From Candidatus Magnetobacterium casense (GTDB lineage: Bacteria > Nitrospirota > Thermodesulfovibrionia > Thermodesulfovibrionales > Magnetobacteriaceae): a DNA stretch of 64,000 nt. The DNA lies in the NCBI RefSeq assembly GCF_000714715.1, contig NZ_JMFO01000018.1:1-64000 (forward strand), in the 5' to 3' direction. The position numbers were made by a program, and so were the translations under genes. The notes beneath the pieces were generated by a model, which ran no database searches, was not told where the DNA came from, and saw nothing but the letters and a program-made list of their open reading frames with translations. Every line of letters starts with the position of its first letter. Position 1 is the stretch's first letter. Positions 1-64,000 of this stretch are shown here, piece by piece.

Positions 1-1
1 A

Positions 2-480
2 GATAACGATACTTCGGAGTTTGCAGTGGAAAGTATCCGCGCTGGTGGCGTAAAATGGGGTGTGAACATTATCCCAATGCTAAAACACTTCTCATTACTG
101 CTGATTGCGGGGGCAGTAATGGCTATCGTGTCCGTTTGTGGAAGGTTGCACTCCAACGTTTTGCAAACGAAACAGGTTTAAACATATCGGTTTGTCACTT
201 TCCACCGGGAACCAGCAAATGGAATAAAATAGAACATAGAATGTTCTGCCATATAAGCATGAACTGGCGTGGTAAGCCTTTGACAAGCCATGAGATAATC
301 GTAAATCTAATAGGTAGCACCACAACAAATAAGGGTTTAAAGATCAAGGCAGAACTGGATACAACTGCTTACTCAAAGGGAATTAAGGTGTCTGATGAAG
401 AATTTGACAAAGTTAATTTAACTAAGGCTTCATTTCATGGTGAATGGAATTATACTATAGCACCTAATTGTTCAAGTTAA
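2..480 (+). pseudogene. ISAzo13-type transposase, C-terminal fragment, frameshifted
   Basis: The product of 55-480 resembles the C-terminal half of ISAzo13-family DDE transposases: ITADCGGSNGYRVRLW, then FPPGTSKWNKIEHR with the conserved NxxEH core, NWRGKPL, and FHGEWNYTI just before the stop. Upstream, frame 2 (from base 2) reads DTSEFAVESIR, which is the expected preceding segment, but the continuation RWWRKMG lies in frame 1. One base appears to be missing near 37-43. The gene also runs off the left edge. A frameshifted transposase is probably inactive unless the indel is an assembly error. The family is recognised from memory of its motifs; the IS terminal repeat was not identified. Confidence 0.7.
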
Positions 481-520
481 TTATGGACAGTTACTAAGAA
501 GGAGAACCTTTCTTTAATCA

Positions 521-3138
521 CTTTATATCCCACATAGTTCAGATGAAACCGCATATCGCCAGTGCTGCTTTATAAGCATTTCCCACTTTATATCCCACAT
601 AGTTCAGATGAAACAGCCAAAGCAGACAAGGGACGGACAGTATCTTGACACTTTATATCCATTCCCTGTTGCACTTCAACGCGTTACCTTTACAGACGGA
701 CAGTATCTTGACACTTTATATCCCACATAGTTCAGATGAAACGCATTGCCTGTGGTGACAGCACAGACAGTGAAATCACTTTATATCCCACATAGTTCAG
801 ATGAAACGCTTACCCACATTCAAAAACACCGGAACCTTTTTCCTTTATATCCCACATAGTTCAGATGAAACGCAGAACGCAACCCGCAGTTTAACGGCAT
901 ACAAAACTTTATATCCCACATAGTTCAGATGAAACGTGTTGACCTATTTCGTAGACAAGCTCCTTAATGGCCTTTATATCCCACATAGTTCAGATGAAAC
1001 TTTACATTAACCGTGCCACTTGCTTTTGTCTTTAAACTTTATATCCCACATAGTTCAGATGAAACTGACGCCACAACCGCAATACCGGCAAAGTACATGT
1101 TCTTTATATCCCACATAGTTCAGATGAAACTACAGCCTTGTCATCCAGTTTGGTTAGTGTACCGTCCTTTATATCCCACATAGTTCAGATGAAACCCGTC
1201 AAAAGTTGCCCGTTTGCCCATATGCGTATAAACTTTATATCCCACATAGTTCAGATGAAACACGGCACGGTGATTGATACCAGTAGTGATTTGGAACTTT
1301 ATATCCCACATAGTTCAGATGAAACTTTAATATCAGGTAAAGCCATTCTTGACATATCTGACTTTATATCCCACATAGTTCAGATGAAACTTGATAGACC
1401 CAACTAAGACAATCCTTTCATCCTCACTTTATATCCCACATAGTTCAGATGAAACGTAGCCCTTGCGCTTAAAATACTCAATAGCCTCTTTCTTTATATC
1501 CCACATAGTTCAGATGAAACCCAGCCGTGCTATCTGCCCTGAAAAGCAACTTACCACTTTATATCCCACATAGTTCAGATGAAACAAGGATATCGGCGAT
1601 AAGGCCCACGGGCTTTTGTGTCTTTATATCCCACATAGTTCAGATGAAACGTGGATGCTCATCAGGCTGCCCAAAGTTGATTAAGCTTTATATCCCACAT
1701 AGTTCAGATGAAACACCCTGCCAACTCACGCAAGATACTCGTTATTGACGCTTTATATCCCACATAGTTCAGATGAAACTCTGCCAGTTTTTTCATTTTG
1801 GCGTTAAATTCTTCCCTTTATATCCCACATAGTTCAGATGAAACGCAATGTAGTCATACGTCTCTTTATTTACAGTCATGCTTTATATCCCACATAGTTC
1901 AGATGAAACCTGAATCTGAAAAAAGAAATGTCAATGTAGTTATTACTTTATATCCCACATAGTTCAGATGAAACCATCGTAAGCGGCCTGATATGACGTA
2001 TGCAGAATGCCTTTATATCCCACATAGTTCAGATGAAACCTCCTGATGCTTTAGCTGAACTTAGAAGGAAGTATGCTTTATATCCCACATAGTTCAGATG
2101 AAACTTGACAGTTAATTATAACAACAGACGCATCAAGCCTTTATATCCCACATAGTTCAGATGAAACGCTGTAGGGACGACGGCGGCAGCGGTAAAAACA
2201 CCTCCTTTATATCCCACATAGTTCAGATGAAACTCGCTCGTATCGGGGCAGTGGAGGAGTTGTTATCACTTTATATCCCACATAGTTCAGATGAAACCTA
2301 CAGGGGCCGGAGACGTGAAGCCTATCTCTGCACTTTATATCCCACATAGTTCAGATGAAACGACTTGCTGTGATGTTACGACGGTTGTCATTTTGACTTT
2401 ATATCCCACATAGTTCAGATGAAACACGCTTGCCCCCCATGAATCCCCGGAGTTCAGCTTACTTTATATCCCACATAGTTCAGATGAAACTTCGTTGCAA
2501 CTGCTCAAGGTTTGCCATCCATTCTGCTTTATATCCCACATAGTTCAGATGAAACTATTCCTTCTGAAATTATGTTTGCAGGGTCTCCATCCTTTATATC
2601 CCACATAGTTCAGATGAAACTCATAGTGACTCCTGATTATCCACACCAGAGGTGTCCTTTATATCCCACATAGTTCAGATGAAACGCGGACACTCCGACA
2701 CGATCTGCGCATCGTCATGATCTTTATATCCCACATAGTTCAGATGAAACTAATATATACAAGTATTCGTATATTAAGTGTTAGAACTTTATATCCCACA
2801 TAGTTCAGATGAAACGAGGTCATAGATGGTAGTTTACAATCTGTGTTTACTCTTTATATCCCACATAGTTCAGATGAAACCCGGACGTGAAGGTTCCCGT
2901 AAGGCTGCGTCTTCTTCTTTATATCCCACATAGTTCAGATGAAACCTCAATCTTGAAGCGTACAGGATTGCTTCATTGAACCTTTATATCCCACATAGTT
3001 CAGATGAAACTAATTGCCTTTATCAGCAAGCCCCTTCCTTTAGGTACTTTATATCCCACATAGTTCAGATGAAACTTGGTATTAGTCCTCCTTGCCACTA
3101 ACCGTAGCTCTTTATATCCCACATAGTTCAGATGAAAC
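521..3138 (-). CRISPR. CRISPR array, 40 full 29-bp repeats plus one truncated repeat
   Basis: On the plus strand each repeat begins CTTTATATCCC and ends CAGATGAAAC (29 bp). The first is at 521-549 and the last at 3110-3138, with a period of 64-66 bp and spacers of 35-37 bp. Read on the minus strand the repeat begins GTTTCATCTGAAC and ends GGGATATAAAG, which matches the layout of clostridial type I-B repeats (GTTT...AACTA.GTGG.AT.TAAA). This suggests transcription leftward, a crRNA 5' handle of ATATAAAG, and the leader on the right beside cas2. The full repeats appear identical. The only damaged repeat is near the left end, where leader-distal decay is expected. No spacer was matched to a target. 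Confidence 0.97.
632..742. repeat. Rearranged CRISPR unit: truncated repeat and duplicated spacer end
   Basis: At 651 a repeat starts but stops after ten bases (CTTTATATCC) and runs into unrelated sequence at 661-694. The 29-bp stretch 632-660 (start GACGGACAG, end TTTATATCC) is repeated exactly at 695-723, so the end of one spacer and the start of the repeat occur twice, 63 bp apart. A normal repeat resumes at 714-742. This looks like recombination or template switching that replaced part of one repeat-spacer unit. Confidence 0.85.
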
Positions 3139-3352
3139 TCAACCTTTGCTGTCAAAGATCAAAATCACAAGCCCTTATAAAATAACATATTAGACGAGGG
3201 GTTTTCTCAAAATAATTGAAATGTACGTACTTTTTTGCAGTGAACCTGCGGTCGCGTTTTTCAGGCATAGATAATTCACAGGTATTGTTTAATATTATCA
3301 GTGACTTATATGGATTCATACTTGAAAGAGGTTTACTGCACATACCATCTGC
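3139..3352 (-). promoter_or_regulatory. Probable CRISPR leader
   Basis: This AT-rich stretch of about 210 bp lies between the leader-proximal repeat and the cas2 stop and holds no credible gene. On the minus strand it contains A-rich runs, and TTGACA lies only about 10 bases before the first repeat. It is the position expected for the leader, where the array promoter and the Cas1-Cas2 integration signals lie. The function is inferred from position and repeat orientation. Confidence 0.65.
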
Positions 3353-3619
3353 CTAAAAAATGTTACCAGTCATTTCTTTTTCAAGGCCAAGCACTGCCTT
3401 TGAGAGATTGCTTCTGTTTTCTATGACGTAGAAGTATACGCTGTCTGATTCTAAGTCTATTATTTTTAAAAGCTCCTGCCTGCACTTTTGAAGCTTACCG
3501 ACGCTCAACTCACCCTCAAACACCGAGTTTTGTACCCAGTGAAGATATTTTTTGAGCGCCTTGCGAACCTTGTTTACACGCAACTCCCCAATATCGTATG
3601 TCACCACGTAATAGGGCAT
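3353..3619 (-). CDS. cas2: CRISPR-associated endonuclease Cas2
   Basis: Small ferredoxin-fold protein of about 88 residues that forms the Cas1-Cas2 spacer integrase. The start MPYYVVTYDIG carries the conserved strand and aspartate of Cas2; LHWVQNSVFEGEL and the C-terminal SVYFYVIEN segment also fit. I chose the ATG at 3619 because it overlaps the cas1 stop as TGATG, the usual coupled arrangement; a GTG three codons upstream is also possible. It is the last gene of the operon and directly precedes the leader. Confidence 0.95.
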   Translation of the reverse strand: MPYYVVTYDIGELRVNKVRKALKKYLHWVQNSVFEGELSVGKLQKCRQELLKIIDLESDSVYFYVIENRSNLSKAVLGLEKEMTGNIF

Positions 3620-4602
3620 CACCACCACGCCTTAAGGGGAACGTACTCTTCGTCTCCCAACAGATGCTTTATAAGCTTGTAGCACTCTAAACGTATCAAC
3701 GTGGAATACGACACCTTGCGCTTGAGCTTTCGGTGCTGGACGGTGGTATTGAGTTTTTCGTCGAGCTCCCGCAGATACTTCTTGCGCCCAACCTCCGTCA
3801 GGTAACAATAATCCACATCCTCATCGAAGTCTTCCTCCGTGAGCATCCTGTTGTTGACGAGCTTGAACATGACCGTATCGGCAATTAGTGGCTTGAATAT
3901 ATCCGATATGTCAAGACTCAGCGAATAACGCCGCTGACTTGGTTCGTGCAGATAGCTGATAGTTGGATTAAGCTGAGTGTGGTATATATTGGTCAACACG
4001 TGTGTGTACATCAGCGAGTTGCCAAAGGAGATCAGGGCATTAACGGGATTTGTAGGTGGCCGCTTATTACGCTTGTCAAAGGAGAAACCATCAGCCACCA
4101 TCACGACGTTAAGTGCCTGGTAATAGGCGTTGCGAGCACGTCCCTCACATCCCATAAGCTCGGCAACGGAACCCGCCGATTCAATGTGTTTCAATTCACG
4201 GTCTATGATGTCCCTGAATTCTTCAGTGCCCTTGTGACGGCGGAGATTACGCTGGAGATGAAAGAGACTCCCCTGGACAAATCCAACTGCAATGGCCAAC
4301 CGCTTGGCGGGGTCAAGGTAGTGCTGAACCTGCCGGACGGTAAGCTCCCCCGATGCACTCTTATGGGGCGGCATGAAGCTCCCCGTGTAAAACCCATAGT
4401 AGTTGTAGAAGTGAATGGTCGTGTTGTGTTTGGAGAGAAAGTTCAACAGCTTGGAGTTTAGGTCAATTTCACCAAACAGGTGGATGGTGTCGATGTCTTC
4501 AATGGGAATGGCCTTCTTGTCACCCTTTTCGTTTTCGATGACAACGGTGTTTTCCATCCGTTTTATCCTGCCATTTGAGGATATGTAATACGGTCTGTCC
4601 AT
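3619..4602 (-). CDS. cas1: CRISPR-associated endonuclease Cas1 (type I-B)
   Basis: Metal-dependent integrase of spacer acquisition, 327 residues, normal length for I-B Cas1. Conserved features are the N-terminal beta domain (PYYISSNGRI), the catalytic glutamate around residue 153 in MGCEGRARNAYY, the histidine around 219 in YLHEPSQRRYSLSLD, and the aspartates at 231-234 (DISDIFKPLIAD). It overlaps cas2 by one base and lies 18 bp after cas4. All predicted active-site residues are present, so adaptation may be functional. Confidence 0.97.
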   Translation of the reverse strand: MDRPYYISSNGRIKRMENTVVIENEKGDKKAIPIEDIDTIHLFGEIDLNSKLLNFLSKHNTTIHFYNYYGFYTGSFMPPHKSASGELTVRQVQHYLDPAKRLAIAVGFVQGSLFHLQRNLRRHKGTEEFRDIIDRELKHIESAGSVAELMGCEGRARNAYYQALNVVMVADGFSFDKRNKRPPTNPVNALISFGNSLMYTHVLTNIYHTQLNPTISYLHEPSQRRYSLSLDISDIFKPLIADTVMFKLVNNRMLTEEDFDEDVDYCYLTEVGRKKYLRELDEKLNTTVQHRKLKRKVSYSTLIRLECYKLIKHLLGDEEYVPLKAWW

Positions 4603-4620
4603 AGTCTTTTTTTCCTTATG

Positions 4621-5145
4621 TTATGCCCAACACAGTTGACAGTATGCACACTTTGAACAGATGGGTTTATGGACTGGTTTGGGCGGATTTGGTAGTGCGG
4701 TGATGGCCCTGATTTTATCGAGGTCAGCAAGAACACTCAACTCGTCTTGTTCCGTGAGAACGACTTCTTCGGTTCGTCGGAGTTTGGGATAACTGATAAT
4801 ACCCGTTTTGTTGATGCCGCGTTGTTTGAGAATGAACAGGTAATAGAGAATTTGCGCCCTATCGGCATCGGCAATGGAGTTGGAGAGCTTGATCTCGCGG
4901 ATGGTGTCGGGGCCAACGACGTCGATCCTAATCAGGTTATCGATCAATACCTCGCGTGACTTCTCCCGTGGATAGGCAGATTGATCAAGGAGCTTGCCAA
5001 GCAGAACACTGTCTGACTCTGCCTCCATCGTGATGTGCCGGTCAAAGAGCCATAGCTTGCGCTGACAAACGTACAGGTAGTTGACCTTTACCCCCGTTAC
5101 CCGAAACTCCTGCGGCGGAGACCCTATCGATTGTGAATCTGACAT
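4621..5145 (-). CDS. cas4: CRISPR-associated exonuclease Cas4
   Basis: RecB-like nuclease with an iron-sulfur cluster that trims prespacers and helps choose PAM-proximal ends, 174 residues. The cluster ligands are visible as one cysteine at about residue 27 (VNYLYVCQRKLW) and a C-terminal group C-x2-C-x2-C-x2-C at 163-172. The nuclease core includes REIKLSNSIADADRAQILYYL, with the E-x-K motif and the QxxxY element. It lies between cas3 and cas1 in the I-B order. Confidence 0.94.
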   Translation of the reverse strand: MSDSQSIGSPPQEFRVTGVKVNYLYVCQRKLWLFDRHITMEAESDSVLLGKLLDQSAYPREKSREVLIDNLIRIDVVGPDTIREIKLSNSIADADRAQILYYLFILKQRGINKTGIISYPKLRRTEEVVLTEQDELSVLADLDKIRAITALPNPPKPVHKPICSKCAYCQLCWA

Positions 5146-5178
5146 ACCTATATCAACCTGAGCTTAACATAAACAGCG

Positions 5179-7365
5179 TCAGTCAATAAACACCCCCGCA
5201 CCCACAGCCTCGTTGAGTTCAATCCCCTTCTCAAAGGAATACGTGACATCGTTTATGATACATATAGCGTTTCTATTGCAGTAAGCGGAACCAGCAACAC
5301 GCATCAGGCGCTTGCGGTCAAATAACTGAACGGCAACCGTATATTGCCTCAACTCCGCCTTTGCACGGAGCCTGTCATCGAACGACACCCCCTTTGCCTC
5401 AATTATGCCGAGAGCTTCGGTGATCTCCTTCTCACATGCGTTGTAGACCGGTCGGGGAATAACGCAGTAATTAAAGGCAATCTTTCTGAACATCTCCTGG
5501 GCTTCTTTTTTTGTTTGCGCCTTAAAACCGAGTTCAAGCAGGTTCTTGTAGTTTTTATAGCTGCGATAGTATTGCGTTGTTTCGATGTCACGAAAAATAT
5601 GTTCTATTGTCGCTTGCTTGTCTTCTTCGGTCATAAAGAGGCCGTCATAGCGATCCTTCAGGTGGCGATACGTCCGTGCCATCAGGTCAGCGTCGTAGAC
5701 TTTGAATGTCTTTGCATGAAATATGTGGATATTGGGTGTGGGCAACCCATACTCCCGTTTCCTGTAACAGCGCCCAAAGCGTTGAAACAGACTGTCCACG
5801 GGAGAACATTCGGTAAAGAGTACGTCAAAGTCGAGATCAAGGCTGGCCTCAACTACTTGCGTGGCTATCCAGACCACAGGTGGATGAGTGGGATCGTTGA
5901 TGGCCATGATGGCCGTTTCCTTGAGCTTGCGATCTCTCTGTATGAACCGGGAATGAAGGAGACAAGCCCCCTCGTCTCTGAGCGCCTCGTACATCTCCTG
6001 TGCACGCCTGACCGTGTTGCAAACGACAAGCACCTTTCTGCCGGTTTCGAGACTGTCAATGACCATTGCCAATGACCCCGGGTCGTTAATCTCTTCACCG
6101 TGTACTGAAATCCTATGCCGCCTGATGCCAGGGAGAACAGGGGAAGGGATTTCAACGTTGCCAAGGGCCTCCAGCTCCTCTTTTACAAAAGGCGGAAGGG
6201 TTGCCGTCATCAGTAGAAACTTACCCCCCAGGCGATGAATCTCCTTCAGAAACACAACAATGGCCGCAATGGAATCGGGCGAAAAGCTCTGTATCTCGTC
6301 AACGACGATCTTTGAGTAGGACGCGGTGAGGTAAACAAGTTCATAGCCGTTGTACTTAAAGGCCGCCGTGACAAGCTGGTCTGCCGTGGCAACCGTCAGG
6401 GGGGCGCAGAGTTTTCTGGCCGTCTCGATACGTTCCGTGTAGGTTTCGGTGTTATCGGTGTCCTCAAGGTTATAAGCAATGTCCCCATGCAGGAGCGAAA
6501 CGTTATTATTGTCGTCTTTGGCAAACACCTCACGAAACCGCTTGTGCATCTCACTCACGGCCATCTTAAGCCCCAGGAGATAAAACGCCTTAGCGCCATC
6601 TATCCAGTTCATGGAGTACTCGGTCTTACCCGAGCCTGTGGCCGCAACCAAGATGATGTTCTTGGCAGCCAGCCTCCTGGCCTCCTGCTGAAAAGGTTTC
6701 AGAGTCCAGACTTTGCCAGCAAGACAGCGGGCAAAGTCGTCGCGATAGTTGCCACGATAGAGTCTTTCGGCATCTATGCCGGCGGATGCGGTGTAGTCAC
6801 ACTTGTGGAGGATGCCCTTGAAAAACACGATAAGCTCAAAGTAGTGGCGATAGTACGCCTGTGACTCTATAAGTTGCCGCAGGTCTTTTTCAATGTCGTA
6901 GTCTGCATTGAGCGGTGAGGTGAAGCCTATCTTGTCTTTGTTTTTCTCCAGGTCGAGTTCAATAAACTTTATCACGGCTTCTTTGTTAAACTTGTCGCTT
7001 CGTGTGTGGTGAAAAGCCACGCAGTATTGGACGAGCCTATAAAAGCGGATATTCTCCGTACTGAAGCCGTGAAAATACCTATTATCTTCGCTTGTGATGA
7101 AGGCAACGGAGAGCCATTCGTGTGGGATCTCTTGTGCGTCCTTCAGCTCTGGGATGATAGCCTTTTCCTGCAGTCCCAGTTTGTTCTGAAACTTGTGGTT
7201 GAGTTTACCGAGGTCGTGGTAGCAGAGTATCTTTTTAATGACGGCGTCGTATTTGTTGACCTTTTCGGGGTCAAGGTACGGCTTGAGTGTCTCATAACAT
7301 GCGAGCAGATTGCGGTTGTGTGTCTCAATTGTCTCCGGAGGGTCTGATTTTGCGTAAACTGGCAT
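5179..7365 (-). CDS. cas3: CRISPR-associated helicase/nuclease Cas3 (HD + DExH)
   Basis: Effector nuclease-helicase recruited by Cascade to degrade target DNA, 728 residues. The N-terminal HD nuclease shows H-D at 50-51 (CYHDLGKLNHKF) with further histidines near 82 and 119-120. The SF2 helicase follows: Q-motif LKPFQQEA, Walker A AATGSGKTEY near 241-250, DEIQ box at 356-359, TAT motif at 387-389, and the motif VI region LFQRFGRCYRK. The reading frame is intact, in contrast to the second copy at 11559-14217. The start at 7365 is next to the cas5 stop (7367). Confidence 0.97.
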   Translation of the reverse strand: MPVYAKSDPPETIETHNRNLLACYETLKPYLDPEKVNKYDAVIKKILCYHDLGKLNHKFQNKLGLQEKAIIPELKDAQEIPHEWLSVAFITSEDNRYFHGFSTENIRFYRLVQYCVAFHHTRSDKFNKEAVIKFIELDLEKNKDKIGFTSPLNADYDIEKDLRQLIESQAYYRHYFELIVFFKGILHKCDYTASAGIDAERLYRGNYRDDFARCLAGKVWTLKPFQQEARRLAAKNIILVAATGSGKTEYSMNWIDGAKAFYLLGLKMAVSEMHKRFREVFAKDDNNNVSLLHGDIAYNLEDTDNTETYTERIETARKLCAPLTVATADQLVTAAFKYNGYELVYLTASYSKIVVDEIQSFSPDSIAAIVVFLKEIHRLGGKFLLMTATLPPFVKEELEALGNVEIPSPVLPGIRRHRISVHGEEINDPGSLAMVIDSLETGRKVLVVCNTVRRAQEMYEALRDEGACLLHSRFIQRDRKLKETAIMAINDPTHPPVVWIATQVVEASLDLDFDVLFTECSPVDSLFQRFGRCYRKREYGLPTPNIHIFHAKTFKVYDADLMARTYRHLKDRYDGLFMTEEDKQATIEHIFRDIETTQYYRSYKNYKNLLELGFKAQTKKEAQEMFRKIAFNYCVIPRPVYNACEKEITEALGIIEAKGVSFDDRLRAKAELRQYTVAVQLFDRKRLMRVAGSAYCNRNAICIINDVTYSFEKGIELNEAVGAGVFID

Positions 7366-7366
7366 G

Positions 7367-8080
7367 TCATTTCTCCATAAGGTTTACGATATAGCCATCA
7401 CTGTCTATGGTAATATTGTAAAACTTTATTTGATTGCCCTTTGTTATGTATATGGTATCGACATAGCTAAATATCCGTTTGTCCTCAAAGGACTTTACGT
7501 CTTCATAGTAAAACGGCAGACGATAATATGTCCCAACCAATTGCTGCTGTTTACAGAACTCCGGCGGGAGGTAGGTATCGTATGGAAGCCTGAATCCGTC
7601 TGTTTCATGGGACGATATATCGACGAGCTTCGTTTCGCCTAAGTCAACGCGGGCGATGTCCTCGTTTCTGCCAATTACAACGGTCTTTGTCCTGACCGCA
7701 TCATAGAGCTGATCGGTAAGGCCCTCATCGTCAAAGGCAATATGCAGGAGAAGCTTCATGTCAACGATTTCGTCAACAAACATGACGCCGTGTGTTGCTG
7801 TTTTCTCAGATGTACCAATAACCACATCGTAGGGATTTTTGGGTCTATCCTTTCTGGCACGGTCGAATTTATACACCTTCTGCATGTTGGTAACAACGGA
7901 TGCGTACCTGCCCTGGATCGATATGGCAAGGTTGCGATACTGTGTTAAATCGAGCAGGGCGTGTGCCATGCCCCTTACCATCGAGGGCGTGGGAAGCGGA
8001 TATGTCTGGACATAGCCAAAGCTCATCTCTCTGCGGTAGTTGACCAGGTTTTGATACAGCTTTATCTTTAATGCCTTCAT
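7367..8080 (-). CDS. cas5: Cascade subunit Cas5 (type I-B)
   Basis: RAMP-fold protein of 237 residues that caps the crRNA 5' handle in Cascade. The N-terminus MKALKIKLYQNLVNYRREM followed by YPLPTPSMVRGMAHAL is the Cas5 signature of Tneap-type I-B systems (strand, then PxPS.VRG). Its partners are Cas7, Cas8b and Cas6 encoded just upstream. It is clearly homologous to the Cas5 at 14207-15022 (shared start and YP.P..S.V.G motif) but strongly diverged, so the two operons are not a recent duplication. Confidence 0.93.
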   Translation of the reverse strand: MKALKIKLYQNLVNYRREMSFGYVQTYPLPTPSMVRGMAHALLDLTQYRNLAISIQGRYASVVTNMQKVYKFDRARKDRPKNPYDVVIGTSEKTATHGVMFVDEIVDMKLLLHIAFDDEGLTDQLYDAVRTKTVVIGRNEDIARVDLGETKLVDISSHETDGFRLPYDTYLPPEFCKQQQLVGTYYRLPFYYEDVKSFEDKRIFSYVDTIYITKGNQIKFYNITIDSDGYIVNLMEK

Positions 8081-8086
8081 GGTGGC

Positions 8087-9058
8087 TTAATTTGCGTTTC
8101 CATTGTAGTGTTCGTCAACCGATTGACGCAACTGCGCAAAGAAACCTTCTACGTCCCTTTGATTGTCCACCGTTATGGAACCGACATTGGAAAATATGCC
8201 GTCTATAACGCCAAGCATGGTTTGTTCCTTCACGGTATGATTGTTGAGAGTCGTGATGGCGAGTACGCTGTTGATGGCCTTTTCGTCTATCTCAACCTTG
8301 TCTCTGAGGAAGGTCAGTCGCAGTCTGTTGTAAAAGAACGGATTGCCGACGTCGTAAATTCCGCCTATTACAAAGACCGGGGCAAGGTTTTCCCGTTTTC
8401 CTCTGATGTCCCGGTAGAGGAGCTTTATGACGCTAAGGAGGTTGTTGACTCGTTCTGCTTTCCTGGCAGGAGACAGGTTAACCTTGTCTATTGTGTCTTT
8501 ACCGATATCATCGAGATTGAAGGTCATTGAATAACAATAAAACGAACGGTGTATCTCTGCCTGAAAGATGTCGTTACCAACGTTATTGGGGATTCTGTCA
8601 GCAAGTCCCTTGTTTGTTCCAAACTCCATTTCGTTGTGGAAGGTTTCGAGGCTTACTGCGTCTGTGAGGCGGACTACAGCCTTTCTGATTTTTGTTTTTT
8701 CTTTTACATCTTCATCATTTGTCTCGGGTTCTTCAATTTCGTTTTTTGTCTTACTCTTTTTCTTTTTCTCTGTTTTCATGTAGCCAAAGAAATCTATTTC
8801 AGGAAACTTGTCAATTGTTGATGATTTGGAAAATTGTATAACACCACTCTCTTTATCAACTTCAGTAAGTGGATAGTTGTATACCTCATTGAGCATACGC
8901 ACGATATCGTAACGAATGGCCTGTCTGCTGACGTATGAATAGTTCTTGGCATCTGTGGTAAGTTTTTTCAACGTAAGAATGTTGCCAACCCCTTCGCCGT
9001 AGTTCAGATTAGAGGCCTTAAAGATTACGGCCATGTGTATATGTTTGGACTTTGCCAT
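8087..9058 (-). CDS. cas7: Cascade backbone subunit Cas7 (Cst2/DevR family, type I-B)
   Basis: Backbone subunit that binds the crRNA spacer along its length. The N-terminus HIHMAVIFKASNLNYGEG, the segment YVSRQAIRYDIV and the stretch from AVVRLTDAVSLETF to NKGLADR are typical of the Cst2/DevR family. I chose the ATG at 9058 because AAGGAGG lies at suitable spacing, inside the 3' end of cas8; the longer open frame to 9112 would add 18 residues without a good ribosome site. A Lys/Glu-rich low-complexity insert occurs near residues 85-125. Confidence 0.93.
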   Translation of the reverse strand: MAKSKHIHMAVIFKASNLNYGEGVGNILTLKKLTTDAKNYSYVSRQAIRYDIVRMLNEVYNYPLTEVDKESGVIQFSKSSTIDKFPEIDFFGYMKTEKKKKSKTKNEIEEPETNDEDVKEKTKIRKAVVRLTDAVSLETFHNEMEFGTNKGLADRIPNNVGNDIFQAEIHRSFYCYSMTFNLDDIGKDTIDKVNLSPARKAERVNNLLSVIKLLYRDIRGKRENLAPVFVIGGIYDVGNPFFYNRLRLTFLRDKVEIDEKAINSVLAITTLNNHTVKEQTMLGVIDGIFSNVGSITVDNQRDVEGFFAQLRQSVDEHYNGNAN

Positions 9059-9062
9059 TGTG

Positions 9063-10685
9063 TTATCCTCCTTGTTTGCTATTGTCTGTGTTATTGTCTT
9101 TTTCAGATGCAAGAAGTCCGTTTAGAAACGAATAGCCAAATTGCATGAAATAATCATCATCGAGCATTTCGTCTTGTCCAAAGGCAAGAGATAAGTCATT
9201 GGACATCATCACTCGCATGTACTTGTCAAGGAACTTCTCACGGTCGGCTAACTTTAGATCGTTTAGAAAACCGTAGGCAATGCCATTGATCTGATTGTCC
9301 TTATTTCTTCTGTGAAGCTCTTGGCGGAGAGTTATTCCACTTCGGTAGCCTTTTTTCACTATCTTCTGACTGTTGCCCATATCCTTCTGCCCCCTTATAG
9401 TTTGAATGTAGCTTATTATGTAATTTGTAACCTTGTAGAGGTTGTATTTGCCTGATTCATCGAGATAATAGGAGAAATATCTGTCAAGCGTTGCGTATCC
9501 GATCTGGCGGTTGATGGCATACAACAAAAGCTCTTCCTCAATGCTATAAAACGTCTTTTTTATCTTGTAAAAACCTTTAGGGATTTTATCCTTTGTAAAC
9601 TGTTCGTCAAGGAACCTCGCAATATCAACGCTGATATTGTAATTGTACGTGTTATATCCTTTTGTGCTTTGCCCACCGGCAATCGGGTTGTCTGAGACCT
9701 CAATAAAGTTGATATTCTCACTTGTGTCTTTGACCTGCCGGGTTCTGATATGACGAACGGTTTCTTTTATCATGGCAATAATTACATTAGTCTCAGTCTT
9801 GTCTGTTATGATGTTGAGTTGGGTATTAAATGATACCGTGGATTCGTAAAGTGTTTGTAAATCGGTGTTTTGATTTACAAAGTAGAAATACTTTAAGTAA
9901 TCGCTACGTCTTAAGACATATATCAGTGAATCAAAAGCACTGTTGTATATGAGGGCACATAGAGGACAGACCTTTACCTTCTGAGCCTTACAGCCCCATA
10001 TCCAATTAGAATTGTCCTTGTTAAAGCCTATGATGTTTGAAATGGCATTGCTGAACTCGTATTCTGCCTTTTTCGTCTGGCATGAAACACACAGGTCAGT
10101 GTTCTTGATTGTCTTAACCGGGGGCCGTTTTTTTATGTCCTTAATGTACTCATCGGCTTTATCGTGTGCACAGACTCCCTTTAAAGCAAATTTAGACGAT
10201 ATAAACGACTGTATTGAATCTTTTCCTTCCTGGGTTTTATTTAGCGCCTGAAATACGCCATCTTTAGTCAGGCCCTTGAGCTTCTCTACTGTGGCATCAA
10301 GATATGCGGCATAGTCATCTTGGGTCTCTATGCTGTTTGGTGAATAACCAAGCAGACTGAGAAAATTCAGATAAGGGCTTTTTTCAAGCTCTGCCAACTT
10401 TTTATCTATTTGTGCTTTAGTCATCAGTTGCTTTTTCCCTTGAATCTCCTTTCGTGCCTTTTTGAAGCGCTGACAGTACGCCTGCACGTTAAAAAACTTG
10501 GCAAAGGCGTGTTTGACGAACTTATCGCCGAAGTTGTCAAAGATGGCGTCGTCGAACTCCACGTAATTTTCCCCGACGTGCAGATGCTCCACCTCGTCAA
10601 GGCTTCTGCCGTCGGCAACTATCGTCAGGAAGCCAACAATGCCGGCATTAAAGTACCAGTCGCGCATGTAGAGCCGATGTTTCAT
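9063..10685 (-). CDS. cas8b: Cascade large subunit Cas8b (Cst1-like, type I-B)
   Basis: Large subunit that recognises the PAM and engages Cas3, 540 residues. The N-terminus RDWYFNAGIVGFLTIV is the W-Y-x-NAG-hhGFL motif of Cst1-type proteins. A four-cysteine zinc motif is visible: C199 and C202 (LCVSC), C240 and C243 (VCPLC). The start overlaps the cas6 stop by 4 bp (ATGA type). It serves as the intact reference for the broken second cas8 at 16294-18152, with which it shares the start motif, the cysteine pairs and the C-terminal DDxxF...Y.FL.G segment. Confidence 0.9.
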   Translation of the reverse strand: MKHRLYMRDWYFNAGIVGFLTIVADGRSLDEVEHLHVGENYVEFDDAIFDNFGDKFVKHAFAKFFNVQAYCQRFKKARKEIQGKKQLMTKAQIDKKLAELEKSPYLNFLSLLGYSPNSIETQDDYAAYLDATVEKLKGLTKDGVFQALNKTQEGKDSIQSFISSKFALKGVCAHDKADEYIKDIKKRPPVKTIKNTDLCVSCQTKKAEYEFSNAISNIIGFNKDNSNWIWGCKAQKVKVCPLCALIYNSAFDSLIYVLRRSDYLKYFYFVNQNTDLQTLYESTVSFNTQLNIITDKTETNVIIAMIKETVRHIRTRQVKDTSENINFIEVSDNPIAGGQSTKGYNTYNYNISVDIARFLDEQFTKDKIPKGFYKIKKTFYSIEEELLLYAINRQIGYATLDRYFSYYLDESGKYNLYKVTNYIISYIQTIRGQKDMGNSQKIVKKGYRSGITLRQELHRRNKDNQINGIAYGFLNDLKLADREKFLDKYMRVMMSNDLSLAFGQDEMLDDDYFMQFGYSFLNGLLASEKDNNTDNSKQGG

Positions 10686-11512
10686 ATTTCCACACCGACC
10701 ATTCCAAACCCCTGGGCAGTGCGCAGTCCCACGCCAGCCTGATAGAGCAGTTGCAGGTCACTGACATCCCCGATGACCTCAAATGTCCCCTCAAATACCG
10801 TCAGGTACATAAAGGGCTTGCCCGTCCGTTGCACGAAGTGGCGAATTGTGTGCTTGACCACCTTCTTGCGTAACGTAAGGGGCCGAAACTCCAACGGTCT
10901 GTGTAAGCCTTCCCCGCGCAACTCACGACACAGGCGGTTGTGGATAGCATTGAAGTCATCGTTAAACCTGTCGCTGTAGAATTCCATCCCGGGCATGGGC
11001 AACAGGGGTTTGCCATCCCTGCCCTCAATGGAAACCGGTGAGTGTGTCCTGAAAACCACACGGTCCCCGGTGATACCCGCTTCGTTGAGCATGTATATCT
11101 TGTCCACCTCAAGCAATATCCCGTTGTCAAACTCAAATGACCTCTTGTCGATAAGGCCGTTGTACAGGTTGGCAATGAACTCGTAGTCACAGGAGCTTAC
11201 GTACAGGGATACGTAGCCACCCTGATCAAAGTAAAACACCGTTTCCTCAACCGTTACATCCTCTGACACGTTAAACCGCTCCTTAACGACCCGACTCTTG
11301 TGCGGTAAGTCCACGCTAAACGTAAATGGTTTAACCACCTTTGAGTGCGTCGTCTTTGATTGTTTTGTACTATTACCCTCGCCACTGTTGGGATAGAGTG
11401 CCTCCTTGTACGGCTTGTTGGAGGTCTTAAGCGCCTGGATGATCATGCTCATAAACATGTGACGATACATTACAGGCAGTTTTTCAGCCTTGCAGTTAAC
11501 CCTGATCCTCAT
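10682..11512 (-). CDS. cas6: CRISPR RNA endoribonuclease Cas6
   Basis: Processes the pre-crRNA within each repeat, 276 residues. Diagnostic features are the N-terminal RAMP strand MRIRVNCKAEKLP and the C-terminal glycine-rich loop GVGLRTAQGFGMVGVE. H19 near the N-terminus (YRHMFMSMI) is a candidate catalytic histidine (inferred). It is the first gene of the intact operon; its upstream GTGAGGTAAAG is also found before the remnant cas6 at 18283, showing common ancestry of the two loci. Confidence 0.94.
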   Translation of the reverse strand: MRIRVNCKAEKLPVMYRHMFMSMIIQALKTSNKPYKEALYPNSGEGNSTKQSKTTHSKVVKPFTFSVDLPHKSRVVKERFNVSEDVTVEETVFYFDQGGYVSLYVSSCDYEFIANLYNGLIDKRSFEFDNGILLEVDKIYMLNEAGITGDRVVFRTHSPVSIEGRDGKPLLPMPGMEFYSDRFNDDFNAIHNRLCRELRGEGLHRPLEFRPLTLRKKVVKHTIRHFVQRTGKPFMYLTVFEGTFEVIGDVSDLQLLYQAGVGLRTAQGFGMVGVEI

Positions 11513-11558
11513 CTTTACCTCACTTCTGAATTATTATGTTCTCTGTCAATCATAGAAA

Positions 11559-13352
11559 TCAAGAGATGTTGTCCTTGCGGACCTTTGTGTTGTCTGTTTT
11601 TGTTTCCAAACCCGTTTCCTCGCAGTACATAGCGTCAAATATCAGTATATCACCAAGCCAATGAGTCAGCCTGTTAAACTTCTTTTCTTCAACCTTGCAA
11701 TCTCTTAGCTCACATAAGATTGTGCTTGCAAGTTTTGGTTTTTCTGTCATCAGGACGGGTCTGACGTTTACCACGACGCGAGATAACACCTCGTCCTTAA
11801 ACGACACGTATCTGAAGCTGTCATCGTCATGCTCGTCGATGAAGGTCTCAAGGGCTTCCTTCAACGTGCCTTCAAGGGCAGAAGGGATGCCGGAGATGGT
11901 GCAGATATTCCTGAACGTCCGCAGCGCCTCCTCTTTCCTCTCTGACATGTACCCTGAATCAAGCAATCTCAGTGCCTGAGCGAACTTACGCTTGTAGGCG
12001 GATGTTTTGGGAACTAAATCATATAGCTCCCCGACGAGTTCCTTCTTCCTGGTTTCAGGTAATAGAAAAGATAATTCGAACCTTGCCGGAGCAGATGTGA
12101 AGTTATCGATTTCTTTATTTATCTTGATTTGAAAGTTATCCTTTTCAGCAGGATATTTGACCTTGGTTATAAAGTCATCAACCTCTTTAATCTTATTGTT
12201 GCCACTGTTGACCAACAGGGCAAGAGAAAGGGCGCAGATCAATTTCTCATAAACATACCCCTTTCCGGATTCAAGGATAGTTTCTTTTTTATTTTCTTGT
12301 TGTCCGTTGTTAAAACAGACTATGACGTTTGGAGGCTCTTTTTCGTTGTACCGAAAGCCTGAATCGTAGGCATAACGCCGAAAAACACGCCCCATACGCT
12401 GCACAAGACAGTCAAGCGGTGCAAGCTCCGTGTAAAGGATATCGGCGTCGATATCCAGCGAGGCCTCCACTACCTGAGTAGCCACGAGTATGACGCCTGA
12501 GGCATCGTTGCCTCCCCCGGGGTTGGCAAAGAGGCCACTCTTACCCGCTATTTGGGCTTCAATATGCTGCCGCTTTTTTAATACGAACCTGGAATGAAGC
12601 AACAGCAGTTTTATATTGTCCCCGGCGTCCAGTTGTTCTTTAAGGCTTTTATATATACCCTGAGCCTTATGTACGGTATTAACTATAACGAGCGTTCTGT
12701 GCTTTCCCCTTGCCTTTTGTATGATGTCAGTTGTAATGTTATCGTCCCCAATATCTCCGGCTCTTATCTCCACTTTATGTTTGGTACACATTGCGCCGAC
12801 ATACTTGTCAATATATTTGTAGTGGGCTTTTGTTCTTTCTTCGATTTCGCTGCGGACAAAATCCGGCAGAGTAGCGGTCATCAGGAGGAACTTGCCACCG
12901 AGTGCTGCAATGTCTTCGACCAGCTTTACGATCATGGCTACGGCCTCTGGATTGTATGCCTGTACCTCGTCTATGACGAGTTTTGAATACAGGAGTGTTG
13001 CGTATATTTTTTCGTAGCCGGGGTACTTCAGGGTAGCCGGAAATATCTGGTCGCCGGTTGAGACGGTGGCCGCAAGGGAGAGGTGTCTTGCCATTTGAAG
13101 GATTTGTGGTCTCTCACCTTCCATTGCTTCGTGTTGAGACTGCAGGTCGTTGTGGTTGTTGTATCCTGATTTTTCGAGGATGTAGAGATCGGCATCCGAA
13201 TGCAGGAGCCCGACGTTATCCCTTCCGTAGACGGTTTCGGTGCGGTCAAAGATGGAGTTCACGGCCGTTTTCAGTGGCAGGGTGAAAAACAGCTTTGAAT
13301 CAGCGCCCCACAGATAGGCAAACTCCGTCTTTCCTGCCCCCGTTGGAGCCAC
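11559..13352 (-). CDS. cas3: Second Cas3, helicase part (frameshifted from the HD part)
   Basis: SF2 helicase of a type I-B Cas3: Walker A APTGAGKTEF at the very start, DEVQ box (VIDEVQAYNP), TAT motif (LLMTATLPDF), ATQVVEASLDIDAD and QRMGRVFRR. The first possible start is a GTG inside the Walker A region, yet the same frame continues upstream as PWQQKELSGDDNGSSIILV, which is the expected Q-motif region, until a TAG. The HD half (13375-14217) is in a different frame, and the two meet at homopolymer runs around 13405-13421. This is therefore a broken fused Cas3 rather than a natural cas3'/cas3'' split, unless the indel is a sequencing error. It is not positioned for a -1 ribosomal frameshift. 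Confidence 0.85.
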   Translation of the reverse strand: MAPTGAGKTEFAYLWGADSKLFFTLPLKTAVNSIFDRTETVYGRDNVGLLHSDADLYILEKSGYNNHNDLQSQHEAMEGERPQILQMARHLSLAATVSTGDQIFPATLKYPGYEKIYATLLYSKLVIDEVQAYNPEAVAMIVKLVEDIAALGGKFLLMTATLPDFVRSEIEERTKAHYKYIDKYVGAMCTKHKVEIRAGDIGDDNITTDIIQKARGKHRTLVIVNTVHKAQGIYKSLKEQLDAGDNIKLLLLHSRFVLKKRQHIEAQIAGKSGLFANPGGGNDASGVILVATQVVEASLDIDADILYTELAPLDCLVQRMGRVFRRYAYDSGFRYNEKEPPNVIVCFNNGQQENKKETILESGKGYVYEKLICALSLALLVNSGNNKIKEVDDFITKVKYPAEKDNFQIKINKEIDNFTSAPARFELSFLLPETRKKELVGELYDLVPKTSAYKRKFAQALRLLDSGYMSERKEEALRTFRNICTISGIPSALEGTLKEALETFIDEHDDDSFRYVSFKDEVLSRVVVNVRPVLMTEKPKLASTILCELRDCKVEEKKFNRLTHWLGDILIFDAMYCEETGLETKTDNTKVRKDNIS

Positions 13353-13374
13353 AAGGATGATGCTACTGCCATTG

Positions 13375-14217
13375 TCATCGCCGGAGAGTTCCTTTTGTTG
13401 CCAAGGGTTTTTTGTTTTTTTCTAGTAGCCCTCTGAGGACATTAGTTCTGACATGTGTGCCGTCTATCTCCTGTTCGATTAGTTCATCGGTGTTTTCATC
13501 CTGAACGTAAGACGTAAAATGATCGAGTCTCATGAGAAACCCCGAGAGTAGGAGCCATTTTTTCAGATACGTAGCCTGCGGGAAATTAAACGATCTCTGA
13601 AAAAGGAAGTTGTGACTATATGGCGGCACGACGTAGGCAAAGAGGTCGTTTCTATCCTTGAGGGTATGGGCTAAATCCTCGTTGAAACCGATCAGTTCAG
13701 GGAGTTTTTTGAAATCGCTGTTGCCATCGAAGTGTTCTCTGAGGTTTTGCAGAAGGGCGGCTCTGTAGGCTTCGTTTTCGAGGAGAATTTTTGCGGTTTT
13801 TGTGAGTTCGCTACTTAATCCAAAGAGCATCTGTTCGAAGTTGTCCCTCCAGTGGTGAAAGGCAATGGCCGAGTATAGAATCTTTACGTCCTTGTCGTTG
13901 TTAAAGCGCTTTCGTATTTTTTCGTAATCCAGCCAAAAGAGTGAGAATATGCTGTGAGGTACGTTTGGCAATGGGATACGCGGCCTGTAGTGCCAGTTGC
14001 CAACGTTGAGCTGAAAGGTGGACGAGACCTTGCCCAAGTCATGCGCAAAGATGGCCACATCCAGGAGGTCAGGGAAATTGCGGAATTCATCATTGTCAGG
14101 TAAATAAGGTTTAAATGCCTTCTTCAAAGACTCTGACTGTGTAAGCAGACCTTTGGTGTGATGGCTGAGGGTAATAGCGTGTTTGCTCTTTGCGAGTATG
14201 TTTATTTTACTTGTCAT
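13375..14217 (-). CDS. cas3: Second Cas3, HD nuclease part (frameshifted)
   Basis: HD-nuclease half of the second Cas3: SHHTKG near residue 19, H-D at 59-60 (FAHDLGKVSSTFQ), and a later histidine pair AFHHWRDNFEQ. The open frame ends in LLEKNKKPLATKGTLRR, where the last dozen residues are out-of-frame reading of the helicase Q-motif region. One extra base in the A-run/CCC stretch (plus strand 13405-13421) would explain it. It overlaps the end of the second cas5 by 11 bp. Confidence 0.85.
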   Translation of the reverse strand: MTSKINILAKSKHAITLSHHTKGLLTQSESLKKAFKPYLPDNDEFRNFPDLLDVAIFAHDLGKVSSTFQLNVGNWHYRPRIPLPNVPHSIFSLFWLDYEKIRKRFNNDKDVKILYSAIAFHHWRDNFEQMLFGLSSELTKTAKILLENEAYRAALLQNLREHFDGNSDFKKLPELIGFNEDLAHTLKDRNDLFAYVVPPYSHNFLFQRSFNFPQATYLKKWLLLSGFLMRLDHFTSYVQDENTDELIEQEIDGTHVRTNVLRGLLEKNKKPLATKGTLRR

Positions 14218-15022
14218 TGCATTGCCCCAGTGTGGTTAATATGACTGGCGTATCCTCATCCATGAGGAATGTCTGGCGTTTAAAGCTCAATCCCTCATAG
14301 AGCTTGACGTCAATGTAGTAGTCGAAGATGCGGACGCCTTCGGAGTTGATCTTGTAAAATCCGGGGAGCTTAACCAGATTACAGTTGAGGTTGTGGAAAA
14401 AAGCTTCGTATGATTCTTTGCCTGGTAGGTAGTGCGTGTTTACCCATGCCGGGGAGGGTATCCATGTGTATGAGGGTATGGCGCTTGTCTTGGCTTCCTT
14501 GAGAGTAACGGTTGTGATGTCGTTGAAAACGAGCCAGTCTTCAGCGCGTCCCAGGGAGATGGTGGAGGTTCTGTTGACGGGGTTTTCAAAGGCGGATTGG
14601 ATCGTATCAAGCATGTTGTCGTCGCTGTGATGGATGTATATAGTGAGGTTGACGTTATCAAGGACGTTGATAGTTACGGGCATCTGTCCACCGGGGTGCT
14701 GGACGATACCGTCTAACGTCCTGTTTGTGGGGGAGGTAAAGCGAGTAACATGGCTCTTTTTTTTAAGGCTTCTGTACCATATGTATTCCCTGACCATTGA
14801 TTCGTATGTGCCGTGGATGGCCATTGAGAGTCCGGAGCGGAGCGAGCTGAGGGTTTCATCATCGTTATAGTCCTTCACGCCTGTTTTCAAGCCCATGAGG
14901 TTAGTCATCAACCCCTTGACCGTTGAAAAAGGCGGTATCGGATACGTCAGCAGCCTTCGGTAACTGAAGTGTATGCGATAGAACGCAGAGGGTTGGTGTA
15001 TCTTAATCCGCAGAACTTTCAT
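14207..15022 (-). CDS. cas5: Second Cascade subunit Cas5 (type I-B)
   Basis: Cas5-family protein of 271 residues with the characteristic start MKVLRIKIHQPSAFYRIHF and LTYPIPPFSTVKGLMTNLMG. The frame is intact. It belongs to the decaying operon and is separated from the second cas7 by a GC-rich palindromic repeat (15051-15122), an unusual interruption for normally overlapping cas genes. It could still be expressed, but its Cas6 and Cas8 partners are broken. Confidence 0.88.
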   Translation of the reverse strand: MKVLRIKIHQPSAFYRIHFSYRRLLTYPIPPFSTVKGLMTNLMGLKTGVKDYNDDETLSSLRSGLSMAIHGTYESMVREYIWYRSLKKKSHVTRFTSPTNRTLDGIVQHPGGQMPVTINVLDNVNLTIYIHHSDDNMLDTIQSAFENPVNRTSTISLGRAEDWLVFNDITTVTLKEAKTSAIPSYTWIPSPAWVNTHYLPGKESYEAFFHNLNCNLVKLPGFYKINSEGVRIFDYYIDVKLYEGLSFKRQTFLMDEDTPVILTTLGQCNDK

Positions 15023-15050
15023 CGTATCCTCTTAAAAAAGCATGGTAAAA

Positions 15051-15122
15051 TGGGGTCAAGGGGGCTGGCCCCCTTGCAGGGGAGGTCTGAGGAGGGGGCG
15101 GAGCCGCCCTCCTTCTTTCCTT
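15051..15122. repeat. Modular GC-rich palindromic element, copy 1
   Basis: This copy starts GGGGTCAAGGGGGCTGG, continues with CCCCTTGCAGGGGAGG and TCTGAGGAGGG, and ends GGGCGGAGCCGCCCT then CCTTCTTTCC. It contains two strong palindromes (GGGGGCTGGCCCCC and GGGCGGAGCCGCCC). The same modules recur at 19241, 32275, 35621, 37207, 41846 and 54508. Here it sits between cas7 and cas5 of the second operon and may affect transcript structure. Confidence 0.8.
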
Positions 15123-15158
15123 TACCGTGAAATATAAAGAGGATACCTTTCATCGTCC

Positions 15159-16850
<1,692 letters not shown>

Positions 16851-16854
<4 letters not shown>

Positions 16855-17216
16855 ATATACTCCTGTGTTATTACTTGTCGTATTCTGGCATAAATTAGAG
16901 GCAACTTGATTGCCAGTTTTCTCAATGCGGTTATGTCTTTCTTTGTTATTTTGTCCAATCGTTTCAGATAACTGTCATTTGAGATTATATTGTTCATTTC
17001 ATCTGTTGGTTTACCTTCAGAGATATCATTAAATGCGAAAAGTAGTTTACATAAACTATGAGAAAGTTTTATCAAATCATCAAAGTCTCCGTTTAGTATC
17101 ATCTTAAAGACGAGAGGTTCTCCTGCTTCATGTATCAACGCTGCGATGCCCTTTTGATTGAGCACCCTTGAAATGTGCAAGGGAAGTGAAAAGTAAGATA
17201 TATGAGCCTCTTGCAA
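16851..17216 (-). CDS. cas8b: Second Cas8b, middle fragment after MITE insertion
   Basis: The first four residues (MQEA) are read from the end of MITE copy 1; native sequence starts at HISYFSLPLHISRVLNQKG. Removing the 122-bp MITE and one 4-bp target duplication (126 bp, 42 codons) joins this frame directly to the N-terminal fragment, giving KKDGDISYFSLPLHIS without a frame change. The two pieces were therefore one gene before insertion. Expression now would depend on re-initiation inside the MITE. Confidence 0.8.
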
Positions 17217-17325
17217 ATCTCAAATCAAGCAATTATAGTGCCCCCAAAATATCATTTAATATCAGCCACTTACAAAATGAGCTTTTTGCTATATTTTACA
17301 TAACATGTACTTTTGCAAGAGGCTC
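17204..17325 (-). mobile_element. MITE copy 1, inserted in the second cas8b
   Basis: 122-bp element bounded by perfect 14-bp inverted repeats GAGCCTCTTGCAAA and flanked by the 4-bp duplication ATAT (17200-17203 and 17326-17329). Its reverse complement is identical to the copies at 18356 and 30033. It has no transposase, so it is non-autonomous. The ends match the IS remnant at 35216. Confidence 0.93.
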
Positions 17326-18152
17326 ATATCACCGTCTTTTTTGATCACCATCTCAATATTCATCAACGACCATGTCCCTAACAGAGAATATATCCTCTGA
17401 GCTAACCCTAAATAACTCAATCCTAAGATTTCTCTTCCTGCCATATCAGGTTGCCTTGACATCATCTCAGTTGCTATCTTGTTAATGTACCACATAATTT
17501 TAAATGACGGCGCATTTATAAACAACTCACCGGATGTTGTCCTGATAAACGGTAAATGATGATGCAATACGAGATATATACACAGGGGACACAGCTTGAC
17601 AGATGTCTTCATATTCCAAAAAGCGTTAGGAAAATCAAATGATCCCCCAATATATGAACCGTGCATCATATTTAATTTACTACGGTTTTTTAGAAAATCC
17701 CCGAAGTCTTGATTTGCATCTTTATCCGGGATTATTGAAAAAGATTGGCAACATAGATTACATGGTTCAGACACACCAGTTTTAAAACTATCACCGCTTA
17801 AGTATTGAACCAGTAATGATAGGTTATGTTCATCCTTTGTTTTTGAACTTGGATTAATAAAGTTTGTATAAAGGCTATTGCCTACGATTTTTAACCCCAG
17901 GGGTTTGTTTAGAATAGGGTTAACATATACTTCATGGTAATGATAATACCACTGTAGCGCCTTTGGCCTGTCATCACCGTTGCTTTTGGCAAACACTGAT
18001 CTGTTTATTTCCACTGTCCCGTCGTCGCGGAGGTAGCTTTCAACGCTTATACCGGCATGTTTCAAGACCTTCAGGAAGCCGATAACGGATGCGTTGTAAT
18101 ACCAGTTGGATGGTAACAGCGTTAAAACGTGTGAATCACCGGCGCCGTTCAA
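17289..18152 (-). CDS. cas8b: Second Cas8b, N-terminal fragment, truncated by MITE
   Basis: Starts with TTG at 18152, overlapping the stop of the cas6 remnant (TTGA), as the intact operon does with ATGA. The N-terminus NWYYNASVIGFLKVL corresponds to RDWYFNAGIVGFLTIV of the intact Cas8b. Cysteine pairs at about 131/134 (PCNLC) and 188/191 (LCPLC) form the same zinc motif. The last residues (about SLLQKYMLCKI) are encoded by the MITE; native coding ends at 17326. Lacking the C-terminal half, it is unlikely to work as a Cascade large subunit. Confidence 0.85.
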   Translation of the reverse strand: MNGAGDSHVLTLLPSNWYYNASVIGFLKVLKHAGISVESYLRDDGTVEINRSVFAKSNGDDRPKALQWYYHYHEVYVNPILNKPLGLKIVGNSLYTNFINPSSKTKDEHNLSLLVQYLSGDSFKTGVSEPCNLCCQSFSIIPDKDANQDFGDFLKNRSKLNMMHGSYIGGSFDFPNAFWNMKTSVKLCPLCIYLVLHHHLPFIRTTSGELFINAPSFKIMWYINKIATEMMSRQPDMAGREILGLSYLGLAQRIYSLLGTWSLMNIEMVIKKDGDMSLLQKYMLCKI

Positions 18153-18283
18153 TCACCCCTCCGAATCCCGACCACACACGGGCGAGCCGTGGAAATCGTA
18201 AACGCCACGATGTTGACACTCATAAAAGGGCGATAATACACCAAAAGGCAGTTTATCAGCCTGGCAGATACACCTGTCCTCAA
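18149..18283 (-). pseudogene. cas6: Remnant of the second cas6
   Basis: The upstream region GTGAGGTAAAGAT and the following bases align with the start of the intact cas6 (both contain AAACTGCCT after a similar stretch). A 44-codon TTG-started frame keeps YYRPFMSVNI, compared with MYRHMFMSMI in Cas6, then jumps to a short C-terminal-like CVVGIRRGD and stops, overlapping the cas8 TTG. Almost the entire catalytic protein is deleted. The identification rests on DNA similarity and gene position. Confidence 0.65.
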
Positions 18284-18355
18284 TCTTTACCTCACAATGA
18301 ATCAATTAAAAGTTATCCCCAAGTATAATAAAAATTATGCTAACATAACTCTATT

Positions 18356-18477
18356 GAGCCTCTTGCAAAAGTACATGTTATGTAAAATATAGCAAAAAGC
18401 TCATTTTGTAAGTGGCTGATATTAAATGATATTTTGGGGGCACTATAATTGCTTGATTTGAGATTTGCAAGAGGCTC
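18356..18477 (+). mobile_element. MITE copy 2, upstream of the second cas operon
   Basis: 122 bp, 14-bp inverted ends GAGCCTCTTGCAAA, 4-bp duplication TATT at 18352-18355 and 18478-18481. It is base-identical to copy 3 and to the reverse complement of copy 1. It lies about 70 bp upstream of the cas6 remnant on the minus strand, where that operon's promoter would be expected, and just before the tRNA-Ser gene. Confidence 0.93.
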
Positions 18478-18561
18478 TATTGTATAAAGCAACAAAAAAA
18501 TTTAAAGGCGGCCCTGAGATTTTATAAAGAGATTATGCTATAATAAACTTGATAGCGATTT

Positions 18562-18653
<92 letters not shown>

Positions 18654-18749
18654 ATTTTTCCCATCTGATGTAACGACTTCGCTTGTACCCGGCAACAGGG
18701 CTGCCCCGTATCTTTTTTAATGTGTATAGGGGTATAATAATTTATATAT

Positions 18750-19205
18750 ATGGTAAAGGTGTTTTCGATGCACCCGGCGCCTGTAGGGTCGCTGTGGATA
18801 TTGATTGCGGTGGTAGTGGTGATGCTTGGTGTAACGCTTGTTATAGGGTACCACACCTACTCGGTGCGGCACGTGCGGCTTGAGATTGGTGCCGAAGGGT
18901 TGCGCATAAAGGGTGGCATGTATGGCAGACGCATTGCCCTAAGCTCTCTTGTCATGTCAGAGGCTAAGGTTATTACCTTTGAGCAGGCACCGCAGCTCTG
19001 TCCCAAGACACGCACCAATGGCATTGGCCTGCCCGGATATGGAGAGGGCTGGTTCAAGTTGCAGGATGGCAGCAAGGCCCTCCTGTTTATGGTAAGGCAC
19101 AAGAGGATACTGTATGTGCCAACCACGGAGGGTTATGTGCTGTTGCTCACCCCTGAAGACCCCGATGGCGTGCTGCTTGCGTTGAATGAGGCAACAAAAA
19201 AATGA
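18750..19205 (+). CDS. Membrane-anchored bacterial PH-domain-like protein
   Basis: Protein of 151 residues with one hydrophobic segment at about 14-35 (SLWILIAVVVVMLGVTLVIG) followed by a soluble beta-rich region: VRLEIGAEGLRIKGGMYGRRIAL, then TNGIGLPGYGEGWFKLQDGSKALLF and VPTTEGYVLLLTPEDPDGVLLAL. This pattern resembles bPH (PH-like) proteins, which probably bind partners at the membrane. The specific role is unknown. No operon partner is evident; a GC-rich repeat follows. Confidence 0.65.
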   Translation: MVKVFSMHPAPVGSLWILIAVVVVMLGVTLVIGYHTYSVRHVRLEIGAEGLRIKGGMYGRRIALSSLVMSEAKVITFEQAPQLCPKTRTNGIGLPGYGEGWFKLQDGSKALLFMVRHKRILYVPTTEGYVLLLTPEDPDGVLLALNEATKK

Positions 19206-19240
19206 CATGTAATATAGCGCGTTTCGATTGTGTGCAATAC

Positions 19241-19335
19241 AAGAAAAGAAAGGGGCGGCTCCGCCCCCCTTCAGAACCCCCCGCAAGGGGAGGGGCGAGG
19301 CGCCCCGGCCGGAAAGAAGTCCCCTTGACCCCGTA
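19241..19335. repeat. Modular GC-rich palindromic element, copy 2
   Basis: Reverse orientation relative to copy 1: AAGGGGCGGCTCCGCCCC, then CCCCGCAAGGGGAGGGG and GAGGCGCCCCGGCC, ending AAGAAGTCCCCTTGACCCC. It has the same modules as at 15051 and 35621 and lies between two plus-strand genes. Confidence 0.8.
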
Positions 19336-19405
19336 AAAATGCCACCTATTTTGTATTTAATCCAATCGAAATTTGCTATATAAAAAAACTAAGGAGGACT
19401 TTCAG

Positions 19406-19792
19406 ATGTTAAAAAGAACTGCCAAAATGATGATGCTGGTAGTGCTGGTAATACAGCTTTGTGGTTGTGTGGCTGCCGTGGTGGGGGCTGGTGCAGGGGT
19501 TGGCACGTATGCCTTTGTTTCGGGTAAGCTGAACTATACCTTTGACAAACCCGTGTTGGTTGTTCATGGTGCAACCTTGCGGGCTCTCAAGGACATGAAG
19601 ATGTCCATAACCGAGGACAGGAGTGATAAGATTGCTGCCGTTGTAAAATCAAAGTTTGCTGATGGCGAGGGAGTACACATTGAAATAAATTCACAAACGG
19701 CTCAGACCTCCACAATCTCTGTCAGGGTTGGGGTCTTAGGAGACGAAAAGAGGTCGCTTGCCATATTGGATGAGATTAAAAAAAAACTATAA
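19406..19792 (+). CDS. DUF3568-like small lipoprotein
   Basis: Starts at an ATG preceded by AAGGAGG at good spacing. The signal peptide MMMLVVLVIQLCGC contains a lipobox (QLCGC), so the mature protein is predicted to be a lipoprotein. Next comes AAVVGAGAGVGTYAFVSGKLNYTFD and a domain with ATLRALKDMKMSI, IAAVVKSKFADGEGVHIEI and TISVRVGVLGDEKRS, the pattern of DUF3568-type proteins. The function of the family is unknown. The hydrophobic Gly/Ala stretch after the lipidation site is typical. Confidence 0.72.
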   Translation: MLKRTAKMMMLVVLVIQLCGCVAAVVGAGAGVGTYAFVSGKLNYTFDKPVLVVHGATLRALKDMKMSITEDRSDKIAAVVKSKFADGEGVHIEINSQTAQTSTISVRVGVLGDEKRSLAILDEIKKKL

Positions 19793-19821
19793 ACCCACAG
19801 ACGATACACAGGAGACAAGAC

Positions 19822-20043
19822 ATGAAAGAACTCAACGTAATAAACATCATTCCCAAAGAGCGACATTCCCTGATCTTCAGGACATTTGACGAACTGCAAC
19901 CGGGCGATGCCTTCATCCTCGTCAACGACCATGACCCCAAGCCACTGTACTATCAATTCCTGCACGAGCGCGAAAACATCTTTGCATGGGAGTACCTTGA
20001 GCAGGGCCCGGAGGTCTGGAAGGTAAAGATATCAAAGAAGTAA
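19822..20043 (+). CDS. DUF2249 domain protein
   Basis: Small soluble protein of 73 residues: IIPKERHSLIFRTFDELQPGDAFILVNDHDPKPLYYQF, the signature of DUF2249, followed by FAWEYLEQGPEVWKVKI. Such proteins are common in anaerobes, often next to hemerythrin or redox genes, and are thought to act in redox sensing or metal or sulfur handling; the exact function is not established. It starts 30 bp after the lipoprotein gene. Confidence 0.85.
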   Translation: MKELNVINIIPKERHSLIFRTFDELQPGDAFILVNDHDPKPLYYQFLHERENIFAWEYLEQGPEVWKVKISKK

Positions 20044-20132
20044 AAGGTGGCCAGGGAGAGAGTCAGGGGGAAGCCCCCACGGGTAGATACAACATCAGCA
20101 ACAGACCAGATTCTTAACACAGAGGGTTAATC

Positions 20133-20594
20133 ATGAAGGATATAAGGGCACGAGATATATGCAGCAGGGACATAGTAGCAGTAACCCCCAATACAACCAT
20201 TGAGGCACTGGGCAGGTTGTTCATGGAACGAGACATATCCGGGGCGCCGGTTATAGGAGATGATGGCATCCTCTATGGGGTGGTGACCGAAAACGACCTC
20301 ATCAGCACGGAGAAGTCCTTCCACATACCCACGATCATAAACATCTTCGATGCCATAATCCCCATACACGGCGATGCCTACATAGCGCGGGAGATAACGA
20401 AGATGGCCGCAACCATTGTGGATGACATATGTGTCCGGGACGTCGTCACCGTGGAGGAAGATACGCCCCTGCAGGAGATAGCCGACATCATGGTCGAACA
20501 GAAGATACACCTGCTCCCTGTCCTAAAGGATGGCAAACTGACCGGCATAATCGGGAAAAAAGACGTCATCAGGGCCATTGCAACAAAGCGTTGA
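20133..20594 (+). CDS. CBS-domain pair protein
   Basis: Stand-alone CBS pair (153 residues) that would bind an adenine nucleotide in its cleft. CBS1 covers about residues 1-60 (ARDICSRDIVAVTPNTTIEALGRLF, GAPVIGDDGILYGVVTENDL); CBS2 covers about 95-150 (VRDVVTVEEDTPLQEIADIM, LLPVLKDGKLTGIIGKKDVI). Each ends in the G-hh-T/G-xxD motif that contacts the ribose. The target is unknown. It lies between the DUF2249 gene and the chemoreceptor, with no obvious operon link. Confidence 0.9.
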   Translation: MKDIRARDICSRDIVAVTPNTTIEALGRLFMERDISGAPVIGDDGILYGVVTENDLISTEKSFHIPTIINIFDAIIPIHGDAYIAREITKMAATIVDDICVRDVVTVEEDTPLQEIADIMVEQKIHLLPVLKDGKLTGIIGKKDVIRAIATKR

Positions 20595-20725
20595 TATTTA
20601 TGTGGCATTGACTGTGTAGGACAAAAGTTACGCGTTGCTGTTTAAAAACCGTACTATTACCTGTTATAATACCAACAGTAAGGATTTTCTTACATAATAT
20701 TCAGCATGGGAGTGACATAGTTTAG

Positions 20726-22738
20726 ATGAAGATTAAGACAAGGCTTAGGGGTACGGTGACGTTGTTTTTCCTACTCAGCTTGTTCAGTGCCATATCTGTT
20801 TATATACTCGTTGACAGGATGGAGCTTGATGGCAGAGTGGTCAATTACACAGGCATAGTGAGAGGCGCAACACAGAGGCTTGTTAAGCTGGAGATATCAG
20901 GCAGACCCTCTGATGAGCTTATTGCCAAACTCGATAAGATCATACATGCACTGATCAATGGCGATAGTGAGCTAAAACTACCCAAGGCCGTTGATAGCGG
21001 GTATATTTCCGTTATGAATGAGATTGTCGCCTCATGGGGTGAGCTCAGGAAGGGTATATTGAGTGCCAGGACAGACCCGTCTCTGCGTGAGGCACTGATA
21101 AAGCAGAGTGAGGATTATTTTGAGCTGACCAATAAGGCGGTATCTGAGGCCGAAAACTTCTCAAGACAGAAGGTGGGTAGCCTGCAAGTCGTACAAATAG
21201 TACTGATTTTTGTATCTCTGATCATAGCAGTATATATATGGATAAATAGTAGTACACACATAACGCTGCCGCTTTCGATGCTGGCCGAAAAGGTCAGGAT
21301 GTTGGTAACGGGAGACCTGCGGTTGACCATAGATTACTCGAAAAAAGACGAAATAGGAATACTGTCGCAGGGTATGAATGAAATGGTAAGTTCCTTCAGC
21401 AATGCCATCAACGCAATCCTGAGCGTTGCAGACTCACTGTCACTCAACGTTGAGACCCTGTTAAAGGCAAAGGCCGAAAAGACCAAGACGGACTCTGAAG
21501 TCCTCAACACCCAGGCAACCCAATCGGCTACCGCTGCCGAGGAGATGAACGTTACAATAAACAGCATAGCAAGCAACACAACGGTAGTTGCCGAGGCATC
21601 GTCCAAGGCCATGGAGTATGCCAACAAGGGTAAGGAGGTCTCAGATGGCGCTGTTGATATAATAAACCAGGTAAGTACCTCCACAGATGCCCTTGCAAAA
21701 ATGATTGCAAATCTCAATAAGAGTGTTGCTGAAATCGGTGATGTCGTAACAGTTATCAACGACATAGCAGATCAGACAAACCTCCTTGCGCTCAATGCTG
21801 CCATAGAGGCAGCCAGGGCCGGGGAACAGGGCAGGGGGTTTGCCGTTGTTGCCGATGAGGTACGCAAGCTGGCCGAGCGGACTATAAAGCAGACCACCGA
21901 AATATCAACTAAAATTAAACTCGTGCAGGAAGACTCGCAAAACACGACAAGGTCTATGGCAGAGGCCTCCACGGGGGTCACGAGGGCCACCGAGTATATC
22001 AACGACGTTGGCAGCTCCCTTAGTGCAATCGTTGGCGCTGTCAAGGACACGCGTGACCAGATCGGGCAGATACAGACCTCGGTTGACAAACAACTTGAAC
22101 TCTCAGAGAAGGTCACCTCCAGCGTGCTTAAAACGTCGGTTATCGTCTCTGATATGGGACACCTCTCCGATGAGGTCATGGCAGACCTTGCCGTGATGGG
22201 CGGCATATCGGAGGAACTAAGGACAGCCTCGGCAAGATTTAAGACCAGGGCAGAGGAATGGGCAAGCGTTGACATGTTTGACGCTGCCCCTAAAATGCCC
22301 CTGCACATCGAACATGAAACCAAAGGGCTTGGTATGCAGTGGGACTCGTCCTTTTCGGTCAATAACGCATTGATCGATAAGCAACACCAGGAGTTGTTCA
22401 AGTTAAAAAACGACCTGCTGTCCGTTATGTCCAAAGGAAAGGGCAAAGATGATATAGCCAGGGTGCTAAAGTTCCTGGAGGAATACGTCGTCAAGCACTT
22501 CAAAACAGAAGAGGACCTCATGAAGAAGTACAACTTCCCAGGCTATGACCTCCAAATGAAACAGCACAGTGCGCTGATTGATGCAGTAGGAAAGTTTAAG
22601 GCAACGTTCATAAAGGACGGCCCCTCGGAAACCCTCCTGTTAAAGGTCCAGCAGGAACTGGATAAGTGGCTCAAACATCATATCAAGCAGGTAGACATAG
22701 ACCTAGGCAATTTTCTGAAATCAAAGGGGTATAGATAA
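20726..22738 (+). CDS. Methyl-accepting chemotaxis protein with C-terminal bacteriohemerythrin domain
   Basis: 670 residues. Transmembrane segments at about 12-30 and 155-175 flank a short periplasmic four-helix region (PilJ/4HB-like). A HAMP domain follows, then the methyl-accepting domain with the hairpin tip around [20 protein letters not shown]. The last 135 residues are a hemerythrin: [21 protein letters not shown] and [10 protein letters not shown] supply the His/Glu/Asp ligands of a di-iron O2 site. This suggests oxygen sensing for aerotaxis through CheA/CheW. An extended -10 TGTTATAAT lies at 20662-20670. A hairpin follows the stop. Confidence 0.93.
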
Positions 22739-22740
22739 AA

Positions 22741-22767
22741 ACAAAGGGGCACCAAGCGCCCCTTTGT
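22741..22767 (-). terminator. Intrinsic terminator between convergent genes
   Basis: A 10-bp stem ACAAAGGGGC/GCCCCTTTGT with a 7-base loop. On the minus strand it is followed by TTTTTATC, a U-tract suited to ending the NYN gene transcript; it may also stop the chemoreceptor transcript on the plus strand. Confidence 0.8.
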
Positions 22768-22796
22768 TGCATGTTCGGAATTATACAGCCAGAGGC

Positions 22797-23366
22797 TTAG
22801 AAGAGCGAGTACCTCCTCATCGTAATAGAGTCTATGACATCTTGGGTGATTTCACGGCGCTCATCGGCCTCCTTCCAGAGCTCGTCGTGGAAGGTGTTCT
22901 TTGGACCGTGAAACAACTTTACAAGAACTCCCTCGTCCTTTGCTACCTTGATGGCAGGTATAAAATCACTGTCGCCCGATATGATGGCAATGTGCGATAT
23001 CGCACGCTTGACCGACAACAGCGTGATATCTATACCGATCATCATGTCTATGAGCTTCTGGATAAAGATAGGGTTGCCGTCTTTATCTATGCCCCTGAAC
23101 TCGAGCTTGCCGGTTCTTACCTTAAACCTCTCCAGTTGGTCAATAATGCTGAGAAACTTCTGTTTGCTTGAGAACCTCTTAGCCTCCTCCAGCGTCGGCG
23201 TGGGAGACTGATACGGCAGACAATCGTAGTAGTACGTCCTGAATATCTCCATGTCGGACGCCACCCACTTGGCAAACAACCCATAGTGAATCCTTGCCTT
23301 ACCAAAGTATTTCCTTAGAATATCCGCCATATAACCGCCATCGATAAAAATTGCGACTCTGTTCAT
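22797..23366 (-). CDS. NYN domain (LabA/DUF88-like) PIN-fold protein
   Basis: PIN-like nuclease fold protein of 189 residues. The start RVAIFIDGGYM supplies the first acidic residue; TLLSVKRAISHIAIISGDSDFIPAIKVAKDEG supplies the ISGDSDF motif typical of LabA/NYN proteins, and IGIDI lies between. These are proposed RNA-processing nucleases, sometimes regulatory; the substrate here is unknown. I chose the ATG at 23366 (AAAGGTG upstream) rather than the longer frame to 23414. It is divergent from the PP2C gene. Confidence 0.85.
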   Translation of the reverse strand: MNRVAIFIDGGYMADILRKYFGKARIHYGLFAKWVASDMEIFRTYYYDCLPYQSPTPTLEEAKRFSSKQKFLSIIDQLERFKVRTGKLEFRGIDKDGNPIFIQKLIDMMIGIDITLLSVKRAISHIAIISGDSDFIPAIKVAKDEGVLVKLFHGPKNTFHDELWKEADERREITQDVIDSITMRRYSLF

Positions 23367-23507
23367 TTTGCTTACACCTTTAATATAAATTTGTTTTTGC
23401 CTATGTATATTCAAACACTACGCCTCCCTATTATACTCAAAATCACTAAAAAATATATCATTTTTATTTTGCTAAAATAAATAATAAAAAAATCCTTAAA
23501 TACTGCG

Positions 23508-23536
23508 TTGTAATTTGCATGGACTTTTGATATAAT
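23508..23536 (+). promoter_or_regulatory. Sigma-70-type promoter for the PP2C-FHA pair
   Basis: TTGTAA (-35) and TATAAT (-10) are separated by 17 bp, 53 bp upstream of the PP2C start. The surrounding region is AT-rich. It is predicted from sequence only. Confidence 0.6.
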
Positions 23537-23589
23537 AGCAAGGTAAGAAGGCTCGTATAATTGTACAGGAAGGAAGAGACAGGACGCAG

Positions 23590-24393
23590 ATGGTATTGGA
23601 CGCAGGTGGTAAGACAGACATAGGGTTAAGGCGGTCAAAGAATGAAGACTCTTTCTGTGTTGAAGGCAGCAGCGGACTGTTAATCGTAGCGGATGGCGTA
23701 GGTGGTTCAGCCTCTGGCGATGTGGCAAGCAAGATGGCCGTAGAACTTATACGGGATTACCTCGTAAGTGGAGATAAAGGAGCCGCTGTCAATGCCGACT
23801 ACAGAGAGGAGTTCTCCTTTACAACCAATAAGGTTGCAATGGCCGTTAAGGTAGCCAACAGGGCCATACACAATGCCTCTGTCAAGAACGATAAGCTCAG
23901 TGGTATGGCGACTACCATTGTCGTTGGTCTGGTGCATGATGATCGCTTAAGCATCGCACATGCGGGTGACAGCAGGCTATATCTGATACGTGGCGACTCG
24001 ATCGAACAGCTCACCGATGACCATTCGCTGATAGCAGAACAAATACGAAAGGGAATGATGACCCAGGAGGAAGCAAAAGAGGTGGGAATGAGAAATGTTA
24101 TAACCCGCTCCCTGGGATACTCAAGCAGCGTCGATGTAGAACTCGGTGAGTTGACTGTCTATGACGGCGATGTGTTGCTCTTGTGCTCTGACGGCCTGTA
24201 TACCATGGTATCAGATAACTCTATCATGAGGACTGTTAAGTCATCCAAAAACCCGAATGAGGTATGCAACAGACTGGTAGAGTTTGCAAACAAGAAAGGC
24301 GGCAGGGATAATATCACAGTTGTGGTAGCTTATGTATACAAGAAGAGATGGTTCTCTTTCTTGTACAACCTTTTTAAAAGGAGAAGGAGGTAA
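23590..24393 (+). CDS. PP2C-family Ser/Thr protein phosphatase (PrpC/Stp-like)
   Basis: Metal-dependent phosphatase of 267 residues. Motifs: DIGLRRSKNEDSF, VADGVGGSASGDVAS (metal-binding Asp), MATTIVVGLVHDDRLSIAHAGDSRLYL, LLCSDGLYTMV and GGRDNITVVVA. All acidic metal ligands of the family appear present. A basic, aromatic tail (KKRWFSFLYNLFKRRRR) may touch the membrane. It is followed at once by an FHA protein, so the pair probably acts in Ser/Thr phospho-signalling; no kinase gene is visible in this window. Confidence 0.93.
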   Translation: MVLDAGGKTDIGLRRSKNEDSFCVEGSSGLLIVADGVGGSASGDVASKMAVELIRDYLVSGDKGAAVNADYREEFSFTTNKVAMAVKVANRAIHNASVKNDKLSGMATTIVVGLVHDDRLSIAHAGDSRLYLIRGDSIEQLTDDHSLIAEQIRKGMMTQEEAKEVGMRNVITRSLGYSSSVDVELGELTVYDGDVLLLCSDGLYTMVSDNSIMRTVKSSKNPNEVCNRLVEFANKKGGRDNITVVVAYVYKKRWFSFLYNLFKRRRR

Positions 24394-24394
24394 A

Positions 24395-25108
24395 ATGGCA
24401 AAGATTTTGCTCAAGTTTAAAGACGCGGTGCTTAAGGAATTTAACCTGGAAAAGGATGTGCTGACCATTGGTCGAAAGCCAACTAACGACATACACGTAG
24501 ACAACCTGGCTGTCTCCGGTACTCATGCCAGGATATTCAAAAAAGACGACAAGTTTTACATAGAAGACCTCAACAGTCTCAATGGCACGTTTGTCAACGG
24601 TAAAAAGATATCCGTTCATCACCTGACAAACTCCGATGTCGTGATAATCGGTAAACACTCCCTTAACTACATATCCGACAAGGAAACCCCTAAACCGAAG
24701 GTCGAAAAAGAACCAAGCATCATGGATGAAACCATCATGATTGATTCCAAGCTCAAGGATGAGATTCTACAAAAGTCGCCGACGAAAGACTCGGCCCCTG
24801 ACAAGGCCATTATGGGTGGTTTTGTCGTAATAGAGGGATCAACCGAAAAAAATGACTACGAACTGATTGACAGAATAACTACCATTGGAAAGGACAAGAG
24901 TGCCGTCATACATCTCAAAGGTCTGTTTGCTCCAAAGGTTGCTGCCCTTGTCAACAAGCGCAAGGATGGCTATACTATCAGCTCTGCTACAGGGGGGAAG
25001 GGCGTTAAGGTAAACGGAAAGGATATTGAGGGTGCGCACAAACTCGAAGAGGGCGACATCGTTGAAGTAGGAGGCCTTAAGATGCAGTTCTATATAAAAG
25101 AAAACTGA
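24395..25108 (+). CDS. Tandem FHA-domain protein
   Basis: Phosphothreonine-reading protein with two FHA domains in 237 residues. The first is at about 1-90: LTIGRKPTNDIHVDN, VSGTHARIFKKDDKFYIEDLNSLNGTFVNGKKI, with the canonical GR, SxxH and NG motifs. The second, at about 140-235, is degenerate: TTIGKDKSAVIHLKG, APKVAALVNKRKDGY, VKVNGKDI. The linker contains ETIMIDS, a likely phospho-site of the kind found in FHA partners. The ATG at 24395 follows GAAGGAGG and starts one base after the PP2C stop. Co-transcription is likely. Confidence 0.92.
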   Translation: MAKILLKFKDAVLKEFNLEKDVLTIGRKPTNDIHVDNLAVSGTHARIFKKDDKFYIEDLNSLNGTFVNGKKISVHHLTNSDVVIIGKHSLNYISDKETPKPKVEKEPSIMDETIMIDSKLKDEILQKSPTKDSAPDKAIMGGFVVIEGSTEKNDYELIDRITTIGKDKSAVIHLKGLFAPKVAALVNKRKDGYTISSATGGKGVKVNGKDIEGAHKLEEGDIVEVGGLKMQFYIKEN

Positions 25109-25332
25109 TAACATTTTTCCTGTTGGTATGGATGTGTTGCCCCTAAAAAACAGCATCTACAGCAGTCAGATGTTATGTCTGGGCTATACGTTTGGCTATA
25201 TTACAGATGCAATATCCGTACCCTTGATTAATTCTATACACGTACACAATTATTTATATAGACAGAGCCATAATACTATGCCCGGTCGGGCTACTGTGAT
25301 TGGTATCTCAGGGAGGATCGTTAGTTCAACAT

Positions 25333-25881
25333 ATGATACGGAGGACAAGGTTGTTGATTGTCGGTGGTGGCAATGAGGGGTTTACGTTGGTTGAGTTGCT
25401 GGTTGTCATCGCAATAATTGGAATCCTCACTACCATTGGTGCCATGATGTACCTGGGAAACAGGGACAAGGCCGCTGTTAGAACCATTGAGGCCAGTGCA
25501 AAGGGTGCCGTCGCTGATATCCAGCAGTACCTCGATGCCTATCACGCCAAAGGCCCTTTTATCGTAGTAGACGCCGCAGGGACAGAGATATGTGTGCAAT
25601 ACAGCAACCCGGGGACTTTCAACACGTGTCAGGCCATCTTTAATCAGAACAACAATGGCAACGTATACAGCAACATTAACGACATCGTCAACTACGTCCT
25701 GGCTCACCATCAGGGTAGAAAAGAGGTTGATCCACACTCCGGTTCCACATTCATGTTTGTCAACACCGCAACCCCCTGGACTATTGCCCTGACTCCACTA
25801 GGCACCTCCGGCATTTCGATCGTTGGATATGCCGAATCGACCACAACCCCTATCTTTAGTTACTCTGTTGTCGGAAGGTAA
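25333..25881 (+). CDS. Type IV pilin-like protein with family-specific head domain
   Basis: Prepilin leader with peptidase site before FTLVELLVVIAIIGIL (G/F cleavage, Glu5 present), then the hydrophobic helix and a globular head. The head (AKGAVADIQQYLDAY, FIVVDAAGTEICVQ, TCQAIFNQ, NDIVNYVLAHHQ, STFMFVNTATPWTIALTPL, VGYAESTTTPIF) recurs once in the protein at 62099-63169 and twice in the one at 63186-64000. The Cys pair in the head could form a disulfide. I chose the ATG at 25333; the leader of about 15 residues before the cleavage site is normal. It is a minor pilin or pseudopilin candidate with no pilus assembly genes nearby. Confidence 0.85.
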   Translation: MIRRTRLLIVGGGNEGFTLVELLVVIAIIGILTTIGAMMYLGNRDKAAVRTIEASAKGAVADIQQYLDAYHAKGPFIVVDAAGTEICVQYSNPGTFNTCQAIFNQNNNGNVYSNINDIVNYVLAHHQGRKEVDPHSGSTFMFVNTATPWTIALTPLGTSGISIVGYAESTTTPIFSYSVVGR

Positions 25882-25883
25882 CT

Positions 25884-26309
25884 CTATTTAAGCGATTGCA
25901 GGCTGATATCGTCGTTTAAGGGCAGCTTGAGACGACTCAGGACTCCCAACAGCTCTTTCATGTCTACAGGCTTATACAGATATGCCATGCACGAAGTCTT
26001 ATATAAATTAAACAACTCACGGGAGATACCCATGCCCGTCATTAAGACAATCTTTACCTCGGCGCCGTTTTTGACGTTACACTGGCGCTCATACTCACGG
26101 ATTGTCTCATATGCCTCTATGCCGGTCCTGCCTGGCATCATGACATCCATGACAATGAGGTCATAGGGTCTGTCCATATGCCAAGCATCCTTGAACAAAG
26201 TAACTGCATCATCGCCGTTAGTAGCTGCCTCACACAGACCATAACGGGAAAACAACCGCTTAAGCATCTTGGTTGTCACGGGTTCGTCATCAACGATTAG
26301 CGTATTCAT
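25884..26309 (-). CDS. Single-domain response regulator (CheY-like)
   Basis: Receiver domain of 141 residues without an output domain. Acidic pocket in LIVDDEP (residues 7-8), phospho-acceptor D55 in LIVMDVMMPG, threonine in VLMTGMG and lysine in AYLYKPVDM. It probably relays a signal by protein-protein contact. It is last in the minus-strand run miaA-hfq-surA_N-ftsY-RR, 19 bp after ftsY, and converges with the pilin gene. No partner kinase is seen. Confidence 0.92.
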   Translation of the reverse strand: MNTLIVDDEPVTTKMLKRLFSRYGLCEAATNGDDAVTLFKDAWHMDRPYDLIVMDVMMPGRTGIEAYETIREYERQCNVKNGAEVKIVLMTGMGISRELFNLYKTSCMAYLYKPVDMKELLGVLSRLKLPLNDDISLQSLK

Positions 26310-26328
26310 GGCTTAGTCGCACATTAGC

Positions 26329-27234
26329 TTAGTCACACAGTGCCGATACGAACTCCGCGGGGATGAAGTCGCGGAAGTCCTCGATACCCTCGCCAACACC
26401 GATCAGTCTTATGGGGATGTTTAACTCCTTCTTGATTGCCAGGACAATGCCGCCCTTTGCCGTGCCATCGAGTTTGGTCAGGGCTATGCCAGTGACGCCG
26501 ACGGCCTCGTTAAAGATGCGGGCCTGATGCAGGGCGTTCTGACCCGTTGTGGCATCCACTACCAGGAGGGTCTCATGCGGGGCGCCGGGGACGGCCTTGC
26601 CAATGACCTTTTTGATCTTCTTGAGTTCATCCATCAGCGGACTTTTGGTGTGTAGTCTGCCTGCCGTATCGACGATGCACAGGTCGATGTCTCTTGCCTT
26701 GGCTGCCTCTATGGCGTCAAAGGCCACGGCGGCGGGGTCGGAGCCACCCTGATGCTTGACGATCTGCGCACCGGCACGCCTTGACCAGATGTCCAACTGC
26801 TCTATGGCGGCAGCCCTGAACGTATCCGACGCCGCAAGGATTACCGAGTGGCCCTGATGAATCGAGCGGTGTGCCAGCTTGCCTATCGTGGTCGTCTTGC
26901 CAACGCCGTTGACGCCCACGCACAACACCACAAAGGGTCTCTCCTGGTAGAGCACAAAGGGTTGGGGCAGACCCAGGATGTCCAACATACTGCGCCTGAG
27001 GATGTCCTTGACGTCTTCGTAGCGTTTGAGGTTACCGGACCGGTAGCTGCTCAGGAGAGTTTCTACTATCTCCGTGGTGGCGTTTATGCCGATATCGGAG
27101 GACAGGAGCATCTCCTCAAACTCCTCAATTGTGGCCTCGTCTATCTTTCTGGATGAAAACAGTACCTCAACGTCTGTAAAGAGCGCCTCTTTGGTCTTCC
27201 TAAGACCCGACTTTAATGTATCTACAAATCCCAT
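26329..27234 (-). CDS. ftsY: Signal recognition particle receptor FtsY
   Basis: SRP-receptor GTPase, 301 residues, NG domain only with a short N-terminus instead of a long acidic A domain. GTPase motifs: [15 protein letters not shown] (G1), [19 protein letters not shown] (G3), [10 protein letters not shown] (G4) and [12 protein letters not shown] near the end. It acts at the inner membrane with Ffh to target nascent membrane proteins. It lies 13 bp after the SurA_N gene. Confidence 0.96.
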
Positions 27235-27247
27235 CAGCTTAACTTCT

Positions 27248-27925
27248 CTACGCTATAAGTTCGGAACGTATCTTAATGGGAACGGTCTTTTTTAAGCCCT
27301 CTATGTACGCCTTTAACACCTTGGACTTGGCCTCTTGCACCTTTGATTGCCGGATGGATTGCATTATCTGTTCATTGTCTTTGAACTTCTCCTGTAAATC
27401 AGGCGGGATACTGACCTGTGCGGTGGCGGCAAGTTCAATGAATCTCTTTGTTTTTTCAACCAGCAACTCCTCACGTCTCCTGTTTTCATAGTAGCCGGCA
27501 GTCATCTGGTTTGCCTGCAGGATTCTCAGGTATATCTCCTTATTGAAGACACCGTCCTTGGAAAAATTCGGCTCAGAGGTGATCGCCCTGGTCAACTCAT
27601 CCAACGAAACAGCCAGGTTGAAACGCTTGGCCGCCACCAGGAGCAGTTCGCTTTCAACGAGGAAATCCAACGCCTGCTGTTTGATGTTCATCTTTTTTTC
27701 CATTTCGGCGTTAAAGCCGTCCTTGAACATATTTGCGTAGTTGTTTCTCATGCCCTCATATGTCTTCCAGTACACCTCGGGATACACCTTTTTATCGCCA
27801 ATCTCAATCAGCGCAATGGCACTCTTTTGATCCGTCGGGCCGATGTAGAAGAATATAAACGAAATGATTATCAGGAAGAAGAAGATATAGAAATATTTGG
27901 CCCGTCTTTGCATGAATTTTAGCAT
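27248..27925 (-). CDS. Membrane-anchored SurA_N/PpiD-like chaperone lacking a PPIase domain
   Basis: 225 residues from the ATG at 27925, which has AAAGGGAG upstream. One transmembrane helix at about 9-27 (YFYIFFFLIIISFIFFYIG) is followed by a periplasmic region with the SurA_N pattern: KKVYPEVYWKTYEGMRNNY, NIKQQALDFLVESELLLVAAKRFNL, EPNFSKDGVFNKEIYLRIL. PpiD and SurA usually continue into a rotamase domain, which is absent here. A periplasmic chaperone role is inferred. It lies 20 bp downstream of hfq. Confidence 0.82.
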   Translation of the reverse strand: MLKFMQRRAKYFYIFFFLIIISFIFFYIGPTDQKSAIALIEIGDKKVYPEVYWKTYEGMRNNYANMFKDGFNAEMEKKMNIKQQALDFLVESELLLVAAKRFNLAVSLDELTRAITSEPNFSKDGVFNKEIYLRILQANQMTAGYYENRRREELLVEKTKRFIELAATAQVSIPPDLQEKFKDNEQIMQSIRQSKVQEAKSKVLKAYIEGLKKTVPIKIRSELIA

Positions 27926-27944
27926 AGTTGTTACTCCCTTTCTC

Positions 27945-28202
27945 TCAAGATTTTTCCGTAGTGGTTTCGGTTGCGGGTTCGAATTTAAATACCATGTCAT
28001 CATCGGGGATGATGGATGAGACGGCATGCTTGTATATCAGTTGCAGTCGTGCGTCTTTCATCAGGATAACGAAGTTGTCAAAGGCCCTTATCGATCCTTT
28101 CAGTCGAACTCCGTTGGTCAGATACATTGTCACGGGGGTCTTTTCCTTTCTCAACTGGTTCAGAAAGGCGTCCTGCAGGTTAAAGCTCTTGGTTGCTGTC
28201 AT
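27945..28202 (-). CDS. hfq: RNA chaperone Hfq
   Basis: 85 residues with both Sm motifs: [29 protein letters not shown] (Sm1) and FVILMK...[13 protein letters not shown] (Sm2, with YKHAVSSI). It forms a hexameric ring that pairs small RNAs with mRNAs. It lies directly downstream of miaA, the widely conserved miaA-hfq order. TAAGGAGTGAG precedes the start. Confidence 0.97.
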
Positions 28203-28246
28203 ATTAATCTCACTCCTTAAATCTTTTATCTTATATATACGATATA

Positions 28247-29755
28247 TTATTTGCAGTTTTTATTCAAGATGGGTTTTATTTTTTCAAGGATATCCTGACT
28301 GTTACTGATGCCGCTGATGTCAATCCAGGAGATGTTGTCTTCGGCGTTGAACCATGTAAACTGGCGTTTAGCGTATCTTTTTGTGGCTTTTTTTATTTCT
28401 CCGACGGCCATATCGAGGGTCATCTCACCACGCAGACATGCCAGTAGCTCCTTGTATCCGATGGCCTGAAGTGGTGTACGTGCAAGTGCAAGCTGCGATA
28501 GCACCCTGACCTCCTGCAGCAGCCCACTACGGAGCATTTCATCCACCCGATGCTGGATCATTGCATATAGCTCCTGACGGTTGCGCCTCAGCCCGATCTT
28601 GATAAACCTGTGTGGCAATGGTCTTGTGCCAGTGTGTTGGATAGCCGACATGGGGCTTCCACTCTTGAGGAACACCTCCACGGCACGCACGATGCGTCTT
28701 GTGTCGTGCGGATCGATGCGCCTGCAGGAAACCGGATCAATACGTCCGAGGTATCTCATCAACCAGCCCGGCCTTTTAGACTCAATTGCCGTGAGTCTGT
28801 CTCTGAGTTGCCAATCGGCCTGGGGGGCGTTCACCAGACCGCGTGTCATCGCCCTAAGGTACAACCCCGTGCCACCGACAACAAGCGGAATACAACCACG
28901 TTTATGCAGGTCGTCGATGACGCTCACCGCATCACTGAGATACCTGCCCGTGCTGTAGTCCTCCCAAGGCTCCACCACGTCTATCATGTGATGTTTAACC
29001 GCACGTTGTTGTTCCGCGTCGGGCTTGGCCGTGCCGATATCCATCCCCTTGTAGACCTGCATCGAATCGGCACTGATTATTTCGGTGCCGAGGTACTGTG
29101 CCATCAATATGGCCACACTGCTCTTGCCCACACAGGTTGGGCCAACCAACGCAACTACGGTATGCCGGGGGATTGCCTCTTCAGCCTCCGACAACAATCC
29201 GCTATCCCCCTTGACAGAGTCATCGGGGTGTTCTACACTATAAGCAAGGAACCTGCTTTGGCCCGTGCGCCTCGCACCATCGACCTGAGTTGTTTTATCC
29301 GCGATGGGTGTATTAGTAAGAGGGACCAACTGCTCAGGGCTGGTCGAAAGGAATGTGCTCCTTTCCCAAAGTAGCTTCTTTCTGACAAGGTTGCTATTAT
29401 TCATAATAAAGGCAGTTACTACCCCATAATAATTACCATGCACCTCACGCCTTAACGCTGTAACGGAAACACGGCATAGTCCGTTTGTTTTTACCAGCAA
29501 TAATCTGCTTTTACCATTATCACGTACCTGCGTAAAATTTTTCGTAATATCTTCAACAAAGGTTATGACGTTGGGGTATCCGGCTTTTCTAATCTCTTGT
29601 CCGTGTCTCTGTGCTATGTGTATCTCGCCGTAGCCATCATTGCCCCTTTGCAGTCTTATCGGTGCAGCCAGGCAATTAATCTGTCCTGCCAATTCCTCAT
29701 CAATGTATCCAAAATCAAAGGAACCATCGCCGGCCTCAACGAAATTCACTGTCAT
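28247..29755 (-). CDS. miaA: tRNA dimethylallyltransferase MiaA with an in-frame N-terminal PBECR-type nuclease module
   Basis: 502 residues. MiaA itself spans about 195-502: [20 protein letters not shown] (P-loop), [53 protein letters not shown], and [11 protein letters not shown] at the end. It adds dimethylallyl to A37 of tRNAs reading U-starting codons. Residues 1-183 are a separate module: [56 protein letters not shown] and KKLLWERS, resembling barnase/colicin-E5/RelE-like domains of phage proteins. TTG codons at 29197 and 29194 could start a normal-length MiaA of about 315 residues. Whether the fusion is translated whole is unknown. Confidence 0.88.
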
Positions 29756-29946
29756 CGCCGCCTTTGCCCCTTGACAGGTTCATCGGGGTGTTCTACAATA
29801 AAGATAGAAGAACTGCTTTGGCCCGTGCGTCTAGCGTTGTTCACCTGAGTTGTAGCGTTTGGAACATCGTTTACTAGTGGGGCCAACTGCTCAGGGCTGG
29901 TCGAAAGGGATTCGCTCCTTTCCCAAAGTAGTTTCTTTTTATCCAC
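29752..29946 (-). pseudogene. C-terminal fragment of a PBECR-type module
   Basis: A 64-codon frame containing only the tail of the module: [45 protein letters not shown]. It lacks the nuclease-like core. Its stop overlaps the start of the next module (ATGA), so the two units are in tandem. The tail is very similar to residues 125-183 of the MiaA fusion protein. Confidence 0.7.
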
Positions 29947-30032
29947 ATAATCAGTAGTTCATTGCAATTATATCCTTCATTGCTTAAAATTATACAATGT
30001 GCTCTCTGCCTAACTCTATGTTGTTTACTACT

Positions 30033-30154
30033 GAGCCTCTTGCAAAAGTACATGTTATGTAAAATATAGCAAAAAGCTCATTTTGTAAGTGGCTGATATT
30101 AAATGATATTTTGGGGGCACTATAATTGCTTGATTTGAGATTTGCAAGAGGCTC
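30033..30154 (+). mobile_element. MITE copy 3
   Basis: 122 bp, identical to copy 2; 14-bp inverted ends GAGCCTCTTGCAAA; 4-bp duplication TACT at 30029-30032 and 30155-30158. It is intergenic, between the nuclease-module fragment and the broken protease gene. The flanks at 29947-30032 and 30155-30270 hold no recognisable gene. Confidence 0.93.
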
Positions 30155-30270
30155 TACTTCTATTAATTCTTCTCAATAAACTTATTGTCTCCCGAGTTAA
30201 ACCTTTAATAAATCTCATGATAAAAATGCACTCCTTATCGTCGTATATAAACTTCATCCCATATTATATT

Positions 30271-31314
30271 TTATATAAAAACTTTTGTCCAGGTACTTAT
30301 ATCAACCTCAAGTGGGCGTTGCCCTCTAACAGCATCAATAACATTCTCCCACGAACCTGGGTTTATATAAGAAACGCTTTTAAGAGCATGGTGATATCCT
30401 CTTTCTATGAAATAACTGTATAAGCCATCACGATAATACTTTGATAACGTCCCAGCTTCTCTACAACCAGATGCATCACGGTCTCCCGCTTCAACAGTTT
30501 TCATGAGATACCTGAAACGATCAATCGTATAACGCACGTCATTGTCTTGGTAGTTAGTGTTGTTGTTATCTGAAGGATTTCCTACTAAATTAGGAAAACC
30601 GTTTCTGTCCCAGTATTCTGCAATAATTGTAAATGCAACAGGAACACAACCTGAGTAATTTCTAATATTTGATTTATATGTGCCATAGTCCGTATTACAT
30701 GTATATGGCCAAACAGAAAGGCAGCTTGGGGGAGTGTCAAAACACTTATATGGCCAAAAAGGAAGGCAATAATGAGAACCAAGAGGAACCCAAGTATTCT
30801 CCCATTCTCTGCACTCCTGATTATAATCGGATAACCAACTCACTATGTGATTTTGCTCCCTACTACTTAACTGCTCTGTTTCTTTTCGAAAGCCTTTTAT
30901 TGCACCTGAGCTAACCTCATGGAAAAACTCCTTGGAATATTCCTGTTTGATTAGGGCATTGCGAAAATCTTCCTTCGTCTGATCATCTGCAGATTTTATT
31001 TCAAAATTCACAGGCATTACCGACTGTCCTTTTCCAAAACTCACACTCGATGGAAGTGGCATTAGACTGAGTATATACCAACCATTCTCTTGTTTTACAT
31101 CAGTCAACCTATCAGAATAACCGTTAAACTTAAATCCTATGGCATAGTGTATATGCGAAAGCATAAAGCGCCTGTCAGCCACACTTAATCCTTCTTTTTC
31201 TATCTCTCCCTTCAGAACATCGTTATAAAACGTCTTAAGTTGACTGACGGTAGAAGGTCCAGACGGTGAAAACGATTGTATTACACCTGAGTTCTTGTTG
31301 GCGTAAACCATCAC
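30271..31314 (-). CDS. Cysteine-protease-like (C39/papain-like) protein, frameshifted and probably truncated
   Basis: 347-residue frame whose C-terminal half contains NYSGCVPVAFTIIAEYWDRNG, the nucleophile-Cys motif (GCVPxA...YW) of C39-like and C10-like secreted peptidases. The N-terminal part (SVADRRFMLSHIHYAIGFKFNGY and following) looks like a pro-region. The protein ends at RGQRPLEVDISTWTKVFI without the catalytic His/Asp segment usually found after this point. Its signal peptide is in another frame (31311-31586). Probably a decaying gene. Family assignment is tentative. Confidence 0.55.
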   Translation of the reverse strand: MMVYANKNSGVIQSFSPSGPSTVSQLKTFYNDVLKGEIEKEGLSVADRRFMLSHIHYAIGFKFNGYSDRLTDVKQENGWYILSLMPLPSSVSFGKGQSVMPVNFEIKSADDQTKEDFRNALIKQEYSKEFFHEVSSGAIKGFRKETEQLSSREQNHIVSWLSDYNQECREWENTWVPLGSHYCLPFWPYKCFDTPPSCLSVWPYTCNTDYGTYKSNIRNYSGCVPVAFTIIAEYWDRNGFPNLVGNPSDNNNTNYQDNDVRYTIDRFRYLMKTVEAGDRDASGCREAGTLSKYYRDGLYSYFIERGYHHALKSVSYINPGSWENVIDAVRGQRPLEVDISTWTKVFI

Positions 31315-31586
31315 ATAACCAGCATCCTCCCCTTTAGCAGACTTAACACTTCATAGGCTATCACCACGTCGTTAGAGCTGTAAAACGGTTGCACGTCCAA
31401 AACTGAAGCACCGTTCCAATCTTCATAGCCTTCTTTAGCCTCCTTAGATTTTATGAATCCCTCGGCTATCTTTACCGCATCATCTGAACTGATCAACGCC
31501 GACGTTGTGGCACTATATGCGCCCTGTGGCACCAGTGTCAGCAGCAATGATATCAACAATATCCATTTTCTTGTATTGCTTAACAT
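31311..31586 (-). CDS. Signal-peptide and pro-region start of the same protease, out of frame
   Basis: The ATG at 31586 is preceded by GGGAG. A clear signal peptide WILLISLLLTLVPQGAYS with an A-x-A-like cleavage site is followed by SSDDAVKIAEGFIKSKEAKEGYEDW and YEVLSL. The frame then stops after LLKGRMLVM, while the next frame reads GEDAGYVMVYANKN, the natural continuation. The shift is around 31325-31335, near an AAAGGGG run. One indel separates export signal from enzyme. Confidence 0.6.
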   Translation of the reverse strand: MLSNTRKWILLISLLLTLVPQGAYSATTSALISSDDAVKIAEGFIKSKEAKEGYEDWNGASVLDVQPFYSSNDVVIAYEVLSLLKGRMLVM

Positions 31587-31862
31587 ACAGATATCTCCCA
31601 CAGATTTAATCTAACATCATATAGCCTGTAAAACAGGTCTATATCAAAGATAATCACTTGCTCTTTGCGCAAAGCGGCCATAGTCAGGAGAATACGAAAA
31701 GACTCAAAAACGACAAAACCCACCCCTGCCTGGATGTCAACCTAAGAGACATAAAGCTGGCGGCAGTGTTGAGGTTAGTACAAAGAGAGCTACTGAGGGT
31801 GGTGTTGCTCGTTAAAAAATGAAATTGGTGTTGACAAAATAAGCTAGATGGATTAGACTTAG

Positions 31863-31966
31863 TTGTGACTTGTGACTTGTGACTTGTGACTTGTGACTTG
31901 TGACTTGTGACTTGTGACTTGTGACTTGTGACTTGTGACTTGTGACTTGTGACTTGTGACTTGTGA
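31863..31966. repeat. 7-bp minisatellite (TTGTGAC)n, about 15 units
   Basis: About 104 bp of uninterrupted TTGTGAC units on the plus strand. The units look perfect, so copy number is likely to vary through slippage. No gene clearly depends on it. Confidence 0.95.
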
Positions 31967-32274
31967 GAAATCTTCCCGACTCTGATAAGCCGGTGTAGTT
32001 TTATAGTCATTTTGGACCATTGGACCAATAGATAGGCGCCCGACGGGTTTGGTTTAGTCATATACCCTTCAAAGGCTAAACTTGCAACGTCAAGCTCTGA
32101 AGTGCCGTACACATCAGTATATTGTCGTATTTGCAATATTGATAGAAACATTATACAAAATTTTAAAAATATCCTTTATCATTTGTCAATAGCGAGTGCA
32201 TAAATTTTTGTGGCGAGACAAAATGTCTAATTCCTCGCAAAGCGGTATATAGTCTATAAGAAGCAATCGCAGGG

Positions 32275-32320
32275 AGCATGGGGGTCAGCGCCCCCGCCCC
32301 TTTCTTTATCTCTTACGGTC
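32275..32320. repeat. Modular GC-rich palindromic element, copy 3 (short)
   Basis: Contains GGGGGTCAGCGCCCCCGCCC followed by CTTTCTTTATC: the first and last modules of the element joined, the central part missing. Confidence 0.7.
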
Positions 32321-32553
32321 AAATGCGATTGCCCTGTTCTGTCATAGCTGCTGCCTGTCTTGTGGACGGATAATATTTTGAGAAATTTATTCCTTGCACA
32401 ATAGGAAAATGTTGCCGCTATGGCGGTACAATTTTAAGCAGATATGTATATAGTATCCTCAGTTTAAGGTCTGGCATGGTAGTTGCAACTCCCTATACCA
32501 AAGATTAAATCAGTCAAAAACAAAAAACTTAATGGAATATATAGGAGGTCACA

Positions 32554-33870
32554 ATGGTAGGGTTAAACGGATTAAACAGTACGGCAATAAGGCAACAGCT
32601 TTTAAACAGGGCAAGCAGTTTGGCATCGTTAAAGGAATCTTCAACGAGTAATGGCACCGATACTTCCAACAAGTCGGATTCGGTAAGCATCAGCTCAAAG
32701 TTGTCTGAACTCAAGAGTAGTCTGAGTTCACAAGAGTCAAGCAGCAGCAGTAGCAACAGTGATGATGCTGTAAGCACCACCGATACTGGTTTATCACTGA
32801 AGGAATCCGGGTTAACGGCAGCAGTATTTAACAAGGCCGACATAAATGGCGATGACAAGGTTGATAGTGTTGAATCACGACTCTATAAGCTTGGACAATA
32901 TGCAAAGACGGTAAGCAGTCTCAACTCCTCCACGGGTACCTCAAGCACAAGCAACTCAAGCTCCGGCAGTTCAAGCACGAGCAATTCAAGCAGCAGTTCC
33001 TCTGATGATTCCGATAGTTCTGCAAGCAGCAATAGCGCTGCCAGTGGGACTGGATTAATAAAAGACCTCGATAAAGATGGTGATGGTTCCCTGACATTAA
33101 AGGAGAGTGGTTTGAAATCGGACGAATTTAACAAGATAGACGTCAACGGTGATAGTCTGTTGAGTTCCTCTGAGCTAAAGGCTGCCTACTACATGCGTGA
33201 GGCTGAAACTTCTTCGCAGTTTATAATCGACAAGATGGACACCGATGGTGACGGGAAGTTGTCTGCCGAGGAGACTGGCATGTCATCCAGTGTGTTTGCA
33301 TCCTATGACAAGAATTCAGATGGCTATCTGAGCCTTGACGAGTTAGTAGCTGCCAATCCGCTTGTAAAGCTCGTAGAGAAGCTGCTTGGTACAAACTCAT
33401 CGGCAAGCTCATCCTCGTCTGACAACAGTGGTAGCAGTAGTAGCGATAATTCATCATCCGGGACGTCAAGCAGCGCATCGGCTTCAACTGTAAGCTCGGC
33501 GGCATCCACTGCCAAGAGCCTGTTAAACGCATCCACCTCATCATCCGGGACGTCAAGCAGCGCATCGGCTTCAACCGTAAGTTCGGCGGCATCCACTGCC
33601 AAGAGCCTGTTAAACGCATCCACCTCATCATCTGAGACGTCAAGCAGTGCATCGGCTTCAACCGTAAGTTCGGCGGCATCCACTGCCAAGAGCCTGTTAA
33701 ACACATCCGGGACGTCAAGCAGCTCATCGTCAGCGGCAGAGTCAATCACTGCCAGTTCGACATCGTCTGCTATACAAAAATTGCTCGACTCGTTTAAGTC
33801 AAACAGCTCCTCTGCCTCATCCAGTGCAGGATCAAAGAGCGTCAAGAGTCTGGTAAATATCACAGCATGA
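32554..33870 (+). CDS. Ser-rich EF-hand calcium-binding protein with internal repeats
   Basis: 438 residues, very rich in Ser, Thr, Ala and Asp. Five EF-hand-type loops are visible: DINGDDKVDSVE, DKDGDGSLTLKE, DVNGDSLLSSSE, DTDGDGKLSAEE and DKNSDGYLSLDE, in two groups separated by a poly-Ser linker. The C-terminal third contains three 29-residue repeats (SGTSSSASASTVSSAAS, TAKSLLNAS). There is no signal peptide or transmembrane helix; the start MVGLNGLNSTAIRQQLLNRAS may be an export signal for another route or a cytoplasmic N-terminus. Calcium binding is predicted; the function is unknown. AGGAGG precedes the start. Confidence 0.85.
   Translation: MVGLNGLNSTAIRQQLLNRASSLASLKESSTSNGTDTSNKSDSVSISSKLSELKSSLSSQESSSSSSNSDDAVSTTDTGLSLKESGLTAAVFNKADINGDDKVDSVESRLYKLGQYAKTVSSLNSSTGTSSTSNSSSGSSSTSNSSSSSSDDSDSSASSNSAASGTGLIKDLDKDGDGSLTLKESGLKSDEFNKIDVNGDSLLSSSELKAAYYMREAETSSQFIIDKMDTDGDGKLSAEETGMSSSVFASYDKNSDGYLSLDELVAANPLVKLVEKLLGTNSSASSSSSDNSGSSSSDNSSSGTSSSASASTVSSAASTAKSLLNASTSSSGTSSSASASTVSSAASTAKSLLNASTSSSETSSSASASTVSSAASTAKSLLNTSGTSSSSSSAAESITASSTSSAIQKLLDSFKSNSSSASSSAGSKSVKSLVNITA
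33451..33711 (+). repeat. 87-bp in-frame tandem repeat, three units
   Basis: Units start at 33451, 33538 and 33625 (TCATCATCCG or TCATCATCTG), an exact period of 87 bp = 29 codons. They differ at only a few bases, so the expansion is recent and keeps the reading frame. Confidence 0.95.
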
Positions 33871-33885
33871 TAATGGTATACATGT

Positions 33886-33918
33886 AATAATGGGTGGTGG
33901 CTGATATCACCCATTATT
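33886..33918. terminator. Probable bidirectional terminator
   Basis: An 11-bp stem AATAATGGGTG/CACCCATTATT with an 11-base loop between the convergent EF-hand and glycosyltransferase genes. It overlaps the glycosyltransferase stop by two bases. The U-tract is weak on both sides. Confidence 0.55.
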
Positions 33919-34879
33919 ATAGCCCCCTTATAAGGTAGTATATCACCCCACATCCTATAGAGATGGCCCTGAGGGCAAGATAAAAGATCGATAAAAGCCC
34001 AACGGGTCTGTCCATGGAAAAAGCAAATCTGATAAACCCCAGTGTCGAAACCGCATAGACTACAGTCAAGACCCCGGAGATATACAACACTGGTCCGTAC
34101 ACCGGGGCAATGGCCAGCGACAACAGCAAGGCAAACACCGTCAATATCTGCAGCTTAAGACTCTGTGGCGTGTATGAATCCCTGAGCATCTTCTGCGGGT
34201 AGCGCTTGTATACGATCATCCGCCAGTAGCCACGCCAAAACTTCTGTCGTGCGTACTTCAGTACAGAGGCGGGGTGGTTTAGGTGATATACGACGGCGTT
34301 TGGGTTAAAGACCATCTTGTAACCTGCGGCAGAGAGTCTGTATGACAGTTCGGTGTCTTCGTTGTTGGCACATGGAAAGCCCTCATCAAAGCCGCCAATG
34401 GCCTCAAAGACATCCCTCCTGATGGCCGCACAATAGGTATCTACCATGTCTATGTATTGGGCATTCTTCAGAAGTTCGTAGCGTTCTTCAAACTCAACCT
34501 GCGCAAACCTCGACGTCAGTGAGCGTTGTGCGTTTCTGTAGACCCCTTTGGCAGCGATGACATCCGGACAATCAAGAGTCCGTACCATTTCTTGTATCCA
34601 CGCCTGGTCACAAACGCAGTCTGAATCTGTAAAGAGCAGGATATCGCCTGATGCATGTCTGGCGCCGAGATTCCTTGCCGATGCTGGTCCCCTGTTAGGC
34701 TGTTGGTAGAGCTTAATCGGCAATCCCTCCATGACCTCAACCGTTGCATCCTCAGAGCCATCGTCTACGACTATTACTTCGTAGTCGTTGCGGTCAAAGG
34801 TTTGCCCAAACAGCCCATCCATACACCTGCCTATGGTGGCTGCAGCATTGTAGGCAGGTACAATAACCGATACCCTCAT
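33917..34879 (-). CDS. Family 2 glycosyltransferase, membrane-associated
   Basis: 320 residues. GT-A domain: VSVIVPAYNAAATIGRCMDGL, VIVVDDGSEDATVEV, RGPASARNLGARHASGDILLFTDSDC (DxD metal site), GGFDEGFPCANNEDTELSYRL (ED acceptor motif). About 80 C-terminal residues form hydrophobic helices (ILTVFALLLSLAIAPVYGPVLY and others), anchoring the enzyme in the inner membrane. It probably transfers an activated sugar in envelope polysaccharide synthesis; the substrate is unknown. Two tRNA genes lie just upstream. Confidence 0.92.
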   Translation of the reverse strand: MRVSVIVPAYNAAATIGRCMDGLFGQTFDRNDYEVIVVDDGSEDATVEVMEGLPIKLYQQPNRGPASARNLGARHASGDILLFTDSDCVCDQAWIQEMVRTLDCPDVIAAKGVYRNAQRSLTSRFAQVEFEERYELLKNAQYIDMVDTYCAAIRRDVFEAIGGFDEGFPCANNEDTELSYRLSAAGYKMVFNPNAVVYHLNHPASVLKYARQKFWRGYWRMIVYKRYPQKMLRDSYTPQSLKLQILTVFALLLSLAIAPVYGPVLYISGVLTVVYAVSTLGFIRFAFSMDRPVGLLSIFYLALRAISIGCGVIYYLIRGL

Positions 34880-34933
34880 TGTTGTGCCTTGCTTTGCATG
34901 GTTTGATGTGTTAGTACAACAGGGTTTTAAGAG

Positions 34934-35010
<77 letters not shown>

Positions 35011-35025
35011 TCGGAATAACGTAAT

Positions 35026-35103
35026 TGGTCGGGGCAAGAGGATTTGAACCTCCGACCCCCTGCTCCCAAGGCAGGTGCGCTATCCAGGCTGCGCTATGCC
35101 CCG
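35026..35103 (-). tRNA. tRNA-Pro (UGG)
   Basis: Minus-strand cloverleaf: acceptor CGGGGCA pairs with TGCCCCG, D-arm GCGCAGCCTGGATAGCGC, anticodon loop CTTGGGA (anticodon TGG), T-loop GGTTCAAATCC, encoded CCA. It precedes tRNA-Arg by 15 bp, so both are probably co-transcribed. Confidence 0.96.
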
Positions 35104-35215
35104 ATCATGATACCTGATAACCATCTATAGTTAGTAGTATACTATACACACATGGCAAATGTCAACAATCCCAATTGCCTCATCTAAAACCTATACGAAA
35201 TTATAATAAACCTCA

Positions 35216-35459
35216 GAGCCTCTTGCAAAACTCCTAAAATTTAATGATATTTTAGCCCTCCCTATGATAAAATAAATCTCGTAAAAACATCTTAAATCAT
35301 AAGGAAAGCATATGTTAATAGAGAGTATATCATGGCTATTACGAAAAGTGCAACGACTATTGTTCCCAGAGCTTGAAGAGATTTGTACCGACCCCATAAC
35401 TGAAAAGCAAAAGCATTTAATTACAATCCTGGAGATAGTTCAAATAGAAAAGTATATGT
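35216..35459 (+). mobile_element. Left-end remnant of an IS5-like insertion sequence
   Basis: Begins with GAGCCTCTTGCAAA, identical to the MITE ends, followed by a sub-terminal TTTAATGATATTTT that also resembles MITE interior sequence. About 95 bp further a transposase start follows (see the chimeric frame at 35312). No right end is found; the element stops near 35459. It is the likely source family of the MITEs. The IS5-like assignment is from the N-terminal pattern only. Confidence 0.65.
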
Positions 35460-35602
35460 GGTGGGTAGATAATCAATGTAAAGGCATGCTCTGGCAGGAT
35501 GGCTCAACCGGCGACGTGTACATCTGGTTTATGGACGGCACGACGATTAACTCCGGAGGCTACGCTGATCAGGGCGTGCCAAGCGACTGGAGTATCTACT
35601 AA
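35312..35602 (+). pseudogene. Chimeric frame: transposase N-terminus fused to an FG-GAP/VCBS-like fragment
   Basis: Residues 1-49 (MLIESISWLLRKVQRLLF, PELEEICTDPITEKQKHL, ILEIVQIEKY) match the N-terminus of IS5/IS1182-like transposases. From about residue 50 the sequence switches to KGMLWQDGSTGDVYIWFMDG, TTINSGG and GVPSDWSIY, which look like one blade of an FG-GAP/VCBS repeat protein. The fusion is probably the scar of an insertion followed by deletion that removed most of both genes. AAGGAAAG precedes the ATG, so translation is possible. Confidence 0.6.
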
Positions 35603-35620
35603 CAAAGCAAAGAAATAGAG

Positions 35621-35790
35621 AAGAGGGGGGCGGCGGAGCTTCTTTTCCGCTCCAGGGGGTGAGGCACCCCTGCCATAAAAGTCGCACCTGACCCTCCTCA
35701 GACCTCCCCCGCAAGGGGAGGGGCGAGGCGCAATCTTGTCGCAGCGGGTCGCACCCGCCCCGGGCACGAAGAAGTCCCCTTGACCCCATT
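35621..35790. repeat. Modular GC-rich palindromic element, copy 4 (longest)
   Basis: About 170 bp, reverse orientation: GGGGGGCGGCGGAGC, then TCCAGGGGGTGAGGCACCCC, CCTCCTCAGACCTCCCCC, GCAAGGGGAGGGGCGAGGCG, and finally GAAGAAGTCCCCTTGACCCC. It has all modules plus extra palindromes not in other copies. It fills most of the interval 35603-35973; the remaining 180 bp before the DUF401 gene shows nothing recognisable. Confidence 0.8.
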
Positions 35791-35973
35791 ATTTCACACT
35801 CAATTATCATGCATGAAAAAAAACTGTGTCATTTCAGTATATACCTCTGGATAAACTATCAAGGCAAGCAAGCGAGTGAGGTTGTACCACTTGCAGATAT
35901 CAGGACAAAAACGTTATCCTAAACGTATGGATGAGATTAACCATATGGCCTGTTGGCAGGACACTAAGTCTGC

Positions 35974-37176
35974 GTGTATGACATAGCAAAGATAGCGTTG
36001 GCCTTTGCAGTCATTGTGCTGCTGATGCGGAGGAAGTACAACGTCGGATACGTGCTTCTGGCGGCATCGGCCCTGATATGTGTGCTGTACCTGATGACGC
36101 CGGTCAGGATACTCAAGACCATGTATGGCTCCATAACCGCGGGGGTGACAATAGAGTTGACCGTGGCCCTGACCTTTATCCGTATGCTTGAAATGCTCCT
36201 GCGGGAAAACGACGTCCTCAAACGCATGTCTGATACCATGCGGGGCGTCCTGAGAAAAAAGCGATTTGTGATGATCTCCATGCCACTGTTGATAGGCACG
36301 CTGCCATCGGTGGGTGGGGCGTACTTTTCATGCCCGATGGTAGAGGAGTCGGCAAAGGGGCTTGGTCTGTCCCCAGAGGACAAGGCCTTCACCAACTACT
36401 GGTACAGACATCCCTGGGAGCTGATACTGCCCCTGTACCCCGGCATAGTCCTTGCCTCCCTGATAACAGGCATAGGGTTGAGGCAGTTTATGCTTCTCAA
36501 TCTCAGCTTTGCCGCTACGATGTTACTGGTGGGACCACTGTTTAGCATGAAGGGCGTAAACGGAACTTTTGAACCTAACGGCAAAATGAACAAAAGCGAT
36601 GTTCTGAGCTTCCTGCCACTGGTTGCACTCATTGTCATGGTCATGGTGTTTAAGGTGCGTTTGTCTGTCGGACTGGTCGGCGTGGTGTGTATGCTGCTGT
36701 TGTACTACAGCTATGATCGCAGGAGAGTTGCCAGTGTGCTGAAGTACGGTTTTTCACCGGACCTCCTTGTGCTGATCCTTGGAGTGGTCTTGTTTAAGGA
36801 TATGCTTGAGTCCTCGGGGGCCGTGGGTAACCTCAGCAAGGTCTTTATCCAGCATCACATACCGGTGCTGTCCATACTGATAATCCTGCCGTTTATCAGC
36901 GGATTCCTGACAGGATTTACGCTGGCCTTTGTCGGTAGCACCTTCCCGTTGTTCCTGAACATGCCGGCAATGACGCCATATGCCTATTCCCTTGCCTTTG
37001 CATGTGGTTTTATCGGTGTGCTGCTGTCACCCGTACACGTGTGTCTGGTGCTGACACGGGAGTTCTTCAAGGCAGACATGTGGGGGATATACAAGAAAAT
37101 ACTCCCGGCTGTATTGCTGATCTTCCTGGTAACGTTGATTCAATACGTGATACTAAATGGATATTACACAAGATGA
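35974..37176 (+). CDS. DUF401 family polytopic membrane protein
   Basis: 400 residues with about ten hydrophobic segments and the DUF401 signature MPLLIGTLPSVGGAYFSCPMVEES and FTNYWYRHPWELILPLYPG. The fold resembles ion/anion transporter-type permeases; the substrate is unknown. The GTG at 35974 gives the expected N-terminus (YDIAKIALAFAVIVLLMRRKYN); the ribosome site is weak. The gene overlaps the next one by 4 bp (ATGA), so translation of the solute-binding protein is coupled. Confidence 0.85.
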   Translation: MYDIAKIALAFAVIVLLMRRKYNVGYVLLAASALICVLYLMTPVRILKTMYGSITAGVTIELTVALTFIRMLEMLLRENDVLKRMSDTMRGVLRKKRFVMISMPLLIGTLPSVGGAYFSCPMVEESAKGLGLSPEDKAFTNYWYRHPWELILPLYPGIVLASLITGIGLRQFMLLNLSFAATMLLVGPLFSMKGVNGTFEPNGKMNKSDVLSFLPLVALIVMVMVFKVRLSVGLVGVVCMLLLYYSYDRRRVASVLKYGFSPDLLVLILGVVLFKDMLESSGAVGNLSKVFIQHHIPVLSILIILPFISGFLTGFTLAFVGSTFPLFLNMPAMTPYAYSLAFACGFIGVLLSPVHVCLVLTREFFKADMWGIYKKILPAVLLIFLVTLIQYVILNGYYTR

Positions 37177-38900
37177 ACGTCAGAGCTAAACTAAACGCCA
37201 TCGCAGGAAGGGGTCAAGGGGGCTTCTTTGTGGCCGGGGTGCCCCACCACCCCCATTGCAGGGGGGATCTAAGGGGGGGAGGAGCCGCCCCCTTATTTTC
37301 TCTTTTAGCGTATGTTTTTGTTGTGTGCCTGTTTCTTTGCATCTTGGCCGACAGATCCCAAGCAGACAACGCCCAACCCCACTACGGCGATACCCTTGTT
37401 GAGGCCACCACGGCAGAGCCAAGTATATTAATCCCGATGCTTGCCGGTGACAGCATATCGCACGAGGTGGCAGGACTTATATTCAACGGACTCGTCAAGT
37501 ATGCCCCCGATCTCTCACTCACCGGCGATCTCGCACAGAGCTGGGATATCGATGGCCTAACGATAACGTTTCACCTCAGACACGGTGTCAGGTGGACCGA
37601 TGGGGTGGAGTTCACCGCCGAAGACGTCATGTTTGGTTATAAAACGATAATCGACGACAAGACCCCCACCGCCTACAAGGAGGACTACCTGCAGGTGAAA
37701 AAGGCCGAGGTCGTTGACAAGTACACATTCAGGGTGACCTACGAAAAACCCTTTGCCTCAGCACTCTCCAGTTGGGGTAGCCTGACCGTGTTACCAAAAC
37801 ACCTCCTTGATGGTAAGAATGTAACCAAAAGCCCCCTTACCAGAGCCCCCACGGGCCTTGGCCCCTACAAGCTAAAGAGATGGACGCCCGGACAGGAGGT
37901 GCTGTTGTCATCCAACCGCGACTACTTCGACGGCAGACCCTATATAGACAATTACATGTTTAGAGTGATCCCCGATCAGTCAACGATGTTTATGGAACTC
38001 AAGGCCGGCGGCATAGACTTCATGGGTCTTACTCCGCTGCAATACAAGAGACAGACGGATTCTGCGTATTTTAAGGAAAACTTTAACAAGTACCGTTACC
38101 CTGTGTTTTCCTATACATATCTTGGATTTAACCTGAAACATCCCATATTCAAAGACAAGCGCGTACGACAGGCCATTGCCCACGCCATAGACAAGAAGGA
38201 ACTTGTAAGCATAGTCCTGCTTGGGCTTGGCAACGAATCCACCGGCCCCTACGTGCCAAACACGTGGCCCTACAATCCCAACGTCAGGCGCTACGAGTAC
38301 AGCCCTCAAAAGGCCAAAGAGCTACTTGCCCAGGCCGGCTGGAAGGACTCCGATGGTGATGGCGTCCTGGACAAGGATGGCAGGCCGTTGGAGTTTGCGA
38401 TATTGACGAGCATGGGCAACAACGCCCGTGTCAAGGCCGCAACAATTATCCAGTGGCGATTAAAGCAGATTGGCATACGGGTCAACATCCGCACCCTTGA
38501 GTGGAGTACGTTTATCAATGAGTTTATTGACAAGCGAAGGTTTGAGGCCGTGTTGCTTGGCTGGGCAATCGGGATGGATGCCGATCAGTACGACATCTGG
38601 CATTCCAGCAAAACAAGGGAGAAGGAGTTTAACTTCATAAGCTACGCAAACCCCGACGTTGATCGTTTGCTTGACGAGGGCCGTCACACGTTTGACATAG
38701 AAAGGCGCAAAAAAGCCTACTACCAAATACAGGAGATACTTGCCGAGGATGTACCCTACGTGTTTCTGTATGTCCCCGATGCCCTGCCGGTTGTGCATAA
38801 GAGGTTCAAAGGCATTGCCCCCTCCCCCATCGGCATCGGCTACAACCTGCCCAAGTGGTATGTCCCCAGGGAGCAACAAAAGAACAAAATCGATCCCTGA
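37173..38900 (+). CDS. ABC transporter peptide-type substrate-binding protein (SBP_bac_5), with a repeat in its N-terminus
   Basis: About 575 residues from the ATG that overlaps the DUF401 stop. From residue ~70 it is a typical periplasmic oligopeptide/dipeptide-binding protein: GDTLVEATTAEPSILIPM, LIFNGLVKYAPDLSLTGDLAQSW, TFHLRHGVRWTDGVEFTAEDV, FKDKRVRQAIAHAIDKKELV, LLAQAGWKDSDGDGVLDKDG. The signal helix is FSLLAYVFVVCLFLCILADRSQA. Before it, residues ~12-42 (GRGQGGFFVAGVPHHPHC, RGDLRGGGAAPLF) are the translation of a GC-rich palindromic element, giving an unusually long n-region. No permease or ATPase genes are adjacent. Confidence 0.88.
   Translation: MNVRAKLNAIAGRGQGGFFVAGVPHHPHCRGDLRGGGAAPLFSLLAYVFVVCLFLCILADRSQADNAQPHYGDTLVEATTAEPSILIPMLAGDSISHEVAGLIFNGLVKYAPDLSLTGDLAQSWDIDGLTITFHLRHGVRWTDGVEFTAEDVMFGYKTIIDDKTPTAYKEDYLQVKKAEVVDKYTFRVTYEKPFASALSSWGSLTVLPKHLLDGKNVTKSPLTRAPTGLGPYKLKRWTPGQEVLLSSNRDYFDGRPYIDNYMFRVIPDQSTMFMELKAGGIDFMGLTPLQYKRQTDSAYFKENFNKYRYPVFSYTYLGFNLKHPIFKDKRVRQAIAHAIDKKELVSIVLLGLGNESTGPYVPNTWPYNPNVRRYEYSPQKAKELLAQAGWKDSDGDGVLDKDGRPLEFAILTSMGNNARVKAATIIQWRLKQIGIRVNIRTLEWSTFINEFIDKRRFEAVLLGWAIGMDADQYDIWHSSKTREKEFNFISYANPDVDRLLDEGRHTFDIERRKKAYYQIQEILAEDVPYVFLYVPDALPVVHKRFKGIAPSPIGIGYNLPKWYVPREQQKNKIDP
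37207..37310. repeat. Modular GC-rich palindromic element, copy 5, inside a coding region
   Basis: GAAGGGGTCAAGGGGGCTTC, TTTGTGGCCGGGGTGCCCC, CCCCCATTGCAGGGGGGATC, GGGGGAGGAGCCGCCCCC and then TTATTTTCTC. The order is the same as in copy 1. It lies wholly in frame in the first 45 codons of the substrate-binding protein gene without introducing a stop. Confidence 0.85.
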
Positions 38901-38913
38901 GCCTTGCTTGTCT

Positions 38914-39720
38914 CTACTTAAAGACCCGCACGTAGGCACGGCTTAACCAGGGGCTTGAATGTATAAACAGCTTCTTTCTAAATGCAAACTCCCCCACGTT
39001 ACCGATAACCAAACGTTTGATCTCAAGCAGGCTATCCTGAGCGGTGTTGGTGCCCGTGCGGGTGGTAAAGAGCGCCTTAAACCCTGCCTGTGTAGCCGTT
39101 GCTATCCACCCCTGATCGTATATGCCCCAGGGCCAGCAGAGGGCATGACACGCCTTGCCCAGCCGCTCCTGGATGAGGGCCTTTGACTGTTGCAAGTCCG
39201 AGTGCAGTTGCGCCAATCTGTCGTCATTGTCCTCGTAGAGCGTGTCGAATCTTGCATGTGTGTGCGTGTGCGATTGGACGTCTATTACGCCGGAGCGTTC
39301 CATTTGTATTAGCTCCTGCCAGGAGAGTACGCACTGTGTACCGTTGCCCTCCTCAACCATCCTGACACACTCCTTGTGCGATGGCAGGGGCGTGTTGAAC
39401 CCCTCATCCATGCGTGGCCTTAGTCCCTGATCAGTAATCCGGGAGGTGACAACGAATATGACAGCCCTGTGGCCATACTTCTTCAGGATCGGATAGGCGT
39501 AGACGTAATTGTCAAGCCAGCCGTCATCAAAGGTAATCATCAGGCACCGTTGAGGTGTTGTCTTGCGTGCAGCAACCTCCAACAGACCGGCAGTGTCAAG
39601 CGTCCTGTACCCCATCCGCTGAATCAGTTGCATCTGCCGCTCAAACTTCGCAACATCAACGTTGATAAAGGAACCCCTGTCATTGACATGGTGGTACATC
39701 AGCACGGGTATCGCAGCCAT
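38914..39720 (-). CDS. Polysaccharide deacetylase family protein (NodB domain, CE4)
   Basis: 268 residues. NodB motifs: MITFDDGWLDNYVYAYPIL (TFDDG, catalytic Asp and metal Asp), VDVQSHTHTHARFD (SHTxxH metal ligands), and CHALCWPWGIYDQGW. The enzyme would remove N-acetyl groups from a cell-wall or exopolysaccharide sugar. No signal peptide is evident at IPVLMYHHVNDRGSF, which is the normal start motif of this subgroup. It is convergent with the substrate-binding protein gene (13 bp between stops) and lies 8 bp from the NDH-2 stop. Confidence 0.92.
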   Translation of the reverse strand: MAAIPVLMYHHVNDRGSFINVDVAKFERQMQLIQRMGYRTLDTAGLLEVAARKTTPQRCLMITFDDGWLDNYVYAYPILKKYGHRAVIFVVTSRITDQGLRPRMDEGFNTPLPSHKECVRMVEEGNGTQCVLSWQELIQMERSGVIDVQSHTHTHARFDTLYEDNDDRLAQLHSDLQQSKALIQERLGKACHALCWPWGIYDQGWIATATQAGFKALFTTRTGTNTAQDSLLEIKRLVIGNVGEFAFRKKLFIHSSPWLSRAYVRVFK

Positions 39721-39728
39721 AATAGATG

Positions 39729-41000
39729 CTAATGCTCCTTTTTGTTGTACCGGAGATTCTTAAACGGCATGATAAGTCTGACCGCCCGGTCTGAGACGAG
39801 ATAGTCCAACGCCCAGTTAAGGGTGACAATCATGCGGTTTCTGAACCCTATGAGACTCAACAGATGCACCACCAGCCACACCAGCCAAGCAATAAAGCCT
39901 GTAAAAACCCTCTCTCCCAGACGCACCACGGCAGCATTGCGACCAATCGTGACCATCGCCCCCACGTCCTTGAATGTAAACGGTAGAGGACTCTGCTCGT
40001 TGAGCCTCAGGAGGATGTTTTTGGCGGCATGTATACCCTCCTGGATGGCAACCGGCGCCGTCATGGGCAACATCGGTCTGCCATCGTCAACAGAGGACAT
40101 ATCCCCAATGATATAGACGTTGGGATGGTCTTCAAGCTGCAACGTGGGGGTGACATTTATGCGCCCGTAGCGTCCGGTTGGCAATCCCCAATCGGGGTTA
40201 ATGGCGGCCGTGACGCCTGCCGTCCACAGGACGGTCTCTGTTGGCACTACACCCTTTTCCTTGAGATGAACCGTGTGTCGGGTGATATGACTGACCATCG
40301 TTTGCAGCATGACGACCACTCCCATTGAGCGTAACCTGTTGAGGGCGTACAGGCGCTGCTTTTGCGGAAACCCAAGCAATATCGAGTTGGCGGCTTCAAG
40401 GAGTATGACGCGTGCACAACTCAAGTCAAGGCGGGGATAATCCCTCTTCAAAGGGCCATTGATCAGCTCTGCAAGGGCCCCGGCAAACTCCACTCCCGTT
40501 GGACCGCCTCCAACTATAGCAAACGTCATAAGATGCTGTCTTAGCTCCTCATCCGTCTCCACGGAGGCCATCTCAAAACAACTCAATATATGATTTCTGA
40601 GCCCTACTGCATGGTCGAGCGTTTTTAACTGAAAAGCAAATTCCTCTGCCCCTGCGATTCCAAAAAACTGTGTCTTGCTGCCCACAGCCAGGATCAAGTA
40701 GTCATAGGCAATGTTAAGTCCGTCACACTTGACAAATCTCTTGGCAAAATCTATGCCTCTGACATCGGCCATAACAAAGCTGGTGTTTGGCATTTTCCTT
40801 ATGATTGTCCTCAGCGGATATGCTATATCCTCCGGCTCAAGCTCTGCCGCCGCTACCTGATACAACAGAGGCAGGAAGGTGTGGTAGTTGTTTCTGTCTA
40901 TCAACGTCACATCAACAGGTGCATTTTTAAGTGTGCGTAACGCCCATAGCCCCCCAAATCCACCCCCCACGATCACTACCCTTGGTCTCATACTGCCCAT
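39729..41000 (-). CDS. Type II NADH dehydrogenase-like FAD oxidoreductase (NDH-2)
   Basis: 423 residues. FAD site RVVIVGGGFGGLWALRTLKN near the N-terminus, DYLILAVGSKTQFFGIAGAEEFA, NADH site FAIVGGGPTGVEFAGALAEL, VLWTAGVTAAINPDWG, and NVYIIGDMSSVDDGRPMLPMTAPVAIQEG. A C-terminal hydrophobic segment (FIAWLVWLVVHLLSLIGFRNRM) attaches it to the membrane. It would transfer electrons from NADH to quinone without proton pumping. The family also includes sulfide:quinone oxidoreductases, but the WTAG and membrane-tail pattern favours NDH-2. Confidence 0.9.
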   Translation of the reverse strand: MGSMRPRVVIVGGGFGGLWALRTLKNAPVDVTLIDRNNYHTFLPLLYQVAAAELEPEDIAYPLRTIIRKMPNTSFVMADVRGIDFAKRFVKCDGLNIAYDYLILAVGSKTQFFGIAGAEEFAFQLKTLDHAVGLRNHILSCFEMASVETDEELRQHLMTFAIVGGGPTGVEFAGALAELINGPLKRDYPRLDLSCARVILLEAANSILLGFPQKQRLYALNRLRSMGVVVMLQTMVSHITRHTVHLKEKGVVPTETVLWTAGVTAAINPDWGLPTGRYGRINVTPTLQLEDHPNVYIIGDMSSVDDGRPMLPMTAPVAIQEGIHAAKNILLRLNEQSPLPFTFKDVGAMVTIGRNAAVVRLGERVFTGFIAWLVWLVVHLLSLIGFRNRMIVTLNWALDYLVSDRAVRLIMPFKNLRYNKKEH

Positions 41001-41227
41001 TTTGCTTTATGTATCTCCTTTGATGCCTGTCGGGAATTATAAACCACTTTGACTGAATTATATCACATCTGTCATGTTTTTATAAATACTCCGAAATTAT
41101 TTATATTCTAAAACATTTGTGAGGGCCAAAAAAGTATCCACCCAAAATTTATGTACCAAAAAATTACGAAAAATGTTAAAATGACCGTTCTAAACATGTA
41201 GACTAATTTTATATAAAGGAGAAGACA

Positions 41228-41770
41228 ATGAGCAGAAGAGTCTTAATAGTAGATGATGATGTGGCTGCAAGGAAGTTTCTGTCGTTAGTGTTGGAGCAAA
41301 AGGGGTATGAGGTTGTAATGGCAGAAAACGGTGCCGAGGGGTTCAACAAGGCAAAAGAGACAATGCCCGACCTTATCGTCCTGGATGTAATGATGCCAAA
41401 GCAAAACGGTATCAGCACGTTGCAGCAGATCAGAAGCACCCCTGAGCTTAGAGACATCCCTGTTATCATGTTAAGCTCTGTTGACAGTTTCATAGAACAA
41501 GCCAGTAATGATATTGATGATCCTGAAATTATAAAAGAAATGCGCGGGTTGCTGGAGCATGTAGACAGCACAATAGAGAGATTTTTCCTGAGATACACCT
41601 CCTATCGGAGACTTCTGCTGATGGAGAGAAAAGACCTGATAGAGCGGTATCGTCAAAAAGATGCAAAGATAAAACCGTCTATGGTATTGCCTGACCTGTT
41701 TTTGGATAAACCGACAAACCCGGAGAACTTAATCGAGGCCGTAACGGGATTGCTTGATGAAGCTAAATAA
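41228..41770 (+). CDS. Response regulator with an unusually long insert in the receiver domain
   Basis: 180 residues, no output domain. N-terminal receiver: VLIVDDDVAARKF (acidic D9-D11), D53 in LIVLDVMMPKQNG, VIMLSS (S83/S84). The conserved lysine and strand 5 are delayed to FLDKPTNPENLIEAVTGLL (K161), so about 55 extra residues sit between strand 4 and strand 5; the insert is helical and charged (DIDDPEIIKEMRGLLEHVDSTIERF and following). It may be a dimerisation or partner-binding element. A strong hairpin follows the gene. No kinase is adjacent. Confidence 0.88.
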   Translation: MSRRVLIVDDDVAARKFLSLVLEQKGYEVVMAENGAEGFNKAKETMPDLIVLDVMMPKQNGISTLQQIRSTPELRDIPVIMLSSVDSFIEQASNDIDDPEIIKEMRGLLEHVDSTIERFFLRYTSYRRLLLMERKDLIERYRQKDAKIKPSMVLPDLFLDKPTNPENLIEAVTGLLDEAK

Positions 41771-41845
41771 CAGGGGTGGCAGATTATACGGGGCATCTCT
41801 GATTCTTTGCTTATAAAGCAAGCACTCTATGGTTAGTTTTTTTAT

Positions 41846-41877
41846 GGGGTCAAGTGGTTTGTGCCCACCTGACCCCC
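41846..41877 (+). terminator. Terminator-like hairpin, related to the GC-rich element
   Basis: GGGGTCA-A-GTGG pairs with CCAC-C-TGACCCC around a short loop, followed by CCTTTGCCCTTTTATT. It also starts like the dispersed GC-rich element (GGGGTCAAG), suggesting that element was adopted as a terminator, or the reverse. Confidence 0.65.
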
Positions 41878-41940
41878 TTTGCCCTTTTATTAACAGTTAT
41901 ACACAATAGCTAAATTACATATAACATATAACCTGAGATT

Positions 41941-44091
41941 CTAAATAAACAACGGTGCAAGCACGAGCGTTACGGTAGACAGGAGCTTGATAAGGACATG
42001 CAAGGAAGGCCCTGCGGTATCCTTAAAGGGGTCGCCCACGGTGTCGCCTACAACTGCCGCCTTGTGAGTATCTGAGCCTTTGCCGCCATAGAAGCCGGTT
42101 TCTATGTATTTCTTGGCGTTATCCCATGCTCCGCCGCCGTTGTTGAGAAACGTTGCCATCAGGATACCGGCAATCGTACCAACCATCAGCAAAGAGGCAA
42201 CCGCCTCCGGGCCGAAACCAAACATCTTAAAGACTACTCCTACGATGATAGGCGTAAGCACCGCAACCAATCCCGGCAGTACCATCTCTTTCAGGGCGCC
42301 CTTGGTTACGATATCAACACAACGACCGTAGTCGGGCTTTTCCGTACCGGCAAGTATGCCAGGTTTTTCCCTGAACTGGTCCCTGACGTCCTGTATGACA
42401 TAGTATGCGGCCTTACCCACCGCCTTGATAGCCAGCGAGGTAAAGAGAAACACCAGCGTTGCCCCCAACAGTCCGCCTACAAAGACAAACGGATTTGCCA
42501 GGTCGATGCTTGGCATGTCGTGCCCATAGTTTTTGACCTCATCGATATATGCGCTAAAGAGCAGAAAGGCCGCAAGTGCCGCCGAGCCAATTGCATATCC
42601 CTTGGTCAATGCCTTTGTCGTATTGCCTGCTGCGTCGAGCTTATCTGTTCTTTTTCTGATATCCTCGTGGTGTTCGGTCATTTCAATGATACCGCCGGCG
42701 TTGTCTGCGATTGGGCCAAAGGTGTCCATTGCCAGTACGTATGCGGCAGAGCCGAGCATTCCCATTGTAGCCACTGCCGTGCCAAAGATGCCGGCGTCCT
42801 TAAACCCTGACGTTTCACCGAGGTAGTAGGCAACCAACAACGCCACGGATATGGACAACGCTGACAGTGCCGTGCTTTCAAGCCCTACGGAGATACCGGC
42901 GATGATGTTTGTTGCCGGTCCGGTCTGGCTGGCCTTGGCTATATCCAGGACGGGTTTATGTGTGTAATCCGTATAGTACTGCGTTATATAAATAAATGCC
43001 ACCGAAGTCAACACCCCTACAACTCCGGCCAGGAAAAAGTTCAGCCAGCCATTAGGCGCCGACTCGTGAAAAAACAACCACTTGCAGGCTATAAACAGGC
43101 CAAGTATGGTAATTGCAACTGTAACAAAATACCCCCTGTTCAGGGCGCTCATCGGCTCCTCGTCCTCAGACATCTTAACGGTCAACACCCCGATGATGGA
43201 GGCAATGATACCAAATGCCCTCGCCAGGAGGGGAAACATCATCACACCGACAATCCACTCAGGGCTAACCCCCGGCACTTTCTTTGCCATAACCCCGGCA
43301 AGGATCATGGCGCCGATGTTCTCCGCAGCCGTGGACTCAAACAGGTCGGCACCACGACCTGCGCAGTCACCAACGTTGTCGCCAACGAGGTCGGCGATAA
43401 CGGCGGGATTTCTGGGGTCGTCCTCCGGGATGCCGGCTTCCACTTTACCGACGAGGTCGGCACCCACGTCGGCTGCCTTGGTGTATATTCCACCGCCAAG
43501 CTGCGCAAAAAGCGCCACAAAGGAGGCTCCAAAGCCATATCCCACGATCAGAAACGGTATCTTGTCAGGATCGATGTTGGCAAAAATCTTCACCATCCAG
43601 TACAGGCCGCCAACTCCCAGGAGGCTCATCGAAACGACCATAAGCCCCGACACCGCACCGCCACGTAACGCCACCTGAAGGGCGGTATTGACGCTGGTCA
43701 TAGCCCCGGCCGCAGACCTGATATTGCTCCGTATGCTGACCCACATGCCAATGTAGCCGGCAAACAGCGAACATATTGCCCCAAAGATAAACGACAGGGT
43801 TATCCAAAATGCCATCTGAAGACTCGAGCCCACAGGGTCGAAGTCCCTATGTTCACGAATCAACCCATAGCCGATAAACAGAACCGCTGAAAACATCAGC
43901 GCCAAGTAGATGATCGTTCTGTACTGCCTTTTTAGGAAGGCATTGGCCCCTTCCTTAATAGCATCGGAAATAACCCTCATTTCCTCTGTCCCGGTCCCCT
44001 TGGCCAAGACCCACTTGGCAAGCATAAATGCCGCGACACCGCCCACTACACTGAACCCCATAACCAGGGCCAGCAACACGTTTTCAAGCAT
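41941..44091 (-). CDS. hppA: Membrane-bound proton-translocating pyrophosphatase
   Basis: 716 residues, about 16 transmembrane helices. Couples pyrophosphate hydrolysis to ion pumping. Substrate motifs are clear: [40 protein letters not shown], and near the C-terminus [20 protein letters not shown]. The segment [21 protein letters not shown] has Lys (about residue 493) where K+-dependent enzymes have Ala, so this is predicted to be the K+-independent H+-pumping type. It is monocistronic, with about 340 bp separating it from the ABC genes. Confidence 0.96.
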
Positions 44092-44297
44092 AGCTTCTTT
44101 CTCCTTCTCTAAGCCACTCTTTTATTGTAAATAACGTCACACAACGTATGACCTTGCAAACTAGCGAATGCAAAATATTGTGGTTACTATAAAATTATAT
44201 ATTCTCAAAAGTCAAGTTTCCGACAGGGCAATTCTTTTACGGCAAAAAAATAAGTATCTTCTTTATATTTCATGGTAACTATACTTTTATGCATCCT

Positions 44298-44394
44298 GGA
44301 TTCCTGGTCAAGTCAGGAATGACCCCTGTTCGAGCCAGGGGCAGGCACACTTGGAAAACGGCTGTAACTGTCATTCCTGCGAAAGCAGGAATCC
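44298..44394. repeat. Inverted pair of REP-like palindromes
   Basis: GGATTCCTG...CAGGAATGAC at 44298-44323 and GTCATTCCTGC-GAAA-GCAGGAATCC at 44370-44394, each a small palindrome and together inverted. This resembles the widely dispersed GTCATTCC-GCGAAAGC-GGAATCC repeats of many bacteria. The remainder of 44092-44432 contains no gene; GAGAAGGAGAAAG near 44100 is the hppA ribosome site. Confidence 0.75.
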
Positions 44395-44432
44395 ATGTCT
44401 TTTAACCTGGAAATAAATTTTACCATGCTTTT

Positions 44433-45122
44433 TTAGAAGATACTTGTTGACGTGTCGCTAACCACGCAGCCGTCTGAAAACCGGATCAACCGCTTGCTGT
44501 AGGCCGCTATGTCAGGCTCGTGGGTGACAAGGATAACAGTTATCCCTGAGTCTGTGTTCAATCTTGCCAATAGCTCCATGATTTCCTTGCTGGTAACGGT
44601 GTCGAGGTTTCCGGTTGGCTCATCGGCAAGGATGATTGGTGCGTCGTTGACCAGCGCCCTGGCGATGGCCACGCGCTGCTGCTGTCCGCCGGAAAGCTGA
44701 TTGGGATTGTGGTGCTCCCGGCCACTGAGTCCGACCAACGACAGGGCATGTGAGGCACGCTCTCTACGCTCTTTTGGCGGTACGTTACTGTAGAGCATTG
44801 GCAGTTCAACGTTTTCGATGGCCGACGTCCTCGATAGCAGGTTGAACCCCTGAAAAACAAAGCCAAGCTTCTTGTTCCTTATGCTTGCACGCCCGTCCCT
44901 GCCCAGCGTAGAGACGTCCATGCCATCAAGTAGGTACTGCCCGCTGGTGGGCGTGTCAAGGCATCCAAGCAGGTTCATAAACGACGACTTCCCTGAGCCG
45001 GACGGCCCCATAATAGCCACAAACTCCCCCTTGTCAATCCCGACGGAGACGTCCCTGAGGGCGTTGACCGGAATGTCGCCAAGCGTATAGACCTTTGATA
45101 TCTGTTGCGTCTGTATGAGCAT
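44433..45122 (-). CDS. ABC transporter ATPase (MacB/LolD-type)
   Basis: 229 residues. Walker A GPSGSGKSSFMNLLG, Q-loop FQGFNLLSRTSAIENVELP, signature LSGGQQQRVAIARAL, Walker B ILADEPTGNLD and H-loop VTHEPD. The TGNLD context and overall sequence are those of MacB/LolD ATPases. It follows the adaptor gene by 5 bp. The expected MacB-like permease gene is not downstream; hppA follows instead. Confidence 0.93.
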   Translation of the reverse strand: MLIQTQQISKVYTLGDIPVNALRDVSVGIDKGEFVAIMGPSGSGKSSFMNLLGCLDTPTSGQYLLDGMDVSTLGRDGRASIRNKKLGFVFQGFNLLSRTSAIENVELPMLYSNVPPKERRERASHALSLVGLSGREHHNPNQLSGGQQQRVAIARALVNDAPIILADEPTGNLDTVTSKEIMELLARLNTDSGITVILVTHEPDIAAYSKRLIRFSDGCVVSDTSTSIF

Positions 45123-45127
45123 CGCTA

Positions 45128-46324
45128 TTAAAACATCCTTGGTCCACCGGAGGTTGGTTGGGCCTTGGGCTTTTCAAGTGATTCCACGATCAGCTCCTGT
45201 CCTTCAACGAGGTCGCCACTGAGCAACTCTGTATAGGTGCCGTCACTGATGCCGGTGTTTATTGCAATTCGCTTTGGCTTGTTGCCTTCATTAATCCAGA
45301 CACCTCTGCCTTTGTTCTGTCCGGGCTTTTGCCCCTGGGGGCTTTTCTCTCCCTTGGACTTGTCCCTGTCAGGGGGCTTGAAGCGTAAGGCGGAGTTTGG
45401 AAGCCTCAATACGTCCTGCTTCCTGGAGACTATGATTGAGACGTTTGTGGTCATTCCCGGTTTGAGCTTGAAATCCGGATTTGCCACCCCAACCACCACG
45501 TCATAGGTGACGACGTTTTGCACGACAATGGGCGCATTTCTGACCTGCACTACGCTGCCATTAAACGTGACATCGGGATAGGCATCCACTGTAAACTCAA
45601 CGATTTGTCCGACCTCAACACGGCCAATGTCCGCCTCTGCCACGTTGGTATCGATCTGCATCTTGGTCAGGTCCCGGGCTATGCCAAAGAGTGTAGGGGT
45701 CTGAAAACTCGCCGCAACCGTCTGTCCGACATCGATTGTCCTCGATACAACGATGCCGTCAACGGGGGAGACGATCCTCGTATACCGGAGGTTGGTCTCT
45801 GAGGCTGCCAGTGCTGCCTGTGCTTGGGCGATCTGTGCCTTGGCCGCATCCACCTGGGCTGCGGCGGTGTCGCAATTGGTTGCAGCGGTGTCGCGGTCTG
45901 CCTGTGCGATGAGGTCCCGTTTGAGGAGTTCCTCGTTTCTACCCAAAGTCCTTTTGGCGTCAACAAGTGTTGCCTCGGCCTTTTTCAGATTGGCCTGCGT
46001 AACGTACAGATTGGCACGTGCCTGGTCAACCTGGGAGACAAACAGCGCAGGGTCTATGCGGGCGATCAACTGCCCCTTCTTTACCGGTGAGTTAAAGTCA
46101 ACATACAATTCCTGGATTATGCCAGACACCTGTGTCCCCACATTGACCATCGTCACGGCATTGAGTGTCCCCGACGACGTAACCGTAGATGTTATCTCAC
46201 CACTGGTCACCTTTTCTGTTCTGAACCTTGGTCCGCTCTCTTTGCTCCTGGTAAATACAAAATAGCCCCCCACAACGCACAGTAAGATGAGAACAAAGGC
46301 AACTATCTTTTTTCCCATAAGCAC
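45128..46324 (-). CDS. MacA-like periplasmic adaptor (membrane fusion protein)
   Basis: 398 residues. N-terminal membrane anchor KKIVAFVLILLCVVGGYFVF, beta-barrel/lipoyl halves (TSGTLNAVTMVNVGTQVSG, VDFNSPVKKGQLIARIDP and later RIVSPVDGIVVSRTIDVG), and between them a long coiled-coil hairpin rich in Ala, Gln and Lys. This is the MacA/HlyD architecture linking an inner-membrane exporter to an outer-membrane channel. A GTG at 46324 with AAGGA six bases upstream and an ATG two codons later are both possible starts. It pairs with the ATPase gene. Confidence 0.92.
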   Translation of the reverse strand: MLMGKKIVAFVLILLCVVGGYFVFTRSKESGPRFRTEKVTSGEITSTVTSSGTLNAVTMVNVGTQVSGIIQELYVDFNSPVKKGQLIARIDPALFVSQVDQARANLYVTQANLKKAEATLVDAKRTLGRNEELLKRDLIAQADRDTAATNCDTAAAQVDAAKAQIAQAQAALAASETNLRYTRIVSPVDGIVVSRTIDVGQTVAASFQTPTLFGIARDLTKMQIDTNVAEADIGRVEVGQIVEFTVDAYPDVTFNGSVVQVRNAPIVVQNVVTYDVVVGVANPDFKLKPGMTTNVSIIVSRKQDVLRLPNSALRFKPPDRDKSKGEKSPQGQKPGQNKGRGVWINEGNKPKRIAINTGISDGTYTELLSGDLVEGQELIVESLEKPKAQPTSGGPRMF

Positions 46325-46361
46325 TAGCCATCCTTATTTCAGGGTAATCGCAGTGTCAATA

Positions 46362-48551
46362 TCACCCTGATGCGAAGTTGCGAGGTTTTCCGCCACCCTT
46401 GGGAGGGCCGACCAGGCCATCCTCTTCCATCATCTCCATGATCTGTGCTGCCTGGTTGTATCCAATCTTAAATCTCCGCTGGATGGAGGCTATGGATATC
46501 TCACCGATAGTCTGGGCGTATCTTACCACCTCTTTGTACATTTCGTCCCTTTCGGCGGTTGGGGTTGCGGTGACCGGTTCCGAGGGGCGGAGGTTGTTAA
46601 AGGCTGTGTAATCCGGCTTACCCTGAGCCTTTACATAGTCGGTGACGGCCTTGACCTCGTCTTCGCTAACGTAGGCCCCGTGAACCCTCATCAATCGTGC
46701 CCCCGGGGTCAGCAGGAGCATGTCGCCACGGCCAAGCAACTTTTCTGCCCCGTGGGTATCCAATATGGTTCGTGAATCTACCTTCGAGGACACCATAAAG
46801 GCAACCCGTGAGGGGAAACTTGACTTGATTTCGCTTGTGATAACGTCCGCCGTGGGATGTTGTGTGGCCACGATCAGATGTATACCCGCACCACGCCCCA
46901 TCTGTGCCAACCTCACAATTGACTCCTCAACACCCCTGGCCGACGTAAAAATCAGGTCTGCCAGCTCATTGATCACGACCACGATGTAGGGCAACTTGTC
47001 TTCTTCGGCTACACCTGCGTTGAACATCTCTATGTTTTTTGCCCCCTGAGTCGCTATGTGACGATAACGCCTGTCCATCTCAAGTAGCATCCTGGCCAAG
47101 GCATCGGATGCCTCCCCGGGACTGGTGATCACGTGACTGAGAAGATGCGGGATACCGTTGTACATGGAGAGTTCAAGCAGCTTGGGGTCTATAATCAACA
47201 TCTTCACCTGCGACGGCTTGACCTTGTAGAGAATGCTCAGTATCATGGCATTGATGACCACACTCTTGCCACACCCAGTTGTCCCTGCCATAAGCAGGTG
47301 CGACAACCTGGAAAGCTCCTCTACCACGGGATTGCCGTATATGTCTATACCCATAGACATGGTAAGCAGGGCACTGCGCTTTGCAAACCTGTCTGAGTGT
47401 ATGATCTCTTTGAGGGTAACAACAGCCGCCACCTCATTTGGAACCTCTATGCCAACAGGGGCCTTGCCGGAGATCAGAGAGACCCGTACCTTCAGTCCGC
47501 CCATGGCACGGCCAAGGTCATCAGACAATGACACCACCTTGCTGAGTTTGACACCGGAGGCCGGCTCAAACTCGTACATCGTCACGATAGGCCCCGGACT
47601 AACGTGTACAATATTGCCATCAGCGCCAAAGTCAGACAGTAATTCCTGGAGGTTTGCTGCCCCTCGCAGGATTTCCTCCTTTGTAAATGCCTGACCATCC
47701 GTGTGTTCGCTGCTAAGGAGCTCCGCCGGGGGCAACAGGTATTGCCCCTTCCTTGCCTCTGGAATCTTTGGTGCGGTGGGCCTCCTGGGTGGGGCCGCCT
47801 TTGCAGGGGCATCCTTGGGCAGTGTGGGTGGAGGTTCAGGGGCTTTGGCAGGGGCCTGGACAGGTTTTTTGGGGACGGGCGCTTTCGATACTGATGCTGC
47901 GGCGGGGGCATTTGTAACGGGGGCAACCGCCTTCTTTGGCTGCACCGCCTCTGTCACCCTGGGACGGTCAACCCGAGGGCCACCGATGTCGCCGTCCCTT
48001 GGGAGTGAGACCCTTTCGGTCAAGTCCTCCTTGCGGCTGTCTTTCTTGTACGTGGGGGTGGTTGAAAGAGACATCGGGATCAACAGCACTATGGACGTGT
48101 ACAGGACTGAGAGGCTGATTATAAAAGCCACCACTGTGGAGAGAAACGTCTGCAGGATATAAGAGATAGAACTGCCTATCAATCCCCCCTTGACAATGGT
48201 TATCTCAAAGGTATCCCCCATGAGGGAAAAGTTTATGGACAGCGAAATAACCATCAGGACAACGCCTACTATGTTTTCAAGCCTCCTGGAGGCACCGGTA
48301 AACCTCCTTGCCGCATAGAAAAACAGTACAAGCGGGAGAGCATATGCCGACGTTCCAAGCACGGATATCAGGACATCAGCAATGTATGCCCCCACCATGC
48401 CGCCATAATTTTGGGGCGGAAGATTGGTATAGGTAAAGGGCGACGGGTCCCACTTATTGTACGTGGCAAGACTCAACCCCGCAAATAGCGCAAGAAGAGT
48501 CGCTAAAAAGCCAATTACCGTACTCCTGCCACTTTTCAGTTCTTTATCCAT
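46362..48551 (-). CDS. ftsK: DNA translocase FtsK/SpoIIIE
   Basis: 729 residues. Four N-terminal transmembrane helices within about residues 1-165, a Pro/Ala/Lys-rich linker (about 170-270), then the motor: LMAGTTGCGKSVVINAMI (Walker A), PYIVVVINELADLIF (Walker B region, with Asn-Glu where many FtsK have Asp-Glu), VATQHPTADVITSEIKSSFPSRVAF. The C-terminal winged-helix gamma domain ends the protein (ISIASIQRRFKIGYNQAAQIMEMMEEDGLVGPP). It moves DNA at the septum during division. The start overlaps the uppP 3' end by 16 bp. Confidence 0.95.
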   Translation of the reverse strand: MDKELKSGRSTVIGFLATLLALFAGLSLATYNKWDPSPFTYTNLPPQNYGGMVGAYIADVLISVLGTSAYALPLVLFFYAARRFTGASRRLENIVGVVLMVISLSINFSLMGDTFEITIVKGGLIGSSISYILQTFLSTVVAFIISLSVLYTSIVLLIPMSLSTTPTYKKDSRKEDLTERVSLPRDGDIGGPRVDRPRVTEAVQPKKAVAPVTNAPAAASVSKAPVPKKPVQAPAKAPEPPPTLPKDAPAKAAPPRRPTAPKIPEARKGQYLLPPAELLSSEHTDGQAFTKEEILRGAANLQELLSDFGADGNIVHVSPGPIVTMYEFEPASGVKLSKVVSLSDDLGRAMGGLKVRVSLISGKAPVGIEVPNEVAAVVTLKEIIHSDRFAKRSALLTMSMGIDIYGNPVVEELSRLSHLLMAGTTGCGKSVVINAMILSILYKVKPSQVKMLIIDPKLLELSMYNGIPHLLSHVITSPGEASDALARMLLEMDRRYRHIATQGAKNIEMFNAGVAEEDKLPYIVVVINELADLIFTSARGVEESIVRLAQMGRGAGIHLIVATQHPTADVITSEIKSSFPSRVAFMVSSKVDSRTILDTHGAEKLLGRGDMLLLTPGARLMRVHGAYVSEDEVKAVTDYVKAQGKPDYTAFNNLRPSEPVTATPTAERDEMYKEVVRYAQTIGEISIASIQRRFKIGYNQAAQIMEMMEEDGLVGPPKGGGKPRNFASG

Positions 48552-49321
48552 AGCAACAACACTATAACTCCGGCCAGGGTAAACCTGTAATAGACAAATG
48601 CCCTTAATGAGTATTTCTTAAAAAACGCCATAAGAAATTTAATGGCGATCAGGCCTACTATAAACGAGGCCGCTATGCCACACAGGAACACCTCTAGGTC
48701 AAATCCCGCTGTCGCACCATGCAGTAGCTTTACCCCGTGTAAGAGTGCAGCCCCACCTACCACGGGCGTGGACATGAGGAAGGAAAACCTGGCTGCCTCC
48801 TCCCTTGTGATGTTTAGGGCCAACCCTGCCGAAATGGTTATCCCCGAACGCGACACCCCCGGTATTATGGCAATGGCCTGGGCTATGCCCACCATCACGC
48901 TGTCATAGATGTCCATATCCCGTATGGATTTTTCCCTGGTGCCAATGCGTTCAACATAGAGCATCACAAACCCGACAACAACCAGACTTGCAGCTATCAC
49001 CAACGGATTTCTCAGCGTTTCTTCCACGAATTCGTCCAGGAGCTTGCCCGCCACAGCCGCCGGGATGGTTGCCACAATGAGCAGCCCCAACAGTCTGTGT
49101 TTTTTGAGCAGGATGTCAAGCCAGTCCTTAAAAAAATACAACAGCAGTGCCAGGAGCGTGCCCACGTGCAGGGCTATGTCAAAAGACATGGACTCGGTTA
49201 TCCCGTGCCAGTCAAATAGCCACGGTATAAGCACCAGGTGTGCGGTGCTGCTTATGGGGAAGAACTCCGTAACGCCCTGGACAGCCCCCAGGGCAATCGA
49301 TTGAAGTATCTCTGCTCTCAT
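48536..49321 (-). CDS. uppP: Undecaprenyl-diphosphatase UppP/BacA
   Basis: 261 residues, polytopic. Recycles undecaprenyl diphosphate to the lipid carrier for peptidoglycan and other polymers. Signature motifs: GAVQGVTEFFPISSTAHLVL near the N-terminus and IAQAIAIIPGVSRSGITISAGL (the GxSRSG motif) in the middle. The start overlaps the RNase J stop by 4 bp. Housekeeping gene in a minus-strand run with rnj and ftsK. Confidence 0.96.
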   Translation of the reverse strand: MRAEILQSIALGAVQGVTEFFPISSTAHLVLIPWLFDWHGITESMSFDIALHVGTLLALLLYFFKDWLDILLKKHRLLGLLIVATIPAAVAGKLLDEFVEETLRNPLVIAASLVVVGFVMLYVERIGTREKSIRDMDIYDSVMVGIAQAIAIIPGVSRSGITISAGLALNITREEAARFSFLMSTPVVGGAALLHGVKLLHGATAGFDLEVFLCGIAASFIVGLIAIKFLMAFFKKYSLRAFVYYRFTLAGVIVLLLWIKN

Positions 49322-50994
49322 ACCTCTACCACCACCGGCATGATAATGGGTCGTTTGTCGGTGACATTTTTAATGTGTTTCCTCAGTGCGCTGTGGAGTT
49401 TTGCCTGCAACACGGAGGAGTCCTTTCCGACGTCCCGGTCGATGTTGCTGAAGGTTTCGACGATGAGCTTTTTGGCCTCGGAGATGACCATCTGTGAGGC
49501 GCTCTCCAGGACAAACCCCCTGTAGATGATCTCCGGTTCGGCAACGAGTTGCCAGAGTTCCTTGTTGATGTAGATCAGGACCAGTACAAAGCCATCCTGT
49601 GACAGGCGTCGTCTGTCTTTGAGGATAATATCGTCTCTGTCCACAAAGCCCTTGCCATCGACGAAGTGTCTGCCGCAGGCAACGCTTGAGGTTTTGGAGG
49701 CGCCCTGTGCGGTTATTTCGAGGATTTCGCCGTTTTGTGGGATGAAGACGTTTGCCTCCGGGATGTTGAGGTTACAGGCCAGCTTGGCGTGGTAGATCAG
49801 TTGTCTGTACTCCCCGTGGATTGGCATAAAGTAGCGCGGTCTGACCACGTTGAGCATCAGTTTCAGCTCTTCGTTGGATGCGTGTCCTGAGACGTGGACA
49901 TCGGATATCTTGTCGTAGAGGACGTTTGCTCCGCGCTTAAACAGTTGATTGATTATCCTTCCTACGGCCTTTTCGTTACCCGGGATGGGTTTGGCCGAAA
50001 CTATTACGGTGTCATCGGAGGCTATCTTTATGTGTTTGTGTTCGTTGATGGCAATCCTTGTCAGGACTGACATAGGCTCTCCCTGGGAGCCGGTTGTTAT
50101 GATTACCGTTTCTTCGGGTTTGATGGTGTTCATCTGTTCGAGTTTCAGGAGGACATTACCGGGGATATTGAGGTAGCCGATGTCCATAGCGATCTTTGCA
50201 TTTGAGATGATGCTTCGGCCACAGAGGATGATCTTTTTGCCAAAAGCCACAGAAACATCCACTGCCTGCTGCACGCGGTGAATGTTGGAGGCAAAGGTGG
50301 CAATGATGATCCTGCCCCTGGCCTTTGAAAATATGTCCTCAAATGCCCTCTTGACCTCCTTCTCAGATGGTGTGATGCCGGGTTTTTCAGCGTTTGTGCT
50401 ATCAGAGAGCATCAGCAGGGTGCCCTTTTCACCGTACTCGACGAACTTGTTAAAATCCAGCAGTTGGCCGTCAACGGGACTGGAATCGATCTTGAAGTCC
50501 CCCGTGTGGATGATGTTACCAAGGGGCGTGCTGATACCAAGTCCCACTCCGTCAGCTATGCTGTGCGTAACGCGGATGAACTCGACCGTAAAGCTGCCAA
50601 GCCTGGCCCTGTCACGGGGTTTTATCTTCTGGAAGGGAACACCCTTTATGCTGAACTCCCGCAGCTTTTCCTTGATCAACCCCAGGGTCAATGGCGTCCC
50701 GTACACCGGTACCATCTTGCCGAGGTCCCTTAGCAGAAACGGCAATCCCCCTGTGTGGTCCTCGTGTCCGTGGGTGATGACTATACCGCGGAGTTTTTCA
50801 CGTCTCTCCAGTACATAGGAATAATCAGGGATAACATAGTCAACTCCCGGCATATCATCATCGGGAAACATGAGGCCAACATCGACTATTATCATATCGT
50901 TATTGGTTTCAAACACCGTCATGTTTAAACCAATCTCCGCAACGCCTCCCAGCGGGATCACTAATAGCTTTTCTTCGTTATTTCCATTACACAT
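49318..50994 (-). CDS. rnj: Ribonuclease J
   Basis: 558 residues. Metallo-beta-lactamase/beta-CASP RNase for 5'-3' decay and maturation of RNA. Motifs: PLGGVAEIGLNMTVFE, VITHGHEDHTGGLPFLL (HxHxDH zinc site, about residues 74-79), IHTGDFKID, STNAEKPGITPSE, ITTGSQGEPMSVLTRIA and VHVSGHASNEELKLML (beta-CASP and C-terminal motifs), plus a C-terminal domain. It is followed by uppP in overlap and lies 84 bp after argF. Confidence 0.96.
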   Translation of the reverse strand: MCNGNNEEKLLVIPLGGVAEIGLNMTVFETNNDMIIVDVGLMFPDDDMPGVDYVIPDYSYVLERREKLRGIVITHGHEDHTGGLPFLLRDLGKMVPVYGTPLTLGLIKEKLREFSIKGVPFQKIKPRDRARLGSFTVEFIRVTHSIADGVGLGISTPLGNIIHTGDFKIDSSPVDGQLLDFNKFVEYGEKGTLLMLSDSTNAEKPGITPSEKEVKRAFEDIFSKARGRIIIATFASNIHRVQQAVDVSVAFGKKIILCGRSIISNAKIAMDIGYLNIPGNVLLKLEQMNTIKPEETVIITTGSQGEPMSVLTRIAINEHKHIKIASDDTVIVSAKPIPGNEKAVGRIINQLFKRGANVLYDKISDVHVSGHASNEELKLMLNVVRPRYFMPIHGEYRQLIYHAKLACNLNIPEANVFIPQNGEILEITAQGASKTSSVACGRHFVDGKGFVDRDDIILKDRRRLSQDGFVLVLIYINKELWQLVAEPEIIYRGFVLESASQMVISEAKKLIVETFSNIDRDVGKDSSVLQAKLHSALRKHIKNVTDKRPIIMPVVVEV

Positions 50995-51078
50995 ATAGTT
51001 TTTCTTATCTTTCCCCCTGTTATTTTCCCATCTGCGGGGGGGATGGACAGTGGGTGTTTAGCAGAAGATTTCTGTCTG

Positions 51079-51975
51079 TTATTTAACAAGCAGTTCTAGT
51101 ATGGCCTTTTGCGTATGCAGTCTGTTTTCAGCCTGGTCAAAGACTATGCTGTTTGTACCATCCAACACCGGAGATGTTATCTCCTCCCCCCTATGAGCCG
51201 GCAGACAGTGCATGATTAGCGTATCGGGTCTTGCATGTGCCATGAGGGCGTCATTTACCTGAAATCCGCTGAATTTTTTCTTTTTGTCTTCGGCAGCTCC
51301 CTTATCACCCATGCTGACCCAAACGTCGGTATAGATGACATCGGTCCCCCTTACGGCTTCCGAGGGGGCGTGAGATATGTGTATATCAGCCCCTGTTGCT
51401 GCCTCCAGCACATCCCTGTCAGGCTCAAATCCCGCCGGGCAGGCAACGGTCAACGACATGCCCGTCAACCACGCCGCATCAATGAGGGAATTGGCCACGT
51501 TATTGCCGTCGCCCACGTAGGTGAGTCTGACCCCCTTCAGGGTGCCCTTTTTCTCCTTGATGGTCATCAGATCGGCAAGCACCTGGCAAGGGTGGTGGCT
51601 GTCGCTAAGGGCGTTGATTACGGGTATTGTGGCATACCGGGCAAACTCCACCAGACCTGCGTGCTGGTAGGTCCTGATGGCCACGGCGTTGAGGTACCTC
51701 GATAGCACGCGTGCCGCGTCGGCTACGGACTCACCCCTGCCCATTTGCGTATCCCCCTGGTTGAGGTATATGGGAAGCCCGCCAAGCTGATATACCCCCA
51801 CCTCGAGGGAGACCCTCGTGCGAGTGGATGACTTTTCAAACAACAGCCCCACCGTTTTGCCAATAAGAGGCCGGGCGATATTGACACATTCGCTCTTTAG
51901 CTCTATTGCACGGTCTATCAGTTGCTCACATTCCTCAGATGAGAGGTCAATGATCCTCAAAAAATCGCGCTTCAT
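51079..51975 (-). CDS. argF: Ornithine carbamoyltransferase
   Basis: 298 residues. Makes citrulline from ornithine and carbamoyl phosphate. Carbamoyl-phosphate site FEKSSTRTRVSLEVG (STRTR at about 50-54), DSHHPCQVLADLMTI (HPCQ), ornithine-site region DVWVSMGDK, and HCLPAHRGEEIT near the C-terminus. It overlaps argD by 4 bp, forming an arginine-synthesis pair. Confidence 0.97.
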   Translation of the reverse strand: MKRDFLRIIDLSSEECEQLIDRAIELKSECVNIARPLIGKTVGLLFEKSSTRTRVSLEVGVYQLGGLPIYLNQGDTQMGRGESVADAARVLSRYLNAVAIRTYQHAGLVEFARYATIPVINALSDSHHPCQVLADLMTIKEKKGTLKGVRLTYVGDGNNVANSLIDAAWLTGMSLTVACPAGFEPDRDVLEAATGADIHISHAPSEAVRGTDVIYTDVWVSMGDKGAAEDKKKKFSGFQVNDALMAHARPDTLIMHCLPAHRGEEITSPVLDGTNSIVFDQAENRLHTQKAILELLVK

Positions 51976-53171
51976 GACAGCCTCGTCAGTATTTCGGTTA
52001 GTGTGAAGATGAGGCGTTCTATGTCATCTTCCTTGACGACCAACGGGGGACAAAATCTCAGGGTGTTTTGTGCCGTGCAGTTGATAAGTATGCCACGCTC
52101 AAAGCAGGCCTGTACCACCTGGCTGCACTCCCTGGTTAGCTCCATCCCCAGTAACAGGCCCATACCACGAACGTCCACGATAATGTTGGGGAACTTTTCC
52201 TTTAGCTCTAACAGAGCGTTTTTCAGCATTGCTCCCATCCTCTGACACTCCGCCAGCATGATGCCATCCTCCGTAACCGTATCAAGCACGGCCAGGGCCG
52301 TGGCACAGGCCAGGGGATTGCCTCCAAAGGTTGAGGCATGACTGCCTGCCTCAAAGCCCTTTGCTATCTCCTCACGTGCAATGGTTGCCCCTATGGGGAA
52401 GCCGCCTCCAAGTCCCTTTGCCAGGGTCATGATGTCGGGTTCGATGTCAAAGTGTTCGTAGGCAAACAACTTACCCGTTCTGCCGATACCGGTTTGCACT
52501 TCGTCCATGATGAGGATGAGGCCGTGTGTATCGCAGTGCTGTCTGACCTCCTTGAAGTAGCCCTCAGAGGGGACCTGCACACCACCTTCGCCCTGAATGG
52601 GTTCAAGCATCACGGCGGCTGTTTTATCGGTTGTTGCATTTTTGAGTGCTTCTATGTCGTTAAATGGCACGTACCTGAAGCCGGGCAGGAGGGGTTCAAA
52701 GCCCTGGTGGAACCTGTCCTGGCCAGTGGCCGATATGCAGGCCATCGTGCGACCGTGGAAGGAGTTCTGTGCGGTTATGATCTCATAGCGATCTCCGGCG
52801 CTACGTTGATTGCAGTAGCGTCTGACGAGCTTTATTGCGGCTTCGTTGGCTTCGGCTCCGGAGTTGGAAAAGAACACCTTGTCGCCAAAGGAGTTTCTGA
52901 CCAGTTGTTTGGCAAGCCTTATGTGGTACTCGTTGTGGTAGAAATTGGATACGTGGATGAGCCTCTGGGCCTGCTTCTGGATAGCTACGACTATCTTTGG
53001 ATGGCAGTGTCCCAGGACGTTTACCGCAACACCTGCCAGGAAGTCCAGATACTCCTTGCCATCCATGCTCCAGAGCTTCATGCCTCTGCCCTTGGTAAAT
53101 ACCACGGGAAATCGTTTATACGTCTCCATCATGTACTGCTGGGATTCGTCCAGTGCCTTTTTTATCTCCAT
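51972..53171 (-). CDS. argD: Acetylornithine aminotransferase
   Basis: 399 residues, class III PLP aminotransferase. Motifs: FLAGVAVNVLGHCHPKIVVA, VFFSNSGAEANEAAIKLVR, MLEPIQGEGGVQVPSEGYF, LILIMDEVQTGIGRTGKLFA, and the PLP lysine in DIMTLAKGLGGGFPIGA. It converts N-acetylglutamate semialdehyde to acetylornithine and, in many bacteria, also the succinyl-diaminopimelate step of lysine synthesis. It overlaps argF and starts 3 bp after the preceding gene's stop. Confidence 0.97.
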   Translation of the reverse strand: MEIKKALDESQQYMMETYKRFPVVFTKGRGMKLWSMDGKEYLDFLAGVAVNVLGHCHPKIVVAIQKQAQRLIHVSNFYHNEYHIRLAKQLVRNSFGDKVFFSNSGAEANEAAIKLVRRYCNQRSAGDRYEIITAQNSFHGRTMACISATGQDRFHQGFEPLLPGFRYVPFNDIEALKNATTDKTAAVMLEPIQGEGGVQVPSEGYFKEVRQHCDTHGLILIMDEVQTGIGRTGKLFAYEHFDIEPDIMTLAKGLGGGFPIGATIAREEIAKGFEAGSHASTFGGNPLACATALAVLDTVTEDGIMLAECQRMGAMLKNALLELKEKFPNIIVDVRGMGLLLGMELTRECSQVVQACFERGILINCTAQNTLRFCPPLVVKEDDIERLIFTLTEILTRLS

Positions 53172-53174
53172 ACT

Positions 53175-54137
53175 TTAATAATCACCCTTCATTTCTATTA
53201 CAATGGCACATAGCATCGGAAACATGATTTCGTGATGCCCGACGAGGCTTATGGCCGAACCGGAATTGGCGGTTGGTCTTTTGAGCACATTTACCTCGGC
53301 CCTGTATTGTCTTATAAAGTCCATGTTTATAGTTGTAAAGTCCTCCACCCTGTAACCGATGTTTCTTGCCAGATTCAGCGCCTTCAGAAAGACCTCCGGG
53401 ATGATAACGGCAGAGCCGAGGTTGATAAACACTCCACCATCGAGTGTGGCTATGATCGAGGTAAGGGTTCTGAAGTCTCGCATACTGCCCTCTCCGATGT
53501 TGCTGCCGTTGGCTTCGGGGTGCATGTGCAGGATGTCCGTACCGATGGCAACATGTACGGCGAGTGGCACGTTGAGGTCGAAGGCCGTGGCGAATATGCT
53601 TATTGACCTATTCTTGATTCTGTCGTCGGAGGCTATGAATTTGCCAATGGAGCTGCCCAGGCCCAGCCCTTGTGTTACGCCGTCGGATATGGCCGTATTG
53701 AGCATAACGCCAGTTTCTTCGGCCATGCCAAAGGTACCATGACAAAGCTCGGAGGCCACGTCCTCGGAGGTACATCCCATAAAGGCCATTTCAAAGTCAT
53801 GGACAATGGAGGCGCCATTTGTGGCTATCGCCGTGACGGTCTCATTTTTCATGAGGTTTATGATAAGCGGTGAGAGGCCAACCTTTATTGGATGGGCACC
53901 CATGCCCAGGACAACGGGTTTATTCCGGTTCCTGGCTTCTATGATGGCACAAGCAGCCTTTTTCAGCTCTGATGCGGCCAGCACCTCGGGCATCGTATCA
54001 AGGAATCCCCTGAATGAGCCGCCCCTTAAAAACGGCTTACCCTGTTGCTGGAGGTTTACCTTGCTACTTCTCGCACTCAGAGAGTATCTCTTGACGTCTG
54101 TCAGCGGCTTATCCACGGACAACGATTTATCTCTCAT
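53175..54137 (-). CDS. Conserved protein resembling deoxyhypusine synthase-fold enzymes
   Basis: 320 residues, soluble. Contains nucleotide-binding-like and Gly-rich stretches: KPVVLGMGAHPIKVGLSPLI, AIATNGASIVHDFEMAFMG, CTSEDVASELCHGTFGMAEE, TDILHMHPEANGSNIGEGS, DGGVFINLGSAVIIPEVFLKAL. I recognise a conserved hypothetical family with some likeness to deoxyhypusine synthases, but the active-site lysine context of that enzyme is not evident. It is almost certainly co-transcribed with argD (3 bp apart), so a role linked to arginine or polyamine metabolism is possible. Function unknown. Confidence 0.65.
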   Translation of the reverse strand: MRDKSLSVDKPLTDVKRYSLSARSSKVNLQQQGKPFLRGGSFRGFLDTMPEVLAASELKKAACAIIEARNRNKPVVLGMGAHPIKVGLSPLIINLMKNETVTAIATNGASIVHDFEMAFMGCTSEDVASELCHGTFGMAEETGVMLNTAISDGVTQGLGLGSSIGKFIASDDRIKNRSISIFATAFDLNVPLAVHVAIGTDILHMHPEANGSNIGEGSMRDFRTLTSIIATLDGGVFINLGSAVIIPEVFLKALNLARNIGYRVEDFTTINMDFIRQYRAEVNVLKRPTANSGSAISLVGHHEIMFPMLCAIVIEMKGDY

Positions 54138-54507
54138 CCGGTCATTATCTCTCTTTTTAATTTGCCATTATAATTTTTATAATTTCAGCTCTAAAACAAA
54201 GCCAAACTATAATATATAATAAATACAGAAATATTGTCAATATTTGATTTTCTGAATCCATCCTTATAGCTTGACTCCATAAAATTGCTACTTTTTGTCT
54301 ACCGCCCTGATATCCAGTGCAGTTTCCTTCAAGCCCTCTATCTTTAGCACCTGTAAGGATTGAGTATCTCTATGCCACCGCTCTCTCTATCCCCACTGAG
54401 GTCTAAGACAGTGTTTAAGAAAGATATCAGTATCTCTTTCCTGTTGTGGATTGTCTGAACCATGATTAAACGGATTAAGAGGATTAACAGGATAACGGCA
54501 TGTATAA

Positions 54508-55703
<1,196 letters not shown>

Positions 55704-55808
55704 TTATAGCCTCCCTTTATGGCCGCCCACAAATCCCTCCGGTGTTACCACTGCCACCGTTGTCTTTGTGGTGCCGTACAGCGCGTGTGTGTTATTTGTG
55801 TCGGATTG

Positions 55809-56069
55809 CTAGGCAGTTACCGGATATACGCTGATCTTCTGCCTGGTTCTGTCCTTTCTCTCAAAGGTAACCACACCGGCGATCATGGAAAACAACGTGT
55901 CATCTGAGCCAATGCCAACGTTCTCACCCGGATGAAACTTGGTCCCGCGCTGCCTGACCAAGATGTTGCCGGCCTTTACCACCTGACCGCCATACTTCTT
56001 GACACCCAACCGCTTGGACTGGCTGTCTCTGCCATTTCTTGTACTGCCAACGCCTTTCTTATGAGCCAT
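55809..56069 (-). CDS. rpmA: 50S ribosomal protein L27
   Basis: 86 residues: [60 protein letters not shown], the complete L27 pattern. The N-terminus begins directly with AHKKG, so no N-terminal processing extension of the Firmicutes type is present. It overlaps rplU by 11 bp. Confidence 0.98.
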
Positions 56070-56397
56070 TGCTACCTCCCACTATTTCAGCTATCTTAAG
56101 TATAGTGAAGCCCTGCCTATGTGTCCTGTACTTTCTGTGAGCCTTCCGGGGTTTCATTTTAAATATTTCTATTTTCCTGGTGCGTCCATTTGACAGCACC
56201 TGTCCCTTTACCGTGGCACCGGATACATAGGGAGCACCAACAGTCACCTTGCTGTTGTCAGAGATAGCCAGCACCTTATCTATTACCACCTGGTGCCCGA
56301 CCTCAAACCCTTCCTTCGGACCCAACTTTCCAACCTTGACCCTGTCCTCAGGTGATACCTTGTACTGCTTGCCACCTGTCTCTATAATTGCGAACAC
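56059..56397 (-). CDS. rplU: 50S ribosomal protein L21
   Basis: 112 residues: [74 protein letters not shown]. The GTG start at 56397 has AGGAGG ten bases upstream. First gene of the rplU-rpmA-obgE group. Confidence 0.98.
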
Positions 56398-56437
56398 CTA
56401 ATCTATACCTCCTGAATCTTTACTTAATAGTTATATT

Positions 56438-56465
56438 TTAATATAAAGCCGGTACCCATTGTCAA
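56438..56465 (-). promoter_or_regulatory. Sigma-70-type promoter of rplU
   Basis: Minus strand: TTGACA (perfect -35, 56465-56460) and TATTAA (56443-56438) with a 16-bp spacer, about 40 bp upstream of the GTG. An L21-binding leader structure was not detected. Confidence 0.65.
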
Positions 56466-56655
56466 CCTGTTGAATTTTTTAATTTTTCTGGAGTAAAGGA
56501 CCATTCGGACAGGCAACCGTAATCCATATTTACCGCGGACAATATCCAAGATCAGGAAAAAGTAATGTTGGCATCTTTGGTTGATTATTGCTAAAATATA
56601 CATAACGGTGTCAGCAGGCGAACCAACAGAATAAAAAAAAGAGAGGTATGTTATT

Positions 56656-56901
56656 ATGAAAGAAAGTTGTCCTGGTAGTCAGGAGATACGAAACCCTTTT
56701 CCGGAGCACCTGAAATGTGTTTACTGTGGCGGCGATAACGAGATATGGTCTGACGAAACGGAGACCAATTGCGGCAATTGTGGCAAGTTGATCTCCAGGG
56801 AGATGAAGGTGACGTGTCTGAACTGGTGTCCGGCTGCCAAGGAGTGCGTCGGGGTCGAAAAGTATCAACGTCTGATGGGTGCCAAGAAGGTGGACGGATA
56901 G
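56656..56901 (+). CDS. Small zinc-ribbon protein
   Basis: 81 residues with ordered cysteines: CPGS at 5, CVYCGG at 21-24, CGNCGK at about 39-42, and CLNWCPAAKEC further on. The pattern C-P-x-S...P-E-x-x-KC-x-x-CGG...EIWSDE is a small conserved family that likely binds one or two metal ions. No function is known to me. The start has GAGAGG upstream. It is 30 bp before the membrane glycosyltransferase-like gene, possibly co-transcribed. Confidence 0.75.
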   Translation: MKESCPGSQEIRNPFPEHLKCVYCGGDNEIWSDETETNCGNCGKLISREMKVTCLNWCPAAKECVGVEKYQRLMGAKKVDG

Positions 56902-56931
56902 GTTTAACCGTATCTGACCTGCGGTATCACG

Positions 56932-58470
56932 ATGGCAGCGTTTAAACGGTGGTGGTTGGTGGGCGTTGTGTCGGTGGCGATTTTCGTGTTTGCCACGAAG
57001 GTGCCGCCAAACATGGATGAGTACCTGCAGTACCATCAGCTTGGCTGCTACTTCTTCCCCAATGCCACGGAGAACGTCTTTCGTGAAGGATGCTACGGGT
57101 ACTACGACCTGAAGATTTTTGGCAAGTTTCTGCCCCTGCGTTCCTTCATGTACGTGGGATTTACGCCGTCGCTGTTTTACCTGCCCATGTACCTACTCTG
57201 GCCATACTATCTTTCGGCGCGTGTGATGGGAATATTTGCCTTACTGGTGATCACCTTTGTGATTCATCGGTTGGCGAAGTTGCCCTTGTGGTTGAGCGGG
57301 CTTATCGTCTTGTTTAGCTTTCCGGTTGTGTTTCAGAGCATTACGGACAGGGGACCGGTGCTCTATCAGATGGCGCTGATGTTTGTCATGTTGTACCTGT
57401 CATCCCGCCCGCCGAGTTTCGCAAGGGGTGCCCTGGCAGGGCTGATAATGTTTGTATGCATAGAGCAGAAGCCCTTCTTTGTCAACTTCATACCAGCAAC
57501 GCTTATCGTTGCGTTTTTTTTGCTCAAGCCTCTCTTTGACTCCGGCAACAGGGCTGAGAGGTTGAAGATGCTCAAGTCGCTCCTCATCGCCGCGGTTGTT
57601 GCGGCAGTGCCGACCCTTATCCTGATGACGGCAGAGACGAGGTACGGCTGCCGGTACTATAACGACCTGCTCAGGCTCAACAGCGTCTCCCCGCTGGATT
57701 TTAGCAGCCAGTTGTATCACCTTAAGAAGAACCTCATTCCAAGCATGGTGGATTTCGCCCGGTTTGCCAACAGCATCTACGACGTTAGAGACACGGCCAC
57801 CACGTTGACGGTATTACTATGGGTATCGTTTGCTGCGATATTTGTCACGGGTCAGCTCTACGCGGTCCGCGACATCGGCACAAGGCGCAATGCCCTGTTG
57901 GCAGGCAGCTTAGGTGCGTTTGTGCTCTGCCTGTACCTTGTAAATCTCTCACCCCACTCATGGAGGGGGCACCACTATGTCCTGGCGTTTCCTTTTTTGT
58001 TGTTGGCGATTGCCTTGTCGGTTGAGTACATCTACAGATACAGGAGGGCGTTGGCGGTCTCCCTGGTGCTGATCGTTGCCGTGCTCAACGTCGGTATTGC
58101 CGGCAAGGTGTTACAGACCCCGCCACACTGGCACGATGACTGGAGCAAGGTCAGGGTGCTGGATTACCTGCGGCAGGACGACATCGCTGCCAGGTACGTC
58201 TACGTCATCCCCGACTGGGGCATTTACTGTCTCTTTGCGTTGTACGGCAGCAAGCAGCAGATCGTTCTCTACGTTGACCCCCTCGATAACCCCTCAGACA
58301 TCACCAAGATCGCCGAAATCGCACAACGCAGGCACAGGTTACACCTGCTCATTGCCCAACGCTCGACGTTTGACGTCTCAAGGCTGATCAACGCCGCCTA
58401 TCCAACCCTGACACTGCTGCAGTACCCAGGCTACAGCGGTAGTGACGCATGGGTGATCAAAGCAGAATGA
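56932..58470 (+). CDS. Polytopic GT-C-like membrane glycosyltransferase (ArnT/PMT-type), putative
   Basis: 512 residues with about 10-11 hydrophobic helices. Just after the first helix, VPPNMDEYLQYHQLGCYF has the Asp/Glu motif in the first periplasmic loop typical of lipid-phosphosugar-using GT-C enzymes. A periplasmic C-terminal domain (VYVIPDWGIYCLFALYG, LLIAQRSTFDVSRLI) follows the last helix. The substrate is unknown; it might glycosylate lipid or protein in the envelope. Family-level call only. Confidence 0.65.
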   Translation: MAAFKRWWLVGVVSVAIFVFATKVPPNMDEYLQYHQLGCYFFPNATENVFREGCYGYYDLKIFGKFLPLRSFMYVGFTPSLFYLPMYLLWPYYLSARVMGIFALLVITFVIHRLAKLPLWLSGLIVLFSFPVVFQSITDRGPVLYQMALMFVMLYLSSRPPSFARGALAGLIMFVCIEQKPFFVNFIPATLIVAFFLLKPLFDSGNRAERLKMLKSLLIAAVVAAVPTLILMTAETRYGCRYYNDLLRLNSVSPLDFSSQLYHLKKNLIPSMVDFARFANSIYDVRDTATTLTVLLWVSFAAIFVTGQLYAVRDIGTRRNALLAGSLGAFVLCLYLVNLSPHSWRGHHYVLAFPFLLLAIALSVEYIYRYRRALAVSLVLIVAVLNVGIAGKVLQTPPHWHDDWSKVRVLDYLRQDDIAARYVYVIPDWGIYCLFALYGSKQQIVLYVDPLDNPSDITKIAEIAQRRHRLHLLIAQRSTFDVSRLINAAYPTLTLLQYPGYSGSDAWVIKAE

Positions 58471-58653
58471 GATTCGTCCCGACATTATAGTCTACGTTGC
58501 AGACTCCATGTGAAACTTTCTTCATATAAGTTACACTACTGATTTGTAGTAACAATGCAACGTTGTAGCAGAGATAAAATGGCTTTAATCCTGACTTCAG
58601 CCTGTAAAGAGCCTGCCGGATATTTTATTTATTTTTCAGTGGATAAAAATATT

Positions 58654-58682
58654 TTGAAAATTATTTAATTATATGCTATACT
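58654..58682 (+). promoter_or_regulatory. Promoter of ftsH
   Basis: TTGAAA (-35) and TATACT (-10) with a 17-bp spacer. The predicted start of transcription, about 58689, is only ~13 bases before the GTG, so the mRNA leader would be very short. The rest of the 58471-58701 interval shows no gene. Confidence 0.65.
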
Positions 58683-58701
58683 CTCTAATGAGTATACTGT
58701 A

Positions 58702-60519
58702 GTGAACAACACTTACAAAAACATATTTATATGGCTCCTGATTGGTGGGCTTATGATCGTCCTGTTTAACCTGTTGAGCATACAGAAACCGGTACAGGAG
58801 GAGATGATATTTTCAGACTTCATCGAGAGTATCGAACAGGGCAAGGTGGTGGATATCACCATAAAGGAAAACGAAATAAGCGGTAAGCTCAATGATGGCA
58901 AGACCTTTAAGACCTATGCCATCGAGTACCCCGACCTGATAAAAGAGCTGCGCACCAAGGGCGTAAAGATCACCGTAAGACCGCCAACACCCAACCCGTG
59001 GTATGTAAACTTTTTCTTTTCGTGGGGGCCGATAATATTCCTGGCGCTGATCTGGATATTCTTCATGAGACAGATGCAGATTGGGGGCAACAAGGCCATG
59101 TCGTTTGGCAAGTCCAAGGCACGGCTGGTGTCGGACAAGACCAATAAGGTGACGTTCAAGGACGTAGCCGGCGTGGAAGAGGCCAAGGAGGAAGTGCAGG
59201 AGATCATCGACTTCCTGAAGGACCCGCAGAAGTTCACCCGATTGGGGGGCAGGATACCCAAGGGGGTCTTGCTTGTGGGGCCGCCTGGTACGGGCAAGAC
59301 GCTGCTTGCCAGGGCAATCGCAGGGGAAGCCGACGTGCCGTTTTACTCGATCTCCGGTTCGGACTTCGTGGAGATGTTTGTGGGCGTTGGTGCATCGAGG
59401 GTCAGAGACCTCTTTGACCAGGCCAAGAAAAATGCTCCGTGTATAATATTCATAGACGAAATAGACGCCGTTGGCAGGCACCGTGGCGCCGGTCTCGGAG
59501 GTGGACACGACGAACGCGAACAGACCCTCAACCAACTCCTGGTGGAGATGGACGGTTTTGAGGGCAAGGAAGGCCGGATCGTTATTGCGGCCACCAACAG
59601 ACCGGATGTCCTCGACCCTGCCCTGCTAAGACCAGGCCGGTTTGACAGACAGGTCGTGGTTTCCCACCCCGACGTAAAGGGACGTGAGGCCATCCTGAAC
59701 GTTCACACAAAGGCCATCCCCGTGTCGGTGGATGTCAACCTTGCCATTATCGCCCGGGGCACACCGGGTTTCACGGGCGCAGACCTGGCAAATCTCGTCA
59801 ACGAGGCAGCCCTGTTAGCCGCGCGCGTTTCAAAGGAAACCGTTGATATGGATGACTTTGACAAGGCCAAGGATAAGGTGTTGATGGGCGTAGAGCGCAG
59901 GAGCATGATTATCAGCGACGAAGAGAAGAAAAACACGGCCTATCACGAATCCGGTCATGCCCTGGTAGCAAAACTTACGCCGGGTACCGACCCCGTGCAT
60001 AAGGTCACTATAATACCGCGTGGCAGGGCGTTGGGCGTCACACAGCAACTGCCCATTGACGACAGATATACGTACTCCAAGGACTACCTCCTTAAGACCT
60101 TAAAGGTGCTAATGGGCGGCAGGGCGGCAGAGGAAATCGCCCTCAATCACATGACCACCGGGGCTGGCAACGACCTCGAACGGGCCACCGACCTGGCACG
60201 TAAAATGGTCACCGAGTGGGGCATGAGTGATTCCCTTGGCCCGCTGACATTTGGCAAAAAGGAAGAACAGATTTTCTTGGGTCGTGAGATCGCCAAACAC
60301 AAAGACTACAGCGAAAAGGTTGCAGAACAGATCGACGATGAGGTTAAGTCCCTGGTCATTGATGCCTACGCAAGCAGTAAGGCCATCCTGATGGAGAACT
60401 ATAACATCCTGGAGGCCATGGCAAAACGACTGCTCGAAAAGGAGACCATCGATGGCCCGGAAATTGAGAGAATCATCCAGGAAGTAAACCACAACGGCCT
60501 CCAGGCCACGACCACGTAG
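58702..60519 (+). CDS. ftsH: ATP-dependent zinc metalloprotease FtsH
   Basis: 605 residues, GTG start. Two transmembrane helices (about 7-25 and 102-120) flank the periplasmic domain; then the AAA+ module with Walker [19 protein letters not shown] (from residue 193), Walker [37 protein letters not shown]; then the M41 protease with HESGH at about 415-419 and the third zinc ligand region ([19 protein letters not shown]). It degrades unassembled or damaged membrane proteins and regulators at the inner membrane. It is followed 22 bp later by folP. Confidence 0.98.
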
Positions 60520-60541
60520 TCTCCCTTAAGAGCTACCCCCT

Positions 60542-61387
60542 ATGAATCCCCTATTCGACCTCAACCGGGTCTGCGTCATGGGCATACTAAACGTAACGCC
60601 GGACTCTTTTTCCGATGGCGGCAAATTCCTTGATAAGACCAGGGCTGTGCAACGTGCGGTTGATATGGTTGCCGAAGGTGCCGACATCATCGACGTTGGC
60701 GGCATTTCGACCCGTCCTGGTTCCGAGGCCGTTGACGTTGAGGAGGAACTCAGGCGTGTGCTCCCTGTTGTTGAGGCTCTCAGCGGCAAAATAGACGTCC
60801 CCGTATCGGTGGATACGTATAGGGCGGTGGTAGCCGAGGCGGCACTAAGTGCCGGTGCCGGTATCATCAACGACATCAGCGCCATGCAGTTCGACCCGGA
60901 GATGGCCGCAGTGGTTGCCAAAAGCGGTGCAGGGATCGTCCTGATGCACATCAAGGGCACCCCCAAAGACATGCAACTCAACCCCGTCTATGGAGACGTC
61001 GTGGAGGAGGTCTACGCTTACCTCAGGCAAAGGAGCGACGCAGCCCAACAGGCCGGTATAGCGGCATCAAGGATCATCATAGACCCCGGCCTGGGCTTTG
61101 GCAAGACCCTGGAGCACAACCTGAGCCTCATCAACAACCTTGGTCGCTTCAAGGACCTCGGACATCCGATTCTGATAGGGCCGTCACGCAAGGCCTTCGT
61201 GGGACATATCACCAACGTAGCCACCCCCGGGGACAGGCTTATGGGCAGCGCTGCCGCAGTTGCCATTAGTGTGTACAACGGCGCTTCAATCGTCAGGGTG
61301 CATGATGTCCGGGAGATGGTGCAGGTTGTACGGGCAGTTGAGGCCATAAAAGCCCAAGTATGTCCCCCCAATGGTCGGGGTTTTTAA
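60542..61387 (+). CDS. folP: Dihydropteroate synthase
   Basis: 281 residues, TIM barrel. Joins p-aminobenzoate to the pterin diphosphate in folate synthesis. Motifs: VCVMGILNVTPDSFSDGGKF (signature 1), DIIDVGGISTRPGSEAV, VPVSVDTYRAVVAEAAL, INDISAMQFDP, IIIDPGLGFGKTLEHNLSL, PILIGPSRKAFV. The ftsH-folP order is common. The C-terminal residues AQVCPPNGRGF lie where the nuclease module begins, so the tail may have been changed by its insertion. Confidence 0.97.
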   Translation: MNPLFDLNRVCVMGILNVTPDSFSDGGKFLDKTRAVQRAVDMVAEGADIIDVGGISTRPGSEAVDVEEELRRVLPVVEALSGKIDVPVSVDTYRAVVAEAALSAGAGIINDISAMQFDPEMAAVVAKSGAGIVLMHIKGTPKDMQLNPVYGDVVEEVYAYLRQRSDAAQQAGIAASRIIIDPGLGFGKTLEHNLSLINNLGRFKDLGHPILIGPSRKAFVGHITNVATPGDRLMGSAAAVAISVYNGASIVRVHDVREMVQVVRAVEAIKAQVCPPNGRGF

Positions 61388-61980
61388 TTAAGAAATACAC
61401 AGGATTAGATACCTTCGTTGAGGCCAGTGATGGCTCCTTTGACTTTGGACGTATTGATGAGGAGGTGGCAAGGCAGATTAAGCGCCTGGCAGCTCCTATA
61501 CGAATGGAAAGGGGTAATGACAACTACGGTGAAATACACATAGAACAAAGACATGGGCAAGAGATTAGAAAAGTCGGCTATAAGGGCGTCAGAGACTTTG
61601 TTGAGGATGTAATAAAGGATTTTACACAAATACGTGAAAGCGGTAACAGATTAGTTCTTGTAAAAGAAAACGGATTGCCTCATGTATCTGCGATACAATT
61701 GATTCCGACTCCAGATGGCAACTATTATAGCGTGGTAACTGCTTACTTGATAAACTCTAAAGCCCTTACCAAAAAGAAACTGCTCTGGGAAAGAAGTCCG
61801 CGGCCGCCTTCTTCTGGTAAACCAGAGCAACCTACCACCCTTCGCAACATCAGCCCCACTGAGGCTCTGGAGGATGATGCTTCGCGGTTAAGCCAAAGCA
61901 GTTCTTCTACCTCTATTGTAGAACAATCCGATGAGTCTGTCAAGGGCAGGCACGGTAGAGGATTCGATGACCTTCGTTGA
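61360..61980 (+). CDS. PBECR-type (barnase/colicin-E5/RelE-like) nuclease module, stand-alone
   Basis: 206 residues. Core: [91 protein letters not shown] and KKKLLWERS. The same domain is fused to MiaA at 28247. Such domains normally sit at the C-terminus of phage structural proteins and are predicted RNases; His in EQRHG is a candidate catalytic residue. A Ser/Pro-rich tail ends in SIVEQSDESVKG. The only available start (61360) lies inside the folP 3' end, so the original start is probably lost. Confidence 0.65.
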   Translation: MSPQWSGFLIKKYTGLDTFVEASDGSFDFGRIDEEVARQIKRLAAPIRMERGNDNYGEIHIEQRHGQEIRKVGYKGVRDFVEDVIKDFTQIRESGNRLVLVKENGLPHVSAIQLIPTPDGNYYSVVTAYLINSKALTKKKLLWERSPRPPSSGKPEQPTTLRNISPTEALEDDASRLSQSSSSTSIVEQSDESVKGRHGRGFDDLR

Positions 61981-62080
61981 GACCGGTGATGGCTCCTTTG
62001 ACCTTGGACGTATTGATGAGGAAGTGGCAAGGCAGATTAAGCGTCTTGTCGCTCCTATCCGAATCTCAACACCGAGATAA
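61967..62080 (+). pseudogene. Truncated second PBECR-type module in tandem
   Basis: 37 residues, MTFVETGDGSFDLGRIDEEV then ARQIKRLVAPIRISTPR, matching the beginning of the preceding module (DTFVEASDGSFDFGRIDEEV). It starts with ATG overlapping the end of the first module and is cut off before the catalytic region. It shows that units are arranged head-to-tail and have been expanding or contracting. Confidence 0.75.
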
Positions 62081-62098
62081 TCAGCTCCGTATTGCAAG

Positions 62099-63169
62099 CT
62101 AATCAATCCTCGCCGTTACAACCTGGCTAAAGATCGGGCTTGCAACATCCTCAGCGTAGGCCGTGATGCTAACAGCCCGGCTGTTGATCGGGGTTAAGAC
62201 GACCTCTCCCTGTGTGGTGTGATTTGCCACGAACAACGACAATCCTGTATGTGGGCTTTTGTCGCCCTTATTGGTGTGGTGGTTTATGAAGTCGCCAAGT
62301 ACCTCGTCCATGCCACCGGGGAATGGCGTGTAGACAGCAGAACTGACTTCATTGTATACCGCCTGGCAGGTCTTACCGGTAGTCGCTGCATTGCCGGCCT
62401 CTATGCAGCCTGCCTTACCGGAACTGTCCGTCACGATTATATAAGGGTCGCCTGCTGCATATGAATCCAGATAGCCTTGCAGGCCAGAGACAGCGCCCTT
62501 TGCCCCTGATTCTAAGGCTCTAACTTTTGACTTCTCTCCTCCAACCATCTCTAATTGTTTTTGTGTCTTGGCGATCCATATCAACTGATGAATCGATACC
62601 GTTGTTGATATGCCGGTGACAAACATGAGGATAAAGATCGCCACGGAGACAAGCGTCCATCTCAACTGCCATGTTGCTGGTGTCTCGCTGCGAAGGAGCT
62701 TTAATTCCGCATAGAACCACCTCACAAATACATGCAGCCCCACTATTAACAATGCCAGGATCACGATACCTAACACGATCTCCGTTGCGTTAAACCTTAT
62801 ATTTTTAGCGATGTGAAGGACATAGTATATCCACCCCGTTGCAATGAAATAGGGTGTTTGAAATACAAACGCAGGAAATGGTAATAACCCAATAGCATAT
62901 AATAGCCAACAGAAAATAGCCCCAAGAACGATTGTCGTTATAATAGCGTCCCGTATCTTGCGCAAGTTTTTTCTCAACTTCCAGAATACAAACGTGGTAG
63001 CCACAAAAGTAAACGCAAGGATAAACACAAACATAAGCTCGCCCAAGGGTAACGGTGCTGTATTGTCGTAGGCTATAAAAGAGCTTAGCAATATACCTGA
63101 AAGAGCGTTGAGAATAAACAGTAAAATAAAGATAACAAACAAATAATCCTTTCTGTCCAACCATTTCAT
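62099..63169 (-). CDS. Polytopic membrane protein with C-terminal pilin-like head domain
   Basis: 356 residues. About five hydrophobic helices in the first 215 residues (FVIFILLFILNALSGILLSSF; LMFVFILAFTFVATTFVFW; IITTIVLGAIFCWLLYAIGLL; IVLGIVILALLIVGLHVFV; WTLVSVAIFILMFVTGISTTV). Then a soluble domain matching the head of the pilin at 25333: AKGAVSGLQGYLDSY, PYIIVTDSSGKAGCIEAGNA, TCQAVYNE, LGDFINHH, LSLFVANHTTQGEVVLTPI, ITAYAEDVASPIFSQVV. There is no prepilin leader here. The domain probably lies outside the membrane. Function unknown. Confidence 0.75.
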   Translation of the reverse strand: MKWLDRKDYLFVIFILLFILNALSGILLSSFIAYDNTAPLPLGELMFVFILAFTFVATTFVFWKLRKNLRKIRDAIITTIVLGAIFCWLLYAIGLLPFPAFVFQTPYFIATGWIYYVLHIAKNIRFNATEIVLGIVILALLIVGLHVFVRWFYAELKLLRSETPATWQLRWTLVSVAIFILMFVTGISTTVSIHQLIWIAKTQKQLEMVGGEKSKVRALESGAKGAVSGLQGYLDSYAAGDPYIIVTDSSGKAGCIEAGNAATTGKTCQAVYNEVSSAVYTPFPGGMDEVLGDFINHHTNKGDKSPHTGLSLFVANHTTQGEVVLTPINSRAVSITAYAEDVASPIFSQVVTARID

Positions 63170-63185
63170 ATTCGTTCCTCCCGGG

Positions 63186-64000
63186 TTATTTCGATAATGC
63201 CGTTACAAATGTGCTAAAGATCGGCTCGGTAACGTCCTCGGCGTAGGCCGTGACGCTGATGACGGCACGACCGCTCAAAGGCGTTAAGACGATCTCCCCT
63301 TGCGTGGTGTGCGTTGTCACAAACAGTGGTAATCCGGTAAATAGGCTCTTACCCACTTTCTTGTTACAGTAGTTGTTGCAGTAGTTGATAAATGTGCTGA
63401 TTACATCGTCCATGCCATTTGGAAAGGGCGCGTAGGTGGCAGAGGCGACTTTGTGGTATGTCAACAGGCAGGTCTTACCGGTTGCAGATGCGTTAGCGGC
63501 TTCTATGCAGGTAAGATTATCGGTATTGTCTGTTCTTATTCTGTATGGGGTGCCTGTTATGTATGACTGCAAGTAGTTTTGCAGTTCGGAGACAGCCTCC
63601 CTCGCTCTTGAGTCGATCTCCTGTTCTTTAATCCCCTGTCCCCCTACGGTAGTCCCCTGTGCCCTTACAGTTGCGTCAAAGATTGGGGATGCAAGGTCAC
63701 TGGCGTAGGCCTTGATGTTAATAGCCCGGCTGCTTACAGGTGTTAAGACGACCTCCCCCTCCGTGGTGTGTGTTGCCACGAACAACGACAATCCTGTATA
63801 CGGGCTTTTGTCGCCCTTGTAGATGTGGTGGTTTATGAAGTCGCTGATTATTTCACTCATGCCATCTGGGAATGGCGTGTAAGTAGCAGAGACGGTTTGG
63901 TTGTATAGCGCCTGACAGGTCTTATCCGTTACCGTTGCGTTGCCGGCCTCTATGCAGCCTTGCTTACCGGTGTCCTCCGTCACGATTATATATGGCTTGC
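63186..64000 (-). CDS. Protein with two tandem pilin-head domains, 5' end beyond the window
   Basis: Open from the right edge to the stop at 63186; the reading enters as KPYIIVTEDTGKQGCIEAGNA, so the start is outside. Domain 1 ends SRAINIKAYASDLASPIFDATV; a short linker (GTTVGGQGIKEQEIDSRARE) leads to domain 2: AVSELQNYLQSYITGTPYRI, LTCIEAANASATGKTCLL, LFTGLPLFVTTHTTQGEIVL, VTAYAEDVTEPIFSTFV. Both match the domain in the neighbouring gene and the pilin at 25333. It is 16 bp upstream of that gene on the same strand, so both are probably one operon. Confidence 0.75.
   Translation of the reverse strand, partial: KPYIIVTEDTGKQGCIEAGNATVTDKTCQALYNQTVSATYTPFPDGMSEIISDFINHHIYKGDKSPYTGLSLFVATHTTEGEVVLTPVSSRAINIKAYASDLASPIFDATVRAQGTTVGGQGIKEQEIDSRAREAVSELQNYLQSYITGTPYRIRTDNTDNLTCIEAANASATGKTCLLTYHKVASATYAPFPNGMDDVISTFINYCNNYCNKKVGKSLFTGLPLFVTTHTTQGEIVLTPLSGRAVISVTAYAEDVTEPIFSTFVTALSK

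Follow-up and report, generated by a model that had tools for sequence, protein, structure and literature searches.

A mobile BECR-fold module with a conserved RNA fold at the separated folP-miaA operon of Candidatus Magnetobacterium casense, as indicated by sequence comparison

Sequence comparison indicates that a mobile module with a predicted RNase domain of the BECR fold has inserted into the folP-miaA operon of Candidatus Magnetobacterium casense, that this operon is now separated, and that a conserved RNA fold lies behind the domain. The module is polymorphic in its insertion, and one copy reads in frame into miaA. We infer that the domain has RNase activity and that the RNA is its partner. 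A toxin-like module is here seen to invade housekeeping operons (folP-miaA and nnrD-queE), and its presence differs within one genus. The window analysed here is the whole stretch of 64,000 nucleotides; the genome is 3.4 Mb in 70 contigs and 92% complete.

The fusion is a single uninterrupted frame of 502 codons, starting with ATG, at 29755-28247 on the minus strand. It consists of a BECR-fold domain (residues 1-126), a tail (residues 126-185), and a complete MiaA. The initial annotation had described this open frame across both parts correctly. Its feature is real, with two corrections: the strand is minus, and the unit is larger than was described. The RNA that encodes residues 126-185, the membership in an array, and the separation of folP from miaA by a probable rearrangement were all missing from that reading. 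The IPPT/MiaA domain (PF01715) is found at residues 233-471 (Pfam, E = 2e-82 to 6e-82), and the P-loop GPTCVGKS is present. In G001 and G002, two relatives, MiaA starts a few residues ahead of the P-loop, and the corresponding residues are replaced in the fusion. An internal TTG start at 29197 or 29194 had been proposed. TTG 29197 is favoured and can serve as the start of MiaA, as AAGGGGGA, supplied by the 3' end of the cassette, stands 8 nt upstream of it; plain MiaA would therefore be producible regardless of any fusion protein. From this likely start, which agrees with PF01715 and with the MiaA starts of relatives, miaA spans 28247..29197 (minus). The next gene of the operon is hfq (27945..28202, minus), in the same order as in G001 and G002. 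Here and below, gene names without a Pfam match were read from the sequence. A programmed frameshift was also considered and rejected; the sequence GGGAAAG is present but in the wrong phase by our own reading.

The predicted RNase domain of the fusion (copy c) lies at 29377..29755 (minus). The AF2 model, for which the input was 18 homologues from the window and from viruses, has a pLDDT of 87 and a pTM of 0.83 and shows helices followed by four strands, which is the order of the BECR fold (helix, then four or five strands). Foldseek against PDB returned the CDI toxin of Serratia marcescens BWH57 (7m5f, 3e-4) and BrnT (0.1), then YoeB, RelE, and HigB at weak E-values, and the earlier suggestion of a barnase/colicin/RelE-like module is borne out. 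These are the nearest solved folds, with TM-scores of about 0.3-0.5 and less than 20% identity to the domain; unlike for those toxins, no linked immunity or antitoxin protein was recognised here. Against viral models, the best match was a phage protein annotated as ParB/DdrB-like (2e-5). A profile search of the N-terminal module, as the initial annotation had proposed, matched PBECR3 (PF18812) at residues 45-121 with 15.1 bits (E = 0.022), below the Pfam gathering cut-off of 30 bits. Copy a, described below, scores 20.1 bits (E = 6e-4), also under the cut-off. His46 is invariant, and 18 of 18 alignment rows have Ser or Thr at position 113. Such a configuration of His and Ser/Thr is described for PBECR by Iyer et al. 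2017 (PMC5512222). Copy c has Ala at a position where nearly all relatives have Glu or Gln.

Three relatives of the module are encoded in the same genome (E = 1e-49 to 1e-56). Domain copy a (61411..61785, plus; 56% identical to copy c, E = 6e-56) is located directly behind folP in an ORF at 61360-61980, and the full copy extends over 61411-61956. Another full copy lies within a 2521-aa ORF of contig C15, which also contains LPD38 and a full PBECR3 domain (98.6 bits, adjacent to the module's own domain). This ORF is a phage polyvalent protein as Iyer et al. 2017 (PMC5512222) use the term. Likewise, seven of nine IMG/VR loci with viral homologues have the homologue in an ORF of 2373-3038 aa. The sequence downstream of copy c, GTCAAGGGGGATAGCGG, matches that downstream of copy e in the polyvalent gene, GTCAAGGGGGACAGCGG. 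Copy t (29764..29946, minus) has the tail and no BECR domain. It is directly upstream of the fusion, its stop overlaps the fusion ATG (ATGA, 29752-29755), and its tail is 62% identical to the fusion tail. A head fragment of a further copy is found at 61967..62071 (plus; E = 1.3e-7, residues 3-37). One more copy, at contig position 65192 and thus beyond the window, breaks off near residue 122, at the start of an IS-like end.

The dN/dS of the domain is 0.11-0.27 (0.12-0.25 among the same-genome copies). Together with the relatives in this genome and in 12 others, this shows that the module is not chance coding. The fold, the His/Thr pair, and the copy inside an LPD38/PBECR3 polyvalent protein fit a PBECR-like module as modelled. 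It differs from the PBECR domains that Iyer et al. 2017 (PMC5512222) describe in phage polyvalent proteins in being a detached chromosomal cassette below the Pfam cut-off, and a structured RNA behind the domain was not found described in the part of that paper used here.

A 122-bp MITE-like unit with 14-nt inverted ends (GAGCCTCTTGCAAA) is observed at 30033-30154, 17204-17325, and 18356-18477, and also at contig position 65546. The genome has 64 occurrences of its end sequence, many of them close to the end of a contig, and one marks the position at which the module copy at 65192 is broken off.

Ancestrally, folP was next to miaA on its upstream side. G001, which belongs to the same genus, has the order ftsH-folP-miaA-hfq-surA-like-ftsY, where folP overlaps miaA in GTGA, and several other relatives have what reads as the end of folP ahead of miaA. 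In the window, folP (60542..61387, plus) and miaA (minus) are 32 kb apart, and copies of the module are present at each broken end. Re-inverting the intervening segment would restore the order folP-modules-miaA. An array therefore probably entered the operon and was split later by a rearrangement, this order of events being read from the present arrangement. The comparison with relatives matches the second alternative of the initial annotation, in which a mobile module had come to lie upstream of miaA. A C10-type peptidase-like gene (30271-31601, minus), split into two overlapping ORFs, adjoins the break in the array. Just behind the head fragment, about 28 nt within 62063-62093 resemble miaA codons (the LNSEIVSA region of G001); this is perhaps a scar of an earlier miaA beside folP and is borderline against shuffles.

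Relatives of the module were found in 12 other genomes, every one of the same family. Some lie within giant ORFs; others lie between chromosomal genes and are codirectional with them. The chromosomal sites are nnrD|queE, cobO|HD-domain gene, livG|livF (in frame with LivG), and the position ahead of a Polysacc_synt/MurJ-like flippase gene (in frame). Mobility is clearest at nnrD|queE within one genus. The site is empty in two members (47 nt from nnrD to the QueE core motif in G018 and 58 nt in G013), while it measures 635-712 nt with a module in four congeners (G011, G015, G016, and G019) and contains a remnant in G017. At the sensitivities used, cultured phages, plasmids, and E. coli gave no match, and scans of viral contigs and genome contigs with single proteins were unproductive. 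Rickettsia palindromic elements and other in-frame mobile repeats are structured repeats that enter genes in frame. In the present case, by contrast, the repeat travels with an RNase-like domain and inserts at gene junctions.

The distribution also bears on the first alternative of the initial annotation, a functional tRNA modification-cleavage pair. In such a pair, the BECR domain would cut tRNAs that MiaA recognises or has left unmodified. The frame is indeed open through both domains, and the domain is under purifying selection among its copies. This reading is nevertheless highly improbable, and the comparison with relatives led us to reject it. The fusion, known from one MAG, is absent from every other genome examined; relatives have plain miaA, several directly behind folP, and the module elsewhere, which is the genomic pattern that the annotation had itself named as contradicting a functional fusion. 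The module is also found beside queE, cobO, livG, folP, and the flippase-like gene, unrelated genes with which it is only sometimes in frame, and the site itself shows an array and a rearrangement. By our own count, of about five independent insertions that precede a gene, two continue in its frame, which is near chance. This count, the replaced start of MiaA, and the loss of the conserved Glu/Gln in copy c suggest that the in-frame landing before miaA is probably an accident and that the fusion was not selected as such.

The "linker" of residues 126-185 is, by the nucleotide evidence, encoded by a conserved structured RNA that matches no Rfam family. The element of copy c is located at 29211..29383 (minus), with an outer stem P1 formed by 29366-29374 and 29253-29261. 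A three-stem covariance model, R1, finds the copies of the module: copy c with 73.7 bits (E = 8e-14 in its own genome; calibration of the covariance models was short), copy t (29771-29940) with 91.7 bits, and copy a (61771..61943, plus) with 81.9 bits. Both sides change in 19 of 22 pairs of the R1 alignment, and covariation reaches 0.267, compared with 0.04-0.07 when partners are slid, in an alignment fitted to the model. In a MAFFT alignment, P1 is 84% paired, and a pseudoknot between the P3 loop and a downstream GCTCAGG is 90% paired; four copies show the compensatory change from CCTGAG/CTCAGG to CCAGAG/CTCTGG. Searched one sequence at a time, inverted repeats were mostly not significant against codon shuffles. 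Rfam 15 contains no family that matches at the gathering cut-off and none that is credible at permissive E-values. R1 matches were confined to the family of this genome (31 genomes).

Codons for shared amino acids coincide in 68% of tail comparisons and in 47% of domain comparisons, and one Val codon (GTC) and one Glu codon (GAG) are invariant in 13 of 13. Of eight pairs, seven have a tail dN/dS of 0.46-0.95, and the near-identical pair G016/G019 has 0.21; for divergent pairs, the dS of the tail (0.2-0.5) is below that of the domain (about 0.9-2.2). The low dS with the raised dN/dS of the tail indicates constraint on nucleotides. It is very unlikely that the tail is no more than a low-complexity linker of the kind ordinary in polyvalent proteins, with an RNA signal that merely reflects the relatedness of the sequences. 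The tail is in frame in all polyvalent proteins and the motifs LLWER and GQS recur in the protein, as a linker would have it; the dN/dS values, the invariant codons, covariation far above the slid controls, and free copies outside such ORFs disfavour it. Elements also persist where the domain is not intact: copy t in the window and one locus each in G015 (C245), G017 (C267), and G006 (C170). At the latter three loci (L104, L106, and L100, respectively), the element is kept, while the preceding BECR domain has stops or frameshifts or is gone.

A compact relative of about 75 nt was found through viral homologues identified by protein alone. These come from uncultured viral contigs and are mostly giant ORFs whose tails have the same outer stem, in which LLW codons face GQS codons, for example GCTGCTTTGG/CCAAAGTAGC and GTTGCTCTGG/CCAGAGCAGC. 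Three of them share a core, GAAAGGGCGCAG...CCCCTAGCGC. Used as a DNA pattern, this core was found in 10 IMG/VR contigs, with a BECR domain directly upstream and in frame in nine and the remaining one cut by the contig end. A 21-nt version of the core was found in 18 GTDB genomes (several proteobacterial classes, Geobacter relatives, Verrucomicrobia, and Termititenax), about 12 of which have no BECR domain in the 700 nt upstream, so that the element is free-standing there. P1 of the compact element is 90% paired; exchanges such as CTGCCATGG/CCATGGCAG are complete, and P3 covaries as well. Covariation is 0.360 against 0.04-0.12 for slid partners, in an alignment not fitted to the structure; the search pattern fixes the core and leaves the stems free, and the invariance of the core is thus partly by choice. 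With the compact model, R2, each of 17 among the 18 genomes searched proved to have one to four copies, the exception being the genome of the window. Among 26 loci found by protein, six have the compact form at E < 1e-18, and others have the outer stem only. Most sub-threshold R2 hits at the studied loci fall on long elements, including 29809-29936, 29249-29379, and 61775-61834. This supports, short of proof, a common origin of the compact and the long element. Three free-standing elements (L142, L150, and L155) are near ORFs that read like restriction-modification genes.

The following explanation is, as a whole, the one we hold to be probable. By comparison with relatives, a phage-derived cassette, a PBECR-like RNase domain followed by a folded RNA in the same frame, entered the folP-miaA operon as an array. 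A later rearrangement would have split the array, and one copy now precedes miaA without a stop codon. The fusion would be incidental, with MiaA made from TTG 29197 in any case. The favoured role of the RNA is that of a functional partner of the nuclease: folded in the mRNA of the module itself, it may bind the RNase and restrain or regulate it like a type III antitoxin, and orphan copies of the RNA may act in trans. The copies at both broken ends of folP and miaA, the adjacency of the two genes in G001, the presence or absence of the cassette at nnrD|queE within one genus, and the cassettes at other junctions and in polyvalent proteins are in favour of this course of events.

The weakest step is the RNA as a functional partner of the nuclease, a proposal made by analogy and somewhat doubtful. 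If the RNA held the RNase in check, in cis while the protein is made and in trans as a form of immunity, this would explain why the RNA is placed behind domains of differing subtypes, outlives the domain, and occurs free. Type III toxin-antitoxin systems (ToxIN and CptIN; PMC5086642) would work alike, with an endoribonuclease and a folded pseudoknot RNA. In those systems, the RNA is an array of short repeats 5' of the toxin gene, whereas the element here is single, about 75-170 nt long, and 3' of each domain or inside the coding sequence; tandem short repeats 5' of the gene were not observed. Their toxins differ too. The RNase here is of the BECR type, no other toxin family was matched in Pfam, and ToxN/AbiQ gave no match for copy c or the other copies at E up to 1-10. 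Further points against the explanation as a whole are that free-standing copies have no recognised toxin beside them, that only architecture, context, and weak R2 hits connect the compact RNA with the long one, that some BECR modules have no recognisable element, and that copy c lacks the conserved Glu/Gln. A more specific form, in which phage BECR effectors encode an RNA inhibitor within the coding sequence and bacteria keep free copies as immunity against the injected effector, seems rather unlikely.

The same RNA may instead be an independent cis-acting element, such as a self-cleaving ribozyme, an antiterminator, or a regulator of translation, which polyvalent genes of phages use by chance. 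Like ribozymes and regulatory RNAs, it has a small invariant core, variable covarying stems, a distribution over several phyla, and free copies. Its recurrent position directly behind BECR domains of differing subtype and the lack of any matching Rfam family make this a minority reading, of low probability.

Another reading takes the folded tail as a single-stranded DNA recombination site, comparable to attC at the 3' end of integron cassettes. It would insert BECR modules with a single orientation, both into arrays and at operon junctions, and free copies would be empty or decayed sites. The element is at the 3' end of each module, tandem copies are codirectional, insertion occurs between genes along the operon direction, and modules are shuffled in polyvalent proteins. 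Such a site accounts for the arrays and the orientation, and less well for the three-stem fold, the pseudoknot, and the invariant core, which exceed the needs of a hairpin site. No recombinase was seen at the insertion sites read, and orphan elements are mostly one to four per genome. Integron attC sites have RYYYAAC/GTTRRRY ends and a tyrosine recombinase, while the outer stem here is, by eye, CTGCTTTGG/CCAAAGCAG. We regard a recombination site as unlikely. An RNA unmatched in Rfam 15, located inside phage RNase-like modules and free in several phyla, offers a handle on how RNases are kept harmless during synthesis or, alternatively, on how the modules of polyvalent proteins move.

BECR-type polyvalent modules at five loci (L112, L109, L119, L117, and L108) have different tails that are alike at the 3' end alone, TTCTACTxxTACWRTACCACAACC...TGTCAAGG, which hints at a shared module end.
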